64,000 nt of DNA from Tolypothrix brevis GSE-NOS-MK-07-07A (GTDB taxonomy: Bacteria > Cyanobacteriota > Cyanobacteriia > Cyanobacteriales > Nostocaceae): the NCBI GenBank assembly GCA_019358985.1, contig JAHHIJ010000033.1, positions 1-64,000 of the forward strand, read 5' to 3'. The translations under genes and the position numbers were made by a program. Positions 1 to 64,000 of this stretch are shown here, one piece after another (position 1 is the first letter of the stretch; the number at the start of each line of letters is the position of its first letter). The notes under the pieces are model-generated. The model did not search any database. It saw only the letters and a program-made list of their open reading frames with translations, and had not been told where the DNA came from.

Positions 1-184
1 AATTGGTATCAATCAATTCTAAATTCTAATCATTAATATTTTTCATATATTGGGCTGATGCAATAAAAGTATTCTTGCCCTCAGATTCTAGTACGCTATG
101 TTAGCAATATTTCAATCAAACATTATAATGGATGCTCCCGGCGATCGCAAAGAGCGCTAACTACAAAACACATCGATCGCTATG

Positions 185-262
185 CTTATTATGCGTTGCA
201 CAAAACCCTTGATTAGACGTAGCATTGCTACGTCTAATCAAGGGTTTTGTGGAGATGTCTAT
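185..262. repeat. Long perfect palindrome after cysR (dispersed repeat family A)
   Basis: Positions 199-251 form a nearly perfect inverted repeat of about 26 bp per arm around a single central base. The core reads AGACGTAGCATTGCTACGTCT and is followed by GGAGATGTCTA. The same motifs (TATGCGTT, a GACGTAGC palindrome, GGAGATGTCTA) recur near 16480, 22365, 36960, 60130 and 63660, so this is a family. It lies just beyond the stop codon of the leftward cysR gene and could form a terminator-like hairpin in that transcript. Bases 1-184 hold no gene I can support. Confidence 0.8.
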
Positions 263-879
263 TAAATCTCATAGTGCCAAATTTCTTCTTCTCGCAGCAC
301 AATTCGATGTAGACTCAGACGGTGAATAAAGCCTTCCTGTTCTAATTGTCTGAGAATACGGGTGATTGTTACGCGAGTTGAACCCAATAGTTCGGCAATG
401 TCTTCATGAGTCAGACGCATATCTATCAAACGTCCTTGTTCAACTTCACGACCAAACCTTTTAGATAGCCATGTCAACAGCTTGATCAGCATGATGTCAA
501 CTGTTTTATAGCCACGAACAATCATCAATTCTTCAGCTTGTTGGATGTGTGCCAGCAATACGTCTGCAATTTGATCCCATCCTTGCAAATGGAAGATTGT
601 TGCTTGGACTTTGGTGAGACACTCCATCTGATACGGTTCGACTTTTGACAAAGCTTTGCCAACAATATCTCCCGATCCCCACACTCCCAGACTGACGCTC
701 GTACCATCTTCGAGATAAGTAAATGTTCGTACAACCCCTGTTTCAATTTTCCACAGAGTTTGAGTCTGTTGTGGCAACAAGGAGCGACGAGAAAAAGATT
801 GAACTGTATTCTTATTTACAGAATTTAGTGGGGCAAAGTATAAAGACATTATTGCAAATAATCCTATTATCCGATACAT
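262..879 (-). CDS. cysR: Crp/Fnr-family transcriptional regulator, probable CysR
   Basis: A 205-residue Crp-type regulator. A cyclic-nucleotide-like beta-barrel domain occupies about residues 40-110 and a winged helix-turn-helix about 157-188 ([19 protein letters not shown]). It is divergent from the sulfate transporter ATPase gene at 924, with only 44 bp between the starts. In Synechococcus elongatus, CysR, a Crp-family protein of similar length, sits among the sulfate transport genes and is needed for sulfur-starvation expression. The CysR name here is inferred from domain plus neighbour. A second in-frame ATG lies 10 codons downstream (849). NtcA is the main alternative family member, but the sulfate-gene context argues against it. 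Confidence 0.72.
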
Positions 880-923
880 TAACCGTAGTATTCAAAATAT
901 ATCAATTTCTGGAAGGATTTCCT

Positions 924-1934
924 ATGGGCATAGCCGTTAATAATGTTTCCAAACACTATGGTTCTTTCCACGCTGTGGATTCTGTGAGCTTGGAGTTTAA
1001 AACTGGCTCTCTGGTTGCGCTTTTGGGTCCGTCTGGTTCAGGAAAATCAACATTAATGCGGATGATTGCTGGACTAGAGACACCTAGTTCCGGTGAAGTG
1101 TGGATAGTTGGTGAAAATGCGACTCACAAGCGGGTGCAAGAGCGTAATATTGGCTTTGTATTTCAGCATTATGCCTTATTTAAGCATCTGACAGTGCGGC
1201 AGAACATCGCTTTTGCCCTAGAACTCCGTAAAGCTCCCAAAACTAAGATTAAGCAGCGAGTAGAGGAACTTTTAGATTTGGTGCAGTTGAGTGGATTAGG
1301 CGATCGCTATCCCTCACAATTATCTGGGGGACAACGGCAAAGAGTCGCCTTAGCGCGAGCTTTAGCAGTTCAACCGCAAATCTTGCTGCTAGATGAACCT
1401 TTCGGGGCATTAGATGCGAAAGTACGCAAAGATTTAAGAATATGGTTGCGACGTCTGCATGAAGATGTGCATGTAACGACAGTCTTTGTCACCCACGACC
1501 AAGAAGAAGCAATGGAAGTTGCTGATGAAATTGTTGTCATGAATAAAGGTCGAGTCGAGCAAGTTGGCACACCGGCAGAGATTTACGACCACCCAGCAAC
1601 ACCATTTGTCATGAGCTTTATTGGTCCAGTGAATATCCTACCTGGTAACTCTGGTATTCAAACAGGCAATCATTCGGTGACTGCGAGCGATCGCATATTC
1701 TTACGTCCTCATGACATTCTCATTCAACCCCAGAAAGTCGAAGACGCAGCACCAGCCAAAGTTGAGAACATCATTCACTTAGGTTGGGAAATTCGCATTG
1801 AGTTAATTCTAGAATCTGGGGAAAGGATAAATGCTCACCTCAGCCGAGAGCAGTTCAATCAACTTCCACTGAAAGAAAATCAGCGAGTCTACGTTAAACC
1901 CAAGCAAGCAAGAGTTTTTCCGGCTTATGCCTAG
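924..1934 (+). CDS. cysA: Sulfate/thiosulfate ABC transporter ATP-binding protein CysA
   Basis: A 336-residue ABC ATPase that would power sulfate/thiosulfate import at the inner face of the plasma membrane. Visible motifs are Walker [10 protein letters not shown], the Q-loop region FVFQHYALF, signature [14 protein letters not shown], Walker [14 protein letters not shown] and the H-loop [17 protein letters not shown]-terminal regulatory (TOBE-like) extension carries [10 protein letters not shown], typical of CysA. The open frame runs back to 723, but ATG 924 is preceded by GGAAGGA at 911-917 and matches the family N-terminus, so I take that start. The permease and binding-protein genes are not next to it, so they must be elsewhere. 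Regulation by the adjacent CysR-like protein is inferred. Confidence 0.9.
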
Positions 1935-2121
1935 AAAGAGTTTAGTTGGTAGTGGCAATTTTGTTGAGGGTAAAAGGCACCGGAATTGTGACGTTTAAGC
2001 TAGAATTGTTAAAGGTTCTTTACAGAGTTTGCATACAATTCCTAATTCTGTTAGTTCAGATCAGTATTTATTACAAGTAAGTCTGAAAATTTCCCCTATA
2101 GTTCACAGAACTCCCTCTTTT

Positions 2122-3912
2122 ATGACGCTTCCAATCCGTAACGTCGCCATCATTGCCCACGTAGATCACGGCAAAACAACCCTCGTTGATGCACTCCTCA
2201 AACAATCCGGCATTTTCCGCGAAGGCGAAGACGTTCCGGATTGCGTTATGGACTCTAACGCTCTTGAAAGAGAGCGAGGTATCACTATTCTTTCTAAAAA
2301 TACAGCGGTACAGTACAAAGACACGCTGATCAATATTGTTGACACTCCCGGACACGCTGACTTTGGTGGTGAAGTCGAACGCGTACTCGGCATGGTTGAC
2401 GGGTGTCTTCTGATTGTCGATGCCAATGAAGGTCCCATGCCCCAAACGCGCTTTGTACTGAAGAAAGCTTTGGAAAAAGGGCTTCGTCCCATCGTTGTGA
2501 TCAACAAAATTGATCGTGGTCAAACTGACCCCCACGTTGCTGTTGATAAAGTTTTGGATCTGTTCTTGGAATTAGGGGCAGATGAAGACCAGTGTGATTT
2601 TACCTATCTTTTTGCCTCCGGTATGGCAGGTTTCGCCAAGGAAAGCTTGGAAGCAGAATCGGTAGATATGCAACCTTTATTTAATGCGATTCTGCAACAT
2701 GTTCCACCACCAGTCGGAGATCCTGCCAAGCCTTTACAATTGCAGGTCACAACCCTAGATTATTCAGAATATCTAGGACGGATTGTCATTGGCAGAATTC
2801 ACAATGGCACCATCCGCCAAGGTCAGCAAGCCGCTTTAGTAACAGAAGATGGCACCATTGTCAAGGGTAAAATTACCAAGTTGATGGGCTTTGAAGGGCT
2901 AAAGCGCGTAGACATGGAAGAAGCTACCGCAGGTTATATTGTTGCAGTGGCTGGTTTCGCTGATGCTTATATTGGAGAAACCATTACTGATCCCAATGAA
3001 CCGCAAGCTTTACCACTAATTAAAGTGGATGAACCAACCTTGCAAATGGCGTTTTGGGTGAATGATTCGCCCTTTGCTGGTCAAGAAGGCAAGTTGGTGA
3101 CTTCCCGACAAGTGCGCGATCGCCTTTTCCGCGAATTAGAAACTAACGTTGCTTTGCGCGTCGAGGAAACAGATTCCCCTGATAAATTCTTAGTTTCCGG
3201 TCGTGGGGAACTGCACTTGGGCATTTTAATTGAAACCATGCGTCGGGAAGGCTTTGAGTTTCAAGTATCCCAACCACAGGTAATTTATCGCGAAATCAAC
3301 GGTCAACGTTGCGAACCTTATGAATTGCTCGTGCTGGACGTTCCAGCCTATGCAGTTGGTAGCTGTATTGAACGCCTGGGACAACGAAAAGGCGAAATGC
3401 AAGACATGCAACCAGGTAGTGGCGATCGCACCCAGCTGGAGTTTGTCATTCCTGCCCGTGGTTTGATCGGTTTCCGGGGTGAATTCATGCGAATGACTCG
3501 TGGTGAAGGTATCATGAACCACAGTTTCCTAGACTACCGTCAACTCAGTGGCGACATTGAAGCACGCAACAAAGGCGTTTTAATCTCCTTTGAAGAAGGC
3601 GTTTCTACCTTCTACGCCATGCAGAACGCTGAAGATCGAGGCGCATTCTTTATCGTTCCCGGTACCAAAGTTTACAGAGGCATGATTGTCGGAGAACACA
3701 ATCGTTCCCAAGATTTGGAACTGAACATCTGTAAGACAAAGCAACTTACAAACCACCGTGCTTCCGGTGGTGAGGAATTAGTACAGTTGCAAGCACCAAT
3801 TGACATGAGTTTAGAACGTGCTTTAGAGTACATCGGACCCGATGAATTGGTGGAAGTTACACCCCAATCGATTCGTCTGCGGAAGATGGCGAAGAAGTTG
3901 GCGAAACGGTAA
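2122..3912 (+). CDS. typA: Translational GTPase TypA/BipA
   Basis: A 596-residue ribosome-associated GTPase of the EF-G superfamily, involved in stress and cold adaptation and ribosome assembly. G motifs are G1 [11 protein letters not shown]2 ERERGITI, G3 [11 protein letters not shown] and G4 NKIDR. Domains II and III and the BipA C-terminal region ([20 protein letters not shown]) follow. Length and architecture match the family. The frame is open from 2029, but ATG 2122 starts the conserved [19 protein letters not shown]; the extra 31 codons look like untranslated leader. A perfect terminator palindrome follows at 3936. Confidence 0.95.
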
Positions 3913-3935
3913 GTAAAGTTACTTGATTAATTTAG

Positions 3936-3965
3936 AAAGCCCGTATATACGGGCTTTTTGTTTTT
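3936..3965 (+). terminator. Rho-independent terminator of typA
   Basis: A perfect 22-bp palindrome (3936-3957, arms AAAGCCCGTAT) is followed by TTTGTTTTT, 24 bp after the typA stop codon. This is a textbook intrinsic terminator. Confidence 0.85.
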
Positions 3966-4053
3966 GATTTAGTACCTGATGTCCCAGCTTTTACATACGC
4001 TATTCTAGAAAATAATATCCAGGAAAGTTCTGAATATCATTTCTAATATCAGT

Positions 4054-4200
4054 GTATATACGTTTCTGAGAGGTCAAGTCGTCCGGGTTGAAAAAGATGA
4101 TCCGAGAGGAACAAAATATATAGTAGTAGGAATTGCATTAGATCAACAAACGCCTGTTTGCTTGGTTACAGCGGAAAAATTGATATATTCATTTAGTTAA
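4054..4200 (+). pseudogene. Possible remnant of a small gene, no start codon
   Basis: The frame that ends with TAA at 4198-4200 reads smoothly back through RGTKYIVVGIALDQQTPVCL and EKDDPRG to an in-frame TAG at 4006. It contains no ATG, GTG or TTG at a sensible place. The composition looks protein-like, so I read it as the tail of a small lost gene. I do not recognise the family. It may equally be a chance open frame. Confidence 0.3.
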
Positions 4201-4249
4201 GACAAAGTTAAAAAGCTAAATATAATTCAATTATTTCTACGCCTTCCTC

Positions 4250-4627
4250 TTAAAATTTTTCAATATATTTTCTCAGAAATACTAATTGATTTGCCATATA
4301 CTCGGCTTCCATACTTTCTACTAACTTGAACAATCCTCGCAACTGTTCTCCAATTGCATAGCTCTGCTTGGCAGCAAGTACAATACCTGAATGCTTTTGT
4401 TGCTGTTCGAGATAAGCTTTATGCAATCGACAAAAATCACCAACATTGAAACTATAAATAACGCGCCTCTGTTCCGTTGCCCAGATTAATTGGCTATCAT
4501 CAGATGATCCTAATTTATCTGCCTCAGCCGTTGTTATTACATCAATCCCAGCATTGCGTAAGCCATTAGCTAGAGATTTTTTGCCAGCATCTTCATCTAA
4601 ATAGAAGCAAATTTTACTCACGCACAA
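4250..4627 (-). CDS. DUF5615 family PIN-like protein, probable toxin
   Basis: A 125-residue protein of the DUF5615 (PIN-like, Mut7-C-related) family. The N-terminus KICFYLDEDAGKKSLANGLR and the later IYSFNVGDFCRLH give the acidic residues expected of a metal-dependent RNase fold. It overlaps the upstream DUF433 gene by 10 bp, so the two are surely cotranscribed and probably translationally coupled. DUF433/DUF5615 pairs are widespread in cyanobacteria and are predicted toxin-antitoxin modules. The toxin role is inferred from fold and pairing; no activity can be read from sequence. Confidence 0.8.
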   Translation of the reverse strand: MCVSKICFYLDEDAGKKSLANGLRNAGIDVITTAEADKLGSSDDSQLIWATEQRRVIYSFNVGDFCRLHKAYLEQQQKHSGIVLAAKQSYAIGEQLRGLFKLVESMEAEYMANQLVFLRKYIEKF

Positions 4628-4911
4628 TTACCTGACATCCACTTCGTTTCCAGAGCGTTACATTCTTTTTGATATAAAGCAATTTCTCTATCCATTGCCT
4701 CCTGATTAGCATAGTAATAGGCAAGCGCCGCATAAACTTGCGCTAGAGATAAATGTGGATATTCTGCCACAATATCTTGAGGAGATAAGCCTGCTTGAGA
4801 ATCCATCACAATATTTTGAACCGCCATGCGCGTACCAACAATGCAAGGGCGACCTCCAGCAACTTGAGGTGTCCTCACAATTAGGGTTCCAATATCAACT
4901 ATTGCTACCAT
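4618..4911 (-). CDS. DUF433 domain protein, probable antitoxin
   Basis: A 97-residue DUF433 protein. The hallmark segment is GGRPCIVGTRMAVQNIV followed by a helix-turn-helix-like part (GLSPQDIVAEYPHLSLAQVYAALAYYY). It is the first gene of a two-gene unit and its end overlaps the DUF5615 gene. By family precedent it is the DNA-binding antitoxin that neutralises the PIN-like partner and represses the operon. The three visible cysteines are not a known metal site. Confidence 0.82.
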   Translation of the reverse strand: MVAIVDIGTLIVRTPQVAGGRPCIVGTRMAVQNIVMDSQAGLSPQDIVAEYPHLSLAQVYAALAYYYANQEAMDREIALYQKECNALETKWMSGNCA

Positions 4912-5052
4912 GTTTTTTCCACTTTAACTGAATCAATGAATCTTCCACGTCTGTTCCATATCTTAATAATACATATTGTTTGTGACCTGCGCGATCGCTC
5001 TTTCCAACAGGTATAGCAATAGTGCGAACGCTTAAATCACCCTTTTTAATAC
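4895..5052 (-). pseudogene. Possible gene tail upstream of DUF433
   Basis: On the minus strand, a frame beginning just after an in-frame TAG near 5055 stays open for about 50 codons (segments KGDLSVRTIAIPVGKSDRAG and HKQYVLLRYGTDVEDSLIQL) and ends at 4895, overlapping the DUF433 start. No good start codon is present. It may be the residual C-terminus of a lost gene or simply leader sequence. I do not recognise the family. Confidence 0.25.
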
Positions 5053-5123
5053 GCTACCCATGTATGTAGCCAAGCCTCTGAAATACTGTGAATTTCAGGT
5101 GCTGTTGGGTTAAAAAGGAAACT

Positions 5124-6254
5124 ATGAAAATCATTAAACCCTTCATCAACTGGCTAGAAATCCGCGCTTGTGCCCCTACGCACAGCGGTTGGGTATTAGC
5201 GGGAATTGCAATTTGTTTTTTTGGGGCTGGTATCAATACGATGGCTGGTTGGTTATACGTTATTAGCGGGGTCAGTTTTGCCCTATTAATTGTTTCAGCT
5301 TTTTTACCACAGCGATCGCTTGTCGGTTTAGTTGTCAAACGTCGTTTCATCAACCCAGTCTCAGCAGGCGATGAACTTACGGTAGAATTAGAAATTAGCA
5401 ACAACACAAAACAGCCTGTTAACTTGCTTCAAATTGAGGATATCTTGCCGATTGTTTTGGGCAAACCAGTACACCAGCCAATCGAAACGATTCAAAGCCA
5501 AAATAGTTATAAATGGGTATGCAATCACCCAACTGTGCGGCGGGGTGTTTATCGCTGGCAGACAGTCGAACTAGCCACAGGTGCGCCTTTAGGATTATTT
5601 TGGTGTCGGCGTCAGCATGAATGTGCCGCAAAAGCGATCGTTTACCCAACTGTGTTACCCCTCAAGAATTGTCCTTTAATAGACGAAATTGGGCTTGACG
5701 ATAACATAAAAAGCGATCCTCGTGGGAAACCTTTTCAAACCGCCACAGCCGGATTAACGCGATCGCTTCGTCCCTACCGCACAGGTGATCCCATTCGTCT
5801 CATCCACTGGCGCAGCAGCGCCCGCTACGGGGATTTACGGGTACGTGAATTAGAAAAAGTTACAAATGGACAAGATATTATTATTGCCTTAGATAGTGCT
5901 GCAACCTGGGAAGAAGACAACTTTGAGCAAGCAGTAATTGCCGCAGCATCGCTGTATTTTTACGCACAAATGCAACAGATGCAAGTGCAACTGTGGACAG
6001 CAGCCACAGATTTAGTTAAAGGTGAAACGATGGTTTTGGAAACTTTAGCGGCAATTAATCCAGGAGAAGATAATATCACAAAAGCTCCTACTAACTCGCC
6101 TTTAATTTGGCTGACTCCAAATCCAGCGATCGCCTTTCTTCCTAATGGTAGTCGTTGGGTGCTGTGGCAAAATACATCAACTGTAAATTGGGATTATCCA
6201 GGAATTATTATCCAAAGCGAGCGATCGCTGCAACCCCAACTCCAAACAGGGTAA
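5124..6254 (+). CDS. DUF58 domain-containing membrane-anchored protein
   Basis: A 376-residue DUF58 protein. Two hydrophobic segments lie near the N-terminus (about residues 17-60, WVLAGIAICFFGAGI and VISGVSFALLIVSAFL). A beta-rich region follows, then the DUF58 signature around RSLRPYRTGDPIRLIHWRSS and a VWA-like part (DIIIALDSAATW). DUF58 proteins usually sit beside MoxR ATPases and act in envelope or metal-insertion functions, but no MoxR gene is adjacent here and the role is unknown. ATG 5124 is chosen over the longer frame from 5088 because AAAGGA lies at 5115-5120. The 270 bp after the gene hold no feature beyond a partly repeated stretch around 6315-6375. Confidence 0.85.
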   Translation: MKIIKPFINWLEIRACAPTHSGWVLAGIAICFFGAGINTMAGWLYVISGVSFALLIVSAFLPQRSLVGLVVKRRFINPVSAGDELTVELEISNNTKQPVNLLQIEDILPIVLGKPVHQPIETIQSQNSYKWVCNHPTVRRGVYRWQTVELATGAPLGLFWCRRQHECAAKAIVYPTVLPLKNCPLIDEIGLDDNIKSDPRGKPFQTATAGLTRSLRPYRTGDPIRLIHWRSSARYGDLRVRELEKVTNGQDIIIALDSAATWEEDNFEQAVIAAASLYFYAQMQQMQVQLWTAATDLVKGETMVLETLAAINPGEDNITKAPTNSPLIWLTPNPAIAFLPNGSRWVLWQNTSTVNWDYPGIIIQSERSLQPQLQTG

Positions 6255-6524
6255 TAGGGACGCTTGAACTTGGATAGGACGCAAGTGTCATATTTTTTCC
6301 TGATTGAGGTTGTCAAGAGTCAAAAATTAACAGTCCAAAAAATCTGGTTCCTTGACCCTTAACTTTTGACCCTGATATTGCAGATTTTGCGGAACCCAGC
6401 AGCCACCTCAAATATAGCCCATTGGAAAACTTAACCAAACTTAAAAACTTGAGAATGGGGAAATCCCCCCAGTAATACCTCACCGAGCCTGAGGTACAAT
6501 GCAAAGAAATATTTAAATTATGAG

Positions 6525-6902
6525 ATGCTCCTTCCTATGAACGGACCAGAAGTTAACACAAAATCCAGTGATAAAAACCTAGAGGCAATGCGCCATTTTT
6601 CCGAACAATACGCCAAGCGTACTGGAACCTACTTCTGTTCTGAACCCTCTGTAACCGCAGTTGTGATTGAAGGACTTGCCAAGCATAAAGACGACTTAGG
6701 GGCGCCTTTGTGTCCTTGTCGTCACTACGAAGACAAAGCAGCTGAAGTAAGCGCGACATTTTGGAACTGTCCTTGTGTACCGATGCGAGAACGCAAGGAA
6801 TGCCATTGTATGCTATTTCTCACCTCAGATAACGACTTTGCAGGTGAAATGCAAGAAATTTCTTTAGAAACAATCAAAGAAGTGCGAGATAGCATGGGTT
6901 GA
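6525..6902 (+). CDS. ftrC: Ferredoxin-thioredoxin reductase, catalytic subunit
   Basis: The catalytic beta chain of ferredoxin-thioredoxin reductase, which passes photosystem I electrons from ferredoxin to thioredoxin and so switches Calvin-cycle enzymes in the light. Seven cysteines follow the family pattern: Cys38, CPC at 63-65, CPC at 82-84 and CHC at 93-95. They supply the [4Fe-4S] cluster and the redox disulfide. The length is normal. The start may instead be ATG 6537, 12 bases later. The stop codon shares one base with the ATG of the next gene (TGATG), so the two are translationally coupled. Confidence 0.95.
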   Translation: MLLPMNGPEVNTKSSDKNLEAMRHFSEQYAKRTGTYFCSEPSVTAVVIEGLAKHKDDLGAPLCPCRHYEDKAAEVSATFWNCPCVPMRERKECHCMLFLTSDNDFAGEMQEISLETIKEVRDSMG

Positions 6903-7300
6903 TGGAAAGCATCCCCTGGGAATTTTGGCAAAGCGTAGAACAGTTCAATTCTGGACAGTTCTACGCCTGTCATGATAGTTTAGAGGCTCTATGGATCGAA
7001 GCATCAGAGCCAGAAAAAAGCTTTTATCAAGGCGTTTTACAGATTGCTGTAGCCTTGTATCACCTGAGTAATCGTAACTGGCGAGGCGCAGTAATTTTAT
7101 TAGGAGAAGGAAGCAATCGCCTGGGACGTTACCCATCAACATACAGCGGTATTGATGTTGATGAATTATTAGATCAGAGTGCGGCATTGTTGAGCGCACT
7201 ACAAAAAGCCGGAGCGGACAAGATTACCGCTGGTAACTTAGGTGAAGATGATGCCTTGACCTTGCCCAAGATTTTACTTGTGAACGAATCAGGGAAATAG
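6902..7300 (+). CDS. DUF309 domain-containing protein
   Basis: A 132-residue DUF309 protein. The family motif FNSGQFYACHDSLEALWIEA near the N-terminus and the helical QGVLQIAVALYHLSNRNWRG are clear. DUF309 proteins are small helical proteins of unknown function, found in cyanobacteria, plants and other bacteria. ATG 6902 overlaps the ftrC stop in a TGATG arrangement, so the pair forms an operon. That implies, but does not prove, a link to redox or chloroplast-type metabolism. Confidence 0.88.
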   Translation: MESIPWEFWQSVEQFNSGQFYACHDSLEALWIEASEPEKSFYQGVLQIAVALYHLSNRNWRGAVILLGEGSNRLGRYPSTYSGIDVDELLDQSAALLSALQKAGADKITAGNLGEDDALTLPKILLVNESGK

Positions 7301-7309
7301 GGACGCTTG

Positions 7310-7545
7310 GAGTAGGCAACAAAGGGGAGAAGCAGGACAGGGGAGACAAAGGACAAAAAGAATAATTTTTTTCTCCCCATCCCCTCTATAGGCTTTTAGC
7401 AAAGCTTCGCAACAAACATATGTATAGTGGCGAAACAATAAAGTTTTAGAAAGCGTCAAGAGTTTTAACCAGTGCCTAATCCACAACTAGTGTAGATTGT
7501 GTATTGTATCCGAAACACGACTAAAGCTGCGTGACTTATTGTTTC
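7310..7545. other. Non-coding gap with low-complexity G/A-rich DNA
   Basis: Between the DUF309 gene and the lpt operon, 7310-7375 is purine-rich with repeated GGGGAGA/GGACAA-like words of the kind that also interrupt mutS and dihydroorotase. The rest is AT-rich with no gene I can support. Confidence 0.5.
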
Positions 7546-7597
7546 GTAGTAAGCACGAAGAGTGCTTAATAATATAAGCACTCTTCGTGCTTACTAC
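7546..7597. repeat. 23-bp-arm perfect inverted repeat upstream of lptA
   Basis: The arm GTAGTAAGCACGAAGAGTGC plus TTA (7546-7568) is matched exactly by its reverse complement at 7575-7597, with a 6-base loop. It lies 60 bp before the lptA start. There is no T-run after it, so it is more like a mobile palindromic repeat or a leader hairpin than a classical terminator. Confidence 0.8.
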
Positions 7598-7656
7598 AAT
7601 AAAACACTTAAGATAATTAAAGTAAAAATCAAAATCTTAAATCATAAATTACTATC

Positions 7657-8154
7657 ATGCCCTGGTATCAATTGCCTCAATTACACATACGTCGGTTTGG
7701 ATTAGCCTTAATGTTACCAGTTGCTCTGGTGGGAACTATAGCCTTTCCCATCGAACTGCAAAGCGCTACAGCACAAACTTCTGGACAACAAGGACGCCCA
7801 CTGCAAATTAAGTCTGATATCCAAGAATACGACGCCAAAACGCAAGTAGTAACAGCGCGTGGTAACGTACAAATGGTTTATCCGGCTCGGCAAATTCAAG
7901 CCACAGCTGCCCAGGCTCAATATTTTAGCAAAGAACGCCGGATCGATTTCAGTGGCAACGTTTATATTTTGCAACAGGGTGCTAATAGCATCAGAGCAGA
8001 CAAAGTTACATATCTAATTGACGAAGGACGGTTTGTAGCATTACCGCAAAACAATCGCCAGGTAGAATCAATCTATTTGGTAAACGATGCCAACGTCAAC
8101 GCCCCATCTGCGGCACCCGCACCAAAAACACCGCCTTTAAGGCGTTCCAATTAG
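7657..8154 (+). CDS. lptA: LptA/OstA-like periplasmic protein for LPS transport
   Basis: A 165-residue protein with a signal peptide (residues about 10-40, ending near SATAQ) followed by an OstA/LptA-type beta-jellyroll repeat (DIQEYDAKTQVVTARGNVQM, RIDFSGNVYILQQGANSI). LptA bridges the periplasm and carries lipopolysaccharide to the outer membrane. The C-terminus is a proline/alanine-rich tail. The lptB gene follows after 31 bp and lptF after that, an arrangement that makes the assignment firm even though LptA sequences diverge widely. Confidence 0.85.
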   Translation: MPWYQLPQLHIRRFGLALMLPVALVGTIAFPIELQSATAQTSGQQGRPLQIKSDIQEYDAKTQVVTARGNVQMVYPARQIQATAAQAQYFSKERRIDFSGNVYILQQGANSIRADKVTYLIDEGRFVALPQNNRQVESIYLVNDANVNAPSAAPAPKTPPLRRSN

Positions 8155-8185
8155 AAATAATCGCTTCATTTAGGGTAGATAAACT

Positions 8186-8914
8186 GTGAAAATTGTTTTA
8201 GAAAACGTTCACAAATCTTACGGCAAGCGAGTTATTGTCAATCGCGTTAACATTTCTGTCGCTCAAGGAGAAATCGTCGGTTTACTCGGTCCCAATGGAG
8301 CTGGTAAGACAACCACATTTTATATTGCCACAGGTTTAGAAAAACCCGATCATGGAAACGTTTGGTTAGATAACCAGAATATTACTGACATGCCAATGCA
8401 CAAAAGGGCGCGAATGGGTGTTGGCTATTTAGCGCAAGAACCAAGTATTTTTCGTGCCTTGAGTGTGCGAGATAACATTCTTTTAGTACTAGAGCAAACC
8501 AATGTGCCACGATTAGAATGGTCAGGGAGAGTACAAAATTTACTGCGGGAGTTGCGTTTGGAAAAAGTAGCTAACAGTAAAGGAATTCAACTTTCTGGAG
8601 GTGAGCGACGCCGGACAGAATTAGCGAGAGCTTTGGCTGCTGGGCGTTCGGGACCAAAGTTTTTGCTTTTAGATGAACCATTTGCCGGAGTTGATCCGAT
8701 CGCCGTTTCCGAAATTCAGCATATAATCGCCAGATTACGCGATCGCAATATGGGTGTTCTCATCACAGATCACAATGTCCGCGAAACTCTCGCCATCACA
8801 GATCGCGCTTATATCATGCGCGAGGGACAAATTCTCGCCGCCGGTACTGCTGAAGAACTTTATAATAACCCGTTGGTAAGACAATATTACTTAGGTGATA
8901 ACTTCCAGGTTTAG
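8186..8914 (+). CDS. lptB: LPS export ABC transporter ATPase LptB
   Basis: A 242-residue cytoplasmic ATPase of the LptBFG exporter. Motifs are Walker A GPNGAGKTT, Q-loop GYLAQEPSIF, signature LSGGERRRTELARAL, Walker B FLLLDEPFAGVDP and the H-loop ITDHNVRE, the last typical of LptB. The start is GTG at 8186; no ATG is available before the conserved VLENVHKSYG. It lies in one operon with lptA upstream and lptF downstream. The 76-bp gap to lptF is filled by ATGACTAAT-like filler repeats. Confidence 0.93.
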   Translation: MKIVLENVHKSYGKRVIVNRVNISVAQGEIVGLLGPNGAGKTTTFYIATGLEKPDHGNVWLDNQNITDMPMHKRARMGVGYLAQEPSIFRALSVRDNILLVLEQTNVPRLEWSGRVQNLLRELRLEKVANSKGIQLSGGERRRTELARALAAGRSGPKFLLLDEPFAGVDPIAVSEIQHIIARLRDRNMGVLITDHNVRETLAITDRAYIMREGQILAAGTAEELYNNPLVRQYYLGDNFQV

Positions 8915-8990
8915 TCATATGTCATTTGTCTTTTGTCTTTGAATAATGACCAACGACTAATGACTAATAACTCATGACTAATAACTAATA

Positions 8991-10172
8991 ATGAAATACA
9001 AGCCTTTTTATACCCTAAATTCTCTCCTGCCTTTTTCCATCATGGATCGCTACCTCACTAGCGAATTAATACCGCCATTTTTATTTGGTGTCGGAGCATT
9101 CTCATCAATTGGTGTCACAATTGATGCTGTATTTGAACTGGTGAGAAAAATAGTAGAATCCGGGCTACCAGTAGGAATTGCACTCCAAGTTTTTTTATTA
9201 ACCCTACCAAAGTTCATTGTTTTAGCCTTTCCCATGTCTACGCTCCTAGCTACTTTGATGACTTACAGTCGTCTTTCTAGCGAAAGCGAATTGATTGCTC
9301 TGCGAGGATGTGGCGTAAGTGTTTATCGCATGGTATTAACTGCGGTGTTTTTAAGTTTGCTGGTTACAGGATTGACATTTGCCTTTAACGAGGAAATTGC
9401 ACCAGCAGCAAGTTACCAAGCAGCTGTTACCTTAGAAAAAGCCCTAAAATCGGACAAACCACCTATTGCCAAACAGGATAACTTCCTCTATGCAGAAAAG
9501 CGAGATGTGAAGCAACCCGATGGCAAAAAGCAAAAAATTCTCATCCGCTTATATTACGCCGACCAATTTGATGGCGAGCGCTTCAGAGGTTTGACAATTA
9601 TAGATCGTTCCGACCAAAAAGCTCGGCAAGGTTTAAGTCAAATTGTCGTTGCAGATTCCGGCGAATGGAATCCATCGGAAAACACTTGGAATATTTACAA
9701 AGGTACCATTTATTTAGTAGCTCCTGATAGTTCTTATCGCAATATTGTGCGGTTTGAACAGCAACAATTACAATTGCCTCGCACAGCATTTGAACTAGCA
9801 CAAAAAAGCAAAGATTACGACCAAATGAATATCGCTCAAGCGCTAGAACAATTGGAAATAGAACGCCTAGGCGGTGATGATAAAAAAATTCGCAAACTGA
9901 AAATTCGGATTCAACAAAAATTAGCCTTGCCCTTTGTATGTGTAGTTTTTGGCTTAGTAGGCGCAGCTATGGGAAGCATACCACAGCGTACCGGGCGAGG
10001 AACCAGTTTTGGTATTAGTGTCATAGTTATTTTTTCATACTACTTACTTGGCTTTCTTACTAGTGCCTTAGGAGAGGCAAATGTTTTGTCTCCCTTTATG
10101 GCAGCTTGGTTGCCGGATTTTCTTGGTTTAGGGACAGGCATATTCTTATTGATACGAGTTGCCCAACGATGA
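8991..10172 (+). CDS. LptF/LptG (YjgP/YjgQ) family LPS export permease
   Basis: A 393-residue permease of the LptF/LptG family. Three N-terminal membrane segments (starting around LTSELIPPFLFGVGAF) are followed by a periplasmic beta-jellyroll region (about residues 150-290) and three C-terminal segments (LALPFVCVVFGLVGAAMGSI, GISVIVIFSYYLLGF, FLGLGTGIFLLI). With LptB it extracts LPS from the plasma membrane. Cyanobacteria often have a single LptF/G-type gene beside lptA and lptB, as here, which would imply a homodimer. An alternative start is ATG 9042 (MDRYLTSELI). Confidence 0.9.
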   Translation: MKYKPFYTLNSLLPFSIMDRYLTSELIPPFLFGVGAFSSIGVTIDAVFELVRKIVESGLPVGIALQVFLLTLPKFIVLAFPMSTLLATLMTYSRLSSESELIALRGCGVSVYRMVLTAVFLSLLVTGLTFAFNEEIAPAASYQAAVTLEKALKSDKPPIAKQDNFLYAEKRDVKQPDGKKQKILIRLYYADQFDGERFRGLTIIDRSDQKARQGLSQIVVADSGEWNPSENTWNIYKGTIYLVAPDSSYRNIVRFEQQQLQLPRTAFELAQKSKDYDQMNIAQALEQLEIERLGGDDKKIRKLKIRIQQKLALPFVCVVFGLVGAAMGSIPQRTGRGTSFGISVIVIFSYYLLGFLTSALGEANVLSPFMAAWLPDFLGLGTGIFLLIRVAQR

Positions 10173-10253
10173 ATTACAACACAAAATTAGTTAGAGAATT
10201 ATTGAGATTAAATCCGAATTGTCGGTTGCCAAATTATTTGACCACTTGACAAA

Positions 10254-10469
10254 TTAATGTCCATAAATAATAAACCCTTCAAAGGCGAAATGAACTAAAC
10301 AACGCGCAAAGTTAAACAGGGGTTCTTTGGGGTCACGGTCAGTTTTATACTGCTTTATGGCATCTTGGACATTTTGTGTAGTGAGGTTGTTTTTCAATTC
10401 AAAGGTAATGAGGGGTAAGCCGTTGATGAAAATCCCCATATCCAGCGATCGCGGAGCGCGAATATCCAA
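10254..10469 (-). pseudogene. Fragment of type I restriction subunit HsdR (N-terminal nuclease domain)
   Basis: About 71 codons reading MGIFINGLPLITFELKNNLT then VQDAIKQYKTDRDPKEPLFN. This is the PD-(D/E)xK nuclease core of HsdR (FELKN holds the E-x-K). The usual continuation after ARCLVHFA is lost; the frame ends within the left end of the Tn7-like element at 10254, and the N-terminal part upstream is also missing. It is a broken scrap, not a working enzyme. Confidence 0.75.
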
Positions 10470-10546
10470 CTTTTAGCAAATTAAGCTAGAAGCTCAGTGT
10501 CTTTAGACCTGGGTTGCTGACAATCTACTTATTTAACGTCAAATAT

Positions 10547-12160
10547 TTAAGTCCACTCTTTTCGGAAATCATATCTACCGGGAGCAAGGATGTCGTTTGG
10601 ATCTAGTGCCCTTTTCAGTTTTTGTAGTAATTTGCCATAATCATCTTTCGCTGGTGGTAGAGAATTCATCAATTGAGTACTTAAGCGATAAGGGATATAG
10701 CCCTCCAATAACAATTTCTGCATCATTTCATCATGGCATAAGAACGCACGCTCATCCTCTCCATCCACATCTCTGTCGTAAATAATGGCTACAGTCATAT
10801 CTATACTTCTTTCTGTTATGCATTGCAGCCCTACATTTGGCTCAAACTGATGTAGTTTCGCTGTTTCCTCAATAATTCTCAAAGCTGCTCTAACATGCTG
10901 TCCATCAAAGGGTACGCTTGGTGCTAACCAAATTATCCCACAACCATCTCTGTCAGGATCCATATTCGATGATGGCACGGGAGATTGCTTTCTCCAGTAA
11001 ACCATAGAGACAGCTTTTTCTGTTGGAATACCACGCTGGAGATTTTTGCTGTAGAGTAAGTCGATAGTATTTCTCAAGTCAATTCCAGTTATCCATTTAT
11101 AGAGTGGTCGAATTATTTCAGCAATTTGGGCTTTGCGAGCATCAAAGAAAATAAGTTTATCGACCGTTTTCTTCAATGCTTGTTTAATCAATTTCCGTTC
11201 TATCTGACCATGTTCTCTGCTGTTTGAATACAAGGCTCCCTCTCCAATCCATAAACCACCACCCCATGTTTTTCTTAATTTCTGCATTAAATCTGCTGAA
11301 AGGAGTGTTTTTCCATTAGCTTCTTTCCAAGGATACTGTTGTTTTGTCGAGAGCATTCTGTAGTCGTTAAATAGAACAAAACTATTTCTCATCAGTCCTT
11401 GCAACTTAAGTTTTCGTAGGGTATCAATGAATTCCTCAAGATGAGAATCATCGCTGATGGAATAGAAAAAGGACTGGAAATATTCCGGTTCTGGGAACAG
11501 CCATATTGTCATCTGGGTGACTATACCAAGGTTAGACTGGGTAAATATGCCATCGAAATAAGGTCCCACTCCCCATTTGTTAACCTTGGCTGCTTTGGCA
11601 TTGGCAAAGCGTTCAAATCCAGTGTGAATGCATTCTCCCGTTGGCAAGACGACTTCGAGTCCACAAACATGAGCAAATCTGTCCCCATAAGGTCCCTTGC
11701 CGACTCCCCTTTCTAAGATATTTCCTATCAAACTAGAATCAGGAGTGCTTCCGGTTACACTCATTAGCAAATTCGACTTTTTCTCCTGCATATACTCAAA
11801 CAATTGGCGCTGGGTTACACCAGGTTCTACAGTCACATAAGCCAACTTTTCATTGTAATCAATAATTCGATTTAGCCTGCCCAAGTCCATAATTACACAA
11901 CCATCCTGAGCTGGAACACTTGACCCATATCCCCAATTCTTTCCCTTGCTAATGGGATAAATTGGTGTTTTATATTGATTGGCGATTTGAACACATTCTT
12001 GAACTTCAGCACGATTGCCCGGTCGAATAATGGCTGGAACCGTTTGGGTTGTAGCAAATGTTGCGGTTTGCACAGCAGAAATTGTTGCTTCGTCCGTTAA
12101 GACATTCTCTGAACTGACGATATCTCGATACGCCTTCAGCAAATTTACTAAGTTTTCCAT
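10547..12160 (-). CDS. FAD-linked oxidase of the VAO/PCMH family
   Basis: A 537-residue flavoprotein. The N-terminal PCMH-type FAD domain (about residues 40-235) shows IIRPGNRAEVQECVQIANQY, ISKGKNWGYGSSVPAQDG and VTVEPGVTQRQLFEYMQE. The substrate domain follows, and the C-terminus ends KLKRALDPNDILAPGRYDF, as in 4-cresol dehydrogenase and vanillyl-alcohol oxidase. Enzymes of this group oxidise phenolic or benzylic substrates. The natural substrate here is unknown. It lies 148 bp downstream of a methyltransferase gene on the same strand, both inside the putative Tn7-like element, which suggests a small biosynthetic or modification cassette. No HIP1 site occurs in this gene, unlike the surrounding core genes. 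Confidence 0.82.
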   Translation of the reverse strand: MENLVNLLKAYRDIVSSENVLTDEATISAVQTATFATTQTVPAIIRPGNRAEVQECVQIANQYKTPIYPISKGKNWGYGSSVPAQDGCVIMDLGRLNRIIDYNEKLAYVTVEPGVTQRQLFEYMQEKKSNLLMSVTGSTPDSSLIGNILERGVGKGPYGDRFAHVCGLEVVLPTGECIHTGFERFANAKAAKVNKWGVGPYFDGIFTQSNLGIVTQMTIWLFPEPEYFQSFFYSISDDSHLEEFIDTLRKLKLQGLMRNSFVLFNDYRMLSTKQQYPWKEANGKTLLSADLMQKLRKTWGGGLWIGEGALYSNSREHGQIERKLIKQALKKTVDKLIFFDARKAQIAEIIRPLYKWITGIDLRNTIDLLYSKNLQRGIPTEKAVSMVYWRKQSPVPSSNMDPDRDGCGIIWLAPSVPFDGQHVRAALRIIEETAKLHQFEPNVGLQCITERSIDMTVAIIYDRDVDGEDERAFLCHDEMMQKLLLEGYIPYRLSTQLMNSLPPAKDDYGKLLQKLKRALDPNDILAPGRYDFRKEWT

Positions 12161-12215
12161 ATCCTATTTTCCTTCTTGTATTTTGTAAGTTTAGAGGGGA
12201 GTTAATATTTCGAGA

Positions 12216-12232
12216 CCCCAGCAAAGCTGGGG
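12216..12232. other. Small hairpin between methyltransferase and oxidase genes
   Basis: CCCCAGC, a 3-base loop and GCTGGGG form a stable 7-bp stem in the 148-bp gap between the two cargo genes. There is no T-run, so it may be an RNA-processing or attenuation hairpin rather than a terminator. Confidence 0.4.
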
Positions 12233-12308
12233 CACATCTTAATAGGGTAAAAGAGAATAATTTGTATCACACATGAGCGTGAAATGGTATAAACCAAATA
12301 ACGATCAT

Positions 12309-13151
12309 CTATTTTGATATGGGCTTTCGGGCAATTGTAATTTCTCCTGGACATACCATTAAGCTGGTGTCACGATCAAAATGAATGCGCCCATTCAACC
12401 TCATCTTGTGTGCTTTTGCCTGAGCAGCCTGGTGTTCGAGGTCGGATCGAATCCTCTCATTTTCAGCAAAATACTGTTGTGCAACTATTGAAGAATTAAT
12501 GTTGTAATTGAAAGATTGTTCACTCTGAATATCGACGAACCCTGCTTCAGTCAACCATCCGTATAACTCTTCTTTGGTAAGAAAATGACGATTGTCCGCT
12601 ACATCCTTCATATTGGCAAAAGTATCTTTCACTCTGGCAATCCCGCGTAGTTCGTCCCGTTCTTCTGGGTCATCAAACAACATTCCAAGGTTGACAAAGA
12701 TCCCTCCCGGTTGCAAAACTCGATAAATACTAGAGTAGAGATCAAGCTGACGGGAGCGCGGAATTTCATGGTTTGAACTCTTGATCATTACCCGGTCAAA
12801 AGAGTTTTCCGGGATTGATATCTGAGAGTCGCGTGAAGACATTGTTAAGACATCTCCCCAAATTACTTCAGCCTTCGCATCTGAAAGCTTCTTGCGAGCG
12901 AACTCCGCTTGCACACTGGAGTATTCAAGCACAAAGAGCTTCGGGCATCGGATCTGATGAGTTAGACAATACTGGTGAAGCCTCTTAGAAAGGTTTCCAT
13001 CTCCTGCCATTGCGTCAAGAACGTTTTCCACTCGCTCTGGATCTACAAGCTTGAGCATTTGATTAATTAATTGCTCATCAAATCCGTTAATTGTATCCTG
13101 GTCATAACTTCCGACTTGATCAAATCCGCTCTCTTTTTTGAGTGTAAACAT
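12309..13151 (-). CDS. Class I SAM-dependent methyltransferase
   Basis: A 280-residue methyltransferase. Motif I is VLDAMAGDGNLSKRL, a later motif is IYRVLQPGGIFVNLGMLF, and FLTKEELYGWLTEAGFVDI is typical of UbiE-like small-molecule enzymes. The acceptor is unknown. It is the first gene of a leftward pair with the VAO-type oxidase, and both fall between the Tn7-like ends. Methylation plus phenol oxidation would fit tailoring of an aromatic metabolite, but this is inference. No HIP1 octamers are present. About 400 bp of AT-rich leader, including the right transposon end, lies upstream. Confidence 0.8.
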   Translation of the reverse strand: MFTLKKESGFDQVGSYDQDTINGFDEQLINQMLKLVDPERVENVLDAMAGDGNLSKRLHQYCLTHQIRCPKLFVLEYSSVQAEFARKKLSDAKAEVIWGDVLTMSSRDSQISIPENSFDRVMIKSSNHEIPRSRQLDLYSSIYRVLQPGGIFVNLGMLFDDPEERDELRGIARVKDTFANMKDVADNRHFLTKEELYGWLTEAGFVDIQSEQSFNYNINSSIVAQQYFAENERIRSDLEHQAAQAKAHKMRLNGRIHFDRDTSLMVCPGEITIARKPISK

Positions 13152-13556
13152 TTCAAAGCTCCATTGATTACAAGTTAAATAGGCATTGCAGAATAAAGGG
13201 ATGAGTTAATACAAATTAAATTTAGACACGATCAACTTTTCCAGCAAAGTCGTACTAAATTCACGTATCTCATCTCAATCCCTTTTTGAAATGCTTTCGT
13301 GCCTTTACATCTTTATTTATGCATTTAAAAAATATATCCAACAGCACCCTTGAGGGTACTATTACAACCGTAATCCGGATTTCTCACCAGCAAGGTTGAT
13401 GTATGACATAACACACCACATTGGAAAGTTTAACGTTATTATTTTGTTAATGGTTAGCCAATACAATTGGACAACATAAGTTTGTTAATTGGGACATTAA
13501 TTTGGGAAAACGGACATTAAAGTGTCAACGCGGTCAAATAATTTGTCGCTCTACAT

Positions 13557-16262
13557 CTATTCCAAGTTTTGCAAACCCATCGCAATCTTACTATGCTTTT
13601 CAATCTGCCCCATCACTTGTTTTGCCCGTTGAATCACCACCGCAGGCAAACCAGCTAATCTTCCCGCTTCAATACCATAAGACTTATCAGCGCCTCCTGG
13701 CTGAACTTGATGCAAAAAGATAATTTGGTCGGGTAACTCCTTCACCGTCACCTGATAATTAGCAACATTCGGTAACATTGTCGCCAACTCATTCAGCTCA
13801 TGGTAATGTGTAGCAAAAATCGATCGCGATCGAATATCCACCGCTAAATATTCCGCCACCGCCCAAGCAATGGAAAGACCGTCAAAAGTCGCCGTACCCC
13901 GTCCAATTTCATCTAACAAGACAAGCGATCGCGAGGTTGCATGATTAAGAATATTAGCCGTTTCATTCATCTCCACCATAAAAGTAGATTGACCCGTCGC
14001 CAAATCATCCACCGCACCTACCCGCGTAAAAATGCGATCGCACACTCCCAACTTAGCTTCATAAGCCGGCACAAAACTACCAATTTGCGCCATAAGTTGT
14101 ATTAAGCCCACCTGCCTCAAATAACAACTCTTACCACTGGCATTTGGACCCGTAAGAATGATTAAATCAGGATGGTCAGTGGGAGAGGGAGGGATGGGGA
14201 GAGGGGGGGATGGGGAGAAAGAAGAATTATTCTCCTTATCTCCTTGTCCCCTTGTCCCCTTGTCCCCTTGTCTCCCATGTCCTCCTCTCCCTTCCTCCTT
14301 GGCGCTCTTGGCATCTTGGCGGTTCGTTCCTCCAAGCTGCGTCGAATTCGGCACAAAAAACCCAGCCGGCAAAGACTGTTCCACCACCGGATGACGCCCA
14401 TCCACAATCAAAATCTCCCTTCCCGCAACCATCTCCGGACGACAGAAACCTTGATTTACCCCCAACTCAGCCAAACCGCACAACACATCAGATGCTGCTA
14501 CCGCACGGGAAAGAATGCGAATTACCTCAGCATGTGTCCCCACCTCATCACGCAAAGCTGTAAAAATCTCATATTCCAACTGATTTAAATCATCCCGTGC
14601 CGTGAGAATTCGTGCTTCTCGTTCCTTCAACTCCGGGGTGATGTAACGTTCCTCATTCGTCAGCGTTTGCTTGCGGATATAATTACTGGGGACAGAATCC
14701 GCCTTAGCACGAGAAATACTGATATAATAGCCAAAAGTCTTATTAAAACCTACCTTCAACGTCGGAATTCCCGTCTTTGCTCTTTCGTCAACTTCCAAAT
14801 TAGCAATCCATTGCCGATCGCCTTCCACAGTTATTTTTTGCTCATCCAGCAGAGCATTCACACCTTGGCGAATCAACCCACCTTCAGTTAAATATATCGG
14901 TGGCGACTCCACCAAATGTGCGTGTAACTTTTCTGCCAACTCTGACAAAACAGGCGGCACTTTCTGCAAAGCTTTCAAAAAGGGAGAACGAGCATCAGCC
15001 ACCAAGCTCGCTAATTCTGGTAAACGCGCCAAAGAATCAGCCAAAGCCACCAAATCTCGCGCATTTGCTGTACCAGAACCGGCGCGCCCTGTCAATCGTT
15101 CCAAGTCATAAATTTGACGTAACAATTGCCGCAATTCTTTACGCAGAGGTGTATTTTCGATTAACTCTGCGATGGTATCTTGCCGCGCCCGAATGCCTTT
15201 AATATCGAGTAGCGGTTGCAACAACCATCTTCTCAAGGCACGTCCACCCATCGCCGTGCTGGTTCTATCCAACGCCCAAAGTAAAGAACCGTGAAAAGTG
15301 CCATCGCGGACAGTTTGCGTAATTTCCAGGTTGCGGCGAGTTTGATTGTCAACAATTAAATAATCAGTAATTGTATATGTGCGTAATGCTTGGAGGAAAA
15401 CCGGATGTTCTTTTTGAGTATCTTCCAGGTATTCTAAAAGACCACCAGCAGTGCGGACAGCGAGGGGAAGATGATCGCAACCTAAACCTTCAAGCGATCG
15501 CACTTTGAATTTATGTAATAATTTAGCTCTTGCTTCACCTTGAGAAAATGGAACTTGCGATCGCAAAGCATAACAAAACGATGGTGGCAAACATTCCGGC
15601 AGATGTTCCGATTTTTCCCCAGGACGCAGTAAACTACCTAAATCTGGCGCATTCGTCGGAATTAACACTTCCGAAGGTTGCAAGCGCATTAACTCTTGTG
15701 TCAGATGTTCTAAATTACTGGCTTGGGTAGTTAAAAATTCCCCAGTTGATATATCTGCGTAAGCCAAACCCCAATGTTCCCCAGCAATTACCACAGCAGC
15801 AAGGTAATTATTGCGACTTGCTTTTAGCATTCCATCTTCCAGCAAAGTACCGGGGGTAAGGATGCGCGTAATTTCCCGACGTACCAACCTTCCAGCAGCT
15901 TCCGCAGCATCTTCCACTTGGTCGCATATTACCACAGCGTAGCCTTTTTCCACCAGCAGCGTCGCGTAGCGTTCCCAAGAGTGATGGGGTACACCAGACA
16001 TTGCCACTCGTCCTTGTTCTCCAGCTTGTTTGCTCGTCAGGACAAGTTCTAACTGCTGCGCTAGCGTCACCGCATCTTCAAAGTAGCATTCAAAGAAATC
16101 TCCGACCCGATACAGCAACATCGCGTGAGGATACTTTTCTTTGGTTTCGATATAATGCTGGTACATTTGACTGAGCTTACTCCGATCCACCGCTCGATGG
16201 TCAGAGATAAATGTACTGGCATCGTGTTTGTTGGATGGGGTTGCAGAGTGAGAAGCAGTCAT
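13557..16262 (-). CDS. mutS: DNA mismatch repair protein MutS with in-frame repeat insertion
   Basis: A 901-residue MutS1. The mismatch-contact motif [11 protein letters not shown] is near the N-terminus. Connector, core and clamp domains follow, and then the ATPase with Walker [11 protein letters not shown], Walker [21 protein letters not shown] and the switch [10 protein letters not shown]. About residues 640-696, just before Walker A, hold a non-conserved stretch rich in Gly, Gln, Ser and Pro ([15 protein letters not shown], then [12 protein letters not shown]). It is encoded by low-complexity heptamer-type DNA inserted in frame. The frame is intact, so the protein probably works. The stop codon lies 1 bp from the right terminus of the Tn7-like element. 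Confidence 0.95.
14170..14345. repeat. Low-complexity heptamer-type repeat inside mutS
   Basis: Purine-rich GGGAGAGGGAGGGATGGGG is followed by pyrimidine-rich repeats of CTTGTCCC and then CTTGGCG/CTTGGCA words (14300-14335). Similar DNA interrupts the dihydroorotase gene near 39200, and the TCTTGGCGGTTCGTT word recurs in the ABC ATPase gene near 46360. Confidence 0.8.
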
Positions 16263-16424
16263 AGATGCTTAGTTATACGCGCGGAAATTCCACAGTAATT
16301 AATGATAACCTGTTGTTAGTTGGGAATGCACATTGCTCAAAGTTTATTCATCTTATGCGATCGCTCCGTCTTGTAGGTGTAACTGGTGGAGGTGGTTCTT
16401 GTGCCTTTAAACCCCCATCAGCAG

Positions 16425-16645
16425 TCAGAAACTCCACATGGAAGCTTTTTTGCTGATAATGCTTGCCCAAATTTACAATAGACATCTCCAGAAATTAATT
16501 ATGCGTTGCCCGAAACCCTTGTAGAGACGTAGCACTGCTACGTCTTTACCTCTTTTTCGGAGATGTCTAATAGACATCTCCACAAATGAACTATGCGTTA
16601 CCTGAAATCCTTGTAGAGACGTAGCACTGCTACGTCTTTTCTACC
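16425..16645. repeat. Two copies of dispersed repeat family A
   Basis: Two successive units, each with GACATCTCCA, TATGCGTT(G/A)CC, AACCCTTGTAGAGACG-like sequence and the palindrome GACGTAGCACTGCTACGTC. Between them lies GGAGATGTCTA. A word at 16428-16458 (TCAGAAACTCCACATGGAAG then CTTTTTT) precedes the first unit and recurs at 22327 in front of another copy. The region 16263-16780 holds no gene I can support. Confidence 0.8.
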
Positions 16646-16659
16646 ACATGTCTTCTGTA

Positions 16660-16754
16660 ATAGGACTTACGCACTCGTTACGAAGAAATCAGGTTTTGAG
16701 ATTGCTTCCTTATGTCGCAATGACGTAAATAGGTAGTCCGTGCGTAAGTCCTAT
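16660..16754. mobile_element. MITE-like element with AGGACTTACGCA inverted ends
   Basis: ATAGGACTTACGCAC (16660-16674) is matched in inverse at 16740-16754. The 95-bp unit has no coding capacity. A second copy with the same ends is at 56954-57046. Such termini are seen on insertion-sequence-derived miniature elements in cyanobacteria. Confidence 0.75.
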
Positions 16755-16780
16755 GTCTAACGCAAAAAAGCAAAAATCCT

Positions 16781-17563
16781 TCACAATACATCTGGATTTT
16801 CCCCCAACTCTCTTAATCTAGCTGCTAAACGTTCGGCTCGTGCAGCTGCTGCCTCCGCTTGTGCAGCTGCTGCCTCCGCTTGTGCAACTGCTGCCTCCGC
16901 TCGTGCAGCTGCTGCCTCCGCTTGTGCAGCTGCTGCCTCCTCTGGTAACAAAACCAAATTGCCAGCCACATCGTAAAACCGCAACCATATCGCCGTTTCT
17001 CTATCTATCGTTCCTTCCCAAGTCCCCAACCAGAAACCTAAACGTCTACACCATAACCAACTGCGCTCATTTGGGGTCAAAGACTGGTATTGTTGATTAT
17101 CATCTAAATGCCATCCTTGCAAAGAATTAGAGTCAAAGGGGTCGTAGACAAAATAATCTGAGGTATGAAAAGTTTGTTCGTAAAGGTCTTTCTTAATACC
17201 CTTGTCTATTGCTGCGGTAGATGGTGACATTAATTCCACAATTACATCGGGATAACGACCATTTTCTTCCCACACTACCCAGCCTTGTCTAGAATTATTG
17301 CCGTCAACATTGAGGACAGCAAAAAAATCTGGACCCCGGAAATCACGGTTACGAACCTGGGTGCTGCTGTAGTAAATAAACATATTGCCCCCCGTAAAAT
17401 AATCATTGCGGTCAGCCCAAGATTGCTGCAATGACCGAATTAGGACATTCATCGCAATACGGTGTCTATTTGATTCCAAGGGTTCACCATCATCAAAAAT
17501 TAAATCTGTAGGTGGCTTATGGGATTCCCAGTCCACAACGGCTAGATTGTTTTCGGTAGTCAT
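16781..17563 (-). CDS. Uma2 family endonuclease-like protein with coiled-coil tail
   Basis: A 260-residue Uma2 (DUF820) protein, a PD-(D/E)xK-type nuclease fold much expanded in cyanobacteria. The core shows DFFAVLNVDG and YPDVIVELMSPST. The C-terminus is five heptads of the AEAAAAQ type (about residues 207-241), encoded by 21-bp tandem DNA repeats at 16840-16944, then a Leu/Arg-rich end. Uma2 genes often sit near mobile DNA and their role is unknown. Four Uma2 genes occur in this window (16781, 21406, 53423, 58703). Confidence 0.85.
   Translation of the reverse strand: MTTENNLAVVDWESHKPPTDLIFDDGEPLESNRHRIAMNVLIRSLQQSWADRNDYFTGGNMFIYYSSTQVRNRDFRGPDFFAVLNVDGNNSRQGWVVWEENGRYPDVIVELMSPSTAAIDKGIKKDLYEQTFHTSDYFVYDPFDSNSLQGWHLDDNQQYQSLTPNERSWLWCRRLGFWLGTWEGTIDRETAIWLRFYDVAGNLVLLPEEAAAAQAEAAAARAEAAVAQAEAAAAQAEAAAARAERLAARLRELGENPDVL
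16840..16944. repeat. Five 21-bp tandem repeats within the Uma2 gene
   Basis: The unit GTGCAGCTGCTGCCTCCGCTT occurs five times in exact register with a few base changes. Each unit encodes one heptad on the minus strand, so copy-number change would keep the reading frame. Confidence 0.9.
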
Positions 17564-17653
17564 GAGGGATTATCGCCTTTCCTATCAAGCCTTAAATTTA
17601 TATCATAATCTGCCCAGAGCTTACTGAAAGTATTTGATCTGGTTACTAAGTGC

Positions 17654-17754
17654 GGTTTTGCGTAAGTTTGTTTTTTAACGCAAAGGAACGCGGAGGTAAG
17701 CGCAGAGTGACGCAGAGTTTTTATGATAGATTTTCGTCATTAATTTATGCTCTT
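17654..17754. repeat. Dispersed repeat family B, copy 1
   Basis: The block reads TTTTGCGTAAG, then AACGCAAAGGAACGCGGAGG, TAAGCGCAGAGTGACGCAGA and GTTTTTATGATAGATTTTCG. Nearly the same block recurs at 28890-28963 and 57061-57164. It lies in the 334-bp gap before the CHAT-GUN4 gene, which holds nothing else I can support. Confidence 0.8.
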
Positions 17755-17897
17755 GTTGTACTAAATGCGGCTGCTTTACTTTGCGTTTTTATACTGGTGC
17801 TTTGAGTTAGCCTGAAAAAGCGATTAACATAGTTTCCGGAAAATGTAAATAGTATTTGTAGTTACTGCATAATTAAATCAGAGTACGGTGTGGGAAA

Positions 17898-19286
17898 ATG
17901 AATGTAGACACTCCAGCGAAGAAAATCTTAATTCTCGCAGCGAATCCGAAACAGACATCACGTCTGCGTTTGGATGAGGAAGTACGCGACATTAAGGAAG
18001 GTTTGCGGCTTTCGCAACAACGTGATAAATTTATTTTGCAACAAGAATGGGCAGTACGTCCGCGAGATGTGCGTCGTGCGGTGTTAGATTTTCGACCAAA
18101 TATTATCCATTTTTCTGGACATGGTTCGGGAAGCACAGGATTATCATTTGAAGATGAAACCGGCAAAGAAAAGTTAGTCACTTCAGAAGCACTCGCTGGG
18201 CTATTCGGACAGTTCGCCAAGCAAGTAGAGTGTGTGGTACTGAATGCTTGTTATAGTGAAGAACAAGCTTTAGCGATCGCTCAACATATTGATTATGTCA
18301 TTGGCATGAATGCTGCGATCGGCGATAAAGCCGCGCTGGAATTTGCCGTTGGCTTTTATGATGCTTTAGTAGCTTACGATCCCCGATATGATACCTACTC
18401 GCGCATAGAGTTTGCTTTTAACATTGCTTGCAATGCGATTCAGTTTGCTGGGGTTTCTGGTGACTCTATCCCAATTATGAAAAAGAAGCCTCATTTGGGT
18501 AAGGTTGAGGAACAACGAGCAAACCTTGTAGAGGAATCGCGATTATCTAATAACACTGTGCCAGTAAGCCAAAATCAGGCATCACCAATTACACAACAGC
18601 AAAACTCAAACCTCATAGATGAAGATTTAGCACCAATTGAGGCAAGAATCGATCAAAAAGAATTTACTGCTACAGAATTTATAACTAATAATCTCATATC
18701 TCAACAACGAGATGATATTCGTCCATCTGTATCACAATCTCAATCGCTGTTTGCAAAGATTGCCCAAGCTAAAAACAAGTTGCTTGCAGGTAGCGCAATT
18801 TTTCTAATTGGGTTGGCAGGGTTTCAAATTTATGAGCAGAAATCTTCTAACCCGCGCTATACTCAGCTAGAATCTCTCCTATCACAACAGAGATGGCAAG
18901 ACGCTGACCTTGAAACTGCTCAGAGAATGTGGGAAGTGGCAGGTAAATGGAACGAACGCAGCCTTAAAGCAGAAGACTATCAAAAGTTCCCTTGTGAAGA
19001 CTTACGTACCATAGATAGTTTGTGGACAAAATATAGCAATGATCGCTTCGGCTTTAGTGTTCAGAGAAGTATCTGGGAGTCAAGCGAGGTGAACTCTCGT
19101 CTTGGTAAGTTTATGATCCGTGTTGGGTGGGGAGATGAGAAAGAAAATGGGAGAGTTATTGTTTTTTTTCCTGTTACCAACTTTTCTCTTAGCGCTCCTA
19201 AAGGACAACTTCCTTGGGTTGTCAATTGGCAGGGAAGCGGCGATCGTGAAGCATACATGTCTAGAATTGCAAGCTGTGGTCTATAA
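17898..19286 (+). CDS. CHAT protease domain protein fused to a GUN4 domain
   Basis: A 462-residue fusion. Residues 1-190 are a CHAT (caspase-like) domain with the His motif HFSGHG (His75) and the Cys motif VVLNACYSE (Cys118). A linker of about 100 residues includes LIDEDLAPIEARI, which resembles the repeats of the caspase-GUN4 protein at 42872. One membrane segment (about 295-311, LLAGSAIFLIGLAGFQI) follows, and the end (319-460) is a GUN4 domain (LESLLSQQRWQDADLET, FPCEDLRTIDSLWTKYSNDR, FGFSVQRSIWES). GUN4 domains bind tetrapyrroles in Gun4; here the domain may sense porphyrin or serve as an adaptor. Substrate and trigger are unknown. Confidence 0.85.
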   Translation: MNVDTPAKKILILAANPKQTSRLRLDEEVRDIKEGLRLSQQRDKFILQQEWAVRPRDVRRAVLDFRPNIIHFSGHGSGSTGLSFEDETGKEKLVTSEALAGLFGQFAKQVECVVLNACYSEEQALAIAQHIDYVIGMNAAIGDKAALEFAVGFYDALVAYDPRYDTYSRIEFAFNIACNAIQFAGVSGDSIPIMKKKPHLGKVEEQRANLVEESRLSNNTVPVSQNQASPITQQQNSNLIDEDLAPIEARIDQKEFTATEFITNNLISQQRDDIRPSVSQSQSLFAKIAQAKNKLLAGSAIFLIGLAGFQIYEQKSSNPRYTQLESLLSQQRWQDADLETAQRMWEVAGKWNERSLKAEDYQKFPCEDLRTIDSLWTKYSNDRFGFSVQRSIWESSEVNSRLGKFMIRVGWGDEKENGRVIVFFPVTNFSLSAPKGQLPWVVNWQGSGDREAYMSRIASCGL

Positions 19287-19426
19287 GATTATTACAGCCG
19301 AGCAATTATTAATGTTAATCTAGGCTACTAAGAAAGGCGATCGCATTCTTTCAGTTTTACACTTACAGCAGTACTTAGATTTCTGGTAAAATCAAGAGCG
19401 AGGACTGTGCAAAAGAGGAACTAAAG

Positions 19427-21115
19427 TTGCCTAAAGACATCAACATTAACCACATCGCTACTATCCGACAAGCGCGGCAAAAATTAAGAATATTCTACCA
19501 ATTTTTATTAACTGCTGTCATCATTATTTTTATCAATAGCTGTAATTCTCAAATTTCGCCTCCTCAAACTGTTAATTCTCAAACCATCACCCAATCTTCA
19601 AAATGTGGTAGTTCTAGCAATGCACCTCAAGACAATCCCATTGCCGCTAAATATAAAGATAACGCTTTTACTTGGACTAAAAATATTAAATGGAATTGCG
19701 TTTATAATATTAAAGATTTCCCCACTTTTACCATAGATGCTAGTTTTAATGCTGCCCGCGATGCTGCATCGGCTAATGGTGGTGGTGTTGTCTATTTTCC
19801 CGCTGGAACTTACAACTTTGCAGATAACATTTATTTAAAAGATGGTGTGGTTATCCGTGGAGATACACCGACAGTAAATGATGCTAAATTTAGTTCATAT
19901 AATCCATCTACAAAGTTAGTTTTTCCGCAATATAAACCGAGTTTATCTGGTAGCGGTACACCGAATAATACAGCCTTTAAAAAAATCCTCACAACCAACT
20001 TAAGTAAAGATAGCAATATCGGTGTAGTCAATGTAGATATTAATCGATCTGCGATTGATTTTTCGTCATCCGAATATTCTGATAAAAATACTAACCAAAA
20101 TATTATCATCTTTGGAGTTAGAAGTAATAACGTAGCTACTCCAGAACCTCGTGTACCAGAATCATTTCAGAATCCTTGGCAGCGATTTTCTCACAGGTTT
20201 GTTGCTAATATACAAATTCAAGCTTTTGCTAACGTTTTAATTAGTAATAATCGGCTTAATGATGCGGTAACTGATAATTTTAATCAGCCAAATTACATAA
20301 TAAAACAACTCCGGGGAAATTCAACAGTTACGTATCCCGAAGGTGAAAAAGCTAAATTTAACTATACTGACCATTATGGCATTTCCCTAAATCGCTTCAG
20401 TTCTACACCCAAAGAATTACCTAACGACCCAAATCGCTTTCCTAACTTCTTTCGTAAAGGTTTAGTAATTCAGGACAATTGGGTTTATCACACTATGCGA
20501 GTTGCTATTCATGCAACTGGAGATGGTTTGATAATTAGAAACAATCAAATCAAAGATGAAAAAAATAAGCAAGCTTGGGTAGATCCCACTGGCACAAAAC
20601 AACCTCAAAACGCTGCCACTTTTGAAAATCGTGCGATTGATTGGTCTGGTTGGAATGTCACCATTGACGGCAATGATTATGAAGTTTACCGTCATAAAAT
20701 ATCGGGTGGTAACTATGAAAGTATTGATGGAGAAGGTATTCTGATTCAAGAATGTTGCGGTGGAACTAGTGTTAATGGCGTCAAAATTAGCAATAATACG
20801 GGTAATTCTTATATCGGTATTTACAAAGTACCTCAAGTCAAGAATGTGTTGATTGTTGGGAACAAAATATTATCTAATATTACGAATACTCCAGCTATTT
20901 ATGTTGATGCTGATACGAATGGAAGCAAAAATAGAATGGATAATGTCAAGATAGAGAATAACACATTAAGTAATGGAATTTTAGCTAGAGCTAGTAATGG
21001 TGGTAGCGATAATTTGATTCAAGGAAATCGCAGTAATAATGGTGATTTATCTTCTTCTTGTGGAATTAAGGTAGAAAACAATATTGGCTTTGCAATTAAG
21101 CAATGTGGAACATAA
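19427..21115 (+). CDS. Right-handed beta-helix (pectate-lyase-like) lipoprotein
   Basis: A 562-residue secreted protein. A hydrophobic signal (YQFLLTAVIIIFINSC) ends in a possible lipobox Cys. The mature part opens with a Pectate_lyase_3-type segment (FNAARDAASANGGGVVYFPA, GTYNFADNIYLKDGVVIRGD) and continues as repeated short beta-strands rich in Asn (ISNNRLND, IRNNQI, ISNNTGNSYIG), typical of a parallel beta-helix. It probably acts on or binds a polysaccharide outside the cell. The start is TTG 19427 with AGAGGA at 19414-19419. The first 15 codons closely match the 5' end of pdxJ ([13 protein letters not shown]), an odd feature described under findings. Confidence 0.78.
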   Translation: MPKDININHIATIRQARQKLRIFYQFLLTAVIIIFINSCNSQISPPQTVNSQTITQSSKCGSSSNAPQDNPIAAKYKDNAFTWTKNIKWNCVYNIKDFPTFTIDASFNAARDAASANGGGVVYFPAGTYNFADNIYLKDGVVIRGDTPTVNDAKFSSYNPSTKLVFPQYKPSLSGSGTPNNTAFKKILTTNLSKDSNIGVVNVDINRSAIDFSSSEYSDKNTNQNIIIFGVRSNNVATPEPRVPESFQNPWQRFSHRFVANIQIQAFANVLISNNRLNDAVTDNFNQPNYIIKQLRGNSTVTYPEGEKAKFNYTDHYGISLNRFSSTPKELPNDPNRFPNFFRKGLVIQDNWVYHTMRVAIHATGDGLIIRNNQIKDEKNKQAWVDPTGTKQPQNAATFENRAIDWSGWNVTIDGNDYEVYRHKISGGNYESIDGEGILIQECCGGTSVNGVKISNNTGNSYIGIYKVPQVKNVLIVGNKILSNITNTPAIYVDADTNGSKNRMDNVKIENNTLSNGILARASNGGSDNLIQGNRSNNGDLSSSCGIKVENNIGFAIKQCGT

Positions 21116-21143
21116 GTAATTTAATTTCAAAATATCGAGCTTT

Positions 21144-21176
21144 ATATCCCCGACTTCTTGAAGAAGTCGGGGATAT
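21144..21176. terminator. Strong hairpin after the beta-helix gene
   Basis: ATATCCCCGACTTCTT and its reverse complement are separated by one base, 28 bp after the stop codon at 21115. It can end transcription from the left, although the T-run is weak. The CCCCGACTTCTT palindrome looks like a dispersed repeat. Confidence 0.6.
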
Positions 21177-21257
21177 TCTCTTAGCATAGTGATTATTAAA
21201 TGTGGGTTCTATAACAATACGCTTGGTGTTAAGGATTTTGGTACTTATTTTAGACCT

Positions 21258-21285
21258 GTAGAGACGCGAAATTTCGCGTCTCTAC
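21258..21285. repeat. 28-bp perfect palindrome, copy 1 (GAGACGCGAAA core)
   Basis: GTAGAGACGCGAAA is followed directly by its exact reverse complement. An identical 28-bp palindrome is at 25758-25785. It belongs to the wider set of GAGACG palindromes in the window. Confidence 0.85.
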
Positions 21286-21346
21286 ACTCGTATTTGGGCT
21301 TAACTGAACTGTATTGGAACATAAGTAGTTTAATTTATATTTATAG

Positions 21347-21406
21347 AAATCATACAATATAAAGACGTTCCACCGGAACGTCTCTACGACGGTTGCGAGG
21401 GTTAAT
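21347..21406. repeat. About 60-bp direct repeat, left copy beside Uma2
   Basis: The block AAATCATACAATATAAAGAC, GTTCCACCGGAACGTC and CTACGACGGTTGCGAGGGTT recurs almost unchanged at 22137-22197 on the other side of the Uma2 gene. It contains a GACGTTCCACCGGAACGTC palindrome and ends at the Uma2 stop codon. Confidence 0.85.
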
Positions 21407-22053
21407 TAAACGGACGTGATATTATTAGCAATCCATGTTCTAAAATTGCGAATAGCTTGACTTCTGCCAATAGTTAAACACTGCTGAACATACTCGTTGA
21501 CTAATTCAATAATTGGGATATCGGGAAAGTTAGGACTCGATTCAGATTTTATATATTTTCCCTGCTGTAGCAAGTATATTTCTAAACCTTGTTGTGTATA
21601 TCGCCAAAGTTCAGGAACTCCCAAAATCTCATAGTTATCAAAGCGTGTGCGGGAGGTAATATCAATTTCGATTGCTAAATCTGGTGGTGGATCTATATTT
21701 AAATCAAGGCGATTTTTTCCAATTACAGCAGCTTGATTTTGAATATAAAAACAGGCATCTGGTTCTACTGCTTGCCGCATTCGCTCATTTTTTAAGGTTG
21801 TGGAACCTAAAGCTTCAAAATCAATTTGGAGTTTTTCTAATAAAATTTTGACCAAATCACCAATATATTCTTTATCTTTTTCGTGTTCGGGTAGAGGAAC
21901 CATAATTTCTAACCAGCCATGACTATAAGAAATGCGTGCAGCACGCTTTTCTCCCATTTCTGATAAAATATTTTCTAATTGCTGCCAACTAATATCTTTG
22001 AACAATGTTTGTTGACCGGGTTTGACGATAATTTGTTGCAGTTTTAAAAGCAT
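21406..22053 (-). CDS. Uma2 family endonuclease-like protein
   Basis: A 215-residue Uma2 (DUF820) protein. Visible motifs are ISYSHGWLEIMVPLPEHEKD, AVEPDACFYIQNQ and PPPDLAIEIDITSRT, the last being the acidic core of the PD-(D/E)xK-like fold. ATG 22053 starts the normal N-terminus (MLLKLQQIIVKPG); the frame is open for another 30 codons, but that part runs into the right-hand direct repeat. The gene lies exactly between two direct repeats of about 60 bp, so it may move or duplicate as a unit. The cellular role of the family is unknown. Confidence 0.83.
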   Translation of the reverse strand: MLLKLQQIIVKPGQQTLFKDISWQQLENILSEMGEKRAARISYSHGWLEIMVPLPEHEKDKEYIGDLVKILLEKLQIDFEALGSTTLKNERMRQAVEPDACFYIQNQAAVIGKNRLDLNIDPPPDLAIEIDITSRTRFDNYEILGVPELWRYTQQGLEIYLLQQGKYIKSESSPNFPDIPIIELVNEYVQQCLTIGRSQAIRNFRTWIANNITSV

Positions 22054-22136
22054 ATCGCCTCTGATGATAAGTTTACATATAGGACTGATATTTGATTGCG
22101 TGAAATACACGTAGGGTGTGTTATGTCGTGTCCGAT

Positions 22137-22197
22137 AAATCATACAATATAAAGACGTTCCACCGGAACGTCTTTACGACGGTTGCGAGGGTTAATT
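22137..22197. repeat. About 60-bp direct repeat, right copy beside Uma2
   Basis: Near-identical to 21347-21406 and in the same orientation, differing at one C/T in the palindrome arm. Confidence 0.85.
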
Positions 22198-22324
22198 ATG
22201 GCGGTTATCAGTTGGATGCAATACATCAAAGAATTAAGGAACCGCAGATGAACGCACCCTCGACGCAGTTGAATCTGTACTTGATTTAAACGAGAAGCGC
22301 TATAAACTGATATGATATCATCTG

Positions 22325-22455
22325 TCAGAAACTCGACATGGAAGCTTTTTTGTTGATAATAGGCATCTCCATAATTTAATTATGCGTTGCCCCAAACCCT
22401 TGATTAGACGTAGCACTGCTACGTCTCTACCTATGACTCTGGAGATGTCTAATGT
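22325..22455. repeat. Dispersed repeat family A with its TCAGAAACTC leader
   Basis: The leader TCAGAAACTCGACATGGAAG is followed by GCATCTCC, TATGCGTTGCC, a GACGTAGCACTGCTACGTC palindrome and GGAGATGTCTA. It matches the unit at 16425 over more than 100 bp. The surrounding 22198-22506 has no gene I can support. Confidence 0.8.
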
Positions 22456-22506
22456 TTACCCAAGTTGATAATACTGGCGCAGAACTTTCATCATATTAAG
22501 AACTAC

Positions 22507-23856
22507 TTACCGAGTTGTAACTGTTAATACTTGCGGTGGGGTGGCATCTGGGGGATAGAGGAAGTCTACTTCGACGTCAGATCGATCGCCTGCTTTTAAG
22601 TTTAGCACTGCCAACGCTTCACCCTGTTGACCTCTTTTTTGTACTAAATGTAAAAGCTTGGTTTGTGGTTTACCTTGCTCATCCTTATAACGTAGTTGCA
22701 CTGTACCGCGAAAGAACACTTGCGGTCCGGGTATACTTAAAAAGCGCAAGCCTCGATTTACTAATTTATCTTCCTTGAGCGGTGTTTGCATTGATATAGT
22801 GACAATGCGCGGACTTTGAGTATTATTATATAGTGGCAATTTGAGACTATATTTAATTCCATAATTGCCGTGAGCGCGATATGCGGTGTCAGGATAGCGT
22901 ACCAACATCGGCGCACTTTGAATTTGGTTTGTTCCTAAGCTACCACCCTTAACTGTACTCAAGGCGTAAGAAAAGGCTTGACCGGGTTGGGGAATAGTTA
23001 GATATTTAGCTTGGGGACGATCTACTAATAAAGCTTTCCACTCAGAACCTTGGGCAACACCGGCGACACGACCATATATTATTGGTCTACCACTATTTGG
23101 CTCAGTGGGTATTTTATCACGGGGTCCGGCTAAATCACTATTATTGAGAAGATTTTGCCATTCTTGTAGAGAAGGCGATCGCTCGCTACCATCAGAATTT
23201 ATCGGTGCAAACATCCCAAGGCTTGCCGCATAAATTGTACCACTACTTTGCAGATGTATCAATGTTGATCGACCATTTAAAGGCGGTGTCAATTCCTTGA
23301 CGGGAATTGGCTGATTTAACAACATCTGACTTTGCCCAGGCGGAATGACAAGTTGTGCTGGTAAAATTGCTTGTCGCAGTTTTCTGAGAATATCAGTCAT
23401 TGCGCGATCGCCTGGACCTGCAAAAACTGTACCTAAAGAATTATCAATAATAGATGGCAATTGTATAAACGGTGCATCTGGTTGACTTAAATAACTCGCT
23501 CCCCGTAAAACATTCACCTTCACCGATAGATCCGTTGGGTTGTGCAGAATTATCCCTAAATATAATGTCCGCAAATTATCTGCGGGTTCAGCTCTGGCAA
23601 TGTGATGAGCGAAAATATCAAATCTTCCCCGAAAAGGAAAATTTAAGTGTGCCTGTGGTACTTTTTTCCCATTTTTTGGAAAGGTAGAAAGTAAAATCCC
23701 CTCCTTCAAAACTAATTCTGGACTATTACTGTTAAACACAGGCACATTATCTAACTGTCCGGGTAAAGGACGCACTTCTTGTTGTTGCACCACGAACTCA
23801 GGTTGCGCTGGGGGAATTGTTTGAGCGATGGGAAAAATTAGTAAAAAAGGCAACAT
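22507..23856 (-). CDS. DUF3370 domain-containing exported protein
   Basis: A 449-residue protein of DUF3370, a cyanobacteria-specific family. A short signal peptide (MLPFLLIFPIAQTIPPAQPE) precedes the family start VVQQQEVRPLPGQLDNVPVF. Conserved parts include ELVLKEGILLSTFPKNG and HGNYGIKYSLKLPLYNN. The frame is open from a TTG at 23889, but ATG 23856 fits a signal peptide better. The protein is predicted to sit outside the plasma membrane. Its function is unknown, and I see no enzyme motif. Confidence 0.85.
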   Translation of the reverse strand: MLPFLLIFPIAQTIPPAQPEFVVQQQEVRPLPGQLDNVPVFNSNSPELVLKEGILLSTFPKNGKKVPQAHLNFPFRGRFDIFAHHIARAEPADNLRTLYLGIILHNPTDLSVKVNVLRGASYLSQPDAPFIQLPSIIDNSLGTVFAGPGDRAMTDILRKLRQAILPAQLVIPPGQSQMLLNQPIPVKELTPPLNGRSTLIHLQSSGTIYAASLGMFAPINSDGSERSPSLQEWQNLLNNSDLAGPRDKIPTEPNSGRPIIYGRVAGVAQGSEWKALLVDRPQAKYLTIPQPGQAFSYALSTVKGGSLGTNQIQSAPMLVRYPDTAYRAHGNYGIKYSLKLPLYNNTQSPRIVTISMQTPLKEDKLVNRGLRFLSIPGPQVFFRGTVQLRYKDEQGKPQTKLLHLVQKRGQQGEALAVLNLKAGDRSDVEVDFLYPPDATPPQVLTVTTR

Positions 23857-23895
23857 ATATCTATATATTTGTTCACTATCGAGACGCAACTGACT

Positions 23896-24408
23896 TTATA
23901 AAAGTGCCAGTTTGTTAACAATCAATAAGAAATCGGCAAAAATTCCCTCAAAATTTTCTTTAGTCAAAACGGGAACGTGGACAAAGATACAACCAATTAT
24001 GAGTTGGTGTTGTCTCAAATAGTCCAAGACTGAATAATAAACACCCTCGCAGACGAATTTGCCGCAGTCATCGCTAATCTCAATTGCGGTTGCTTCCTTG
24101 AGTAGTTGTTCTAAATCTACCGTTGTCTCCAAAATATTTTCTGCGTAACTGGCAATTCTTTCAACACTCAATTTTTTACGGCTTTCTGCCATGCCACAAA
24201 GGATGATGTAATTTGGTTGAATGACTTCGATTTTTGCCTCAACCTGAGAGCTGGCAAGCTTTACATCCACCGGCAAATGTCGCAAAAACGTCAAATTATA
24301 AGCAAGCGAGTGAAGTTTGCCGACTTCGATCAATAAATCATCGGAGGAATTTGACTGTTGATGAGGCAACCAAATGTCAAAAGAAGTTAATAGAATTCTT
24401 TTCTTCAT
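23896..24408 (-). CDS. Pyroglutamyl-peptidase I-like cysteine peptidase (family C15)
   Basis: A 170-residue cytoplasmic peptidase of family C15, which removes N-terminal pyroglutamate. The Glu region reads QPNYIILCGMAESRKKLSVE, the catalytic Cys lies in GKFVCEGVYYSVLDYL, and the His lies in GCIFVHVPVL. All three positions are visible, so it should be active. It is shorter than the classical enzyme of about 215 residues and lacks some loops. It lies next to the DUF3370 gene on the same strand, with only 39 bp between them, and diverges from hisH. Confidence 0.8.
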   Translation of the reverse strand: MKKRILLTSFDIWLPHQQSNSSDDLLIEVGKLHSLAYNLTFLRHLPVDVKLASSQVEAKIEVIQPNYIILCGMAESRKKLSVERIASYAENILETTVDLEQLLKEATAIEISDDCGKFVCEGVYYSVLDYLRQHQLIIGCIFVHVPVLTKENFEGIFADFLLIVNKLALL

Positions 24409-24466
24409 AACAAATCTTATTTAGAATATAAAAAGTCTCCCTAATAAATTTACAAGGAGCAAGTAA

Positions 24467-25102
24467 ATGCCGGTAATTGCAGTCATAGATTATGAGATGG
24501 GAAATTTGCATTCCGTCTGCAAAGGTTTGGAAAAAGCAGGAGCAACTCCGAAGATTACTCACTCTTCAAAAGATTTGCAACAAGCAGATGCAGTTATTTT
24601 GCCAGGAGTGGGAGCATTCGATCCCGCAATGCAACATATAAGAGCGCGTGGTTTAGAACAACCGATAAAAGAAGCGATCGCCAGCGGCAAACCTTTCTTA
24701 GGTATATGCTTAGGATTGCAAATCCTCTTTGAATCTAGCGAAGAAGGCAAACTACCAGGACTGGGAATTATTAAAGGAAAAGTGCGACGGTTTATTCACG
24801 AACCCGGAATTACTATTCCCCACATGGGTTGGAATCAACTGCAATTGACTCAGCCAAAAAGTATTTTATGGGAACATTTGCCTTATCTGCCTTGGGTATA
24901 TTTTGTCCATTCTTACTATGTTGACCCAATTGACCCCCAACTCCGCGCTGCCGTCGTTACCCACGGGAATCAAACTGTCACGGCAGCGATCGCTTACGAT
25001 AATCTCATGGCAGTCCAATTCCATCCCGAAAAATCCTCTAATATAGGACTGCAAATCCTCTCTAATTTTGTTTCTCAAGTCCGCGAAAAAATTCCTGCAT
25101 AA
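24467..25102 (+). CDS. hisH: Imidazole glycerol phosphate synthase, glutaminase subunit HisH
   Basis: A 211-residue class I glutamine amidotransferase that supplies ammonia to HisF in histidine biosynthesis. The oxyanion strand PGVGAFDPAM, nucleophile motif GKPFLGICLGLQILF and the His-Glu pair in VQFHPEKSS are complete. ATG 24467 is preceded by AAGGAG at 24454. It is followed by rsmD on the same strand after 79 bp; hisF is not nearby. Confidence 0.95.
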   Translation: MPVIAVIDYEMGNLHSVCKGLEKAGATPKITHSSKDLQQADAVILPGVGAFDPAMQHIRARGLEQPIKEAIASGKPFLGICLGLQILFESSEEGKLPGLGIIKGKVRRFIHEPGITIPHMGWNQLQLTQPKSILWEHLPYLPWVYFVHSYYVDPIDPQLRAAVVTHGNQTVTAAIAYDNLMAVQFHPEKSSNIGLQILSNFVSQVREKIPA

Positions 25103-25181
25103 TATAAATGTGAGTTTTATGTTTAGTATCTAGTCATTAGTCCTGATATCCATTGGGCTAATGACGAATGACCAATTAAAA

Positions 25182-25751
25182 ATGAGTCTGAGAATTTACG
25201 GGAATCGCCAGATAAAAACTTTACCTGGACAAGACACCCGACCCACGAGTGCGCGGGTACGGTCAGCAGTGTTTAATATTTGGCAGGGAGAAATAGCTGG
25301 TTGCCGCTGGCTGGATTTGTGCGCTGGTAGCGGTTCAATGGGCGCAGAAGCCTTATCTAGAGGAGCTAGCTTAGTAGTTGGTATTGAACAGTCGAGTCGA
25401 GCCTGTGCCATTATTCAACAAAACTGGCAGCAAGTACAAAACGAAGATCAGGAATTTCAAGTGCTGCGGGGAGACGTATTGCAGCGCTTAAAAAACTTAT
25501 CCGGAAAGCAATTTGATAAAATTTATTTTGATCCGCCTTATGCAAGCGGATTATATCAAGCAGTGTTAGAAGCGATCGCTTCTAGTCAGCTTTTAGATTC
25601 TAACGGCGAAATCGCAGCCGAACACAGCCCCCAAAACTGGATAGCCCCAATAATTCCAGCCTGGGAAATATGCCGCGAGAAAGTTTATGGCAACACCGCT
25701 TTGACATTTTACAGGATTGGGGAGGGAGGGAGAGGGGGGAATCTTGACTAA
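25182..25751 (+). CDS. rsmD: 16S rRNA (guanine(966)-N2)-methyltransferase RsmD
   Basis: A 189-residue rRNA methyltransferase. Motifs are the N-terminal MSLRIYGNRQIKTLPGQDTR, PTSARVRSAVFNIW, the SAM site WLDLCAGSGSMGAEALSRGA and the catalytic DPPY in KIYFDPPYASGLY. The start is taken as ATG 25182; seven upstream codons from 25161 come from ATGACCAAT-type filler DNA. The last residues (GEGGRGGNLD) are encoded by G-rich repeat DNA that seems to have extended the C-terminus. Confidence 0.93.
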   Translation: MSLRIYGNRQIKTLPGQDTRPTSARVRSAVFNIWQGEIAGCRWLDLCAGSGSMGAEALSRGASLVVGIEQSSRACAIIQQNWQQVQNEDQEFQVLRGDVLQRLKNLSGKQFDKIYFDPPYASGLYQAVLEAIASSQLLDSNGEIAAEHSPQNWIAPIIPAWEICREKVYGNTALTFYRIGEGGRGGNLD

Positions 25752-25757
25752 CCTCCT

Positions 25758-25785
25758 GTAGAGACGCGAAATTTCGCGTCTCTAC
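25758..25785. repeat. 28-bp perfect palindrome, copy 2 (GAGACGCGAAA core)
   Basis: Identical to 21258-21285. It lies between the convergent rsmD and petG genes and could act as a bidirectional terminator. Confidence 0.85.
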
Positions 25786-25796
25786 AAATCACCAAT

Positions 25797-25910
25797 TTAT
25801 AAGCCGAGCTGATCACCGCGTTTGAATTGCTCGTAAGCCTTATAAAACAAGCCAGCCAGGGTGACAACAATCAAACCAATAACAATGCCTGATAGTAGGG
25901 GTTCAACCAC
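25797..25910 (-). CDS. petG: Cytochrome b6f complex subunit PetG
   Basis: A 37-residue single-span subunit of the cytochrome b6f complex in the thylakoid membrane ([20 protein letters not shown] followed by [15 protein letters not shown]). The start is GTG at 25910, preceded by AGGAG with 7-base spacing; the open frame runs 25 codons further up but that part is not PetG-like. Sequence and length match the family closely. The gene is divergent from cytM, another photosynthetic electron carrier. Confidence 0.95.
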
Positions 25911-26099
25911 TGTAAGTCTCCTATAATTAACGTTTTCTGCTTTTGATTCTACCAAATCGGGCATGAATCCCCAATGGAATTGCATTTTTGAGTGCCGAAA
26001 AAAATAACGAAACTTGAATTTGTGCTTGCAGACACAATCAAGAACTTTTAAGCTATGTGTATGAAATGAAAAGTTTCTTATAGTTTTACGGCAAACCCT

Positions 26100-26474
26100 T
26101 TGGATAACCAGATTACTAAACCTGAAATTCTGATTCAGCGCATCGCTTTGTTTGCCGCAGCGATTCTGCTAGCAATCCTTTTGGGCATTTTTGCTGTTCG
26201 CACCCTTAGAGCGTCCGATCCTTATGTTAAGAGTGTTCTATCGCTGACAGGAGACCGAATCCAAGGACACGCGATCTTTCAAATAAACTGTGCAGGTTGT
26301 CACGGATTAGAAGGTTCTGGACGAGTGGGTCCGAGTTTGCAAGCTGTCTCCAAGCGAAAGTCACGTTATGGGCTGATTCACCAAGTAACCAGCGGTGACA
26401 CCCCACCAATGCCAAAATTCAAGCCTAGCGTCAAAGAGATGGCGGATCTGTTGAACTATTTAGAGAGTCTTTGA
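26100..26474 (+). CDS. cytM: Cytochrome cM-like c-type cytochrome
   Basis: A 124-residue membrane-anchored c-type cytochrome. An N-terminal segment ([20 protein letters not shown]) is followed by one haem motif CAGCHG and a downstream Met in [10 protein letters not shown] as likely sixth ligand. Length and layout fit cyanobacterial cytochrome cM, a low-abundance carrier linked to regulation of photosynthesis and respiration under stress. No ATG is available, so the start is TTG 26100. It is divergent from petG. Confidence 0.85.
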
Positions 26475-26540
26475 GATTGGGGAATCGGGAGTTCCATTAT
26501 TTCGATACAAATAAACCACTTGTGGATTTTTTGAGAGTAG

Positions 26541-26798
26541 ATGAAAGTTCGTGAAATTATTAAACTAATAGAAGCTGATGGTTGGTATCTTGCAAGAACT
26601 AGGGGAAGTCATCGCCAGTATAAACACACTGTAAAATCAGGTTTGGTGACAGTTCCAGGAAAATTATCTGATGATTTAGCACCAGGAACCTTCAATAGCA
26701 TTTTAAAACAAGCTCAATTAAAAGAGGATATAAAAAATAGCGAAGAAACACCGCAAACAGAAGAGAAAAAAGAAGAAGAAGAAGAAGAGGAAAAATAA
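26541..26798 (+). CDS. HicA-family toxin with acidic tail
   Basis: An 85-residue HicA-type protein: MKVREIIKLIEADGWYLART with the catalytic His in RGSHRQYKH, then VTVPGKLSDDLAPGTFNSIL. HicA is an mRNA interferase with a dsRBD-like fold. The last 20 or so residues are nearly all Glu and Lys, encoded by GAAGAAGAA repeats, an unusual extension. Its stop overlaps the ATG of hicB by one base (TAATG), so the pair is coupled. Confidence 0.88.
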   Translation: MKVREIIKLIEADGWYLARTRGSHRQYKHTVKSGLVTVPGKLSDDLAPGTFNSILKQAQLKEDIKNSEETPQTEEKKEEEEEEEK

Positions 26799-27007
26799 TG
26801 CGCTACGCAATTGTGATTGAGAAAGCAGCAAACAACTATTCAGCTTATGTACCAGATTTACCTGGATGTGTCGCTACTGGTGCAAATATTCAAGAGGTTA
26901 ACCAGCAAATTAAAGAGGCGATCGCTTTTCATTTAGACGGATTGCGAGAAGAAGGATTACCGATTCCTGAGCCAACTACTTTGTGCGAATATGTGGAAGC
27001 TTGGTAA
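26798..27007 (+). CDS. HicB-family antitoxin
   Basis: A 69-residue HicB-type antitoxin with the partial RNase-H-like core (IVIEKAANNYSAYVPDLPGC, then VNQQIKEAIAFHLDGL). It has no obvious C-terminal DNA-binding domain, so autoregulation may differ from the classical system. It directly follows hicA. A hairpin of AACCCCTTC and GAGGGGTT (27010-27038) after the stop may end the transcript. Confidence 0.88.
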   Translation: MRYAIVIEKAANNYSAYVPDLPGCVATGANIQEVNQQIKEAIAFHLDGLREEGLPIPEPTTLCEYVEAW

Positions 27008-27075
27008 AGAACCCCTTCCCGCTCTTCGTGGAGGGGTTAGGGGTGGGGTATTAGGGAATGAGTGCAAGAGGTCTA

Positions 27076-28803
27076 TTATTTGCTAAACTGCTGGGCATAA
27101 AATCGCGCATAGCGACGCTCTAGCATTAATAATTCTTCGTGAGTGCCAGATTCGACAATTTGCCCGCGTTCGAGAACTAAAATGCGATCGCATCTTCTCA
27201 CTGTCGATAACCGATGAGCGATAATAAATACAGTCCTGTCTGCCATTAATCTTTCTAGTGCTTCTTGTACCAAAGCTTCTGATTCTGAATCTAGCGCAGA
27301 TGTCGCTTCGTCTAAAATCAAAATTCTCGGATTTCGCAAAACAGCACGAGCGATCGCTATTCTTTGTCTTTGTCCACCAGATAAATTTACCCCTCTTTCA
27401 CCTACCCAAGTATCATAACCCTCAGGTAGTTGCTTAATAAATTGATGAGCGTTAGCAATTTTCGCTGCTTCTTCCACATCTTTCATCTCAAAAGCATCTT
27501 GTCCGAAAGCGATATTTTGGGCAATTGTCCCGGAAAACATGATAGTTTCTTGCGGAACTATGGCAATTTGACGCCGTAAACTATCTAGTGTCACATCACG
27601 AATATCAACACCATCAATTAAGATTTCACCAGCTTCAGGATCGTAAAAGCGCGGTAGAAGATTGACGAAAGTAGTTTTACCGGCACCAGAAGCACCAACT
27701 AAAGCGATCGCTTCTCCAGGTAGTGCTAACAAACTGATATCATTAATTACAGGTTCGCCTTTTTTGTAAGCAAAGGAAACATGAGAATATTCTACCTTAC
27801 CGCTGACATCAGGTAGAGCGATGGCGTTATTCTTTTCCTCTACCGTTGGTTGAATTGCCAATAACTCAAAAACTCTGTCAACAGAAGCTTCACCCTGTTT
27901 AAATTCGTTGTAATTATTGGTAACATGACCAATGGGATCGATTAATAAAGCGCCTGCCGTTAAAAAGGCGACAAACTTATCAACCGTCAAATTACCTGTA
28001 GCAATTTGCCAACCACCGACGAAAAGTAAAATTAAGATACTAACAGCTTCTAAAAATCCGATGATGGGTATCTGAATTGCTTTGAGACGTTCCCCTGAGT
28101 ACTTGGCTTTCATCGTACGATCAGCTTCTCGACTGAAGCGGGCAACTTCGTACTTCTCGGCTGCGAATGCTTGAATAATCCGAATGCCGCTGAAAACCTC
28201 CGTTAAAATTGCCGATAAATCAGATACATGACTTTGACTTTTCAGCGAATATATACGTAAACGTTCGCCAAACCAGCCAATTAAAACACCCATCAACGGC
28301 GCAACGATAATAATAGCTAAGGTTAATTGCCAATTTAACCAAATCATGTATATAGGAATTGCCACCAACTGCAAAATGCAGGGGATAAAGTCGTGAAAGA
28401 GTTTATGGACAACTTCCCCAACCCTGTCAACATCTTCAGTCATTCGATAAGATAAATCACCCGTTTTTGCAGTTTCAAAATAGCTGAGATTCAGCTTTTG
28501 CAAGTGAGTGTAGATATACTTGCGAAGATTAAAAGCGACTCTCAGAGCGGCTTTTGCCATGTAAATATCTTGCACAGACTGAAAAAAGCCTCTGACAAGA
28601 AATACTGTTGCTAGCATAGCAATTTCCAGTGCGATCGCAGTTAAATTTCTCCCACCAAAGACACTTGCAAATTGACGCGCCAACGTAATCAGAGCTAAAG
28701 TTGCTAATACATATCCTAAAATGCCTATAAAACCCTTGACAATGTTCTGCCATTGGGGTCGAATGTAAGGTAAAAGTTGCCAGTAATTAGAGCGCGTTTT
28801 CAA
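27076..28803 (-). CDS. ABC exporter with fused permease and ATPase (MsbA/HepA type)
   Basis: A protein of about 575 residues with six membrane segments (residues about 20-310) fused to an ATPase. Motifs are Walker A VGASGAGKTTF, Q-loop IVPQETIMFSGT, signature [15 protein letters not shown], Walker B ILILDEATSALD and the H-loop IIAHRLSTV. It resembles exporters of lipids or polysaccharide precursors; the heterocyst exporter HepA belongs to this family, but I cannot claim that identity. No ATG is present at the N-terminus. TTG 28803 gives the family-like KTRSNYWQLLPYIRPQW; TTG 28821 is the alternative. Confidence 0.85.
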   Translation of the reverse strand: MKTRSNYWQLLPYIRPQWQNIVKGFIGILGYVLATLALITLARQFASVFGGRNLTAIALEIAMLATVFLVRGFFQSVQDIYMAKAALRVAFNLRKYIYTHLQKLNLSYFETAKTGDLSYRMTEDVDRVGEVVHKLFHDFIPCILQLVAIPIYMIWLNWQLTLAIIIVAPLMGVLIGWFGERLRIYSLKSQSHVSDLSAILTEVFSGIRIIQAFAAEKYEVARFSREADRTMKAKYSGERLKAIQIPIIGFLEAVSILILLFVGGWQIATGNLTVDKFVAFLTAGALLIDPIGHVTNNYNEFKQGEASVDRVFELLAIQPTVEEKNNAIALPDVSGKVEYSHVSFAYKKGEPVINDISLLALPGEAIALVGASGAGKTTFVNLLPRFYDPEAGEILIDGVDIRDVTLDSLRRQIAIVPQETIMFSGTIAQNIAFGQDAFEMKDVEEAAKIANAHQFIKQLPEGYDTWVGERGVNLSGGQRQRIAIARAVLRNPRILILDEATSALDSESEALVQEALERLMADRTVFIIAHRLSTVRRCDRILVLERGQIVESGTHEELLMLERRYARFYAQQFSK

Positions 28804-28889
28804 GCTGTCACATCCACACAAATACTTTCATTGTTTGACGCTATCAGCTTTTATGTAGTTTCACAAACCCAAAGTTCTCAAAATCCTCT

Positions 28890-28963
28890 TTAAACGCAGA
28901 GGAACACAGAGGTAAGCGCAGAGTGACGCAGAGTTTTTATGATAAATCTTCGTCATCAACTTA
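28890..28963. repeat. Dispersed repeat family B, copy 2
   Basis: AAACGCAGAGGAACACAGAG, then GTAAGCGCAGAGTGACGCAG and TTTTTATGATAAATCTTCG, as at 17654 and 57061. It lies in the gap between two leftward genes. Confidence 0.8.
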
Positions 28964-28975
28964 TAGAATATCATC

Positions 28976-30094
28976 TTAGTCCGCGCAGGCGGACTTTGTT
29001 TGTGTAGCCGCGACTTCAGTCGTCGGGTACTCTGATTCTATATCATCTACTTTATGGAATCCCCCTGCAAGCCAGCTATCAGCGACATCTTTAATAAAAC
29101 TGGCTAAGGGTATCGCGATTAATAAACCTAATAATCCGCCTAATTTAGCACCTAACAATAAAGAAATTACCACCCACACGGGATTTAAACCAGTCAAATT
29201 ACCCAAAATGCGGGGCGCAATAAAGTTAGAATTTACTTGGTCGATGGCTACAGCAACGCCTAAAACTTCTACCCCTAACCAAAAATTTTGCAATGCTACC
29301 AAAAGACTGACTATACTGATACCGATTCCCGTACCAAAGGGAAACAAAGAGAAAAAGCCAATTACAATTCCGAAAAGTAAGGCTAAGGGAACTTGTAAAG
29401 CTAAAAAAACCAGAGTAATGACTACTCCCAGCACAGCGCCTAAGGTAGCCTGACCGATAAAATAATTGTGGAAATCTTCGCGCAACAATTGCCTTACTGG
29501 TATGCCAATGCGCGATGGTATCCATTGATAAAGTCCATCCCAGAGGCGATCGCCATTGTACACTAGATAGATAGTCAGCACTACTGCCAATAGCCCGTTG
29601 GCAACAATATTGATCGTATCTACAGCAAAGCCGAGAATTTGACCTGTAAAAGTTTGAAGTTGGCTAGATAATCGCTCAAGTACCTGGTTAACTAAACTAC
29701 TTAAATTAAATGGTAGGTGCTGTTGATTTAATGCCCAATCTTGAAAAGCTTGCAGTTGTTCGGTTCCAGAATCAATCCAACTCGGCAAAATGTTGGCTAG
29801 TTCGTTGAGTTGTCCGAGAATTCGGGGAACTAAGGTGATACCCAAAGCTCCTAAAATTACCACACTCAACAACAAAACTACCACAATAGCTAAGTTGCGT
29901 TTTACTTTTTGCCGCTGTAAAAACTGAATTGGATAATCCAAAACAAATGCTAGCAAAATTGCCGCAACAAAAACGCTTACCAAAGGTTGAAAATATTTTA
30001 CAACCTGGATGAAGAGCCAACCGTTAAGAATGGCAAGGGGAAATGCCAATCCTAAACTTAACCATCGCGGCAGTTTGTTTGCTGTTTGCATCAT
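28976..30094 (-). CDS. AI-2E family transporter (PerM-like)
   Basis: A 372-residue polytopic membrane protein with about eight segments. It begins LSLGLAFPLAILNGWLFIQV and carries the AI-2E signature toward the C-terminus (NFIAPRILGNLTGLNPVWVV, LLGAKLGGLLGLLIAIPLAS). Family members export quorum signals or act as Na+/H+ antiporters; the substrate cannot be read here. It stands alone between an ABC exporter gene and a NUDIX gene. Confidence 0.88.
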   Translation of the reverse strand: MMQTANKLPRWLSLGLAFPLAILNGWLFIQVVKYFQPLVSVFVAAILLAFVLDYPIQFLQRQKVKRNLAIVVVLLLSVVILGALGITLVPRILGQLNELANILPSWIDSGTEQLQAFQDWALNQQHLPFNLSSLVNQVLERLSSQLQTFTGQILGFAVDTINIVANGLLAVVLTIYLVYNGDRLWDGLYQWIPSRIGIPVRQLLREDFHNYFIGQATLGAVLGVVITLVFLALQVPLALLFGIVIGFFSLFPFGTGIGISIVSLLVALQNFWLGVEVLGVAVAIDQVNSNFIAPRILGNLTGLNPVWVVISLLLGAKLGGLLGLLIAIPLASFIKDVADSWLAGGFHKVDDIESEYPTTEVAATQTKSACAD

Positions 30095-30124
30095 TGGGGA
30101 ATTGATAAGAGTTAGTCGATGGTG

Positions 30125-30232
30125 GATAGTTGTTAATTGTTAGTGGTTAGTTGATGGTTGATGGTTGATGGTTGGAGCGTTGGAGCGTTGTAAAAAAGAA
30201 CCACTATCCACGCTCCAACTATCCATTAACCA
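30125..30232. repeat. Heptamer tandem repeats (TTGATGG, TTGGAGCG)
   Basis: TTGATGGTTGATGGTTGATG and GGAGCGTTGGAGCGTTG are followed by the complementary CCACGCTCCAACTATCC, so the block can fold back. A related block lies at 33790-33880. These resemble the short tandem repeats common in Nostocales. Confidence 0.7.
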
Positions 30233-30656
30233 TTTTGATAAAATCCAGCATAATTCGCTGATGTATTATTCCTAGAGGTCTTACTTCGAGTGCGATCGCA
30301 CTATAACAATTTCCCTGTAAAATATCTTCTGGTGTCAATAATCCCATATCCCAGCCTTCATTTAGAACCAGTTGATTGAATTCTACTTCTAGAGGTGCAT
30401 AAAAGACATGACGGACTGCCCTTTCATCGGGATAACAGCCAAACTCAGCAAATGTAGGTGGTAAATTATAGCCGATTTCTTCTAAAACTTCTCGCTTGAC
30501 TGCTATATTTGGAGTTTCTCCGGCTTCGATGTGTCCACCAAACAACGCCCATTGACCAGGATAGGAAATATTGGGGATGTTGTCTCGCAATTGCATGAGA
30601 AACTTATCTTTTTGGTAGAGAATAGCGATCGCTACTTGTCGCTGTTGATTAATCAT
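30219..30656 (-). CDS. NUDIX hydrolase
   Basis: A 145-residue NUDIX protein. The Nudix box GGHIEAGETPNIAVKREVLE followed by EIGY is complete. The N-terminus has the usual strand AIAILYQKDKFLMQLRDN. Such enzymes hydrolyse nucleoside diphosphates linked to another group; the substrate is not evident. The gene end is embedded in heptamer repeats. Confidence 0.88.
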   Translation of the reverse strand: MINQQRQVAIAILYQKDKFLMQLRDNIPNISYPGQWALFGGHIEAGETPNIAVKREVLEEIGYNLPPTFAEFGCYPDERAVRHVFYAPLEVEFNQLVLNEGWDMGLLTPEDILQGNCYSAIALEVRPLGIIHQRIMLDFIKMVNG

Positions 30657-30676
30657 AAAATCTGAAGTAACTATAA

Positions 30677-31063
30677 TTATTCTTCCTCTAAATAAATTTC
30701 CCCAAACTCTTTGCCCCCTAAAGGGATACTTTGATAATTAACTTTACCCTTGACTACTACTTGCTGTCCCTCTTTCCAACCAGTTTGCTTAGTTAAAACC
30801 CAGATTTTGCCAGTTGAGTCATTAATTTGATAAACCTGCTGCTTGACAAGAGGAACTGATGAGTTTACCTTACCTTGAATGTAAACTGTAGCTTTCTCTT
30901 GCTGTGGTTTCAGTTCCCGAATCGGGGTAACATTGACACCAATACTGAAGTTAACGCCGTTCAGTCCAGGCTGTCCGGAGTAACCACAACTAGATAAACC
31001 AAATAAGCAGACAAATGTCAACCCCCAGCAGTAGTAAAAACTAATTTTTTTTGTTTGTTGCAT
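30677..31063 (-). CDS. Predicted lipoprotein with OB-fold-like domain
   Basis: A 128-residue lipoprotein: signal peptide [17 protein letters not shown] with lipobox LSSC, then a beta-rich part ([40 protein letters not shown]) resembling the small OB-fold proteins of cyanobacterial membranes. Function is unknown. It is divergent from folD with only 23 bp between the starts, so the promoters must overlap the coding ends. Confidence 0.75.
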
Positions 31064-31086
31064 CAGAGCTATATGTTGAGGGAATT

Positions 31087-31965
31087 ATGGAAACAGAAAC
31101 TGCCAAACTGATCGATGGTAAAGCCATAGCAGCAAAAATTCAGACAGAACTTTCTGCTGTTATTACAAAATTACAACCCCAAATTGGACGTCCACCAGGT
31201 TTAGCAGTGCTGATGGTTGGTGATAACCCAGCTTCTGCGGCTTATGTACGCGGCAAAGAACGCGCTTGCGCTAAAGTGGGAATTGCCTCTTTTGGTCGGC
31301 ATTTTCCCACTGAAACCACCCAAGCCGAACTAGAGTCGGTTATTGCGGCGCTAAACTCTGATGAACAAGTGGATGGCATTCTTGTACAACTTCCTCTACC
31401 AGATCATTTGGATGCTGCCACTTTACTACATCAAATTGATCCCGACAAAGATGCCGACGGATTGCATCCGCTTAATTTGGGACGACTGGTACGGGGAGAA
31501 CCGGGTTTACGCAGTTGCACTCCATATGGAGTTATGCGGCTGTTGCAGGAATATGAAATTTCTTTACAGGGAAAACAAGCAGTGGTGGTGGGACGTAGTA
31601 TTTTGGTGGGTAAACCAATGGCGTTGATGCTTTTAGAAGCTGATGCGACAGTGACTATCGCTCATTCGCGATCGCATGATCTCAAAGCGATCGCCTCAAA
31701 AGCTGATATCCTCATTACAGCAGTCGGTCGTCCTAATCTCATCGACGCGCAAATGATCAAACCGGGCGCTGTTGTGGTAGATGTGGGAATGAATCGTATC
31801 ACCGATGAAAGTGGTAATAGTCGCTTAGTTGGCGATGTCAACTTTGACTCAACCAAAAACGTAGCAGGATTTATCACTCCTGTTCCTGGTGGTGTCGGTC
31901 CGATGACAGTTGCTATATTGTTACAAAATACAGTTTCTAGCTATTCCATGAAGAGGGAAGGGTAA
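31087..31965 (+). CDS. folD: Bifunctional methylenetetrahydrofolate dehydrogenase/cyclohydrolase FolD
   Basis: A 292-residue FolD, which interconverts one-carbon folate forms in the cytoplasm. Conserved parts are [20 protein letters not shown] with the catalytic Lys, [12 protein letters not shown], the NADP site [17 protein letters not shown] and [19 protein letters not shown] 31087 is preceded by GAGGGA; the longer frame from 31051 would overlap the divergent lipoprotein gene. After the stop, 31966-32070 is made of AAAGGGG-type low-complexity DNA. Confidence 0.95.
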
Positions 31966-32192
31966 AGGGGAAAGGGGAAAGGGTAAAGGGTAGGAGTTAT
32001 TTAAAATTAATCGATTGGTGTTGAATTGCTTCTTCCCTTTCCCCTTTTTTCCTTTCCCCTTTCCCCCTCCCAGATAAATTATGAGTTATAAATTTTTAAT
32101 TCTTAACTCTTGACTCCTAACTCTTTTAGCTCCAAATACCCGTAAAATTGTGACTTATATGACAAAAATTAAAAAATGTAAGGAATTTAAGG

Positions 32193-33119
32193 ATGGTAGC
32201 AGCGCATAACCTTCACAAAACTCCTGAGTCAGCTAAGTTTGACCTATTAGCTTATCTAAAAGAGCGGCAAAAGCTCTGTGAAACTGCTCTTGATAACGCA
32301 ATTCCCATACGTTACCCAGACACAATTTATGAATCAATGCGCTACTCGCTATTAGCAGGAGGTAAGCGTCTGCGTCCCATTCTTTGCCTTGCTACCTGTG
32401 AAATGACTGGTGGAACAATCGAAATGGCAATGCCAACAGCTTGCGCTTTAGAGATGATTCACACTATGTCGTTGATTCACGACGACCTGCCAGCGATGGA
32501 TAATGATGATTATCGGCGCGGCAAACTGACAAATCACAAAGTTTATGGCGAAGATATTGCAATTTTGGCTGGAGATGGCTTGTTGGCTTTAGCCTTTGAA
32601 CATGTCGCCATTAACACCCAGAATGTGCCAAAAGAGCGCGTATTGCAAGTAATTGCTCGTTTGGGTCGTGCGCTGGGAGCGGCTGGCTTAGTGGGCGGTC
32701 AAGTTGTCGATTTACAATCGGAAGGAAAGCCGGACATTTCACTAGAAACGCTGAATTTCATTCATAATCATAAAACAGCCGCTCTTTTGGAAGCTTGCGT
32801 TGCCTGTGGAGGAGTTTTGACTGGGGTTTCGTCTGAAGATTTGCAACGTCTGTCTCGTTATGCTCAAAATATTGGGCTGGCATTTCAGATTGTCGATGAT
32901 ATTTTGGATATCACTGCGACGCAAGAGCAATTGGGCAAAACCGCTGGTAAAGACCAAAAAGCTAACAAAGTCACTTATCCCAAGCTTTGGGGGTTGGAGG
33001 AATCGCGTACAAAGGCTCAAGAGCTAATTGAAGCAGCTTGTGTGGAATTAGATCCATTTGGTGATCAAGCGAAACCGCTAATAGCGATCGCTCAATATAT
33101 CATCAATCGCGATCGCTAA
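32193..33119 (+). CDS. crtE: Geranylgeranyl diphosphate synthase CrtE
   Basis: A 308-residue trans-prenyltransferase. The first aspartate-rich motif is [14 protein letters not shown] and the second is [14 protein letters not shown]. It makes geranylgeranyl diphosphate for carotenoids, the chlorophyll phytyl tail and quinones. The start ATG 32193 has AAGGA at 32180-32184. Shorter-chain prenyl synthases share the motifs, but in cyanobacteria this form is usually CrtE. Confidence 0.92.
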
Positions 33120-33333
33120 CCCAACCCCAAAGGGGATATTTGGGATAATGATATAACAAAAAGTGCCGATGGCGCGCGATCGCTCTGCGTCTTATATCCT
33201 AGACGCAGGGCAGCGGGAGCAACAATGGCATCCAATTTTATGACCAAATGCCAAGGTTTTAGAGTGGGTTGGATTAAAATATTTCCCTAAATAACAACCC
33301 CTGCTAATATTGACTAACAAAGCTCAAAATACC

Positions 33334-33789
33334 ATGCAGGACATAGGCGACATCTTAAACAACCGGGTGCTGCTAGTTGCCCTTATTGCTTGTTTAATTG
33401 CCCAAACATTAAAGCTCATAGTTGAACTAGTCAAAAATCGTAAAGTTAACGTTAGTGTTTTAGTCACCACTGGAGGAATGCCCAGCGCTCATTCCACCTT
33501 AGTTACAGCTTTAGCAACCGGTGTGGGGCAAACTCTGGGTTGGGCATCTCCAGAGTTTGCACTCGCTGTAGTTTTTGCCATCATCGTCATGTACGATGCA
33601 GCAGGTGTTCGTCAAGCTGCCGGTAAGCAAGCTCGTATTCTCAATCAAATGATTGACGAATTGTTTCGCGAACATCCAGAATTTAACGAAGACCGTCTCA
33701 AAGAATTACTAGGACACACACCAATTCAGGTGATAGTCGGTTCCGCTTTGGGTATAACCATTTCTTGGTTAGCTAGGTTTGCTTATTAG
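33334..33789 (+). CDS. Divergent PAP2 family membrane protein (DUF212)
   Basis: A 151-residue protein of the divergent PAP2 family. Its hallmark is VTTGGMPSAHSTLVTALATG; membrane segments are VLLVALIACLIAQTLKLIV, FALAVVFAIIVMYDA and a C-terminal IVGSALGITISWL. It is related to acid phosphatases and phosphatidate phosphatases but lacks some catalytic residues, so activity is uncertain. ATG 33334 (MQDIGDILNNRVLL) is preferred over TTG 33310. It follows crtE at 214 bp, as is common in cyanobacteria, suggesting a role in isoprenoid or lipid metabolism. Confidence 0.85.
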   Translation: MQDIGDILNNRVLLVALIACLIAQTLKLIVELVKNRKVNVSVLVTTGGMPSAHSTLVTALATGVGQTLGWASPEFALAVVFAIIVMYDAAGVRQAAGKQARILNQMIDELFREHPEFNEDRLKELLGHTPIQVIVGSALGITISWLARFAY

Positions 33790-33880
33790 TTAGTGGTTGG
33801 TTGGAGCGTGGATAGTCGATAGTAGTTCTTTTTTGCAATTATCAATCAACAACCAACAACCAACTACTAACAACAAAAAA

Positions 33881-34525
33881 CTATAACCGCACAACTGAAC
33901 GCAGTAGCAACACCTTTCGGCTGTCTACTAAATAAGTTGAAAAACCGCGCTCGTTCAGCTTTTGCAATGTGTTGTATGCTTCCCTTTGGTTAGTGGTGTA
34001 AACTGCTAGCAAGTAAGGGCGTTGTCCATAAGAAACAAAACCGATGTCACCTTCTACGATTTGTTGCAGTTGAGTTGCCAATTCTGGACGGTTGAAATAA
34101 TCCACCAAGACGGCATAACCCATTCCTAGTGATTGAGGATTATAGCTTGCTACCTGAGAACGAGGTTGCTGCGCGTCTACTGGTCGAGTTGTAATGATAG
34201 CAGACAAGCCGACAATACCGTTAACATACCTTGCCCAGCGATTGGCATCGTCAATCTTGTTAAACCCGCCAATACGAGTTACTGTATCGTTGAGATATCT
34301 ACAGGTAGTGGTTTTCAGTTCAGTGGGCAAAGTGCGACGCAACTGAGTTTGATTATCTTGTGTGGGGCTAATTACCAATAAAAGATACTCACCCGCAGTT
34401 GGTGGTTGACAGACAGGAATGTTTTTTTGAGCGGTGACAGAGCTGATGTTCGCAGCAATCAAACTGGCGATCGCTAACACGAAAGCACTTGATAAAGTCG
34501 TAAATCTACGCATCATTTGAGACAT
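33881..34525 (-). CDS. Exported protein with SPOR-like repeats
   Basis: A 214-residue protein. The signal peptide is FVLAIASLIAANISSVTAQ with likely cleavage after about residue 33. The rest has two similar halves, each with a strand pattern like SPOR domains (EYLLLVISPTQDN, RWARYVNGIVGLSAIITT and MGYAVLVDYFNRPELATQLQ, YLLAVYTTNQREAYNTLQKL). SPOR domains bind denuded peptidoglycan, so an envelope role is possible. No enzyme motif is visible. Confidence 0.7.
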   Translation of the reverse strand: MSQMMRRFTTLSSAFVLAIASLIAANISSVTAQKNIPVCQPPTAGEYLLLVISPTQDNQTQLRRTLPTELKTTTCRYLNDTVTRIGGFNKIDDANRWARYVNGIVGLSAIITTRPVDAQQPRSQVASYNPQSLGMGYAVLVDYFNRPELATQLQQIVEGDIGFVSYGQRPYLLAVYTTNQREAYNTLQKLNERGFSTYLVDSRKVLLLRSVVRL

Positions 34526-34576
34526 AATTAATTTTTCTAAATTTTTTCAAAACATTTCCTCAAAATATGTTTTGTT

Positions 34577-34616
34577 CGCCTTTTGGGGCAAGTTATGAAA
34601 CCTGCCCCAAAAGGCG
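34577..34616 (-). terminator. Terminator-like inverted repeat after ycf54
   Basis: CGCCTTTTGGGGCA and its reverse complement are separated by 12 bases, 51 bp beyond the ycf54 stop on the minus strand. On that strand the second arm is followed by AACAAAACATATTTT, so it may end the ycf54 transcript before the next leftward gene. Confidence 0.6.
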
Positions 34617-34666
34617 ATGGCGCTCCGCGCCCGCTGGAAGCGATCGCAACTGTGCGCTATATTATA

Positions 34667-35002
34667 TCAGGAAACGTTGGCAAATGATGCCACAGCTTCA
34701 GAAATCGTCTCAGAAGGTGATTGAAATTCCCCTGTCATCACATACTCCAATCGCAGTTTTAACCAGGTAATAAATTGGGAATTTGTCGAAATAATTGCTG
34801 CGGCTGGTTTGGGACACTTTGCCTTAATTTCAGCCATTTCCGGTGCTTCTAGAAAAGCTGGTTGCTTAACTAACCAAAAATCAATTTCTTTTTCTTGTTC
34901 GTGGTAGTAGCGAGTGCGTTCTTTGAGAACTTCGGCAATTGGTTCTTCTTGTATGAGAAAGCGTTCACTTGCCAAAGCGTAATAGTATGTTTGCATGTTC
35001 AT
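34667..35002 (-). CDS. ycf54: Ycf54, accessory subunit of Mg-protoporphyrin monomethyl ester cyclase
   Basis: A 111-residue Ycf54 (DUF2488) protein. Characteristic segments are TYYYALASERFLIQEEPIAE, EKEIDFWLVKQPAFLEAPEM, AEIKAKCPKPAAAIISTNSQ and FITWLKLRLEYVMTGEF. Ycf54 binds the AcsF cyclase and is needed for chlorophyll ring E formation. The frame is open from 35047, but ATG 35002 (or 34996) gives the normal family length. With gun4 at 47726 this is the second tetrapyrrole-pathway gene in the window, though the two are not linked. Confidence 0.92.
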   Translation of the reverse strand: MNMQTYYYALASERFLIQEEPIAEVLKERTRYYHEQEKEIDFWLVKQPAFLEAPEMAEIKAKCPKPAAAIISTNSQFITWLKLRLEYVMTGEFQSPSETISEAVASFANVS

Positions 35003-35113
35003 TATGAGCGTTGCTAATGAATAATCATAAGGGTACAGGTCAACCACTGTACCCCTATCTATTAATTAAACTTAAATTAAGTAAGTAAACCTCAAATATT
35101 CTCCGCTCTTCGT

Positions 35114-35303
35114 AGTGAGCGGTTTACCGCTCATCGAGTCGTGATTTTAACGGCTGAAGCCGTTACTACGTTAAAGAGCATTATTTATGCTCCAGAACTT
35201 ACCTTAAGAGTGAGCGGTTTACCGCTCATCGAGTCGTGATTTTAACGGCTGAAGCCGTTACTACGTTAAAGAGCGTTATTTATGCTCCAGAACTTACCTT
35301 AAG
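35114..35303. repeat. 95-bp perfect-register tandem duplication
   Basis: Two adjacent units, 35114-35208 and 35209-35303, are almost identical (one A/G change). Each carries the inverted repeats GAGCGGTTTACCGCTC and AACGGCTGAAGCCGTT. The second unit runs into the 3' end of the next gene on the minus strand. Confidence 0.92.
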
Positions 35304-36067
35304 CTAGTCCTGAAGGGACAACGACTCGCAAGCGGTTTATTTATCGCACTTTTTCCTGTCCAGTTCCAAAGTCGCTTGATTATACCGAAAAATGTTGGTT
35401 TCTCTTGCCCAGTAGCTTGTTTTTCGTTTGCTGTCAGCTTGTCTAAAAACAAGGTGTTGTCAAAATAGTGTTCCAAGAAAATTATCTTCAAATCATCCGT
35501 GACACGGGCAATACTCATACCGATAATTTCCACCGTTTCCCCAGTAGGTGTAAAATCTTTGTATGGACCGTTAAAATGTCCCCAATGCCGCCATTTAAAT
35601 GTGACGTTTGGTGGTCCAGAAAAGACTTCTAGCACTTCCCAAGGAAATCCTTGAGGAAATGTTGTGTGGAAGATTTTGCCGGATGATTCAAAGTCTTCCT
35701 CAGAAGCTTTGTAATGGTCTGAATCAGCCATAAATAAATTGTAAGTACCAGCAACTCCTAATTCTGCTGCTGTATACTCTACTCCACCATTGGTACTGAC
35801 GCGAAACTTCTCATTTACAACCGACAACCACTGTTGAGGGTTGCTTTTAAATGATACCTCCATTTCAAAAGTTCTCACCAAGTTCTGCACGATCGCTTCT
35901 AAAGAACCTTCAAGGTGATTGCGTGTACTTTCTTTGGCGAGGTTCTCTTTTGACCGAGTATAATCTGGTGGAGTTTGATAACGCCACTCTGCATCAGTAC
36001 TTTGTGCAATTACTGTATCTCTATCTTGCACCCAAAGCGGAAGGCTGTTAGATTGTGTTGCGCTCAT
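35294..36067 (-). CDS. SnoaL-like fold protein, function unknown
   Basis: A 257-residue protein with a SnoaL/NTF2-like pattern in its centre: LEGSLEAIVQNLVRTFEMEV, then FKWRHWGHFNGPYKDFTPTG and VEIIGMSIARVTDDLKIIFL. SnoaL-like proteins are small-molecule isomerases or cyclases, or non-catalytic binders, and the assignment here is by pattern only. ATG 36067 (MSATQSNSLPLW) is preferred over 36118. The last residues (RCPFRTSLR) come from the tandem-duplicated DNA, so the original C-terminus may have been replaced. Confidence 0.65.
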   Translation of the reverse strand: MSATQSNSLPLWVQDRDTVIAQSTDAEWRYQTPPDYTRSKENLAKESTRNHLEGSLEAIVQNLVRTFEMEVSFKSNPQQWLSVVNEKFRVSTNGGVEYTAAELGVAGTYNLFMADSDHYKASEEDFESSGKIFHTTFPQGFPWEVLEVFSGPPNVTFKWRHWGHFNGPYKDFTPTGETVEIIGMSIARVTDDLKIIFLEHYFDNTLFLDKLTANEKQATGQEKPTFFGIIKRLWNWTGKSAINKPLASRCPFRTSLR

Positions 36068-36134
36068 ATAAGTCTTAGTTTGTTGATTTGACTCTTTGTG
36101 TGGATTTCGCAGCAACATCCCCTCTAATATCGTC

Positions 36135-36857
36135 CTAAAGATTCCCCCGCATGGCTTGTTTCATCTCACGAACTGCTCTTTCTATACCTACTAAAGCTGC
36201 CCGACTGATGATACTATGACCAATATTCAACTCTTCCATGCCTGAAAGACAAGCCACAGGATAAACATTCCAGTAAGTGAGTCCATGACCGGCATTCACT
36301 CGCAATCCGGAAGCTAACGCTTGCTCACATCCCGACGCTAACACCTTTAATTCTTGCTTGCGACTTGTTTCATCTTTAGCTTCAGCATACTGCCCGGTGT
36401 GCAGTTCAATAAATTTCGCTTTCACCTTGACAGAAGCTTCAATTTGTGCTGGTTCGGCATCAATAAAGAGACTAACTGGGATAGCGGCGCTTTGCAACTG
36501 ATCAACTATCTCACCTATTCTAGCAATTTGACCCAGGATATCAAGACCGCCTTCGGTGGTGACTTCTTGGCGTTTTTCGGGTACTAAAGTGACATAATCG
36601 GGTTTGATATCGAGAGCGATCGCTAACATTTCTTCAGTCGCTGCCATTTCTAGATTAAGATGCGATCGCACGGTTTGCCGCAAGAGACGCACATCCCGAT
36701 CTTGAATATGTCGCCGATCTTCGCGCAAGTGTACAGTAATACCATCAGCACCGGCTAATTCTGCCAGCACTGCTGCTGCTACCGGATCTGGTTCCACCGT
36801 TTGCCGTGCTTGCCGAATCGTAGCGATGTGGTCAATATTTACACCGAGTGTAAGCAC
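36135..36857 (-). CDS. pdxJ: Pyridoxine 5'-phosphate synthase PdxJ
   Basis: A 240-residue PdxJ, which makes pyridoxine 5'-phosphate from deoxyxylulose phosphate and an aminoacetone phosphate in vitamin B6 synthesis. Signatures are [38 protein letters not shown] and [16 protein letters not shown] 36857 has AAGGGGAG at good spacing; the ATG at 36878 has its GAGG too close, so I take the GTG. Its 5' end shares about 44 bp of similarity with the start of the beta-helix gene at 19427. Confidence 0.95.
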
Positions 36858-36954
36858 CCTAATTTCTCCCCTTTGCATCCTCAGTTCTTGATTTTAGCCC
36901 AAATGTTGGTTGGGGGGAATATTCAAAGTAGAGACTACCAAGTGCTACGTCTAA

Positions 36955-37080
36955 TCAAGAGACATCTCCAGAAATTAATTATGCGTTACCCGAAACCCTT
37001 GTAGAGACGTTCCGACGGAACGTCTTTACGTATGAATCTGGAGATGTCTAAGGGTTTCAGGCAACGCATAATTAATTTAT
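36955..37080. repeat. Dispersed repeat family A, compound copy
   Basis: GACATCTCCAGAAATTAATT, TATGCGTTACCCGAAACCC and a GACGTTCCGACGGAACGTC palindrome are followed by GGAGATGTCTAAGGG. A reversed AACGCATAATTAAT then closes the unit, so the flanks are inverted copies of each other. It lies in the 448-bp gap between pdxJ and the phosphatase gene. Confidence 0.8.
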
Positions 37081-37127
37081 CAATGGTTGCGATTAGGGAA
37101 GGGATTTAGTCGGTGTAGAATCAAATA

Positions 37128-37180
37128 GCCCCTTTGTCTTACGTTGTATATAAGCAACTCAAAGACAGAGGGGACTTTAT
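37128..37180 (+). other. Isolated hairpin followed by T-rich DNA
   Basis: CCCCTTTGTCTT and AAGACAGAGGGG pair at 11 of 12 positions, and ACTTTATTTTT follows. No plus-strand gene lies upstream within reach, so this could end a small RNA, or be a chance structure. Confidence 0.35.
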
Positions 37181-37305
37181 TTTTAGGCGATACTCCTTCA
37201 TGAGTCGCTCCGCGAACGCCAAAAATCATTAAATTGGCAAAAAACGTCCAGAAAGTAAACACTTTGCAGTAAAATTATACCTTTAGATAGAGGAGGGCAA
37301 AGAAA

Positions 37306-38655
37306 ATGACTCGTGTGATCATCGTGCGCCACGGTCAAAGCACATATAACATCGAAAAGCGTATCCAAGGTCGCACAGATGCGTCCACCATCAGCGAAAA
37401 AGGTCGTAACCAAGCTTGTTTAGCAGGCAAAGCCCTCACTAATATTCAATTTAATGCAATTTACAGCAGTCCTTTACGACGAGCGAAAGAGACAGCAGAT
37501 ATCATTCAAAGTGAATTGACAAATAATTTTGGATCTGCTGTACCACAAACCTCTGATAAGCTGCTGGAAATTGACCTTCCCTTATGGGAAAAAATGTTCA
37601 GTGCTGATGTCAAACAGAAATTTGCCGAAGACTACCGCACTTGGAAAGAACGTCCTCACGAACTGCGGATGCTAGTTCCAGAAACTGAGGGAACAAAAGA
37701 ACATTTCCCGGTTTTGGCTTTGTATGAACAAGCGCGGGAATTTTGGCAAGAAATTTTGTCTCAGAATCAAGGACAAACCATTTTAATTGTCGGACATAAC
37801 GGCATCAATCGAGCGTTAATCAGCACCGCACTGTCGATATCTGCATCTCGCTACCATTGCATACAGCAATCTAACTGTGGCATCAGCGTTTTGAATTTTT
37901 CTGGGGGATTAGGAGAACCAGTCCAACTAGAATCCATGAATCAGACGCAACACTTAGGCGAAATTCTACCTTCCTTGCGACCAAATCATCAAGGAGTCAG
38001 ATTGTTGCTGGTGCGTCACGGTGAAACTGAATGGAATCGTCAAGGTAGATTTCAAGGACAAATTGATATCCCCCTAAACAATAATGGTAGGTTTCAGGCA
38101 CAAAAAGCCGGCGAGTTTCTCCAACAAGTAGCAATTGATTTTGCCGTTAGTAGTTCAATGCTCCGTCCTAAAGAAACAGCGGAGATTATTTTACAGCATC
38201 ACAAAAGTATAAAGTTGGATTTAGTTGATGGTTTAAGAGAAATTAGTCACGGACTCTGGGAAGGAAAATTTGAAAAAGAAATAGAGCAAGAATATCCCGG
38301 AGAATTGCAACGTTGGCGAACAATTCCAGCATTCGTACAAATGCCTGAAGGGGAAAATCTGCAACAAGTGTGCGATCGCAGTATATCAGCTTGGCAATCT
38401 ATAGTTGAAACAGCAATACTAAATCAACTTCAAACTGGCTTAGTAGTCGCTCACGACGCTACAAATAAAACCTTGCTTTGTCATATTCTCGGTTTACCAT
38501 CAGAAAATTTCTGGAATTTCCGTCAAGGAAATGGCGCAATCAGCGTTATCGATTACCCTTCTGGACTCAACGGTTTACCAGTAATGCAAGCAATGAATAT
38601 CACCACTCACTTAGGTGGAGGTGTACTCGATAAAACCGCAGCCGGCGCACTTTAA
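37306..38655 (+). CDS. Tandem-domain histidine phosphatase (phosphoglycerate mutase superfamily)
   Basis: A 449-residue protein with two histidine-phosphatase domains. The first starts RVIIVRHGQSTYNIEKRIQG and has the second His in LIVGHNGINRALI; the second starts RLLLVRHGETEWNRQGRFQG with GLVVAHDATNKTLL. Both have the RHG motif and the later His, so both may be active. Such double-domain proteins are common in cyanobacteria; sugar-phosphate or phosphoserine substrates are possible. ATG 37306 has GAGGAGGG upstream. Confidence 0.9.
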   Translation: MTRVIIVRHGQSTYNIEKRIQGRTDASTISEKGRNQACLAGKALTNIQFNAIYSSPLRRAKETADIIQSELTNNFGSAVPQTSDKLLEIDLPLWEKMFSADVKQKFAEDYRTWKERPHELRMLVPETEGTKEHFPVLALYEQAREFWQEILSQNQGQTILIVGHNGINRALISTALSISASRYHCIQQSNCGISVLNFSGGLGEPVQLESMNQTQHLGEILPSLRPNHQGVRLLLVRHGETEWNRQGRFQGQIDIPLNNNGRFQAQKAGEFLQQVAIDFAVSSSMLRPKETAEIILQHHKSIKLDLVDGLREISHGLWEGKFEKEIEQEYPGELQRWRTIPAFVQMPEGENLQQVCDRSISAWQSIVETAILNQLQTGLVVAHDATNKTLLCHILGLPSENFWNFRQGNGAISVIDYPSGLNGLPVMQAMNITTHLGGGVLDKTAAGAL

Positions 38656-38762
38656 GTTAGGAGTAGAGACGCGATTCATCCCGTCTGTATAGAGTTATGA
38701 GTGAGGAATAAAGTTAGGAGTAATAAGCAAGAAGTAAATAATTCCACTCCTCTTAACTCCTA

Positions 38763-38828
38763 ACAGACGTTCCACGGTCACGTCTCTACCTAAGTACAGA
38801 CGTTCCACGGTCACGTCTCTACCTAACT
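38763..38828. repeat. Two 33-bp tandem copies of a GACGTTCC-type palindrome
   Basis: ACAGACGTTCCACGGTCACG followed by TCTCTACCTAAGT is repeated directly (38763-38795 and 38796-38828). A related AGAGACGCGATTCATCCCGT lies at 38664. These fill the gap between two rightward genes. Confidence 0.85.
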
Positions 38829-38860
38829 TCGCGCTTTTTAACTCGTAACTCAAAATTTTT

Positions 38861-40204
38861 ATGACTGAACTGCTGCAACAAGTAAGAATTATCGACCCAG
38901 TTTCTGAAACTGACCAAATAGCTGATGTGTTGATTGCTGATGGTTATATCAGTTCCGTCGCAGAAACTATTTCTGATGTTAGTGCCGATACTCAAATCAG
39001 AGATTGTCGAGGATTAATTTTAGGATCTGGGTTGGTAGATTTATATAGTCACTCATCTGAACCTGGGTTTGAAGAACGGGAAACTATTTCCTCTTTGTTA
39101 CAAGCTGCTGCTGCTGGTGGCTTTACAAGAATTAACCTTTTACCCGATACATCTCCACCGATTGATAACCCAACTGTGGTAAAGCAGTTGTTGCACATGG
39201 GGGGACAAGGAGGACAAGGGAGACAAGGGAGACAAGGGGAACAAGGGGAACAAGGAAGAATTTCTCCCCCCTCCCCCCCTCCCCCCCTCCTCCCCTCCTC
39301 CCCTCCCCCTCTCCTCCACCTCTGGGGTGCTATCACTCAGGGTGTTGCGGGGAAGCAGATGACCGAATTGGCTTATTTAGCGGCTTCTGGGGTGGTTGGT
39401 TTTGCTGATGGCGGAAACTTGGAAAATTTGGGGCTGATGCGGCGAGTGTTAGAATATCTCCAGCCTTTGAAAAAACCGATCGCTTTTTGGTGTTGCGATC
39501 GCCTTCTTATGTCTAATGGTGTCATGCGCGAAGGACAAGACTCTATTCGTCTAGGTTTACCAGGAAATCCCGCTATTTCTGAAACTGCCGCCATCGCTTC
39601 AGTGCTGGAATTAGTCGCCGCAATCGGTACCCCTGTCCATATTATGCGCGTTTCCACGGCTCGCAGTGTCGAACTTATCGCCTCAGCAAAGTCTCAAGGC
39701 TTACCCGTCACCGCCAGCACTACTTGGATGCACCTTTTACTTGACACTAAGGCAATTAAGAGTTATAATACGAGCCTGCGTTTAGAACCACCTTTAGGAA
39801 ATCCTAGCGATTTAAAAGCTTTGCGTGCAGGTGTGCGGATGGGAATTGTGGATGCGATCGCTATTGACCATACACCGCATACTTATGAAGAAAAGGTGCA
39901 AGCGTTTGCGGAAGCTTTACCAGGGGCAATTGGTTTAGAGTTAGCGTTACCGCTGTTGTGGCAATATTTGGTAGAAAGCGGTGAATTTACAGCTTTGGAA
40001 TTATGGAAAGCTTTGAGTAATCGTCCTGCGGAGTGTTTAGGACAGAAAATGAGTGCGATCGCTCCTAATAAAAAAGCAGAATTAACTTTATTTAACCCCC
40101 AAGAAAGCTGGAAAGTCAACACCGAAAATCTCTACAGTTTATCTAGTAATACACCTTGGTTAGGGCAACAGTTAACAGGTCGAGTAATACAAACTTGGTG
40201 TTAA
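38861..40204 (+). CDS. pyrC: Dihydroorotase with in-frame low-complexity insertion
   Basis: A 447-residue dihydroorotase-type amidohydrolase for pyrimidine synthesis. Motifs are GSGLVDLYSHSSEPGFEERE, GGFTRINLLPDTSPPIDNPT and, late, AIAIDHTPHTYEEK. The usual HxH metal pair after GLVD is changed (DLYSH), a known feature of non-catalytic PyrC-like proteins, so activity is uncertain. Residues about 113-153 are an insertion (GRQGRQGEQGEQG then SPPSPPPPLLPSSPPP) encoded by GGGACAA-type repeats; the frame is kept. Confidence 0.85.
   Translation: MTELLQQVRIIDPVSETDQIADVLIADGYISSVAETISDVSADTQIRDCRGLILGSGLVDLYSHSSEPGFEERETISSLLQAAAAGGFTRINLLPDTSPPIDNPTVVKQLLHMGGQGGQGRQGRQGEQGEQGRISPPSPPPPLLPSSPPPLLHLWGAITQGVAGKQMTELAYLAASGVVGFADGGNLENLGLMRRVLEYLQPLKKPIAFWCCDRLLMSNGVMREGQDSIRLGLPGNPAISETAAIASVLELVAAIGTPVHIMRVSTARSVELIASAKSQGLPVTASTTWMHLLLDTKAIKSYNTSLRLEPPLGNPSDLKALRAGVRMGIVDAIAIDHTPHTYEEKVQAFAEALPGAIGLELALPLLWQYLVESGEFTALELWKALSNRPAECLGQKMSAIAPNKKAELTLFNPQESWKVNTENLYSLSSNTPWLGQQLTGRVIQTWC
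39199..39322. repeat. Low-complexity heptamer-type repeat inside dihydroorotase
   Basis: GGGACAAGGAGGACAAGGGA-type repeats are followed by CCTCCCCCCTCCCC-type DNA. The purine half and pyrimidine half can pair. The same type of sequence interrupts mutS at 14170. Confidence 0.85.
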
Positions 40205-40257
40205 TTGTGATTCTCACCTCGATAAATAAATGGTTCAACAGAGCGAACAGATATGTT

Positions 40258-40317
40258 ATGTCAGCAAAAGATAAATTTCACAATGTTGTAAAATTAGGGT
40301 TACAAAAAGATGGCTAG
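40258..40317 (+). pseudogene. Remnant of an xisH-like gene start
   Basis: Nineteen codons, MSAKDKFHNVVKLGLQKDG, then TAG. This resembles the N-terminus of XisH-family proteins (fdxN-element excision factors), which begin in the same way and continue with a Trp where the stop is found. The rest is missing. The remaining 40205-40513 has nothing else I can support. Confidence 0.5.
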
Positions 40318-40513
40318 ACTATAGCGTTTCCTAGTTTGCTGAGGTACAAATTTATCTGCGTCCATCGGCGTTTATCTATCTTCCGAAGCGGTTAATTCAA
40401 TATTCTGTATCAATTGCGATCGCTAATTTATGACATCGAAAATGAGGTGATTGTCAGATGGTTAAATTAGACGAATATAGAGTATATATTAAACTAACAT
40501 AAAGCAAAAATCA

Positions 40514-41149
40514 ATGACAACTCTTAACGCTCGTAATTTCTCCCTAGACGATGTTCAACGTCTTTTCGGCTTTCAAGAACAGTACGCTGATTCATTCACC
40601 CCGTTGTTATCGCTAGAACCGCTAACAGAATTGGAAGAGCAGGAACTTGTACAAATACGAAATGACTTTCGCCGTTATCTAACAGCTGGTAAAGTTTCCG
40701 AAGGGCAAGTAAAGTTTCTTGTAGTTGCACCTTTAATGCGATTAGCTGGCTTTTATCGCTATCCTATCGAAATTCTTCTAGAAGAAGATATAGCGGAAAT
40801 TGAAATCGAAGATGAAGATATCAAAATTAAAGGTAGATTCGATATCTTAGCTGTAAGTAAAGCTAAACGCACAAAAGCCAATACTTACTTTTGGATATTG
40901 TTGATTGAATCGAAAAATAGTCAGGTTGATATATTAACAGGTTTATCTCAGTTGCTAACATACGCTTATAAAACTTTAGAGCATCAAGAATCTGTTTGGG
41001 GCTTAATCACAAATGGTAGAAGCTATTTGTTTGTGAATATAAAACACGGAAATCCCTCAAATTATTATTTGATGCCAGAATTAAATTTAATGGAAAAAGA
41101 GCGTTCAAATCAGTTACTACAAGTTCTCAAAGCAATTTGTCAGTTATAG
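40514..41149 (+). CDS. HsdR-N-like PD-(D/E)xK nuclease domain protein
   Basis: A 211-residue protein with the type I restriction R-subunit nuclease core: GQVKFLVVAPLMRLAGFYRY, IKGRFDILAVSKAK and FWILLIESKNSQVDILTGLS (D and E-x-K). The helicase and translocase parts of HsdR are absent, and no hsdM or hsdS gene is nearby, so it is a stand-alone nuclease-like protein of unknown role. Two similar small PD-(D/E)xK proteins are at 45459 and 52720. Confidence 0.75.
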   Translation: MTTLNARNFSLDDVQRLFGFQEQYADSFTPLLSLEPLTELEEQELVQIRNDFRRYLTAGKVSEGQVKFLVVAPLMRLAGFYRYPIEILLEEDIAEIEIEDEDIKIKGRFDILAVSKAKRTKANTYFWILLIESKNSQVDILTGLSQLLTYAYKTLEHQESVWGLITNGRSYLFVNIKHGNPSNYYLMPELNLMEKERSNQLLQVLKAICQL

Positions 41150-41155
41150 CAATAA

Positions 41156-41704
41156 AATATAATTCATGATGAAATTGCTTTTACTGAAGAATACGTGGAT
41201 GATACAACCATACATCGCTATCGTGCAGTAAGAATGTGGGAGCAAGATTCAAGCTTATTTTTGACCAATTCGGCATTGTTACCGTTAGCACCTTTGTGTC
41301 GAACTGATTCCCCGCGAGATTTATTATCGCAGGTTGCTCATCAGGAAGTCGCTAAAATTTCAGATAGGGAGACAAGGCAAAATACAGCAGCCTACACCGA
41401 GATTTTAGCAGGTTTGCGGTTTGAAAAGGGTTTGATTCGTCAGTTATTAAGTGAGGATATTATGCAGGAATCAGTTATTTACCAGGATATTTTGCAGAAA
41501 GGTGAGCAGAAGGGTGAACAAAAGGAAGCTTTTCGCTTTTTAACTCGACAGTTAAATCGACGCTTTGGTGAGATAGATTCATCAATAATTGAGCGTATCA
41601 GAATATTATCTACGGAAGAATTAGAAGCGTTGGGGGAAGAATTTTTAAGTTTTTCAAATGTATCTGATTTAGTTACTTGGCTTGAGCAAAATACAAGCAG
41701 TTAA
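41156..41704 (+). pseudogene. Truncated Rpn/PD-(D/E)xK transposase-like gene with DUF4351 end
   Basis: The frame is open from 41156, after an in-frame stop, and reads HDEIAFTEEYVDDTTIHRYR, AVRMWEQDSSLF and, at the end, the DUF4351 region FLTRQLNRRFGEIDSSI and ERIRILSTEELEALGEEFL. Full members have about 100 more residues with the nuclease core before this point, so the 5' half is lost. GTG 41195 could start a shorter product. The missing part and nearby gene scraps point to deletion or rearrangement here. Confidence 0.7.
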
Positions 41705-41790
41705 GTAATCGTAGGTAAAATGTTGGGTTACGATGCATTAAAGATTATTGATTAAATTTACAGATGCTTGTGCGTCTTCAGCCAACCTAC

Positions 41791-41875
41791 GTATTCAGAT
41801 TTTGACACCACAAGTTTTTCTCAATCGGTATTTTCCTGATATGCTATAATTCCGAAACTGACAAATCTTGTGTTT
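41791..41875 (+). repeat. Duplicated 3' end of the PIN toxin gene
   Basis: About 85 bp nearly identical to 42553-42637. It encodes IQILTPQVFLNRYFPDML and the stop of the PIN gene downstream, plus the same trailing ATTCCGAAACTGACAAATCT. It lies upstream of the AbrB/PIN pair and has no start, so it is the leftover of a tandem duplication or a replaced older copy. Confidence 0.85.
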
Positions 41876-41920
41876 AGGGGGTGTTCTACCCATAAAATAT
41901 AATTGATGAGGAAGAATTAT

Positions 41921-42190
41921 ATGATGGAAACAGATATTTTAATCAAAGTCACAGCAGAAGGTCAATTAGAACTTCCCGCAGAGATTCAGGCAAAGCTGAG
42001 TCCTGGCGATGAATATATGGTATCAATTACAGAGGCGGAAATTGTTCTCAAAAAAGTCCGCAAACCACTGACTTGGAACGAGTTATCGCAAATATTAGAG
42101 GAATCCGAACCAGACCCTAATCAACCTTCATTAGAAGAAATTAGTGAAATTGTCAAGGAAGTACGACGGGAAAGACGTTCTAAAGCATGA
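41921..42190 (+). CDS. AbrB/MazE-like antitoxin
   Basis: An 89-residue protein. The N-terminal half is a swapped-hairpin AbrB-type DNA-binding motif (VTAEGQLELPAEIQAKLSPG) and the C-terminal half is acidic and helical (EESEPDPNQPSLEEISEIV). ATG 41921 has GAGGAAG at 41907-41913. Its stop overlaps the ATG of the PIN gene (ATGA), so both are coupled. It is predicted to be the antitoxin and autorepressor of the pair. Confidence 0.82.
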   Translation: MMETDILIKVTAEGQLELPAEIQAKLSPGDEYMVSITEAEIVLKKVRKPLTWNELSQILEESEPDPNQPSLEEISEIVKEVRRERRSKA

Positions 42191-42612
42191 GGATTGTATT
42201 AGATGTCAATGTTTGGATTTCCGGTTTACTTTGGGTAGGAGTTCCGGGTCGGATTTTTGATTTAGCGTCAGCTCACCAAATTACTATTTTTGTTTCTGAA
42301 CCGATACGCGAAGATATAAAAGAAATACTAGAGCGTAAAAAGCTTCAGACGAAAATACAGTCTTTGGGTGTAACTGTAGAAGATTTGCTTGCTGTAGTAG
42401 GAGAGTTGTCAGAATCGTGTTCAACAGAAGTTGTAGATGTTCCTCAATTACGCGACCCAGATGATATTGTGATTATAGAAACGGCTTTAGCTGCTAATGC
42501 TGAAGTTATTATTACTGGTGATTTAGATTTACTAGTTTTGATGGAATTTAACGGTATTCAGATTTTGACACCACAAGTTTTTCTCAATCGGTATTTTCCT
42601 GATATGCTCTAA
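42187..42612 (+). CDS. PIN-domain toxin (putative toxin-antitoxin family)
   Basis: A 141-residue PIN-domain RNase. Acidic residues are at RIVLDVNVWISGLLW, in the central EPIREDIKEIL, and at LRDPDDIVIIETALAANAEV and IITGDLDLL, the usual PIN positions. It overlaps the upstream AbrB-like gene by four bases. The last 18 codons and trailing DNA are duplicated at 41791. Confidence 0.88.
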   Translation: MRIVLDVNVWISGLLWVGVPGRIFDLASAHQITIFVSEPIREDIKEILERKKLQTKIQSLGVTVEDLLAVVGELSESCSTEVVDVPQLRDPDDIVIIETALAANAEVIITGDLDLLVLMEFNGIQILTPQVFLNRYFPDML

Positions 42613-42681
42613 TTCCGAAACTGACAAATCTTGTGTGTTGCTGCCTAACCCACCCTGCAATAAATTGATTGCTCATAGCTC

Positions 42682-42762
42682 AAGTCTACTAAAGTAGACT
42701 AGGTATGCTTTTTAGTCTACTTTAGTAGACTTATGCTGTAAGAATTGGGAATTAATTCCCAA
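42682..42762. repeat. Nested palindromes between convergent genes
   Basis: AAGTCTACTAAAGTAGACTA (42682-42701) and its inverse TAGTCTACTTTAGTAGACTT (42713-42732) are each nearly palindromic and also pair with each other. An 18-bp perfect palindrome TTGGGAATTAATTCCCAA follows at 42745. The block lies between the PIN gene and the caspase gene and may be a two-way terminator or a protein-binding site. The rest of 42613-42871 shows nothing else. Confidence 0.75.
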
Positions 42763-42871
42763 GCGGGAGGAAAACGAAGGGACAAGATTTTGAAGACTTT
42801 TGTCAATACTTCGTGGGTAATGACTTGATTGTGAATCTTTACAATTTACTGTAAGCCTTATATGTTATACT

Positions 42872-44794
42872 TTACAAGTCTCGGCGCGAGAGAAGACCGG
42901 GCACACAAACCCAACCCCCACCAAAGTCATTATGCTCTCCCTCCCCTCTAGCTAATGTTGCAGGAAGATGTCCTTCGGGAGCATGAATATCAAAAGTGAG
43001 GTCTGTGTAGTGGAGCCATTTCGCACCCATCGTCGTTACGGCTTCTTCTTGGAATCCCAGCTTTTTATTAATATTCTCTAAATATTCTACGATATTCTTC
43101 TGTATAACTGTCTCATACGTTCGCCAGCCGACGATATCGCCTAACTTTGTGTAGTCTTGAGCTACACTTTCCCAAATGCGCTTCTGCACACTAAACCCAA
43201 AGCGCCCATCACTGTATTTTACCCACAGTTGGTCAATGGTGCGTAGGTCAGCGGAAGGAAAGTTTTTAATCGATTCGGGATCAAGCCAGAGTTTTTGTTC
43301 TCTGTCAGCGGTTTTGAGCATCACTGCGAGAGTTTCTTTATCTGCTTCTTCCCACTCTCCAGCTTTGAGTAAATCGCGCAACCGCGTATAGTCTATACCC
43401 TTCTCAGAACTGAGATCATTATTCTGCTGAGTTGGTTTTACAGATATTGTTTGAATAGATTGTTGTTCTTGTCGCTGTTTCTTGGCTTCTTCTTGTTCTT
43501 GTTTCTGGTACTCTGCTTGTTTTCTGGTTAAAAGTGGTGCTTCAATTCGCCCTACATCTTCATCGTTGAGTCCTAAAGACTGCTGAAACTGTTTTAATCC
43601 ATTGCGGACATATTCATCTAGCGGGTATTGCACTTTAACAGCTTTTGCAAATTCCTGCTCATAATACCGCAGGCTATTTTCATACTCTTCTTTTTCTTGT
43701 TGTTTCTGTATCTGAACCTGTTTTCGATATTCCGCTTTTTTAGCAGATGCAATCTCTAATTCAATTGGTGCTATATCCTCATCTCTAAGATCTAAAATAT
43801 CCTGCTGATAATCCTTCAGTATCTTACGAGTATGTTCATCTACTGAATATTTTTGCTCAACTACCTCAACAAAAGCTTCTTTGTAACTTTCTAAATTTGC
43901 AAAGCGTCTGCGTAAAGGTTCTAATACTTCGTTTTCTATTTGCTCGGCTTTTTCATCTGTAATTTTAAATGTTTTCCGTTTCGGCTTTAAGATTAAGTAG
44001 GAAAGTTTACTAAGTTCACCATTTTGGGCATATTGTTCAACAAGTTTGCGATACTCTGCTTCTGGATTCTTGGGAGCATGTGCCAGTAGAATATTAAAGC
44101 CTTCCCTATCCAGAATGATAACTGGTGTCATTTTAGGCTTTACCGCTTGAACTTTTGCCTTAGCGTAAGCGTGCAGTTCCTGTACATGAATATTGCCATC
44201 GTTGTCAGTGTCTGCTGCACCTGTCTCAATTCCCTCAACTAAATACTGAGTATAGAGCGAAAGCGGTAAACCTTCTTGCTCAAATGAAGTTTGAGTTGCA
44301 CTACTAGATGTGAGAATAACTCGTCCCTCTGCACCTAGTTGCTTTTTGATATCGACACCAACACTTTTTGTCTTCCAACCTTGAGCGATCGCACCACTGT
44401 AGCAAGCATCTAAAATCAATACTTGTCGTTTAGCATAGCAGTTATTTGATTGTCCTTGAATAAAATTTGCGTCTACAGCAGTAGCTTCAAAGTCGTCTTT
44501 AGTTGTAATCCGAGTTGTTAAATAAAGATGACCATCATCATTAGTAATACCATGACCAGAGAAAAATAATAATACTAAGTCATCTTTTGCAGCTTGTTTA
44601 AATAGCTTTTGAATTGCCCTCCGCATTTCGCTATCAGTGGGATTAAGCAGCGGTTCGACTTGATCAAAATCTCCCAGACTTGGGTTTTGCAAAACTCGCT
44701 GCATAGCTTCCACATCATTGAGAGCAGATGATAAAGGAGGGATACCTTCACCATACTTACTGACTCCAATCAGTAGCGCTATCTTCTTAGGCAT
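42872..44794 (-). CDS. Caspase-like (C14) protease fused to a GUN4 domain
   Basis: A protein of about 640 residues. The N-terminal caspase domain has KKIALLIGVSKYGEGIPPLS, the His in LLFFSGHGITND and the Cys in VLILDACYSGAIA (about His81 and Cys131). The middle holds two related repeats of about 80 residues, each with Y-x-LDE-type text and RDEDIAPIELEIAS or NDEDVGRIEAPLLT, rich in charged coiled-coil helices. The last 170 residues are a GUN4 domain (LRDLLKAGEWEEADKET, FPSADLRTIDQLWVKYSDGR, FGFSVQKRIWES). ATG 44794 is preferred; GTG 44806 is possible. It overlaps the EACC1-like gene by several bases, so the pair is coupled. Confidence 0.88.
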   Translation of the reverse strand: MPKKIALLIGVSKYGEGIPPLSSALNDVEAMQRVLQNPSLGDFDQVEPLLNPTDSEMRRAIQKLFKQAAKDDLVLLFFSGHGITNDDGHLYLTTRITTKDDFEATAVDANFIQGQSNNCYAKRQVLILDACYSGAIAQGWKTKSVGVDIKKQLGAEGRVILTSSSATQTSFEQEGLPLSLYTQYLVEGIETGAADTDNDGNIHVQELHAYAKAKVQAVKPKMTPVIILDREGFNILLAHAPKNPEAEYRKLVEQYAQNGELSKLSYLILKPKRKTFKITDEKAEQIENEVLEPLRRRFANLESYKEAFVEVVEQKYSVDEHTRKILKDYQQDILDLRDEDIAPIELEIASAKKAEYRKQVQIQKQQEKEEYENSLRYYEQEFAKAVKVQYPLDEYVRNGLKQFQQSLGLNDEDVGRIEAPLLTRKQAEYQKQEQEEAKKQRQEQQSIQTISVKPTQQNNDLSSEKGIDYTRLRDLLKAGEWEEADKETLAVMLKTADREQKLWLDPESIKNFPSADLRTIDQLWVKYSDGRFGFSVQKRIWESVAQDYTKLGDIVGWRTYETVIQKNIVEYLENINKKLGFQEEAVTTMGAKWLHYTDLTFDIHAPEGHLPATLARGEGEHNDFGGGWVCVPGLLSRRDL

Positions 44795-45185
44795 TTGCTC
44801 CACCACCCATTGCAGCCAAAAGGTCTTTTGCTATTCTCTCACTTTCTAGTAGCTCTTTTCGGCTTTTTGCTTCAATGTTGACTTCTTTATCGCCAACTTT
44901 GATATTAATTTTTATTGGCTTGTCTGCCAAGCGATCGCCCAAAAAACCTAAAAAGCTTTTGACATTCTTCATGCTCACTTCAGCCGTCAGCACTCCGATT
45001 AAAGTGGCAAAACCTGGTTTGCTTCCCGCTTCTGGGTTCAAATCTTCGGTGCGATCTGCCTTCTCAACTTCATCCAACTTCCGGATTTCCTGTAGCAGCT
45101 TCTTCGCTAGCTGTTGCCGTCTCTGGTCATCTAATTCTGGATCGTCAACGGCAAAGGTGAATTTTATAATCGGTTCGTCTGTCAT
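44787..45185 (-). CDS. EACC1-like effector-associated protein
   Basis: A 132-residue protein resembling the effector-associated constant component EACC1 described by comparative genomics of NTP-dependent conflict systems: MTDEPIIKFTFAVDDPELDD, QQLAKKLLQEIRKLDEVEKA, a central hydrophobic part (FATLIGVLTAEV) and SFLGFLGDRLADKPIKINIK. In that work such proteins sit beside protease effectors as fixed partners. Here its stop lies inside the start of the caspase-GUN4 gene. The frame runs up to a TTG at 45272, but ATG 45185 fits the family. The family match is from memory of the pattern and should be tested. Confidence 0.7.
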   Translation of the reverse strand: MTDEPIIKFTFAVDDPELDDQRRQQLAKKLLQEIRKLDEVEKADRTEDLNPEAGSKPGFATLIGVLTAEVSMKNVKSFLGFLGDRLADKPIKINIKVGDKEVNIEAKSRKELLESERIAKDLLAAMGGGANA

Positions 45186-45458
45186 TTTAACTTTTAAAGT
45201 CCCGTCATCTACATAGTAATAGATTACACTTTCAGATTTGACGATTCCGGCCAGAAAAAAGATCGTCTTCAAGCGTTCGCATGTCGATTGAATTTATACT
45301 AACGCCAAAATTCCTCAACTATATGAAGATAGACCTAACGCCCTTTTATTACTCTTGCCAGATAAAATTTGAAACCCTATTTTCAGTTCGGAATGCGATC
45401 GCCAGAGCGATAAATAATAATCAGAGCGATCGCATGTTCGTTAAAAGTAAGCTGAAAA

Positions 45459-46079
45459 TTAAACAGCTACCAGATTATTTAGCTGCGATTCACACTCTTG
45501 AAAGACATAATTAACAGCAGCAAATAGTTTATCTATTTCTTGAATGCTGTAAAAAGTAGCATTTCTAGTAAACACATCTTTTTCCAGCTTACCAAACTGC
45601 CAGCGTTCACCATTAGAAACAATACCAAAGACAATTATTTCCAACTCTCCATTAAGTCTTTGGGCAGCAATCATTTCTGCTAAACATTGTGCCCAACCAG
45701 TTTCAAAGTTATCCTGCTTTGCTTCTACTAAGATAAAATAAGGCTTGTCAAATACAACTTTCCCTAAATGAGACTTTTTCGCCAGAATATATTCCGGAAA
45801 ACCTGTTAATCTATTATCAAAAGTGAGTGCTTGATGACTCCATAAAATAAAATTTTTGAGATATTGCTTCCAAACTTCTTTGATAACTGGATAAATCAGA
45901 TTTTCGCAAATAGCAGATTCCGAATTATCAACAACTCCCTCCCGCATCACTAATTCTAAATCTTCTCTAAAATAATTAGAGACATTAAACGCAGTCTCCA
46001 CAATGAAATTCGCTTCAGTATAAATAACCTGAAACTCTTTCAGAACTTCACCGATAATTTTGTAACTACTGAAAGCCAT
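45459..46079 (-). CDS. PD-(D/E)xK-like protein of unknown function
   Basis: A 206-residue protein found as a hypothetical in cyanobacteria. It has FPEYILAKKSHLGKVVFDKP and YFILVEAKQDNFETGWAQCL (E-A-K as the nuclease motif), then AEMIAAQRLNGELEIIVFGI. The pattern fits a small nuclease fold without other domains. The first third is helical. It follows the MalK-type ATPase gene by 21 bp on the same strand, but shared function is not evident. Confidence 0.65.
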   Translation of the reverse strand: MAFSSYKIIGEVLKEFQVIYTEANFIVETAFNVSNYFREDLELVMREGVVDNSESAICENLIYPVIKEVWKQYLKNFILWSHQALTFDNRLTGFPEYILAKKSHLGKVVFDKPYFILVEAKQDNFETGWAQCLAEMIAAQRLNGELEIIVFGIVSNGERWQFGKLEKDVFTRNATFYSIQEIDKLFAAVNYVFQECESQLNNLVAV

Positions 46080-46100
46080 ATAAACTCCTATTAAATAACT

Positions 46101-47234
46101 TCACTTAGGTTGATATAAAGCCTCACCCGTATTAGCATCAAAGACAAATAATTGATGCATATCCAATTCTAAAGTCAAGCGATCGCCTGAACGCAAACGC
46201 ACATCCGCACCCCCTTGCACATTTACCAAAACCCCCGGAGAACCAACTAAATCACCCCTAATCAAAGTCTCCCTTCCCAAAGGTTCCACCACCTTCACCT
46301 CAACCTCTAACTCTCCTTCTTGGCGTTCTTCTCCTGTCGGAGACGCTGCGCGAAGGCGTCTTGGCGGTTCGTTAAGATAAACATATTCCGGACGTATCCC
46401 CAAATCAAAACCTTGCCCTTGGTGCGGCTTTAAACTCTGCCTGATATCATCCGAAACAGGCAACAACTGCCCACCCACATTAAAAGCATTATCCTGAAAC
46501 AAAGAGGGCAAAATATTCATCGGTGGACTACCTAAAAAAGTTGCTACCATCCGATTCGCAGGACGCGCATAAATACTTTGTGGATCGCCAATTTGTTGAA
46601 TTCGTCCTTGATTTAGCACCACAATCTTATCAGCCAAAGTCATCGCTTCAACTTGATCGTGAGTTACATAAACCGTCGTAATTCCCAACTTTTGATGTAG
46701 CAGCTTCAACTCAGCCCTAGTATCATCTCGCAACTGGGCATCTAAATTAGATAAAGGTTCATCAAGTAAAAAAACTTGAGGTTCACGAGCGATCGCTCTA
46801 CCTAATGCTACCCGTTGTTGTTGTCCCCCGGAAAGCTGTTTTGGTTTGCGATCTAGCAAATGTTCCAGAGAAAGCGATCGCGCTACCGTCAAAACCCTAT
46901 CTTGAATCGTCTTTGGGTTAACTTTCCGCATCTGTAACCCAAAAGCGATATTTTGCGCTACCGTCATATGCGGATATAGCGCGTAATTTTGGAAAACCAT
47001 CGCTACATCCCGCTGTCTTGCCGGGATATTGTTTACCAAGCGATCGCCGATAAACAGTTTACCAGAAGTTGCAGATTCCAAGCCAGCGATCGTCCGCAAA
47101 ATTGTAGACTTACCACAACCCGATGGTCCCACCAAAACCCAAAATTCACCATGAGGAATTTCAAAGGAAATATCCTCGATAGCGGTAACGTTGTTAAACC
47201 TACGTTTTATGTCTTCTAGACGAACATTTGCCAT
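46101..47234 (-). CDS. MalK/UgpC-type ABC transporter ATPase with in-frame insertion
   Basis: A 377-residue importer ATPase of the sugar type. Motifs are Walker A GPSGCGKST, Q-loop AMVFQNYALYPH, signature LSGGQQQRVALGRA, Walker B VFLLDEPLSNLDA and the H-loop VYVTHDQVEAMTLADK, then a C-terminal TOBE region (LGIRPEYVYL). Residues about 286-306 (NEPPRRLRAASPTGEERQEG) are extra, encoded by repeat DNA (CTCCTGTCGGAGACGCTGCG, then TCTTGGCGGTTCGTT). The rest of the transporter is not adjacent; this ATPase may serve several sugar importers. Confidence 0.88.
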   Translation of the reverse strand: MANVRLEDIKRRFNNVTAIEDISFEIPHGEFWVLVGPSGCGKSTILRTIAGLESATSGKLFIGDRLVNNIPARQRDVAMVFQNYALYPHMTVAQNIAFGLQMRKVNPKTIQDRVLTVARSLSLEHLLDRKPKQLSGGQQQRVALGRAIAREPQVFLLDEPLSNLDAQLRDDTRAELKLLHQKLGITTVYVTHDQVEAMTLADKIVVLNQGRIQQIGDPQSIYARPANRMVATFLGSPPMNILPSLFQDNAFNVGGQLLPVSDDIRQSLKPHQGQGFDLGIRPEYVYLNEPPRRLRAASPTGEERQEGELEVEVKVVEPLGRETLIRGDLVGSPGVLVNVQGGADVRLRSGDRLTLELDMHQLFVFDANTGEALYQPK

Positions 47235-47277
47235 TGAATTTAAAAGTGATAATTTTTACTCAAGCAATGCTATAAAA

Positions 47278-47485
47278 TCATAAGATTGAAATTTCAGCAT
47301 CGCGTAATATTTTGCGTAGCAATCATGCAGCCAATAGTTTTACCAGCATGAATAGGAATAGTTGCTACGCGTCCATCTTCATGTTCCATGCGTACATGAC
47401 TGCCTTTTTGACGCACCACTAGAAAGCCTACTTTTTCCAAAGTGCGAATAACTGCGTCTCCCGTTAAAACAGGTAGTTTTGGCAT
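47278..47485 (-). pseudogene. Frameshifted hicA-like toxin gene
   Basis: The normal HicA start MPKLPVLTGDAVIRTLEKVG and RQKGSHVRMEHEDGRVATIP are intact. After GKTIG the frame departs from the family and stops at 47294. The proper continuation LLRKILRDAEISIL is found in another frame, reached by a small indel (TGCATGA where a 6-base word is expected), and ends at 47278. The catalytic His is kept, so a truncated product could still be made. It overlaps the upstream hicB-like gene by one base (TGATG). Confidence 0.78.
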
Positions 47486-47707
47486 CAAATAACTACTTTT
47501 TGAATACCGACAAATTCCGGTATATTTTCATCAGTTTCGACTTCCAAACATAATTCAATTACTTCTTTCATATTCACCATCAACTCGTAAGATTGTTTCT
47601 CCTTGGCTATAACAAGCTTTTAGATAAGGAACTTCCCCAATATAATATCCATCTTCATCACGCTCAATGATGATGTAAAATTCGCGTTTGCTGGTATTTC
47701 TTGTCAT
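47485..47707 (-). pseudogene. Frameshifted hicB-like antitoxin gene
   Basis: ATG 47707 opens MTRNTSKREFYIIIERDEDG and YYIGEVPYLKACYSQGETI, a normal HicB core. A frameshift after GETI leads to an early stop, while the expected ELMVNMKEVIELCLEVETDE and NIPEFVGIQKVVI continues in another frame to a stop overlapping the hicA ATG. Both partners of this pair are therefore broken by separate shifts. Confidence 0.78.
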
Positions 47708-47725
47708 AGTTGTATTTACCCGTGT

Positions 47726-48448
47726 TTATTTTGCATTAGTCCAAGCGGGATGAGAAAATAAAGAAGCAATTACACGCACCCCACGCAATTGATTGGAAAG
47801 TGGTAAATGACCTTTAGGTGCGGTTAAATCCCAGGTAAACTCGTTAGGATAACGTGTCCAACTGTTGCCATTTTTCCAGCCAATTTTTGACCAAAAGTTT
47901 TCCCAATTTTTACTTAAACTCAACCAAATTTCTCGCTGGACTGAAAAGCCAAATTTGCCTTCAGAGTGGACTAACCACAGATGATTAATTGTGTGTAAGT
48001 CAGTGGTGGAAAAATTTTCTACTTCGGTAAAATACAACCATTTTCTTTGAACAGCCGTTAATCCTGCCACTTCACACATTTTTTGCAAGGTCAAGCGATC
48101 AGCTGCTTGAAAGTCTTGGACGGCAAGTAGCTGTTGCAAAGAATTGTAATCAATCCCGCACTCCGATTTTAGAGGTACAATTCCTTCAGGGAAACACGAA
48201 AGCAGAAATTCTTTTGCCTTGGGTGCATTAGACTTATAGAGGACTTGGTAGACATTGCCATCAATCCAAGTCGCTTTAGCCTCACGACGTTTTAGTAAAA
48301 ACTCCATCAACACGTTCAACCCTTCATCACCGAGGTCTGATAGCTGCAAAATCAGTTGTTGTTGGACAGCAATAGACCCAGCGATTAACTGTTGAAAGAG
48401 AAGGTCGATGTCATTAGCAGTGCCTGGTACAATCATTGGGTCTGTCAT
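47726..48448 (-). CDS. gun4: Gun4, tetrapyrrole-binding regulator of Mg-chelatase
   Basis: A 240-residue Gun4 of normal size. An N-terminal helical bundle (NDIDLLFQQLIAGSIAVQQQ, LGDEGLNVLMEFLLKRR) is followed by the GUN4 core (YNSLQQLLAVQDFQAADRLT, STTDLHTINHLWLVHSEGKF, GFSVQREIWLSLSKNW). Gun4 binds protoporphyrin and Mg-protoporphyrin and stimulates Mg-chelatase, steering flux to chlorophyll. It lacks the protease parts found in the other two GUN4 proteins of the window. It is divergent from icd. Confidence 0.92.
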   Translation of the reverse strand: MTDPMIVPGTANDIDLLFQQLIAGSIAVQQQLILQLSDLGDEGLNVLMEFLLKRREAKATWIDGNVYQVLYKSNAPKAKEFLLSCFPEGIVPLKSECGIDYNSLQQLLAVQDFQAADRLTLQKMCEVAGLTAVQRKWLYFTEVENFSTTDLHTINHLWLVHSEGKFGFSVQREIWLSLSKNWENFWSKIGWKNGNSWTRYPNEFTWDLTAPKGHLPLSNQLRGVRVIASLFSHPAWTNAK

Positions 48449-48729
48449 GCAATTTCCGGAGTGTTAGCGTAATAGAGCGATCGCATTGCCCCATGCATTC
48501 TGTAAGCTGAAGCATTGATAGCGAAATGTAGTTTACTATTTTTGAGCGTACAAAAAGCAATGGTTTGACTGAATCCCTTGTCTTTGTTCCCAATACTTCA
48601 TACGTGAAATAATGGTAAATTTTGCACCTCATAAATGGATGAAAACAAGACACAGTAACATCTGCCGTCACTCTCAACAACGATTTTCTGACTTTTAACG
48701 GCAGCGTATCTATTAGGAGTGTGTAATAT

Positions 48730-50151
48730 ATGTACGACAAGATTACCCCCCCCACAACCGGAGCAAAAATCTCCTTTTCTAACACTGAACCGATTGTGCC
48801 TGATAATCCAATTATCCCTTTTATTCGCGGCGATGGCACAGGAATAGATATTTGGCCCGCAGCTCAAAAGGTACTTGATGCTGCGGTAGAGGTAGCATAC
48901 AAAGGTACGCGTAAAATTAGCTGGTTTAAGGTTTACGCGGGTGATGAAGCTTGCGAATTATACGGAACATATCAGTATTTACCCGAAGATACTCTCACCG
49001 CGATTCAAGAATATGGTGTGGCGATCAAGGGACCTTTGACAACTCCCATCGGCGGCGGAATTCGTTCTTTAAACGTGGCATTGCGCCAAATTTTTGACCT
49101 TTACACCTGCGTGCGTCCTTGCCGTTATTATGCTGGTACGCCCTCACCACACAAAAATCCCGAAAAACTCGATGTGATTATTTATCGAGAAAATACGGAG
49201 GATATATATTTGGGTATTGAGTGGCAACAAGGAAGCGAAATAGGCGATCGCTTGATCAAAATCCTCAACGAAGAATTGATCCCCGCCACCCCAGAACACG
49301 GTAAAAAGCGAATTCCCCTCGATTCGGGTATTGGCATCAAACCCATCAGCAAAAAGGGTTCCCAGCGCCTTGTCCGCCGTGCGATGAAACATGCCTTGCT
49401 TTTGCCGAAAAATAAGCAAATGGTGACTTTGGTGCATAAAGGCAACATCATGAAGTACACCGAAGGCGCTTTTCGTGATTGGGGTTATGAATTAGTACAG
49501 AGCGAGTTTCGCAACGAGTGTGTCACCGAGCGGGAATCTTGGATTTTGAGCAATAAAGAGAAAAATCCCAACATCAGCTTAGAAGAAAATGCCCGGATGA
49601 TCGATCCTGGGTATGATGGTTTGACTGAACAGAAGAAAGGGGAAATTGTCAAGGAAGTTGAAACAGTTCTTAATGAGATTTGGGAAAGTCACGGCAGCGG
49701 CAAGTGGAAAGATAAGGTGATGGTGAACGATCGCATTGCTGACAGTATTTTTCAACAAATCCAAACTCGACCAGATGAGTATTCGATTTTGGCGACAATG
49801 AACTTGAATGGCGATTATCTGTCTGATGCAGCAGCAGCGATCGTTGGTGGATTGGGGATGGGACCTGGGGCAAATATTGGCGATGCTTGTGCGATATTTG
49901 AAGCTACCCACGGTACTGCACCAAAACACGCCGGTTTGGATCGAATTAATCCCGGTTCGGTGATATTGTCGGGGGTGATGATGTTGGAATATATGGGTTG
50001 GCAAGAAGCAGCGGACTTGATAAAGAAAGGATTGGGAAATGCGATCGCTCAAAGTCAAGTTACCTATGATTTAGCGCGGATGCTAGAACCCCCGGTTGAA
50101 GCGTTGAAGTGTTCGGAGTTTGCCGAAGCGATAATTAAGCAGTTTAAATAG
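48730..50151 (+). CDS. icd: NADP-dependent isocitrate dehydrogenase
   Basis: A 473-residue NADP isocitrate dehydrogenase that makes 2-oxoglutarate, the nitrogen-status signal and ammonia acceptor of cyanobacteria. Motifs are [79 protein letters not shown] and [20 protein letters not shown]. The start ATG 48730 has AGGAG 11 bases upstream. In related organisms icd is controlled by NtcA; I did not find a clear GTA-N8-TAC site in the 281-bp leader. A strong terminator follows at 50283. Confidence 0.96.
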
Positions 50152-50282
50152 CCCTCAGACTGGAAGTCTGGACGCCACATGCTTTAAGCCGGGAAACCCG
50201 TCCAACGCAGTGGCTCGGCTACAAGAACAAAGCCCGCCTTGTCTACGACACGCTACGCGAACGCGGGCTAATAATTTGGTAG

Positions 50283-50315
50283 GGTGCGTTATGCTTTGCC
50301 ATAACGCACCTTTTT
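50283..50315. terminator. Bidirectional terminator between icd and hicA
   Basis: GGTGCGTTAT and its exact reverse complement flank an 8-base loop, followed by TTTTT. The region 50152-50282 also holds two weaker hairpins. The structure can end icd from the left and hicA from the right. Confidence 0.8.
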
Positions 50316-50589
50316 AGTCAGTATTATTAACGTCTGGCTGTTCATCAGTTGCTTCATTTGCTGATTGTTCAGGAGGTTTTTCTTGGGACATACTATCTAA
50401 TAAACCAGCAGTTTTTAGCAGATTTCTAAGCAAACCTATTTTCAAGTCTTTATTACCGTCAATTGGTATACAAATTCGCGATAAAATTCCAGGTTTGCCA
50501 TAGATATGATGACTACCTTGAACTCGCAATAATATCCAACCGTTAGCTTCTAAGAGCTTTGCTAACTTTTTGCCAGACATCGAGTTCAT
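50314..50589 (-). CDS. HicA-family toxin with acidic C-terminal tail
   Basis: A 91-residue HicA protein. The core is [20 protein letters not shown], with the catalytic His in [13 protein letters not shown], then [17 protein letters not shown] disordered Glu/Gln-rich tail of about 25 residues follows. It is downstream of hicB and overlaps it by four bases. This is a normal, intact HicBA pair, the second in the window. Confidence 0.88.
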
Positions 50590-50789
50590 ACGGCAATTTC
50601 TATAATTCTAGATTGATCGGTCCTTTCCAGATTTTCAATATCAACCGATAAACAACCTTCTACAGCTTCATAAATATTCTGTAGCAATTCTTCAAAAGTC
50701 TCTCCTTGAGTGGCACAACCTGGAATAGCAGGCACTTCAGCCCAATATCCGCCTTCTTCAGCCTCATGAATGATAACTTTAAGTTTCAT
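50586..50789 (-). CDS. HicB-family antitoxin
   Basis: A 67-residue HicB antitoxin: [40 protein letters not shown] and [13 protein letters not shown]. The N-terminal half is the partial RNase-H fold. It is the first gene of the pair and its stop overlaps the hicA start. Confidence 0.88.
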
Positions 50790-51006
50790 GTATAGTATTC
50801 CTTCACGCTCTGGTTTGATTGTCTCTTAATTCACTGTATAAATGCGCTAGAAAGGTAACAGTACTTAAAAAAGGCGGACAAAAAGTTAAGGGAGTCTACG
50901 TCCAGGAAATTATTAAGCTATTAAATTTAGAAGAGTGGAGCCATCGCCCAAAGTCAAGTTATATAATATCCTTTTAATTAACAGTAATAAAAACCTACCT
51001 ACCGTC

Positions 51007-51035
51007 GTAGAGACGTTCCGCCGGAACGTCTTTAC
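51007..51035. repeat. GACGTTCCGCCGGAACGTC-type palindrome
   Basis: A palindrome of the GAGACGTTCC family, imperfect only at one end. It lies in the 462-bp gap 50790-51251, which otherwise shows no gene I can support. Confidence 0.75.
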
Positions 51036-51251
51036 ATTATAAGTAATTTATCGGACATGATATTACTTAACGGCTTTGCAAGAGCGCACTCTACACCATT
51101 TGCGAGAGGTATTCTTTGCTCAAATTTCATTCCCTCACCGCTAATCGTAAAATTTGTGAGAGTCAAAAGTTAAATTTTATAATTATTCGGGAATACTAAG
51201 CTATTAAACCTTAAGAACCATATCGGGTTTTGGATATTTGAAGGCTCACTT

Positions 51252-51920
51252 ATGAAAAAGATTGCTAACTCAATAATCATCGGAATCATCCTCCTTGGAC
51301 TTTGCAGTTGTAACTCAGTCAAATCGACTGATCAAACAAATTCTAATCAAGTTACCAACCAAACTGATTCTCAAGTCCAACAAATTATCAAAATTGGTTC
51401 TTCCAGTTCAACGGTAACTGTTTTAAAGCTTTTAGCACAAGCTTATCAATCCCAAAATAAAACTGTCAAAATTGAGTTTATCTCCAACAGCCAATCGGAA
51501 GGTGCGATCGCAGCCCTAAAAAACGATATTATTGATGTCGCTGGTAGCAGTCGCCAACTCAAACCAGAAGATGATAACAGTGAAGTTCAATATCGTGAAC
51601 TGGCAAAAGATTTGTTAATTGTCGCTACTAATAACAGTGTTAAAGGTGTTACCAACTTGTCAACCAAGCAATTAAAAGCAATTTACAAAGGTGACATCAC
51701 AAATTGGCGAGAATTAGGCGGTGCTAATGCAGATGTTGTAGTATTGGATAGACCCGAAGACGAGTCAGCAAAAAAGTTATTGCGAAAATATTATTTGGGA
51801 GAAGAGAAGACCACAACTAAAGCGGTGATTTTAAACAAAGAAGGAGAGTTAATCGAAACCTTATCAAAAGTATTACCCCTACCCAGAACCAGAAATTCAA
51901 AATGCTCAAAAAGAAGCTGA
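51252..51920 (+). pseudogene. Truncated phosphate-binding (PstS-like) lipoprotein, 3' end replaced
   Basis: The signal peptide IIIGIILLGLCSCNS has a lipobox Cys. The mature part is PstS-like: IIKIGSSSSTVTVLKLLAQA, KIEFISNSQSEGAIAALKND, IDVAGSSRQLKPED and STKQLKAIYKGDITNWRELG. The frame leaves the family at about 51870 and ends after an unrelated tail (LPLPRTRNSKCSKRS). From there the DNA belongs to a histidine kinase gene in another frame. About 100 residues of the binding protein are lost, so it is probably non-functional. Confidence 0.78.
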
Positions 51921-52578
51921 TATTGAATATTTAACAGAAGATTTGCCTAAAATGTTGACTTCCATGAAAATTGGAGCCGATCGCATTCGGGAAATTGTCC
52001 TCAGTTTGCGAATCTTCTCTCGTTTGGATGAAGCCGAGTTTAAAACCGCTGATATCCATGAAGGGATTGACAGTACCCTGTTAATTTTACAACACCGGCT
52101 CAAATTCCAAAGCGTAGATGCAAAGCAGCTTGTCGATAGACATCGCCCTCAAATTACAGTGATTAAAGAATATGGTGAAATACCTAAAATTCAGTGTTTT
52201 GCAGGACAATTGAATCAGGTATTTATGAACATCCTAGCAAATGCTATTGATGCTTTAGAAGAGGCTTTTCACAACGGGCTTTGTCCAGAACCTATAATTC
52301 GTATTTCTTCAACCCAGGTGAATGAAAATGCCGTTGTTTGTATTGCTGATAATGGCACAGGGATTCCAGAAGCAATCCAGTCACTTCTATTTGACCCCTT
52401 CTTCACCACTAAACCTGTTGGTAAAGGGACTGGTATGGGATTATCAATTAGCTACCAGATTATTACTGAAAAACATCGTGGCTCGTTACGGTGCATTTCA
52501 TCACCGGGGCAAGGTACAGAATTTGTAATTACAATCCCGATTCGAGAAGTCGGAGTAGCAATTTTTGAGAAATCTTGA
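51871..52578 (+). pseudogene. 5'-truncated sensor histidine kinase
   Basis: In a frame shifted from the PstS-like gene, the text YPYPEPEIQNAQKEADIEYL opens at the junction and continues ADRIREIVLSLRIFSRLDEA, the ATP-binding N box NQVFMNILANAIDALEEAF, G1 ADNGTGIPEAIQ and the F/G2 boxes FDPFFTTKPVGKGTGMGLS. The phospho-accepting His box, which lies just before this segment in the family, is absent. The first Met is at 51943. It is the tail of a kinase joined to pstS by a deletion. Confidence 0.8.
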
Positions 52579-52719
52579 CCTGTAAACGCCAAGAAGGTAT
52601 GACATTTCTATAAGTAATTTAAATGAGCAAATTAAATAAATTAGTGCAGGAATTTCTCAAGCAACTCCCGGAAATTAGGAGTTAGGAATTACTGCCTCCT
52701 AACTCCTAAGAGCGAAAAA

Positions 52720-53313
52720 TTAATTACTAATAGTAGCCTTCAACAAACTCAGCAAAATATCAATTGGAGTCAGATAAATTTCCTTAAAATCAATAGTCAC
52801 TGTATTACTTTCTAGTTTTAAAAATCTCCAAATACTACCTGTCGTCACAACTCCATATATCGATTTAATTTGATTATCTTTGTTGAAGTTAAAAATTTGA
52901 GCAGCTAGCATTGCAGAAATACATTGCGGAATTGCAGCATTCAAATTCTCTTTCTTTGCCTCGACAATAACTGCTACAGGCGCTTCTATACTAAGTTGCT
53001 CGCTCGATTTGCTTATTAAAAAATCGCAAACTCCATTTAGTCCTTTTGTCGAGTCAACATTAAACTCAGTTCCCGAAAACAAACTGATTTCTGGATTATT
53101 TTCTTTTAAATCTCCTAATATTGGAGCAATCAAAAATTCCGAACGAGCTTTTTCTGTATTTATAGCAGTAGCTAGAGGTAAATTCCTTCGCAAGGTTTCA
53201 TTTAGCCATGAGCTAGCAACTGTAGATTCACCCTGCAAGAATCCGCTAACTTCAACAATATTTAGGTTAAAGTTCTTTTTTAAAGCTTCAAGTGTGAAGT
53301 CACTATATGACAT
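52720..53313 (-). CDS. PD-(D/E)xK-like protein of unknown function
   Basis: A 197-residue protein. LFSGTEFNVDSTKGLNGVCD and FLISKSSEQLSIEAPVAVIV lead into EAKKENLNAAIPQCISAMLA, which fits the D...E-x-K pattern of restriction-like nucleases. It resembles the 206-residue protein at 45459 in layout but not closely in sequence. It is flanked by non-coding DNA and stands alone. Function is unknown. Confidence 0.6.
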   Translation of the reverse strand: MSYSDFTLEALKKNFNLNIVEVSGFLQGESTVASSWLNETLRRNLPLATAINTEKARSEFLIAPILGDLKENNPEISLFSGTEFNVDSTKGLNGVCDFLISKSSEQLSIEAPVAVIVEAKKENLNAAIPQCISAMLAAQIFNFNKDNQIKSIYGVVTTGSIWRFLKLESNTVTIDFKEIYLTPIDILLSLLKATISN

Positions 53314-53422
53314 AAAAATTTTATGTATTAGATAGTTAAGATTACGAGTTGAATCACCAATATCTGTAATTTCGTCAGACTCCTAGCTGTTCTGTACCGT
53401 GAATTCTATTCACCAGATACAA

Positions 53423-54103
53423 TCACTGCGACAAATCCCCAAACCTTTCTTGATACTGCCTCAACATCGCTTCCATTTCTGTTAGTCGCTGTTCTGCTTG
53501 TTCCGCTCGTTGGCGTTCTTGTTCTAATTGCTGCGAAATCTCAACATAGGAAAAAAACTTATTACCGTCGGGACGATAAATTTGTAACTCATCCCCAGAC
53601 ATATCAAACCGAATATTTAAGCGAGGACTAACCCAATTATCAATCGAACCAAGCGCATCCAAGCCAAATTCACCCCGCAGCCAGCCATCAAGCGTATTCT
53701 TTTCTGGATCATAAATATAATACTCTTCAATTCCGTAGCGCTCATAGAAGAGTAGCTTTTTATCCATATCAATTGAAGAATTACTTAGTGAGAGAATTTC
53801 AAACACTACCTGGGGAGGAATTCCCTCTTCTTCCCATTGTTTATAAGAACCTCTATCACCCTTGGGTCTACCAAAAGCTACCATGACATCAGGAGCAGTA
53901 ACGATTGTATTGCGTCCTTCCACCGGATACCAAAATAAGTCCCCAGCGACAAATACATTGGGGTCATTAGTATACATCCAATTCAGGTTTTGCTGAATCG
54001 CTAAAATCCAGCGAAACTGCTTTGTATTATCTGCCATTGGCTTGCCATCACTTTCTGGGTAGATGACTGCTGATTGGTTTGGTGATTCAATTTGAGAAAC
54101 CAT
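53423..54103 (-). CDS. Uma2 family endonuclease-like protein
   Basis: A 226-residue Uma2 (DUF820) protein. Core motifs are VTAPDVMVAFGRPKGDRGSY, IPPQVVFEILSLSNSSID and YERYGIEEYYIYDPEKNTLD. The end (about 190-220) is a Glu/Arg/Gln-rich coiled coil (QLEQERQRAEQAEQRLTEM). This form, with the coiled-coil tail, resembles the gene at 16781. Role unknown. Confidence 0.86.
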   Translation of the reverse strand: MVSQIESPNQSAVIYPESDGKPMADNTKQFRWILAIQQNLNWMYTNDPNVFVAGDLFWYPVEGRNTIVTAPDVMVAFGRPKGDRGSYKQWEEEGIPPQVVFEILSLSNSSIDMDKKLLFYERYGIEEYYIYDPEKNTLDGWLRGEFGLDALGSIDNWVSPRLNIRFDMSGDELQIYRPDGNKFFSYVEISQQLEQERQRAEQAEQRLTEMEAMLRQYQERFGDLSQ

Positions 54104-54183
54104 AACCTCAGTAGACTTTTGCGCTTAATTTATTAAACCTAGCATAGACTAGGGTAAATACTTTTAAGTTATTTGGCAATCCT

Positions 54184-54411
54184 ATGCCTTTAAAATATTA
54201 TTTAACACTTCAATATCCAGTAACACTAACCTGTGATTCAGAAGGGGGATATGTAGCCAAAATTAAAGATTTGCTCACCCAAGGTGAAACCTTAGATGAG
54301 ACAATGGCAAATATAAAGGATGGCAAAACTCCTGCATTGTCGTTTAGCAGTGTGAGCGCGATCGCAAAAATGTCAGCGGAAAATCAGCACATTGTGTCTT
54401 TGTTCGCGTAA
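54184..54411 (+). pseudogene. HicB-like antitoxin gene with degraded 3' half
   Basis: The first 45 codons (YYLTLQYPVTLTCDSEGGYV, KDLLTQGETLDETMANIKD) match the HicB partial RNase-H fold. The remainder (GKTPALSFSSVSAIAKMSAE) does not and contains GCGCGATCGC-type DNA. No hicA partner is next to it. I read it as an orphan, decayed antitoxin. Confidence 0.6.
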
Positions 54412-54420
54412 AGCAACAAA

Positions 54421-55728
54421 TTATCCACTTATGTGCTGCTGCCCAGCAACTCTGGAAGAATATCGCCTCTGGTTGTTTTTCAGCAAGCAAAGCACAATAG
54501 TAAGTAGCAGAAGAGCATTTACTGCTGATGGCTCTGGCACTTTCTTAACTTCCTGTCCTCCAACTATCGGATTAGGACAAGAACCATTGACACTCTGATT
54601 ATGACCAACACCATTGCCACCAGACATAGTAGGGCATATGCTAGGGCTAGGGCTAGGAGGAGGAGGAGGAGCAGTCACACCAGTTTCTCCACCGCTGGAA
54701 ATAAGAGTGCCTCTTGAACCGGAACTATCTCCACTATCTCCATTCAACAATAGAAATAAAAGCAGTCCTGCGAGAGGAATTCCTATTAACCAAGTCGGGA
54801 ACTGATTACCAGAACCACCTGGAACCAAGGCATATCCTTCTCCCTCACCAGGAATATCAAAGCTTATCGCTTCTGGCTCCAAGGTGACTAGACCACCTAA
54901 AAAGGCATTTCCTTCTAAACCTTGCCCGTATAGCGAATCAAACTCATTCGGAATTCCAAAGTTCGGACGCCCAAATTCTCCTCCTGATGGTGAGAAGGGA
55001 ACCGAAAGTATGTTTAAAATGCTGTCTTTGAGTGAATTCTCATTTCCTGCATTCAACGCTTCCAACCCTCTAGAGAAGTTACCCAAATAATACTGTGTCA
55101 CCTCTTTTGACAAACCCAAAGATTGAATCTGCTGCTCAAGGTTGGGAATTTTGGAAACTTCTTCTAAAAGCAGGCGCCCGTAAGAATATTTTAAGTCCAG
55201 CAATCCACTGCGAAGACTGAGTGAGTTATTGTCTCCCGATAACGGTGACCAGTAGAAGTTCTTGGTTATCAATCCCAGATTTTCTACCGGAGTCCGAGCA
55301 ACCTGTTGTCCCAAAACATACTGATAGCCATCCACAACGTTTTTGGCGTCATTTTGCCAAAAAGACGAATATGGAACTTCTCTTAGACGGGGATTGTTAC
55401 CGTAGAAGTTGGAGAAATTACGGAAATTTTGCTCTCCACCGGCTGCACGCATCAGCAGGTTGGAGTAACTAGTATTGTTATTTTGTTCAACTAATTGTTG
55501 GAGTACCGATCCAGTCTTGTTGCAACTAGCTCCAAATCCTGTAAGACACCCAGGAATGCCTCGTATTCGACTGAGACTTTCCCCCGACAATTGGTACTGG
55601 AGATAATTTTGCTCCAATCCTGGTTGAACACCATAGCGTCCTATATTCAATTGAGCAGAAGCAGGCTGAATAACTGCTATTACTGCCAAGAATGAGAACG
55701 CAATTCTGTTTACGACTGACCTCAACAC
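54421..55728 (-). CDS. Exported protein with C-terminal PEP-CTERM sorting signal
   Basis: A 435-residue exported protein. Signal peptide IAFSFLAVIAVIQPASAQ. The mature part (residues about 27-300) is unfamiliar, with two Cys in GCLTGFGASCNKTGS. A hydrophobic segment WLIGIPLAGLLLFLLL and a Gly/Ser/Pro linker follow, and the end is VPEPSAVNALLLLTIVLCLL followed by a basic tail, the layout of a PEP-CTERM signal processed by an exosortase. Two membrane-type segments near the end are unusual. It is followed on the same strand by nothing close, and the gene at 55762 lies upstream, 33 bp away, so the two likely form an operon. Confidence 0.7.
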   Translation of the reverse strand: MLRSVVNRIAFSFLAVIAVIQPASAQLNIGRYGVQPGLEQNYLQYQLSGESLSRIRGIPGCLTGFGASCNKTGSVLQQLVEQNNNTSYSNLLMRAAGGEQNFRNFSNFYGNNPRLREVPYSSFWQNDAKNVVDGYQYVLGQQVARTPVENLGLITKNFYWSPLSGDNNSLSLRSGLLDLKYSYGRLLLEEVSKIPNLEQQIQSLGLSKEVTQYYLGNFSRGLEALNAGNENSLKDSILNILSVPFSPSGGEFGRPNFGIPNEFDSLYGQGLEGNAFLGGLVTLEPEAISFDIPGEGEGYALVPGGSGNQFPTWLIGIPLAGLLLFLLLNGDSGDSSGSRGTLISSGGETGVTAPPPPPSPSPSICPTMSGGNGVGHNQSVNGSCPNPIVGGQEVKKVPEPSAVNALLLLTIVLCLLKNNQRRYSSRVAGQQHISG

Positions 55729-55761
55729 AATTAACCTCCACCAAATAAAATTGGACTTAAC

Positions 55762-56394
55762 CTAACGGACTTGGCTAAAACCCAAGTTAGACGGCGAATT
55801 AATATTTATAGTGATTCCCGTACCCTTGAGTTCTCCCGAACTAAGGGGGTGGTACATCACCAAACTACGACTCGGTTGGTCAAACAGATAACCACGGCGC
55901 GAAGGCTGTATTTTCCCAGAGCGGACTAGGGATATAAATGTCTGCAAATACTTGCGTATACTGTCGCGGTTATTCCGGGTTGTATTTGTATAGTTATCAA
56001 CAAGCGTCATGAAGAAATCTAAGCTACGGTCTTCTTGTCCTTCAATCAAACTACCCTGGTCAAGAAAAGAACTTGCTACCAGCTTTCCATCTATCTGTTG
56101 AACCTTTAAGATGGTGTAATAGCGTCCTTCCTTTTTTGGGTCATTTACATAACAAACCCACGAACCGTCACGACTTTGTTTAAAACCTTGCCGTGCCAGA
56201 TAGGAAATTGGAGAATTACTTGGCTCGGTTGATGAAGGTAACAAACTCTCTACTGGATCAAAAGAGCAAATTTTCTGTGTTATTTTCTCAGGGGAAGCAG
56301 TCGGAGCCTCCTGTGAAAAAGCAATATCAGATACAGCAGCTACTGCATATATAGCAAAAGCTACTGCGCCAAAAAAGCGCACGAATATATTCAT
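55762..56394 (-). CDS. Exported protein of unknown function
   Basis: A 210-residue protein with a signal peptide (FFGAVAFAIYAVAAVSDIAF). The mature part has an acidic, Ser/Pro-rich start and a globular portion (GYLARQGF-like SYLARQGFKQSRDGSWVCYV, RYYTILKVQQIDGKLVASSF). Two Cys may form a disulfide. I do not recognise the family. It is the first gene of a leftward pair with the PEP-CTERM protein gene, so it may act with it at the cell surface. Confidence 0.6.
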   Translation of the reverse strand: MNIFVRFFGAVAFAIYAVAAVSDIAFSQEAPTASPEKITQKICSFDPVESLLPSSTEPSNSPISYLARQGFKQSRDGSWVCYVNDPKKEGRYYTILKVQQIDGKLVASSFLDQGSLIEGQEDRSLDFFMTLVDNYTNTTRNNRDSIRKYLQTFISLVRSGKIQPSRRGYLFDQPSRSLVMYHPLSSGELKGTGITININSPSNLGFSQVR

Positions 56395-56953
56395 TGAAAA
56401 GCTCCGTTAGATAATCAGATCAAAACAGGGTGTAGCAGTACATAGCACTTCTCGGTTGGATACAGTACAAATAAAACCTCACTTCCGTAGCTTTATAAGC
56501 AGAGGGCTGTCCGGAATGGACGGTATGAGGTTTTATATACTTCACTCAACTCTTGAGCGCTATAAGCGGTATATATGGTGGTCTCTAGGAAAAAATGCGT
56601 ATCATTAACAGAGAACACATAATAAACTTGATTCTGATAGCTGTAAAAATACCGAATTCCAGCTTCCTAACTTGACCTAAAATTCAAACGTTATATTCCC
56701 AATAATCGGGAAAATGAATTAATCTTCACAAAGTTGTTATGGCTACTTTACAAATCGATTTCATATTAATTTGCATTTAAATATAAAGTAAACTTTTAAG
56801 TCAGTATTGGTACTACTGCTTAATATTTGTTGTTTACATATTAATCTATTAAACAGAGGGTATAACCCCTCAACATCATCCTTAAGAGTGATACTTATCA
56901 CTTACCTAAGAACATAATTATAGGTGTTTGTGTCCATACTGCGAAAAAGTACT
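56395..56953. other. Long AT-rich leader region with one inverted repeat
   Basis: ATAAAACCTCA (56471-56481) pairs with TGAGGTTTTAT (56526-56536) across a 44-base loop containing GTCCGGAATGGAC. It lies upstream of the leftward gene at 56394 and could fold in that leader. The rest of 56540-56950 is AT-rich with no gene or strong structure I can support. Confidence 0.5.
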
Positions 56954-57046
56954 AGGACTTACGCAAAACATAACGCGCATTTGCGGTAATTCATGAATTA
57001 CCGCTACGCAAGAATAAGGTTTTCGTTCACATCTTGCGTAAGTCCT
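56954..57046. mobile_element. MITE-like element, second copy
   Basis: AGGACTTACGCA at the left end and TGCGTAAGTCCT at the right end. The interior has a 22-bp perfect palindrome GCGGTAATTCATGAATTACC-GC. AGTACT occurs next to the left end and GAGTACTT next to the right, which may be the trace of a target duplication. It matches the element at 16660 in its ends but not its interior. Confidence 0.75.
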
Positions 57047-57060
57047 GAGTACTTAGTACA

Positions 57061-57164
57061 GTTTTGCGTAAGTTAGTAGCGTTTTTAACGCAAAGGAGCG
57101 CGGAGGTAAGCGCAGAGTGACGCAGAGTTTTTGTGATAAATTTTAGTCATGAATTAATGCTCTT
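57061..57164. repeat. Dispersed repeat family B, copy 3
   Basis: Matches 17654-17754 over about 100 bp (AACGCAAAGGAGCGCGGAGG, TAAGCGCAGAGTGACGCAGA). It sits directly next to the MITE-like element. Confidence 0.82.
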
Positions 57165-57183
57165 CTGTCCTAGTTAAATATTC

Positions 57184-58356
57184 TTAAGGATATGTGTAAC
57201 CATTAATGTTAACTCCACCATACTGTCCTGCTGACACGGGAGGAACTGTGAGATTAGACTGAGGTGATTTAGTTTCCGGCAAGCTGGTATTTAGATTTCC
57301 TACTTGGTTACTCGGCTGGACAGTACCTTGATTCGGAGCTTGGGGAAAGTAGGGTGCAATATTATTCGGTGGTGTATTAGTTCCCGGCGATACCGTTGAT
57401 GATGGTGTTCCTACGCTGGGCAATGGCTGAACATTATTAAAATTACCGTAGTAATTTGGTGGCTGGTTGGTTACTATTGGCTGAGTGTAACTTGTCCCCA
57501 ACTGAGAACTATTAGTGTAGAAATTTTGTGGCTGATTCGTGAGTGTTGGCTTTTGGTAACCCGTTGTAGAGATGGGAGCGTTGGGGTTTGTATTCAACTG
57601 AGTGTTTGTAGAGAAATCCTGATTGGGTAAATCGTTGGTGGGTAGCGATCGCTCAATAGTATTTGTCTGGTTAAAAGTAGTATTATTTAAACTCGACGGT
57701 TTCTGTGTCGATTCGTTGATTGCTGTTTGTAAAGCGCTGATTGCGGCAGGATTTTGATTATTGTTAATTTGATTAGCCGAGCCAATCCCTAAGTTAGAGG
57801 AACTTCCTGCTATACCTGGTTGAGACGATGTATTTGAGGATTTGACACCAAATAACTGGCTACCACTATTAGCAGTCCCGGCTTGCAATAAACTTTCTGC
57901 TTGTGCCACAAAAGGATTTGTCACCTTTGCAGCAGGTACATTATTAACTATCCCCACAGGATTTGACTTAGCATTTTTAGCAGCTTCTTGCTGTTTGCTA
58001 ATTAAATCATCTAATAAGCTTTTGCTCTCATTATCTTGACTTTTTTCTTTTCGTATGCTGGGTGCTATTAGCAAATTTGATTGTTTAGCGTCATTAATCA
58101 GCACTGGTAAATTATCAATATCAGCTGCGATCGCTCTATCTTCATCTGAAAGAGATGAGTCAGGAGGCTTCTGTGCAGCAGGTTGCTTATTATTTTGCAA
58201 AAACGTTAAAAAATCTGGATTTGCCCAATATTCTCGAATTCCCAGCCCTAGCACAGATAAAAATATAGCTGTTCCCCAAAAAGCCGGTCGCCCTAAATTC
58301 CATAATCTGGCTCTGAGGTAACGTAAGTAAGCGGGGGGATAACGCTGGGGTGACAT
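57184..58356 (-). CDS. Membrane-anchored low-complexity protein
   Basis: A 390-residue protein. One membrane segment near the N-terminus (FWGTAIFLSVLGLGI) is followed by a charged stretch and then about 270 residues rich in Asn, Gln, Ser, Thr and Pro (NFYTNSSQLGTSYTQP, PPNNIAPYFPQAPNQG). It has no recognisable domain. The single anchor and long disordered part suggest a surface or periplasmic scaffold. It lies upstream of the secreted-protein pair on the same strand, but a 790-bp gap with two repeats separates them. Confidence 0.6.
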   Translation of the reverse strand: MSPQRYPPAYLRYLRARLWNLGRPAFWGTAIFLSVLGLGIREYWANPDFLTFLQNNKQPAAQKPPDSSLSDEDRAIAADIDNLPVLINDAKQSNLLIAPSIRKEKSQDNESKSLLDDLISKQQEAAKNAKSNPVGIVNNVPAAKVTNPFVAQAESLLQAGTANSGSQLFGVKSSNTSSQPGIAGSSSNLGIGSANQINNNQNPAAISALQTAINESTQKPSSLNNTTFNQTNTIERSLPTNDLPNQDFSTNTQLNTNPNAPISTTGYQKPTLTNQPQNFYTNSSQLGTSYTQPIVTNQPPNYYGNFNNVQPLPSVGTPSSTVSPGTNTPPNNIAPYFPQAPNQGTVQPSNQVGNLNTSLPETKSPQSNLTVPPVSAGQYGGVNINGYTYP

Positions 58357-58664
58357 GGGGACTCGAATCCTTGAATTTACATTTACTACAAAAAGCGCAA
58401 AACGTTACACAAATTCAAAACTGAGCTTTCCTAGAGCATTCAGACTAAGGCGTAGAAATTTTCACTTTTGAAGTTGTATTGCAATTTAATCCTAACCTTT
58501 CCACAGTCCTAGCGTCATTAATAATCTAGATGCATTCGGTGAGAAACTGTACTTTTTTTCACCTTCTCCTTTTTCTACGCCTTGGTTACTTTGGATAAGT
58601 AGGTTGGCTCAAATAAACCTAACTATGTAACGAAATGTAAAAAGCTCCAAACCCTTGGGATACC

Positions 58665-58720
58665 TTCTCCTGTCGGAGACGCTTCGCGAACACTTAGCTT
58701 CTCTACGAGACGCTACCGCA
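58665..58720. repeat. TCTCCTGTCGGAGACGCT repeat element
   Basis: CTTCTCCTGTCGGAGACGCT followed by TCGCGAAC and CTACGAGACGCTACCGC. The CTCCTGTCGGAGACGCT word also lies within the ABC ATPase gene near 46328. Here it touches the 3' end of the next Uma2 gene. The remainder of 58357-58664 has no gene I can support. Confidence 0.7.
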
Positions 58721-59311
58721 CAAATTTTCATCAGATTCTTTGAGGTTAAAATCAACACCTTCGTAAATATCAGCGATCGCTATTTCCAAATCAACAGAGG
58801 AAAAGGTAATTTTTGCATCTTCTGTTTCAAATTCTCGAAGTAGCCATTGTGCCTCTCCAGTTTTACTATATTGCTCTATCTGAAGCTCATATTGATTAAT
58901 TAAAACATATTCTTTAAACTCAGGAATTGAGCGATAATAACGAAACTTATCTGTATGATCGTAATTTTGGGTTGATTTTGATAGTACTTCCACAATTAAC
59001 ACGGGATTTGTAATCGTATCCGTCCGATTGTTGTGCAAAGCAGGATTTCCCGAAATCACCATTACATCTGGGTAAGTATATCGTTGGTAGCGCGGAATCC
59101 ACAGACGCAGATCGCTCATAAAAGCCTCTTTGTTTTTGCCACGTAGTAAAAACTTCAAAGAAGCATATACATTTCCGCAAATACGATTATGATTTATTGA
59201 TGCTCCAGTCATCGGTACAATTTCTCCATTGTGATATTCACTTTTAAATTCCGCAGCTTCTTCTACTGCTAAATATTCTTCTGGGGTGTAATAACGCTGT
59301 TGAGTTTGCAT
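58703..59311 (-). CDS. Uma2 family endonuclease-like protein
   Basis: A 202-residue Uma2 (DUF820) protein without coiled-coil tail. Motifs: YYTPEEYLAVEEAAEFKSEY, HNGEIVPMTGASINHNRICG, RYTYPDVMVISGNPALHNNR and NPVLIVEVLSKSTQNYDHTD. The YHNGEI and PDVMV/VEVLS segments are the core acidic motifs of the fold. It is the most typical of the four Uma2 genes here. The gene end lies in a CTCCTGTCGGAG repeat. Role unknown. Confidence 0.9.
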   Translation of the reverse strand: MQTQQRYYTPEEYLAVEEAAEFKSEYHNGEIVPMTGASINHNRICGNVYASLKFLLRGKNKEAFMSDLRLWIPRYQRYTYPDVMVISGNPALHNNRTDTITNPVLIVEVLSKSTQNYDHTDKFRYYRSIPEFKEYVLINQYELQIEQYSKTGEAQWLLREFETEDAKITFSSVDLEIAIADIYEGVDFNLKESDENLCGSVS

Positions 59312-59343
59312 TTTCTTTACCTCTTAATTTTTAGGTTAGTAAG

Positions 59344-60018
59344 TTACAAATCGCGCTGTACGGGTAGGGTATCCCCATCGTTGCTAACTCTTGCAAACAA
59401 AGCCCGATAAACAGGTTCACCCCTCGACAGCACATATTCTTCCCTTTCTGTAGAGACTGGTAGCGGGTTTTCGGCTAGCCATTCTTCAGCATGTTGTCTA
59501 ATAAAAGCTGGATTTTCGCTAAAGCGATCGCACATTTCTTCAGCTACAAACTGAATATCTGATTGCAAAAATACCGTTCCCCCTAGCGCAAGATAATTTG
59601 CCAATTCGGCGACTAATTCTGGTTGTACAACTCGTCTTTTAGCGTGACGGTTTTTAAACCACGGATCGGGAAATTGAATTGTGACGCGCTGTAGACTTTT
59701 ATTAGGCAAAGAAGATAAAAGCGTCTGTGCCGAATTATTTACATTACAAAATAAATAATGCAGATTAATTAAACCCAACTCATCAAGCAATTTATTCGCG
59801 TCAATTACCAAAGGTTCGCGAATTTCCAAACCGAGAAAATTCCAGTTAATTTCTAACTGTGCCATACTCAACAAAAATCGTCCCCGTGCAGAACCAATAT
59901 CTAAATGAAGGGGTTGGTTTAGCTGGGCATAAACTTTTTCCCATTCTACAGGATTTGCTGGTGTTTGATACTTGTTTGCTAGTGGGTTTACATGTTGACG
60001 GACTCGCACAGATGCCAA
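59344..60018 (-). CDS. trmB: tRNA (guanine-N7-)-methyltransferase TrmB
   Basis: A 224-residue enzyme that makes m7G46 in tRNA. SAM site LDIGSARGRFLLSMAQLE, LGLEIREPLVIDANKLLDEL and the family motif VTIQFPDPWFKNRHAKRRVV are intact, as is the C-terminal TEREEYVLSRGEPVYRALF. It lies 32 bp upstream of the Uma2 gene on the same strand. Confidence 0.94.
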   Translation of the reverse strand: MASVRVRQHVNPLANKYQTPANPVEWEKVYAQLNQPLHLDIGSARGRFLLSMAQLEINWNFLGLEIREPLVIDANKLLDELGLINLHYLFCNVNNSAQTLLSSLPNKSLQRVTIQFPDPWFKNRHAKRRVVQPELVAELANYLALGGTVFLQSDIQFVAEEMCDRFSENPAFIRQHAEEWLAENPLPVSTEREEYVLSRGEPVYRALFARVSNDGDTLPVQRDL

Positions 60019-60127
60019 AATTAACTCTCCTTTAACTTAAGACATTAAAATAATACTTAAGGATGAAGAATAAATCATATCTTATTTTTTTTGGCATAGT
60101 TCGTAGTTTGTAGAATAATAGACAACC

Positions 60128-60215
60128 GATGTAGAAATTAAATATGCGTTATCCAGAACCCCTAGAGACGTAGTAGTGCTACGTCTCTACATTTTGTTCA
60201 CGTCTATGTCTAATC
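60128..60215. repeat. Dispersed repeat family A, diverged copy
   Basis: TATGCGTTATCCAGAACCCC, a GACGTAGTAGTGCTACGTC palindrome and GTCTATGTCTAATC. It lies in the 335-bp gap between trmB and the phosphoesterase gene, which holds nothing else I can support. Confidence 0.7.
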
Positions 60216-60353
60216 AACAACCACCAATTATCACGCTCCCTAATTTGTATATAAATATTAAGCGGGATCGGTTCTACGCAGGAAGACAAAGCAAAGGTTA
60301 TACTTTTTTCAAAAGAGCTTTTTTAGTTTGTTTTTAACATTATACTTACTCCA

Positions 60354-61454
60354 ATGACCCTAAATTTTCGTTTTGCCGTAGTTAGCGACTTACACCTTGC
60401 ACTTCCTCACACAATCTGGAATCATCCTAGCCGTTTTCATTTGGTGGAAGTTGGCATCCCCGCTTTTGAAAGTGTACTAGAACACTTAACACAACTGAAT
60501 TTAGATTTCCTCCTACTTCCAGGAGATTTAACCCAACACGGTGAACCAGAAAATCATATTTGGTTGCAAAAACGTTTGGCTAAGTTACCTTTTCCAGTCT
60601 ACGTTGTTCCTGGCAATCATGATGTTCCTGTCCTCATAGCAGATGAACAATCAATTGGTTTTGCCGATTTTCCACTTTATTATCGCAAGTTTGGTTATGG
60701 CGATCGCGAAGAACTTTACTACACTTGTCAGTTGTTACCTGGAGTCAGACTTATTGGTCTAAATTCTAACTTTTTTAATGACCAAGGTGAGCAGATAGGG
60801 CATTTAGATATCCAACAATTAAATTGGTTAGAAGAGGTGTTAGAAACTGCAAATGATGAATTAGTATTGGTAATGGTGCATCACAATGTTGTTGAGCATT
60901 TGCCTAACCAATCGCATCACCCAATGGCAAATCGCTATATGTTGAAAAATGCGCCACAATTGTTGCAGATACTAAAGCGCTATAAAGTTAATTTAGTATT
61001 TACAGGACATTTGCACGTTCAGGATGTTGCTTACTCAGACGGTGTATACGATATCACCACAGGTTCTTTAGTCAGCTATCCACATCCATATCGCGTATTA
61101 GAGTTTCATCGGGATAATCACGGAAGAGATTGGTTGCAAATTGCCTCTCATCGAGTGGAATCAGTACCGGATTTCCCGACACTGCAAGAAACCTCACGAA
61201 AATGGATGGGCGATCGCTCTGGTTCCTTTTTACTGAAACTGCTAACTTTGCCTCCGTTAAATTTACCATCAGCCCAAGCAGAAGAATTAGCCCCGAATTT
61301 GCGGGACTTTTGGGCAAATATTGCCGCCGGCGATGCTTTATTTGACTACAACAATTTTCCGCCAGAAGTAAGCCGCTACTTTGAGAAATATGGGGCGATC
61401 GCCTCTAATGGCACACCTGCCCTGATAGATAACAACAGCACCCTACTGCTTTAA
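60354..61454 (+). CDS. Metallophosphoesterase (class III cyclic-nucleotide phosphodiesterase-like)
   Basis: A 366-residue calcineurin-like phosphoesterase. All five metal motifs are present: SDLHLAL, GDLTQHGEPENH, GNHDVP, MVHHNVVEHLP and FTGHLHVQD. The layout resembles CpdA-type cyclic-nucleotide phosphodiesterases, though family members act on many phosphodiesters. A C-terminal domain of about 100 residues is specific to cyanobacterial forms. ATG 60354 is the only suitable start. Confidence 0.88.
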   Translation: MTLNFRFAVVSDLHLALPHTIWNHPSRFHLVEVGIPAFESVLEHLTQLNLDFLLLPGDLTQHGEPENHIWLQKRLAKLPFPVYVVPGNHDVPVLIADEQSIGFADFPLYYRKFGYGDREELYYTCQLLPGVRLIGLNSNFFNDQGEQIGHLDIQQLNWLEEVLETANDELVLVMVHHNVVEHLPNQSHHPMANRYMLKNAPQLLQILKRYKVNLVFTGHLHVQDVAYSDGVYDITTGSLVSYPHPYRVLEFHRDNHGRDWLQIASHRVESVPDFPTLQETSRKWMGDRSGSFLLKLLTLPPLNLPSAQAEELAPNLRDFWANIAAGDALFDYNNFPPEVSRYFEKYGAIASNGTPALIDNNSTLLL

Positions 61455-61457
61455 AAA

Positions 61458-61495
61458 AGCTATTCCTCTAGAGACGCGACCGATCACGTCTCTAC
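61458..61495. terminator. Hairpin between convergent genes
   Basis: AGAGACG and CGTCTCT flank a 10-base spacer, between the phosphoesterase stop and the FIST stop. It belongs to the GAGACG palindrome family and can serve both directions. Confidence 0.5.
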
Positions 61496-62709
61496 AACTC
61501 TCCAGCCCCCATTGCACGGCAAATTCCAAACACTGAAGTGTAACCGTGGAGAAAGGTGCTACCAGCAACAGGACCAATTTCGCCACTACAGAAAAATCCA
61601 CCTATGGGAATATCGTTGAGATAGCGCCTAAATAGTTGAGAATCAAAATTAGGTTTGCCGTAGAGTCCTTCACCTCGTCCCAAACAAGAAAACATCAACG
61701 CTGCAACCGCAGAGGGTTCAGAGGTGCGTTGGTCTTGATACTGTTGTAAAAGTAATTCTAAGTCTTCGGCGGAGGCTTCAGCATCGCGCAGGTGGAATTG
61801 TAAGCGCTGTCCTGGACGAACGCGATCGCCTATTGCGATGGCACCTGCTGATGGATCTACACCTAGAATACCGCGAATTAAAAAATCTCCCTGCTCCAAA
61901 GCCAATTTAAACTCATCCATAGCCACACCGACAAATAGCGAGTTTTGTGCCAGCATTCTATCTGCATCGTTCAGACTGCCGATCAACTCTCTTAACACTA
62001 CCAGGGGCACTTTTTCATCCAGTTCGACGATGATATTGCGATCGGCTTTTGTGACTTGTAAAGCCTTGCCAATTGGTCGGCATCCTTGCGCCACAATAGT
62101 TTCTAAAACAATATTCCCAGTTAAAGCTAAACCTACCGTTCCTTCACGATACAGGCGATCGTTACAAAATAGCGCAATCCGACCACCACCACCGCTAGCC
62201 TGTCCCCCCACTGTCACCGATCCCGGATAAGCAAAATCCAGCCCCTGCAATAAATCATTAATTCCCGAAGAAAACGAACCAGACAGCAAGATAAACTGAG
62301 GTGTCTCAGATGAAGGTACACCCACCAAATCAAGCCAAGCATTTGGCGGACCATCCAAATCGGGTAATTCTTCTGCAACAATATGAAACGGTTGAATATT
62401 CACCCCAGGAAGGTGTGCCAAAGTCAAGCTCAAAGCTGGGGAAGCTTCTAATTCTTGAGTTTCTCCCTCCATAGTCGTGCCAATGACACCACCACCACTA
62501 CAGCCAATTAACACACGTACTGAAAGTTTCTCAGCCAGCAAAGGCAAAACCCGAGAATATTCACTCGTAAAAGCAGACGAAATGAAAACCAGCCCTAGAT
62601 CCGCAGGTGCTGTTAACGACGAGACAGCGCGTTGTACCACATCTGCAACAGCTGCTTCTAAAGATGGACGGGTTGACAGGGCATTTGCCCACTGCATTTG
62701 GTCTGCCAT
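61492..62709 (-). CDS. FIST domain-containing sensor protein
   Basis: A 405-residue FIST protein with N-terminal FIST (LGLVFISSAFTSEYSRVLPL, VRVLIGCSGGGVIGTTMEGE) and C-terminal FIST_C (ALMFSCLGRGEGLYGKPNFD, RYLNDIPIGGFFCSGEIGPV). FIST domains are thought to bind small ligands and signal to kinases or diguanylate enzymes. No signalling output domain is fused. Its leader carries conserved-looking hairpins at 62843-62873. Confidence 0.9.
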   Translation of the reverse strand: MADQMQWANALSTRPSLEAAVADVVQRAVSSLTAPADLGLVFISSAFTSEYSRVLPLLAEKLSVRVLIGCSGGGVIGTTMEGETQELEASPALSLTLAHLPGVNIQPFHIVAEELPDLDGPPNAWLDLVGVPSSETPQFILLSGSFSSGINDLLQGLDFAYPGSVTVGGQASGGGGRIALFCNDRLYREGTVGLALTGNIVLETIVAQGCRPIGKALQVTKADRNIIVELDEKVPLVVLRELIGSLNDADRMLAQNSLFVGVAMDEFKLALEQGDFLIRGILGVDPSAGAIAIGDRVRPGQRLQFHLRDAEASAEDLELLLQQYQDQRTSEPSAVAALMFSCLGRGEGLYGKPNFDSQLFRRYLNDIPIGGFFCSGEIGPVAGSTFLHGYTSVFGICRAMGAGEL

Positions 62710-62759
62710 TAGTTTTCGGCTCTTTCTGTATTTAGGCTAGTGAAGTACCTATACTGTAT

Positions 62760-62910
62760 ACGAAGTATCGGTGTAGGCTTCCCGTCTCACTCGCGGTTGC
62801 CTCGTTAAACTTGTGTTTAATTTGGTCTTACATCGCGTCTCTGGTCTTGCGACCTTTATCTCCTTAAGGGAGAACCCAGGCAGCCGCCCATCTGACCTAG
62901 GCAGTTAATT
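62760..62910 (-). ncRNA. Candidate structured RNA or leader upstream of the FIST gene
   Basis: The block is richer in G+C than its surroundings. On the minus strand it has TCTCCCTTAAGGAGA (hairpin) followed by GGTCGCAAGACC, a stem capped by a GCAA tetraloop, which is a signature of selected RNA structure. GGGAAGCC and GGCTGCC words flank these. It lies 50-200 bases before the FIST ATG. I do not recognise a known riboswitch or small RNA family. Confidence 0.4.
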
Positions 62911-63381
62911 ATTTTATGTACAACATTTCTTGGATTTACTGCAATGGCATACCTGCTAGAAATGTTCTTTCCCCAATCTCTTTGGCATGGGAATTGGGTA
63001 TGGGGCAACGGGAATTTGAAGAGGGGAAAAGGGGAAAGGGGAGCATGGTAAGAAATAAAATGCGCGAATTATTGTGAATCACTCTTTATTTTCTACACCT
63101 TTACCCCATGCCCATTGCCCATTGCCCCATTCCCATCCTCTACTACATGCATTTAAGATATTGTATAATTCATCTTTTGTAGTTAAAGCTCCGCAAAATC
63201 TTAAAAGATAAAACTAAACCCAGTATGGATTGCGGAGTTTGCTGTAATAGTAGTGGATTACCAGGCTAAAACACTAACTTTAACAGCTAAGTGGCTAGCG
63301 TGGTGAGCAATAATCCAAAAAAAACTGCAATTTTAAACTTTTTCTATACTGGTATTAAGAACACATAACGAGATTAAAGCA
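62911..63381. other. Gap with low-complexity DNA before CP12
   Basis: At 62985-63060 there are GGGAATT/GGGGAAAAGGGGAAAGG words, and at 63100-63140 CCCATGCCCATTGCCCATT-type repeats. The 250 bases before CP12 are AT-rich with a TATACT at about 63343 that could be a -10 box. No gene is supported here. Confidence 0.5.
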
Positions 63382-63627
63382 ATGACCAACATCTCAGAAA
63401 CAGCTAAATCCGACATCCAAGCGCAAATACAAGAAGAGGTTGAGGAAGCTCGTACTGTCTGTGACGTTTCCGGCACTAATTCCGCTGAATGTGCTGCTGC
63501 TTGGGATGCAGTCGAAGAACTCCAAGCTGAAGCCTCTGATCAGCGGCTGAAGAAGAAGAAAAACTCTTTAGAGCAGTACTGTGATGACAACCCAGAGGCA
63601 ATTGAGTGTCGAATTGACGACAACTAA
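63382..63627 (+). CDS. CP12, redox switch of the Calvin cycle
   Basis: An 81-residue CP12. The helix IQAQIQEEVEEARTVCDVSG, the first cysteine pair (TVC and AEC) around AAAWDAVEELQAEAS and the second pair in YCDDNPEAIEC are all present. Oxidised CP12 ties glyceraldehyde-3-phosphate dehydrogenase and phosphoribulokinase into an inactive complex in the dark; the reduced form releases them. This acts in the same light-signalled chain as ftrC at 6525. Confidence 0.95.
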   Translation: MTNISETAKSDIQAQIQEEVEEARTVCDVSGTNSAECAAAWDAVEELQAEASDQRLKKKKNSLEQYCDDNPEAIECRIDDN

Positions 63628-63654
63628 CAATTAGACATCAGGAGTGGAAAAGAT

Positions 63655-63725
63655 TTACAAGACGTAGCATTGCTACGTCTTGTAGGGCTTCTGGATAACG
63701 CATAATTAATTTCCCCTCCTATGTC
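63655..63725. repeat. Dispersed repeat family A, inverted copy
   Basis: ACAAGACGTAGCATTGCTAC palindrome, then GGATAACGCATAATTAATTT and CCTCCTATGTCTA, the reverse arrangement of the unit at 60128. It follows the CP12 stop and may end its transcript. Confidence 0.75.
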
Positions 63726-63768
63726 TAGGCTCTACAAGTTGCTTGTTTTTTTGTCAACTGAGAAAATT

Positions 63769-64000
63769 ATGGTTAATGAAGTTTGGTTTCGCCCGTTAGT
63801 GTGGATAGACTACCGTCTAGCGGTATTATTCACAGTGATTATTCCTCTAATTCTTCTAATTTGGGCGTTTGTGCAGAAAGCAGAAGCGGTACAACGCCTG
63901 TTAATTATTTACTGGCGAGTATCGAGTCTGTTGGCAATCTCAGTTTACTTAATGATTGGTGGGTTCGGGATAAGTTTTATCTCAAGTTTGATAGCTCGTA
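63769..64000 (+). CDS. DUF3177 family membrane protein, 5' part
   Basis: The first 77 codons of a gene that runs past the window end. The translation starts MVNEVWFRPLVWIDYRLAVL and has two membrane segments (LFTVIIPLILLIWAFVQKAE and LLAISVYLMIGGFGISFISS). This matches DUF3177, a cyanobacteria-specific family of unknown function that often lies beside CP12-region genes. ATG 63769 is preceded by AGAAAA only, so translation initiation may be weak. Confidence 0.82.
   Translation, partial: MVNEVWFRPLVWIDYRLAVLFTVIIPLILLIWAFVQKAEAVQRLLIIYWRVSSLLAISVYLMIGGFGISFISSLIAR

Follow-up and report, generated by a model that had tools for sequence, protein, structure and literature searches.

A probable decayed type V-K CRISPR-associated transposon at the 3' end of mutS in Tolypothrix brevis

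The described systems closest to the locus considered here are the type V-K CRISPR-associated transposons (CASTs), such as ShCAST/Tn7747, AnCAST and their relatives, for which excerpts of PMC9938897 give a GTN PAM rule and a PAM-to-end range of 46-82 nt, and an excerpt of PMC11406308 describes the att sites as "mostly tRNA genes". We have analysed a window of 64,000 nt from Tolypothrix brevis GSE-NOS-MK-07-07A (6.52-Mb draft genome, 74 contigs), in which a unit at 10220-13555 has a like architecture and asymmetry of ends; its att-side end likewise follows a conserved gene, with a GTN PAM inside the range of the PMC9938897 excerpts. It differs from these systems in that the gene is protein-coding mutS rather than a tRNA gene, and in that no tnsB, tnsC, tniQ, cas12k, CRISPR repeats or anchor spacer were found in it. 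According to our analysis the unit is, with a probability of about 0.85, a decayed remnant of a V-K CAST for which the mutS 3' end had been the homing site, or of two such elements in tandem (Table 1). The word mutS is absent from the main text of PMC9938897, PMC11406308 and PMC10293859, and an earlier report is possible; Cas12k and mutS do co-occur in PMC10821919, PMC8232306, PMC13361357 and PMC8632213, whose titles concern genome editing or DNA endonucleases.

Table 1. Features of the unit and of its two flanks, in positions of the 64,000-nt window
Feature	Position	Strand	Remark
lptF/lptG permease, other flank of the unit	8991..10172	+	
Transposon end on the tnsB side (called RE in V-K CAST papers)	10220..10278	+	two TnsB-type blocks
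Frame of 71 aa with hsdR N-terminal scrap	10254..10469	-	PF04313, HSDR_N profile 125-190; overlaps left end
Cargo FAD-linked oxidase, 537 aa	10547..12160	-	PF01565 (FAD_binding_4)
Cargo SAM methyltransferase, 280 aa	12309..13151	-	
Inner part of att-side end	13389..13470	-	matches mutS-side CAST ends of G040 and G010 only
Transposon end on the CRISPR/att side (called LE in V-K CAST papers)	13471..13555	-	TnsB-type blocks
mutS, presumed att site at its 3' end	13557..16262	-	
Presumed anchor protospacer, mutS 3' end	13597..13613	-	homology with the stretch matched by the G010 and G040 anchor spacers
GTG, candidate GTN PAM for Cas12k	13614..13616	-	58 nt from transposon end, counted by eye

The earlier note had pointed to paired inverse ends with a common 14-base block, and this observation holds: both ends start with TGT and carry CAAATTATTTGACC at offset 10, and the draft genome contains exactly two copies of this block, at 10230-10243 (+) and 13532-13545 (-), and one match to its backward-read control pattern. 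A second block comes after a spacer of 2 bases in the left end and of 3 bases in the right one, and further related blocks are present in the right end, as had also been described. With at most 2 mismatches allowed, the two end motifs match the window at eight places, six of which are located within the unit's two ends. Judged from their sequence, these asymmetric, TGT-starting ends with repeated TnsB-type blocks are of the V-K kind.

Scoring with matrices distinguishes the two end types. With a first set, whose att-side training ends were found in part via a window 20-mer, the left end reached 61.4 bits as tnsB-side vs 13.5 as att-side, and the right end 51.4 bits as att-side vs 2.9 as tnsB-side. 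For a second set the window was left out and the loci of the att-side training ends were picked by TniQ, TnsB or mutS searches, with the exception of the C13 end. With this set, whose training ends were mostly positioned using motifs modelled on the window's own block, the left end scored 56.7 bits as tnsB-side and the right end 47.4 bits as att-side, against maxima of 9.3 and 17.8 bits in 100 simulated 64-kb windows (first-order Markov). A chance resemblance or an assembly artefact, in favour of which the draft state of the assembly and a missing target duplication may be cited, is extremely improbable, since the scores are well above those of the simulated windows and an att-side end directly follows mutS in three other genera; the judgement of the note that such a pair is hardly fortuitous was well founded.

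It is also highly improbable that the unit derives from a non-CRISPR Tn7-like or Tn5053-like element. Contig C36 of the own genome does encode a 309-aa TniQ next to a frame that combines TnsA-like, TnsB-like and TniB/AAA parts, but none of these end motifs is found at C36; ends of this kind occur at 10 of 20 short-TniQ loci (168-262 aa) vs 1 of 20 loci with other TniQ (a weak one, L158), and the inner right-end sequence matches mutS-side V-K CASTs. The end scores and the relatives support the view that these are ends of the Tn7-like, CRISPR-associated (V-K) kind, as was suggested from their likeness to cyanobacterial arrays.

On the right side the homology to complete elements extends beyond the end blocks. 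The inner sequence matches G040 (84% over 82 nt) and G010 (83% over 70 nt), only two of the 18 att-side ends compared, and the match stops short of the anchor spacer position of those elements; the likeness of the left end to the intact CASTs G010 and G058 fades past AAACCC. A search for complete elements with such ends, which had been proposed, was productive: G010 (at mutS) and G058 carry full machinery, and in the G058 locus both end types flank TnsB, TnsC, TniQ, a MerR regulator, Cas12k and a CRISPR array.

The suggestion that mutS may be the target gained support from these relatives. In G010 a complete V-K CAST begins 4 bp past the mutS stop codon, in the orientation seen in the window, and its 17-nt anchor spacer agrees with its mutS 3' end at 17/17 positions (18 including a neighbouring base); G040 has an att-side end and cas12k at mutS, and its anchor spacer agrees with mutS at 16/17. 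Each of the two spacers is directly followed by CTTTCAACCC and has a GTN PAM in mutS, and in both elements Cas12k (960-979 bits) is situated about 1.3-1.5 kb inward of the mutS-side end. Among 77 genomes with a mutS match we examined 30 loci including the own one, most of them extending 1.5 kb beyond mutS, and considered the best three or fewer matches per end type and locus, repeats left out. In 3 of the 29 other loci, each in a different genus, an att-side end above 25 bits is found no more than about 15 bp from the mutS stop codon (G010 65.6, G040 41.0 and G041 28.9 bits); the remaining 26 have no end above this threshold. A Cas12k scrap adjoins the end of G041, which is another decayed CAST at mutS, and no anchor spacer to mutS was found for that end. 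The best scores directly past mutS in L059 (3.1 bits) and L071 (-10.4 bits) are sub-threshold and were left uncounted. These data support mutS as an att site in relatives and suggest that V-K att sites include a protein-coding one, the 3' end of mutS, which anchor spacers match in two genera; the G010 spacer directed at mutS constitutes a testable natural guide.

In the window itself, the protospacer and its PAM, which is within 46-82 nt of the att-side end, are positioned by homology with G010 and G040. The interior at the window's right transposon end has no anchor-spacer match of at least 12 nt to its flank, and the left end has a single 13-nt match to its flank, which we take as chance; as its own anchor spacer is undetectable, we infer the homing of this unit to mutS from its relatives. 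The test covered 17 ends (L191 offered just 127 nt of interior), and an anchor spacer of 13-18 nt was found in 8 of 14 other att-side-type ends, a count that excludes the window's two ends and the inner C13 end.

The G010 CAST (17.4 kb) apparently shares with the window's unit the att site and shares the orientation, the inner att-side sequence and the end subgroup. It possesses TnsB, TnsC, TniQ, Cas12k and a regulator, whereas the unit has none of them; its cargo is a type I restriction-modification system (HsdR, HsdS, N6 methylase) in place of the oxidase/methyltransferase pair, and its tnsB-side neighbour gene differs from that of the window.

Domain calls and tblastn agree with the earlier description of the interior as an hsdR scrap, a flavoprotein oxidase and a SAM methyltransferase without transposition genes. 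Cas12k, CvkR-like, TnsB, TnsC and TniQ of G058 gave no tblastn match in the 64-kb window, no tnsB-tnsC-tniQ set was found inside the tnsB-side end, and neither cas12k, a regulator nor a CRISPR array near the att side, nor any CRISPR repeats in the unit. The hsdR scrap, for which tblastn gave nothing at 1e-4 against the type I restriction-modification genes of the G010 CAST, is probably a leftover of an earlier restriction-modification cargo, and its position against the left end, together with the cut-short inner right end, suggests a larger element that has decayed. The oxidase is present in 15 of 217 family genomes, the own one counted, and in none of the 4 congeners searched (one genome just 54% complete), which agrees with the proposed foreign origin of the cargo; a methyltransferase tblastn covered 5 of the 13 loci taken around oxidase homologues or their contigs. 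The plasmid collection contained no similar unit; 4 records share short DNA pieces with it and 37 were retrieved with the oxidase protein, identity being under 60% throughout. HIP1 sites are indeed missing from both cargo genes, as the note stated, and this is a weak sign of transfer, being 0 vs about 2.6 expected by simple arithmetic; of the window's 67 sites a single one, at 10445, is inside the element, where it falls in the hsdR scrap.

The absence of machinery had led to the suggestion that the unit would be moved in trans. A working non-autonomous cassette that depends on a co-resident V-K CAST for its movement, and on the crRNAs of that CAST for its target, would agree with the TnsB-type blocks kept in both ends, with the very short two-ended relatives of 346 bp (L193) and 609 bp (C62, in the own genome), and with a complete CAST bearing a 5-bp duplication in a congener; it is nevertheless improbable. 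On search, the own genome has no V-K TnsB (best match 26%, within a TnsA-like fused frame) and no V-K TniQ (the sole TniQ family match adjoins the TnsA-like fused frame), and the only cas12k met there, the genome-wide searches having covered TnsB and TniQ, is that of C13, frameshifted into two frames; movement in trans today is therefore unsupported. A Mu-transpos_C search of the same genome was negative and its controls were equally silent, so that we do not use it as evidence of absence. None of the spacers in the degraded CAST array on C13 matches the unit's flanks, the closest agreeing at 12 of its first 17 positions. The unit also exists as a single copy with exact blocks in its genome, the first 11 bases of its ends differ, a target duplication is lacking (a common absence), and the hsdR scrap and cut-short right end resemble a deletion; the C62 unit, as it contains a TniQ scrap, likewise looks like a deletion product. 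We consider similarly unlikely a "passenger CAST", that is, a cargo-only cassette which keeps no more than its two TnsB-bound ends and whose movement and targeting would be due to Cas12k and the anchor crRNA of a complete CAST at the same mutS att site, in which case one mutS-homing CAST lineage would serve several passenger cassettes. Miniature elements of the MITE kind also comprise two transposon ends without a transposase, and the unit differs from them in its one exact-block copy, its kilobase cargo and the lack of any sign of amplification. If, as we propose, it is a decayed V-K CAST, then CAST shells can outlive their machinery while retaining cargo, and surveys starting from tnsB or cas12k would overlook them.

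The remnant may even combine two elements. The first 11 bases of its two ends are identical at 6/11 positions, against 11/11 in G058, G001, L193 and C62 and 10/11 in G010, which suggests that the left and right ends may originate from two CASTs, the DNA now between them being what remained when tandem or inverted copies underwent a deletion or recombined. This form of the main reading is compatible with it and we give it a little less than an even chance. Nested or abutting ends at one place occur in C13, G003 C78, G058 and L190, and C35 and G001 C84 hold solitary ends in which the right-end start TGTAGAGCGAC is found again; on the other hand, the conserved blocks differ little between the two ends, both of which resemble the G010/G058 subgroup, and drift in the variable 7 bases could yield the same difference.

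For a decayed V-K CAST, from one element or two, we would suggest the following order of events. Cas12k with the truncated anchor crRNA of the element would have bound the mutS 3' end at the GTG PAM, and TnsB, TnsC and TniQ would have linked the att-side end to a point some 58 nt farther downstream, immediately after the mutS stop codon. Internal deletions may then have removed the CRISPR array, anchor crRNA, cas12k, regulator, tniQ, tnsC and tnsB, leaving both ends, the hsdR scrap and the foreign oxidase/methyltransferase pair. lptF could have come to lie beside the unit through a rearrangement with its breakpoint at the outer limit of the tnsB-side end or close to it.

The flanking 5-mers (CGAAT and TCTAT) do not match, as reported, and there is no 5-bp target duplication at the unit. 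This is a weak argument, because just one of five other two-ended units compared (G001) has such a duplication; we dropped the mismatch as a sign of rearrangement, and the claim of a rearranged locus, which itself stands, rests on gene order. In none of the other mutS loci seen does lptF lie beside mutS, and the comparison with an insert-free lptF-mutS junction that had been advised found no such neighbourhood, nor a pair of filled and empty sites, among the loci examined. The neighbours of mutS vary among congeners (one comparison of these neighbourhoods ignored matches below 300 bases), so that the lptF side is not reconstructible. Next after lptF, three congeners have a CBS-CP12 gene, which has no match in the own genome, and then, in opposite orientation, the block that lies at 58.6 kb in the window. 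A clean inversion from the unit to about 58.6 kb, which fits the lptF side, was dropped because the congeners have different genes next to mutS and next to the block at 58.7 kb. This gene order supports a rearranged neighbourhood of the unit. Rfam matches near 14.2 kb were taken as low-complexity noise.

Our analysis supports the view that the unit at window 10220-13555, between lptF and mutS, is a decayed, possibly two-element, mutS-homed type V-K CRISPR-associated transposon (V-K CAST). The earlier note had claimed two real inverted ends of the Tn7-like, CRISPR-associated family, and both parts of this claim hold: a pattern search of the whole 6.52-Mb draft assembly located the 14-base block at exactly two places, 6 of the 8 end-motif matches in the window fall within the two ends, and these score as V-K tnsB-side and att-side types. 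Compared with ends of the type seen in genome G058, the left end resembles the tnsB-side one, 2-base spacer included, and the right end resembles the att-side one, 3-base spacer included; CAST papers use LE for the att side and RE for the tnsB side (PMC9938897, PMC10949235). The G058 locus reads att-side end, CRISPR array, Cas12k, MerR regulator, TniQ, TnsC, TnsB, tnsB-side end, and its Cas12k is identical to that of Richelia sinica FACHB-800.

In matrix scoring the left end reached 61.4 bits as its proper type versus 13.5 as the wrong one, and the right end 51.4 versus 2.9. A second matrix set, with the window likewise excluded, gave 56.7 and 47.4 bits, and the null maxima from 100 first-order Markov windows were 9.3 (left type) and 17.8 (right type). 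The training ends were mostly located using motifs modelled on the window, so these scores support the type of the ends more than their discovery; independent support comes from the positions of such ends beside tnsB and beside mutS and from the duplication in genome G001. Among loci fetched after a family-wide TniQ search, such ends are present in 10 of the 20 that were selected because their TniQ is short (168-262 aa), and a weak end match was seen in 1 of the 20 with other TniQ genes.

The suggestion that mutS was the target is upheld by our scan of fetched loci, where att-side ends lie just past the mutS stop in three relatives of three genera (3 of 29 other mutS loci examined): G010 (65.6 bits), G040 (41.0) and G041 (28.9). 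According to PMC9938897, V-K CASTs carry a truncated repeat whose 17-nt anchor spacer matches the gene beside the element, and a GTN PAM lies 46-82 nt away from the transposon end. In a flank-match test, 8 of the 14 att-side-type ends gave anchor-type matches, 13-18 nt long; the G010 spacer matches mutS at 17/17 positions, or 18 counting the neighbouring base, and that of G040 at 16/17, both being followed by CTTTCAACCC and both having a GTN PAM at the mutS site. The G010 element is complete: it spans about 17.4 kb and has genes for Cas12k, a MerR regulator, TnsB, TnsC and TniQ, plus HsdR, HsdS and an N6-methylase. In G040 a full-length Cas12k adjoins the end, the contig ending shortly beyond. 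In G041 another CAST seems to have decayed at mutS, since the end is weak, no anchor spacer was found there and a Cas12k scrap lies beside it. Judged by the anchor spacers in two other genera, the protein gene mutS is a predicted RNA-guided att site, which we see as a useful new point; it is not mentioned in the CAST papers searched for the word, key sources lying outside that search's reach.

The inner right-end sequence of the unit recurs in just two of the 18 att-side ends compared, those of G040 and G010 (83-84% over 70-82 nt, past the end blocks). This match ends about 167 nt inside, short of the place of their anchor spacers, and no anchor-spacer match to the flank was found at the unit's right end. 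Within mutS itself, a low-complexity in-frame stretch (window 14170-14330) has sub-threshold Rfam microRNA matches and differs in length in the congener G003 (901 versus 882 aa).

No target duplication was found at the flanks of the unit, which says little because, of five other two-ended units, G001 alone shows a duplication (TTAAG). The lptF junction probably arose by a later rearrangement, in view of the gene order in congeners and of the mutS loci: in the three congeners where the arrangement was found, a CBS-CP12 gene comes after lptF, and next to it, in opposite orientation, stands the block of window 58.6 kb; lptF is absent from all 42 loci with a mutS match (30 family loci, to which longer pieces from some of those genomes were added; most run 1.5 kb beyond mutS). 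The unit may also have been fused from two CASTs, because the first 11 bases of its ends agree at only 6 positions, versus 10-11 in the five other two-ended units. Abutting or nested ends occur at C13 of the own genome, G003 C78, locus L190 and G058.

Between the ends lie an HsdR scrap, a FAD-linked oxidase and a methyltransferase, as previously described, and tblastn with five CAST proteins gave no match inside the unit. At E 1e-20 the oxidase has matches in 15 of the 217 family genomes, counting the own genome; the four congeners, one of them just 54% complete, have none. The methyltransferase adjoins it in two of five homologue loci tested (whole in G074, in part in G162), so the two probably move as a pair; the mad2 match of the methyltransferase probably reflects a shared fold only. 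In G195 the oxidase homologue belongs to a peptide-synthetase cluster; the final gene of this cluster terminates within a solitary att-side-like end (37 bits), 45 nt in from its outer edge, and neither a partner end nor a CAST protein was found on that contig.

Present movement in trans, as the earlier note had envisaged, is not supported. Searches of the whole own genome covered TnsB and TniQ, deemed the decisive parts: no V-K TnsB was found, the best match (26%) lying in the TnsA-like fused frame on C36, which the sole TniQ family match adjoins. Frame and TniQ together probably represent a Tn7-like element that belongs to a different class and has lost internal sequence. V-K CASTs have come and decayed in this lineage, because the genome holds the C13 remnant with split cas12k and the C62 unit with a TniQ scrap. 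The former adjoins a 3' end that looks tRNA-like by eye, its nested end arrays have a 14-nt anchor match, and no tnsB, tnsC or tniQ match was found on its contig; the flanking 5-mers of the latter differ.

Coordinates of the mutS target, the cargo and related elements
Feature	Location	Remarks
mutS PAM (GTG) and corresponding protospacer	window 13597-13616	58 nt from transposon end
Cargo methyltransferase	window 12309-13151	PADLOC mad2 match, 56 bits
Degenerate mutS-side CAST end (G041)	L286, about 1800-2030	Cas12k scrap beside end
Degraded V-K CAST	own C13, L109:9943-13460	MerR regulator, cas12k in two frames, CRISPR array, two nested end arrays
609-bp two-ended unit	own C62, L112:1999-2607	other CAST end type (TGTACATTCGC), TniQ scrap inside
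346-bp unit carrying V-K ends of both types	L193:5260-5605	Nostocales MAG Centralia_MAG_434; no CAST proteins found in the 5.9 kb examined
Long frame with TnsA-like, TnsB-like and TniB/AAA parts, then TniQ	own C36, L108:2901-6567	
Oxidase homologue in peptide-synthetase gene cluster (G195)	L272:6851-10346	read from translations

Ends of the AGCGACAGATTATTTGAC type, solitary or palindromic and without clear further blocks, were also seen at C35:2730 and C61:63064-63119 of the own genome and at G001 C84:201; the solitary ends of C35 and G001 C84 begin with the same bases as the unit's right end.
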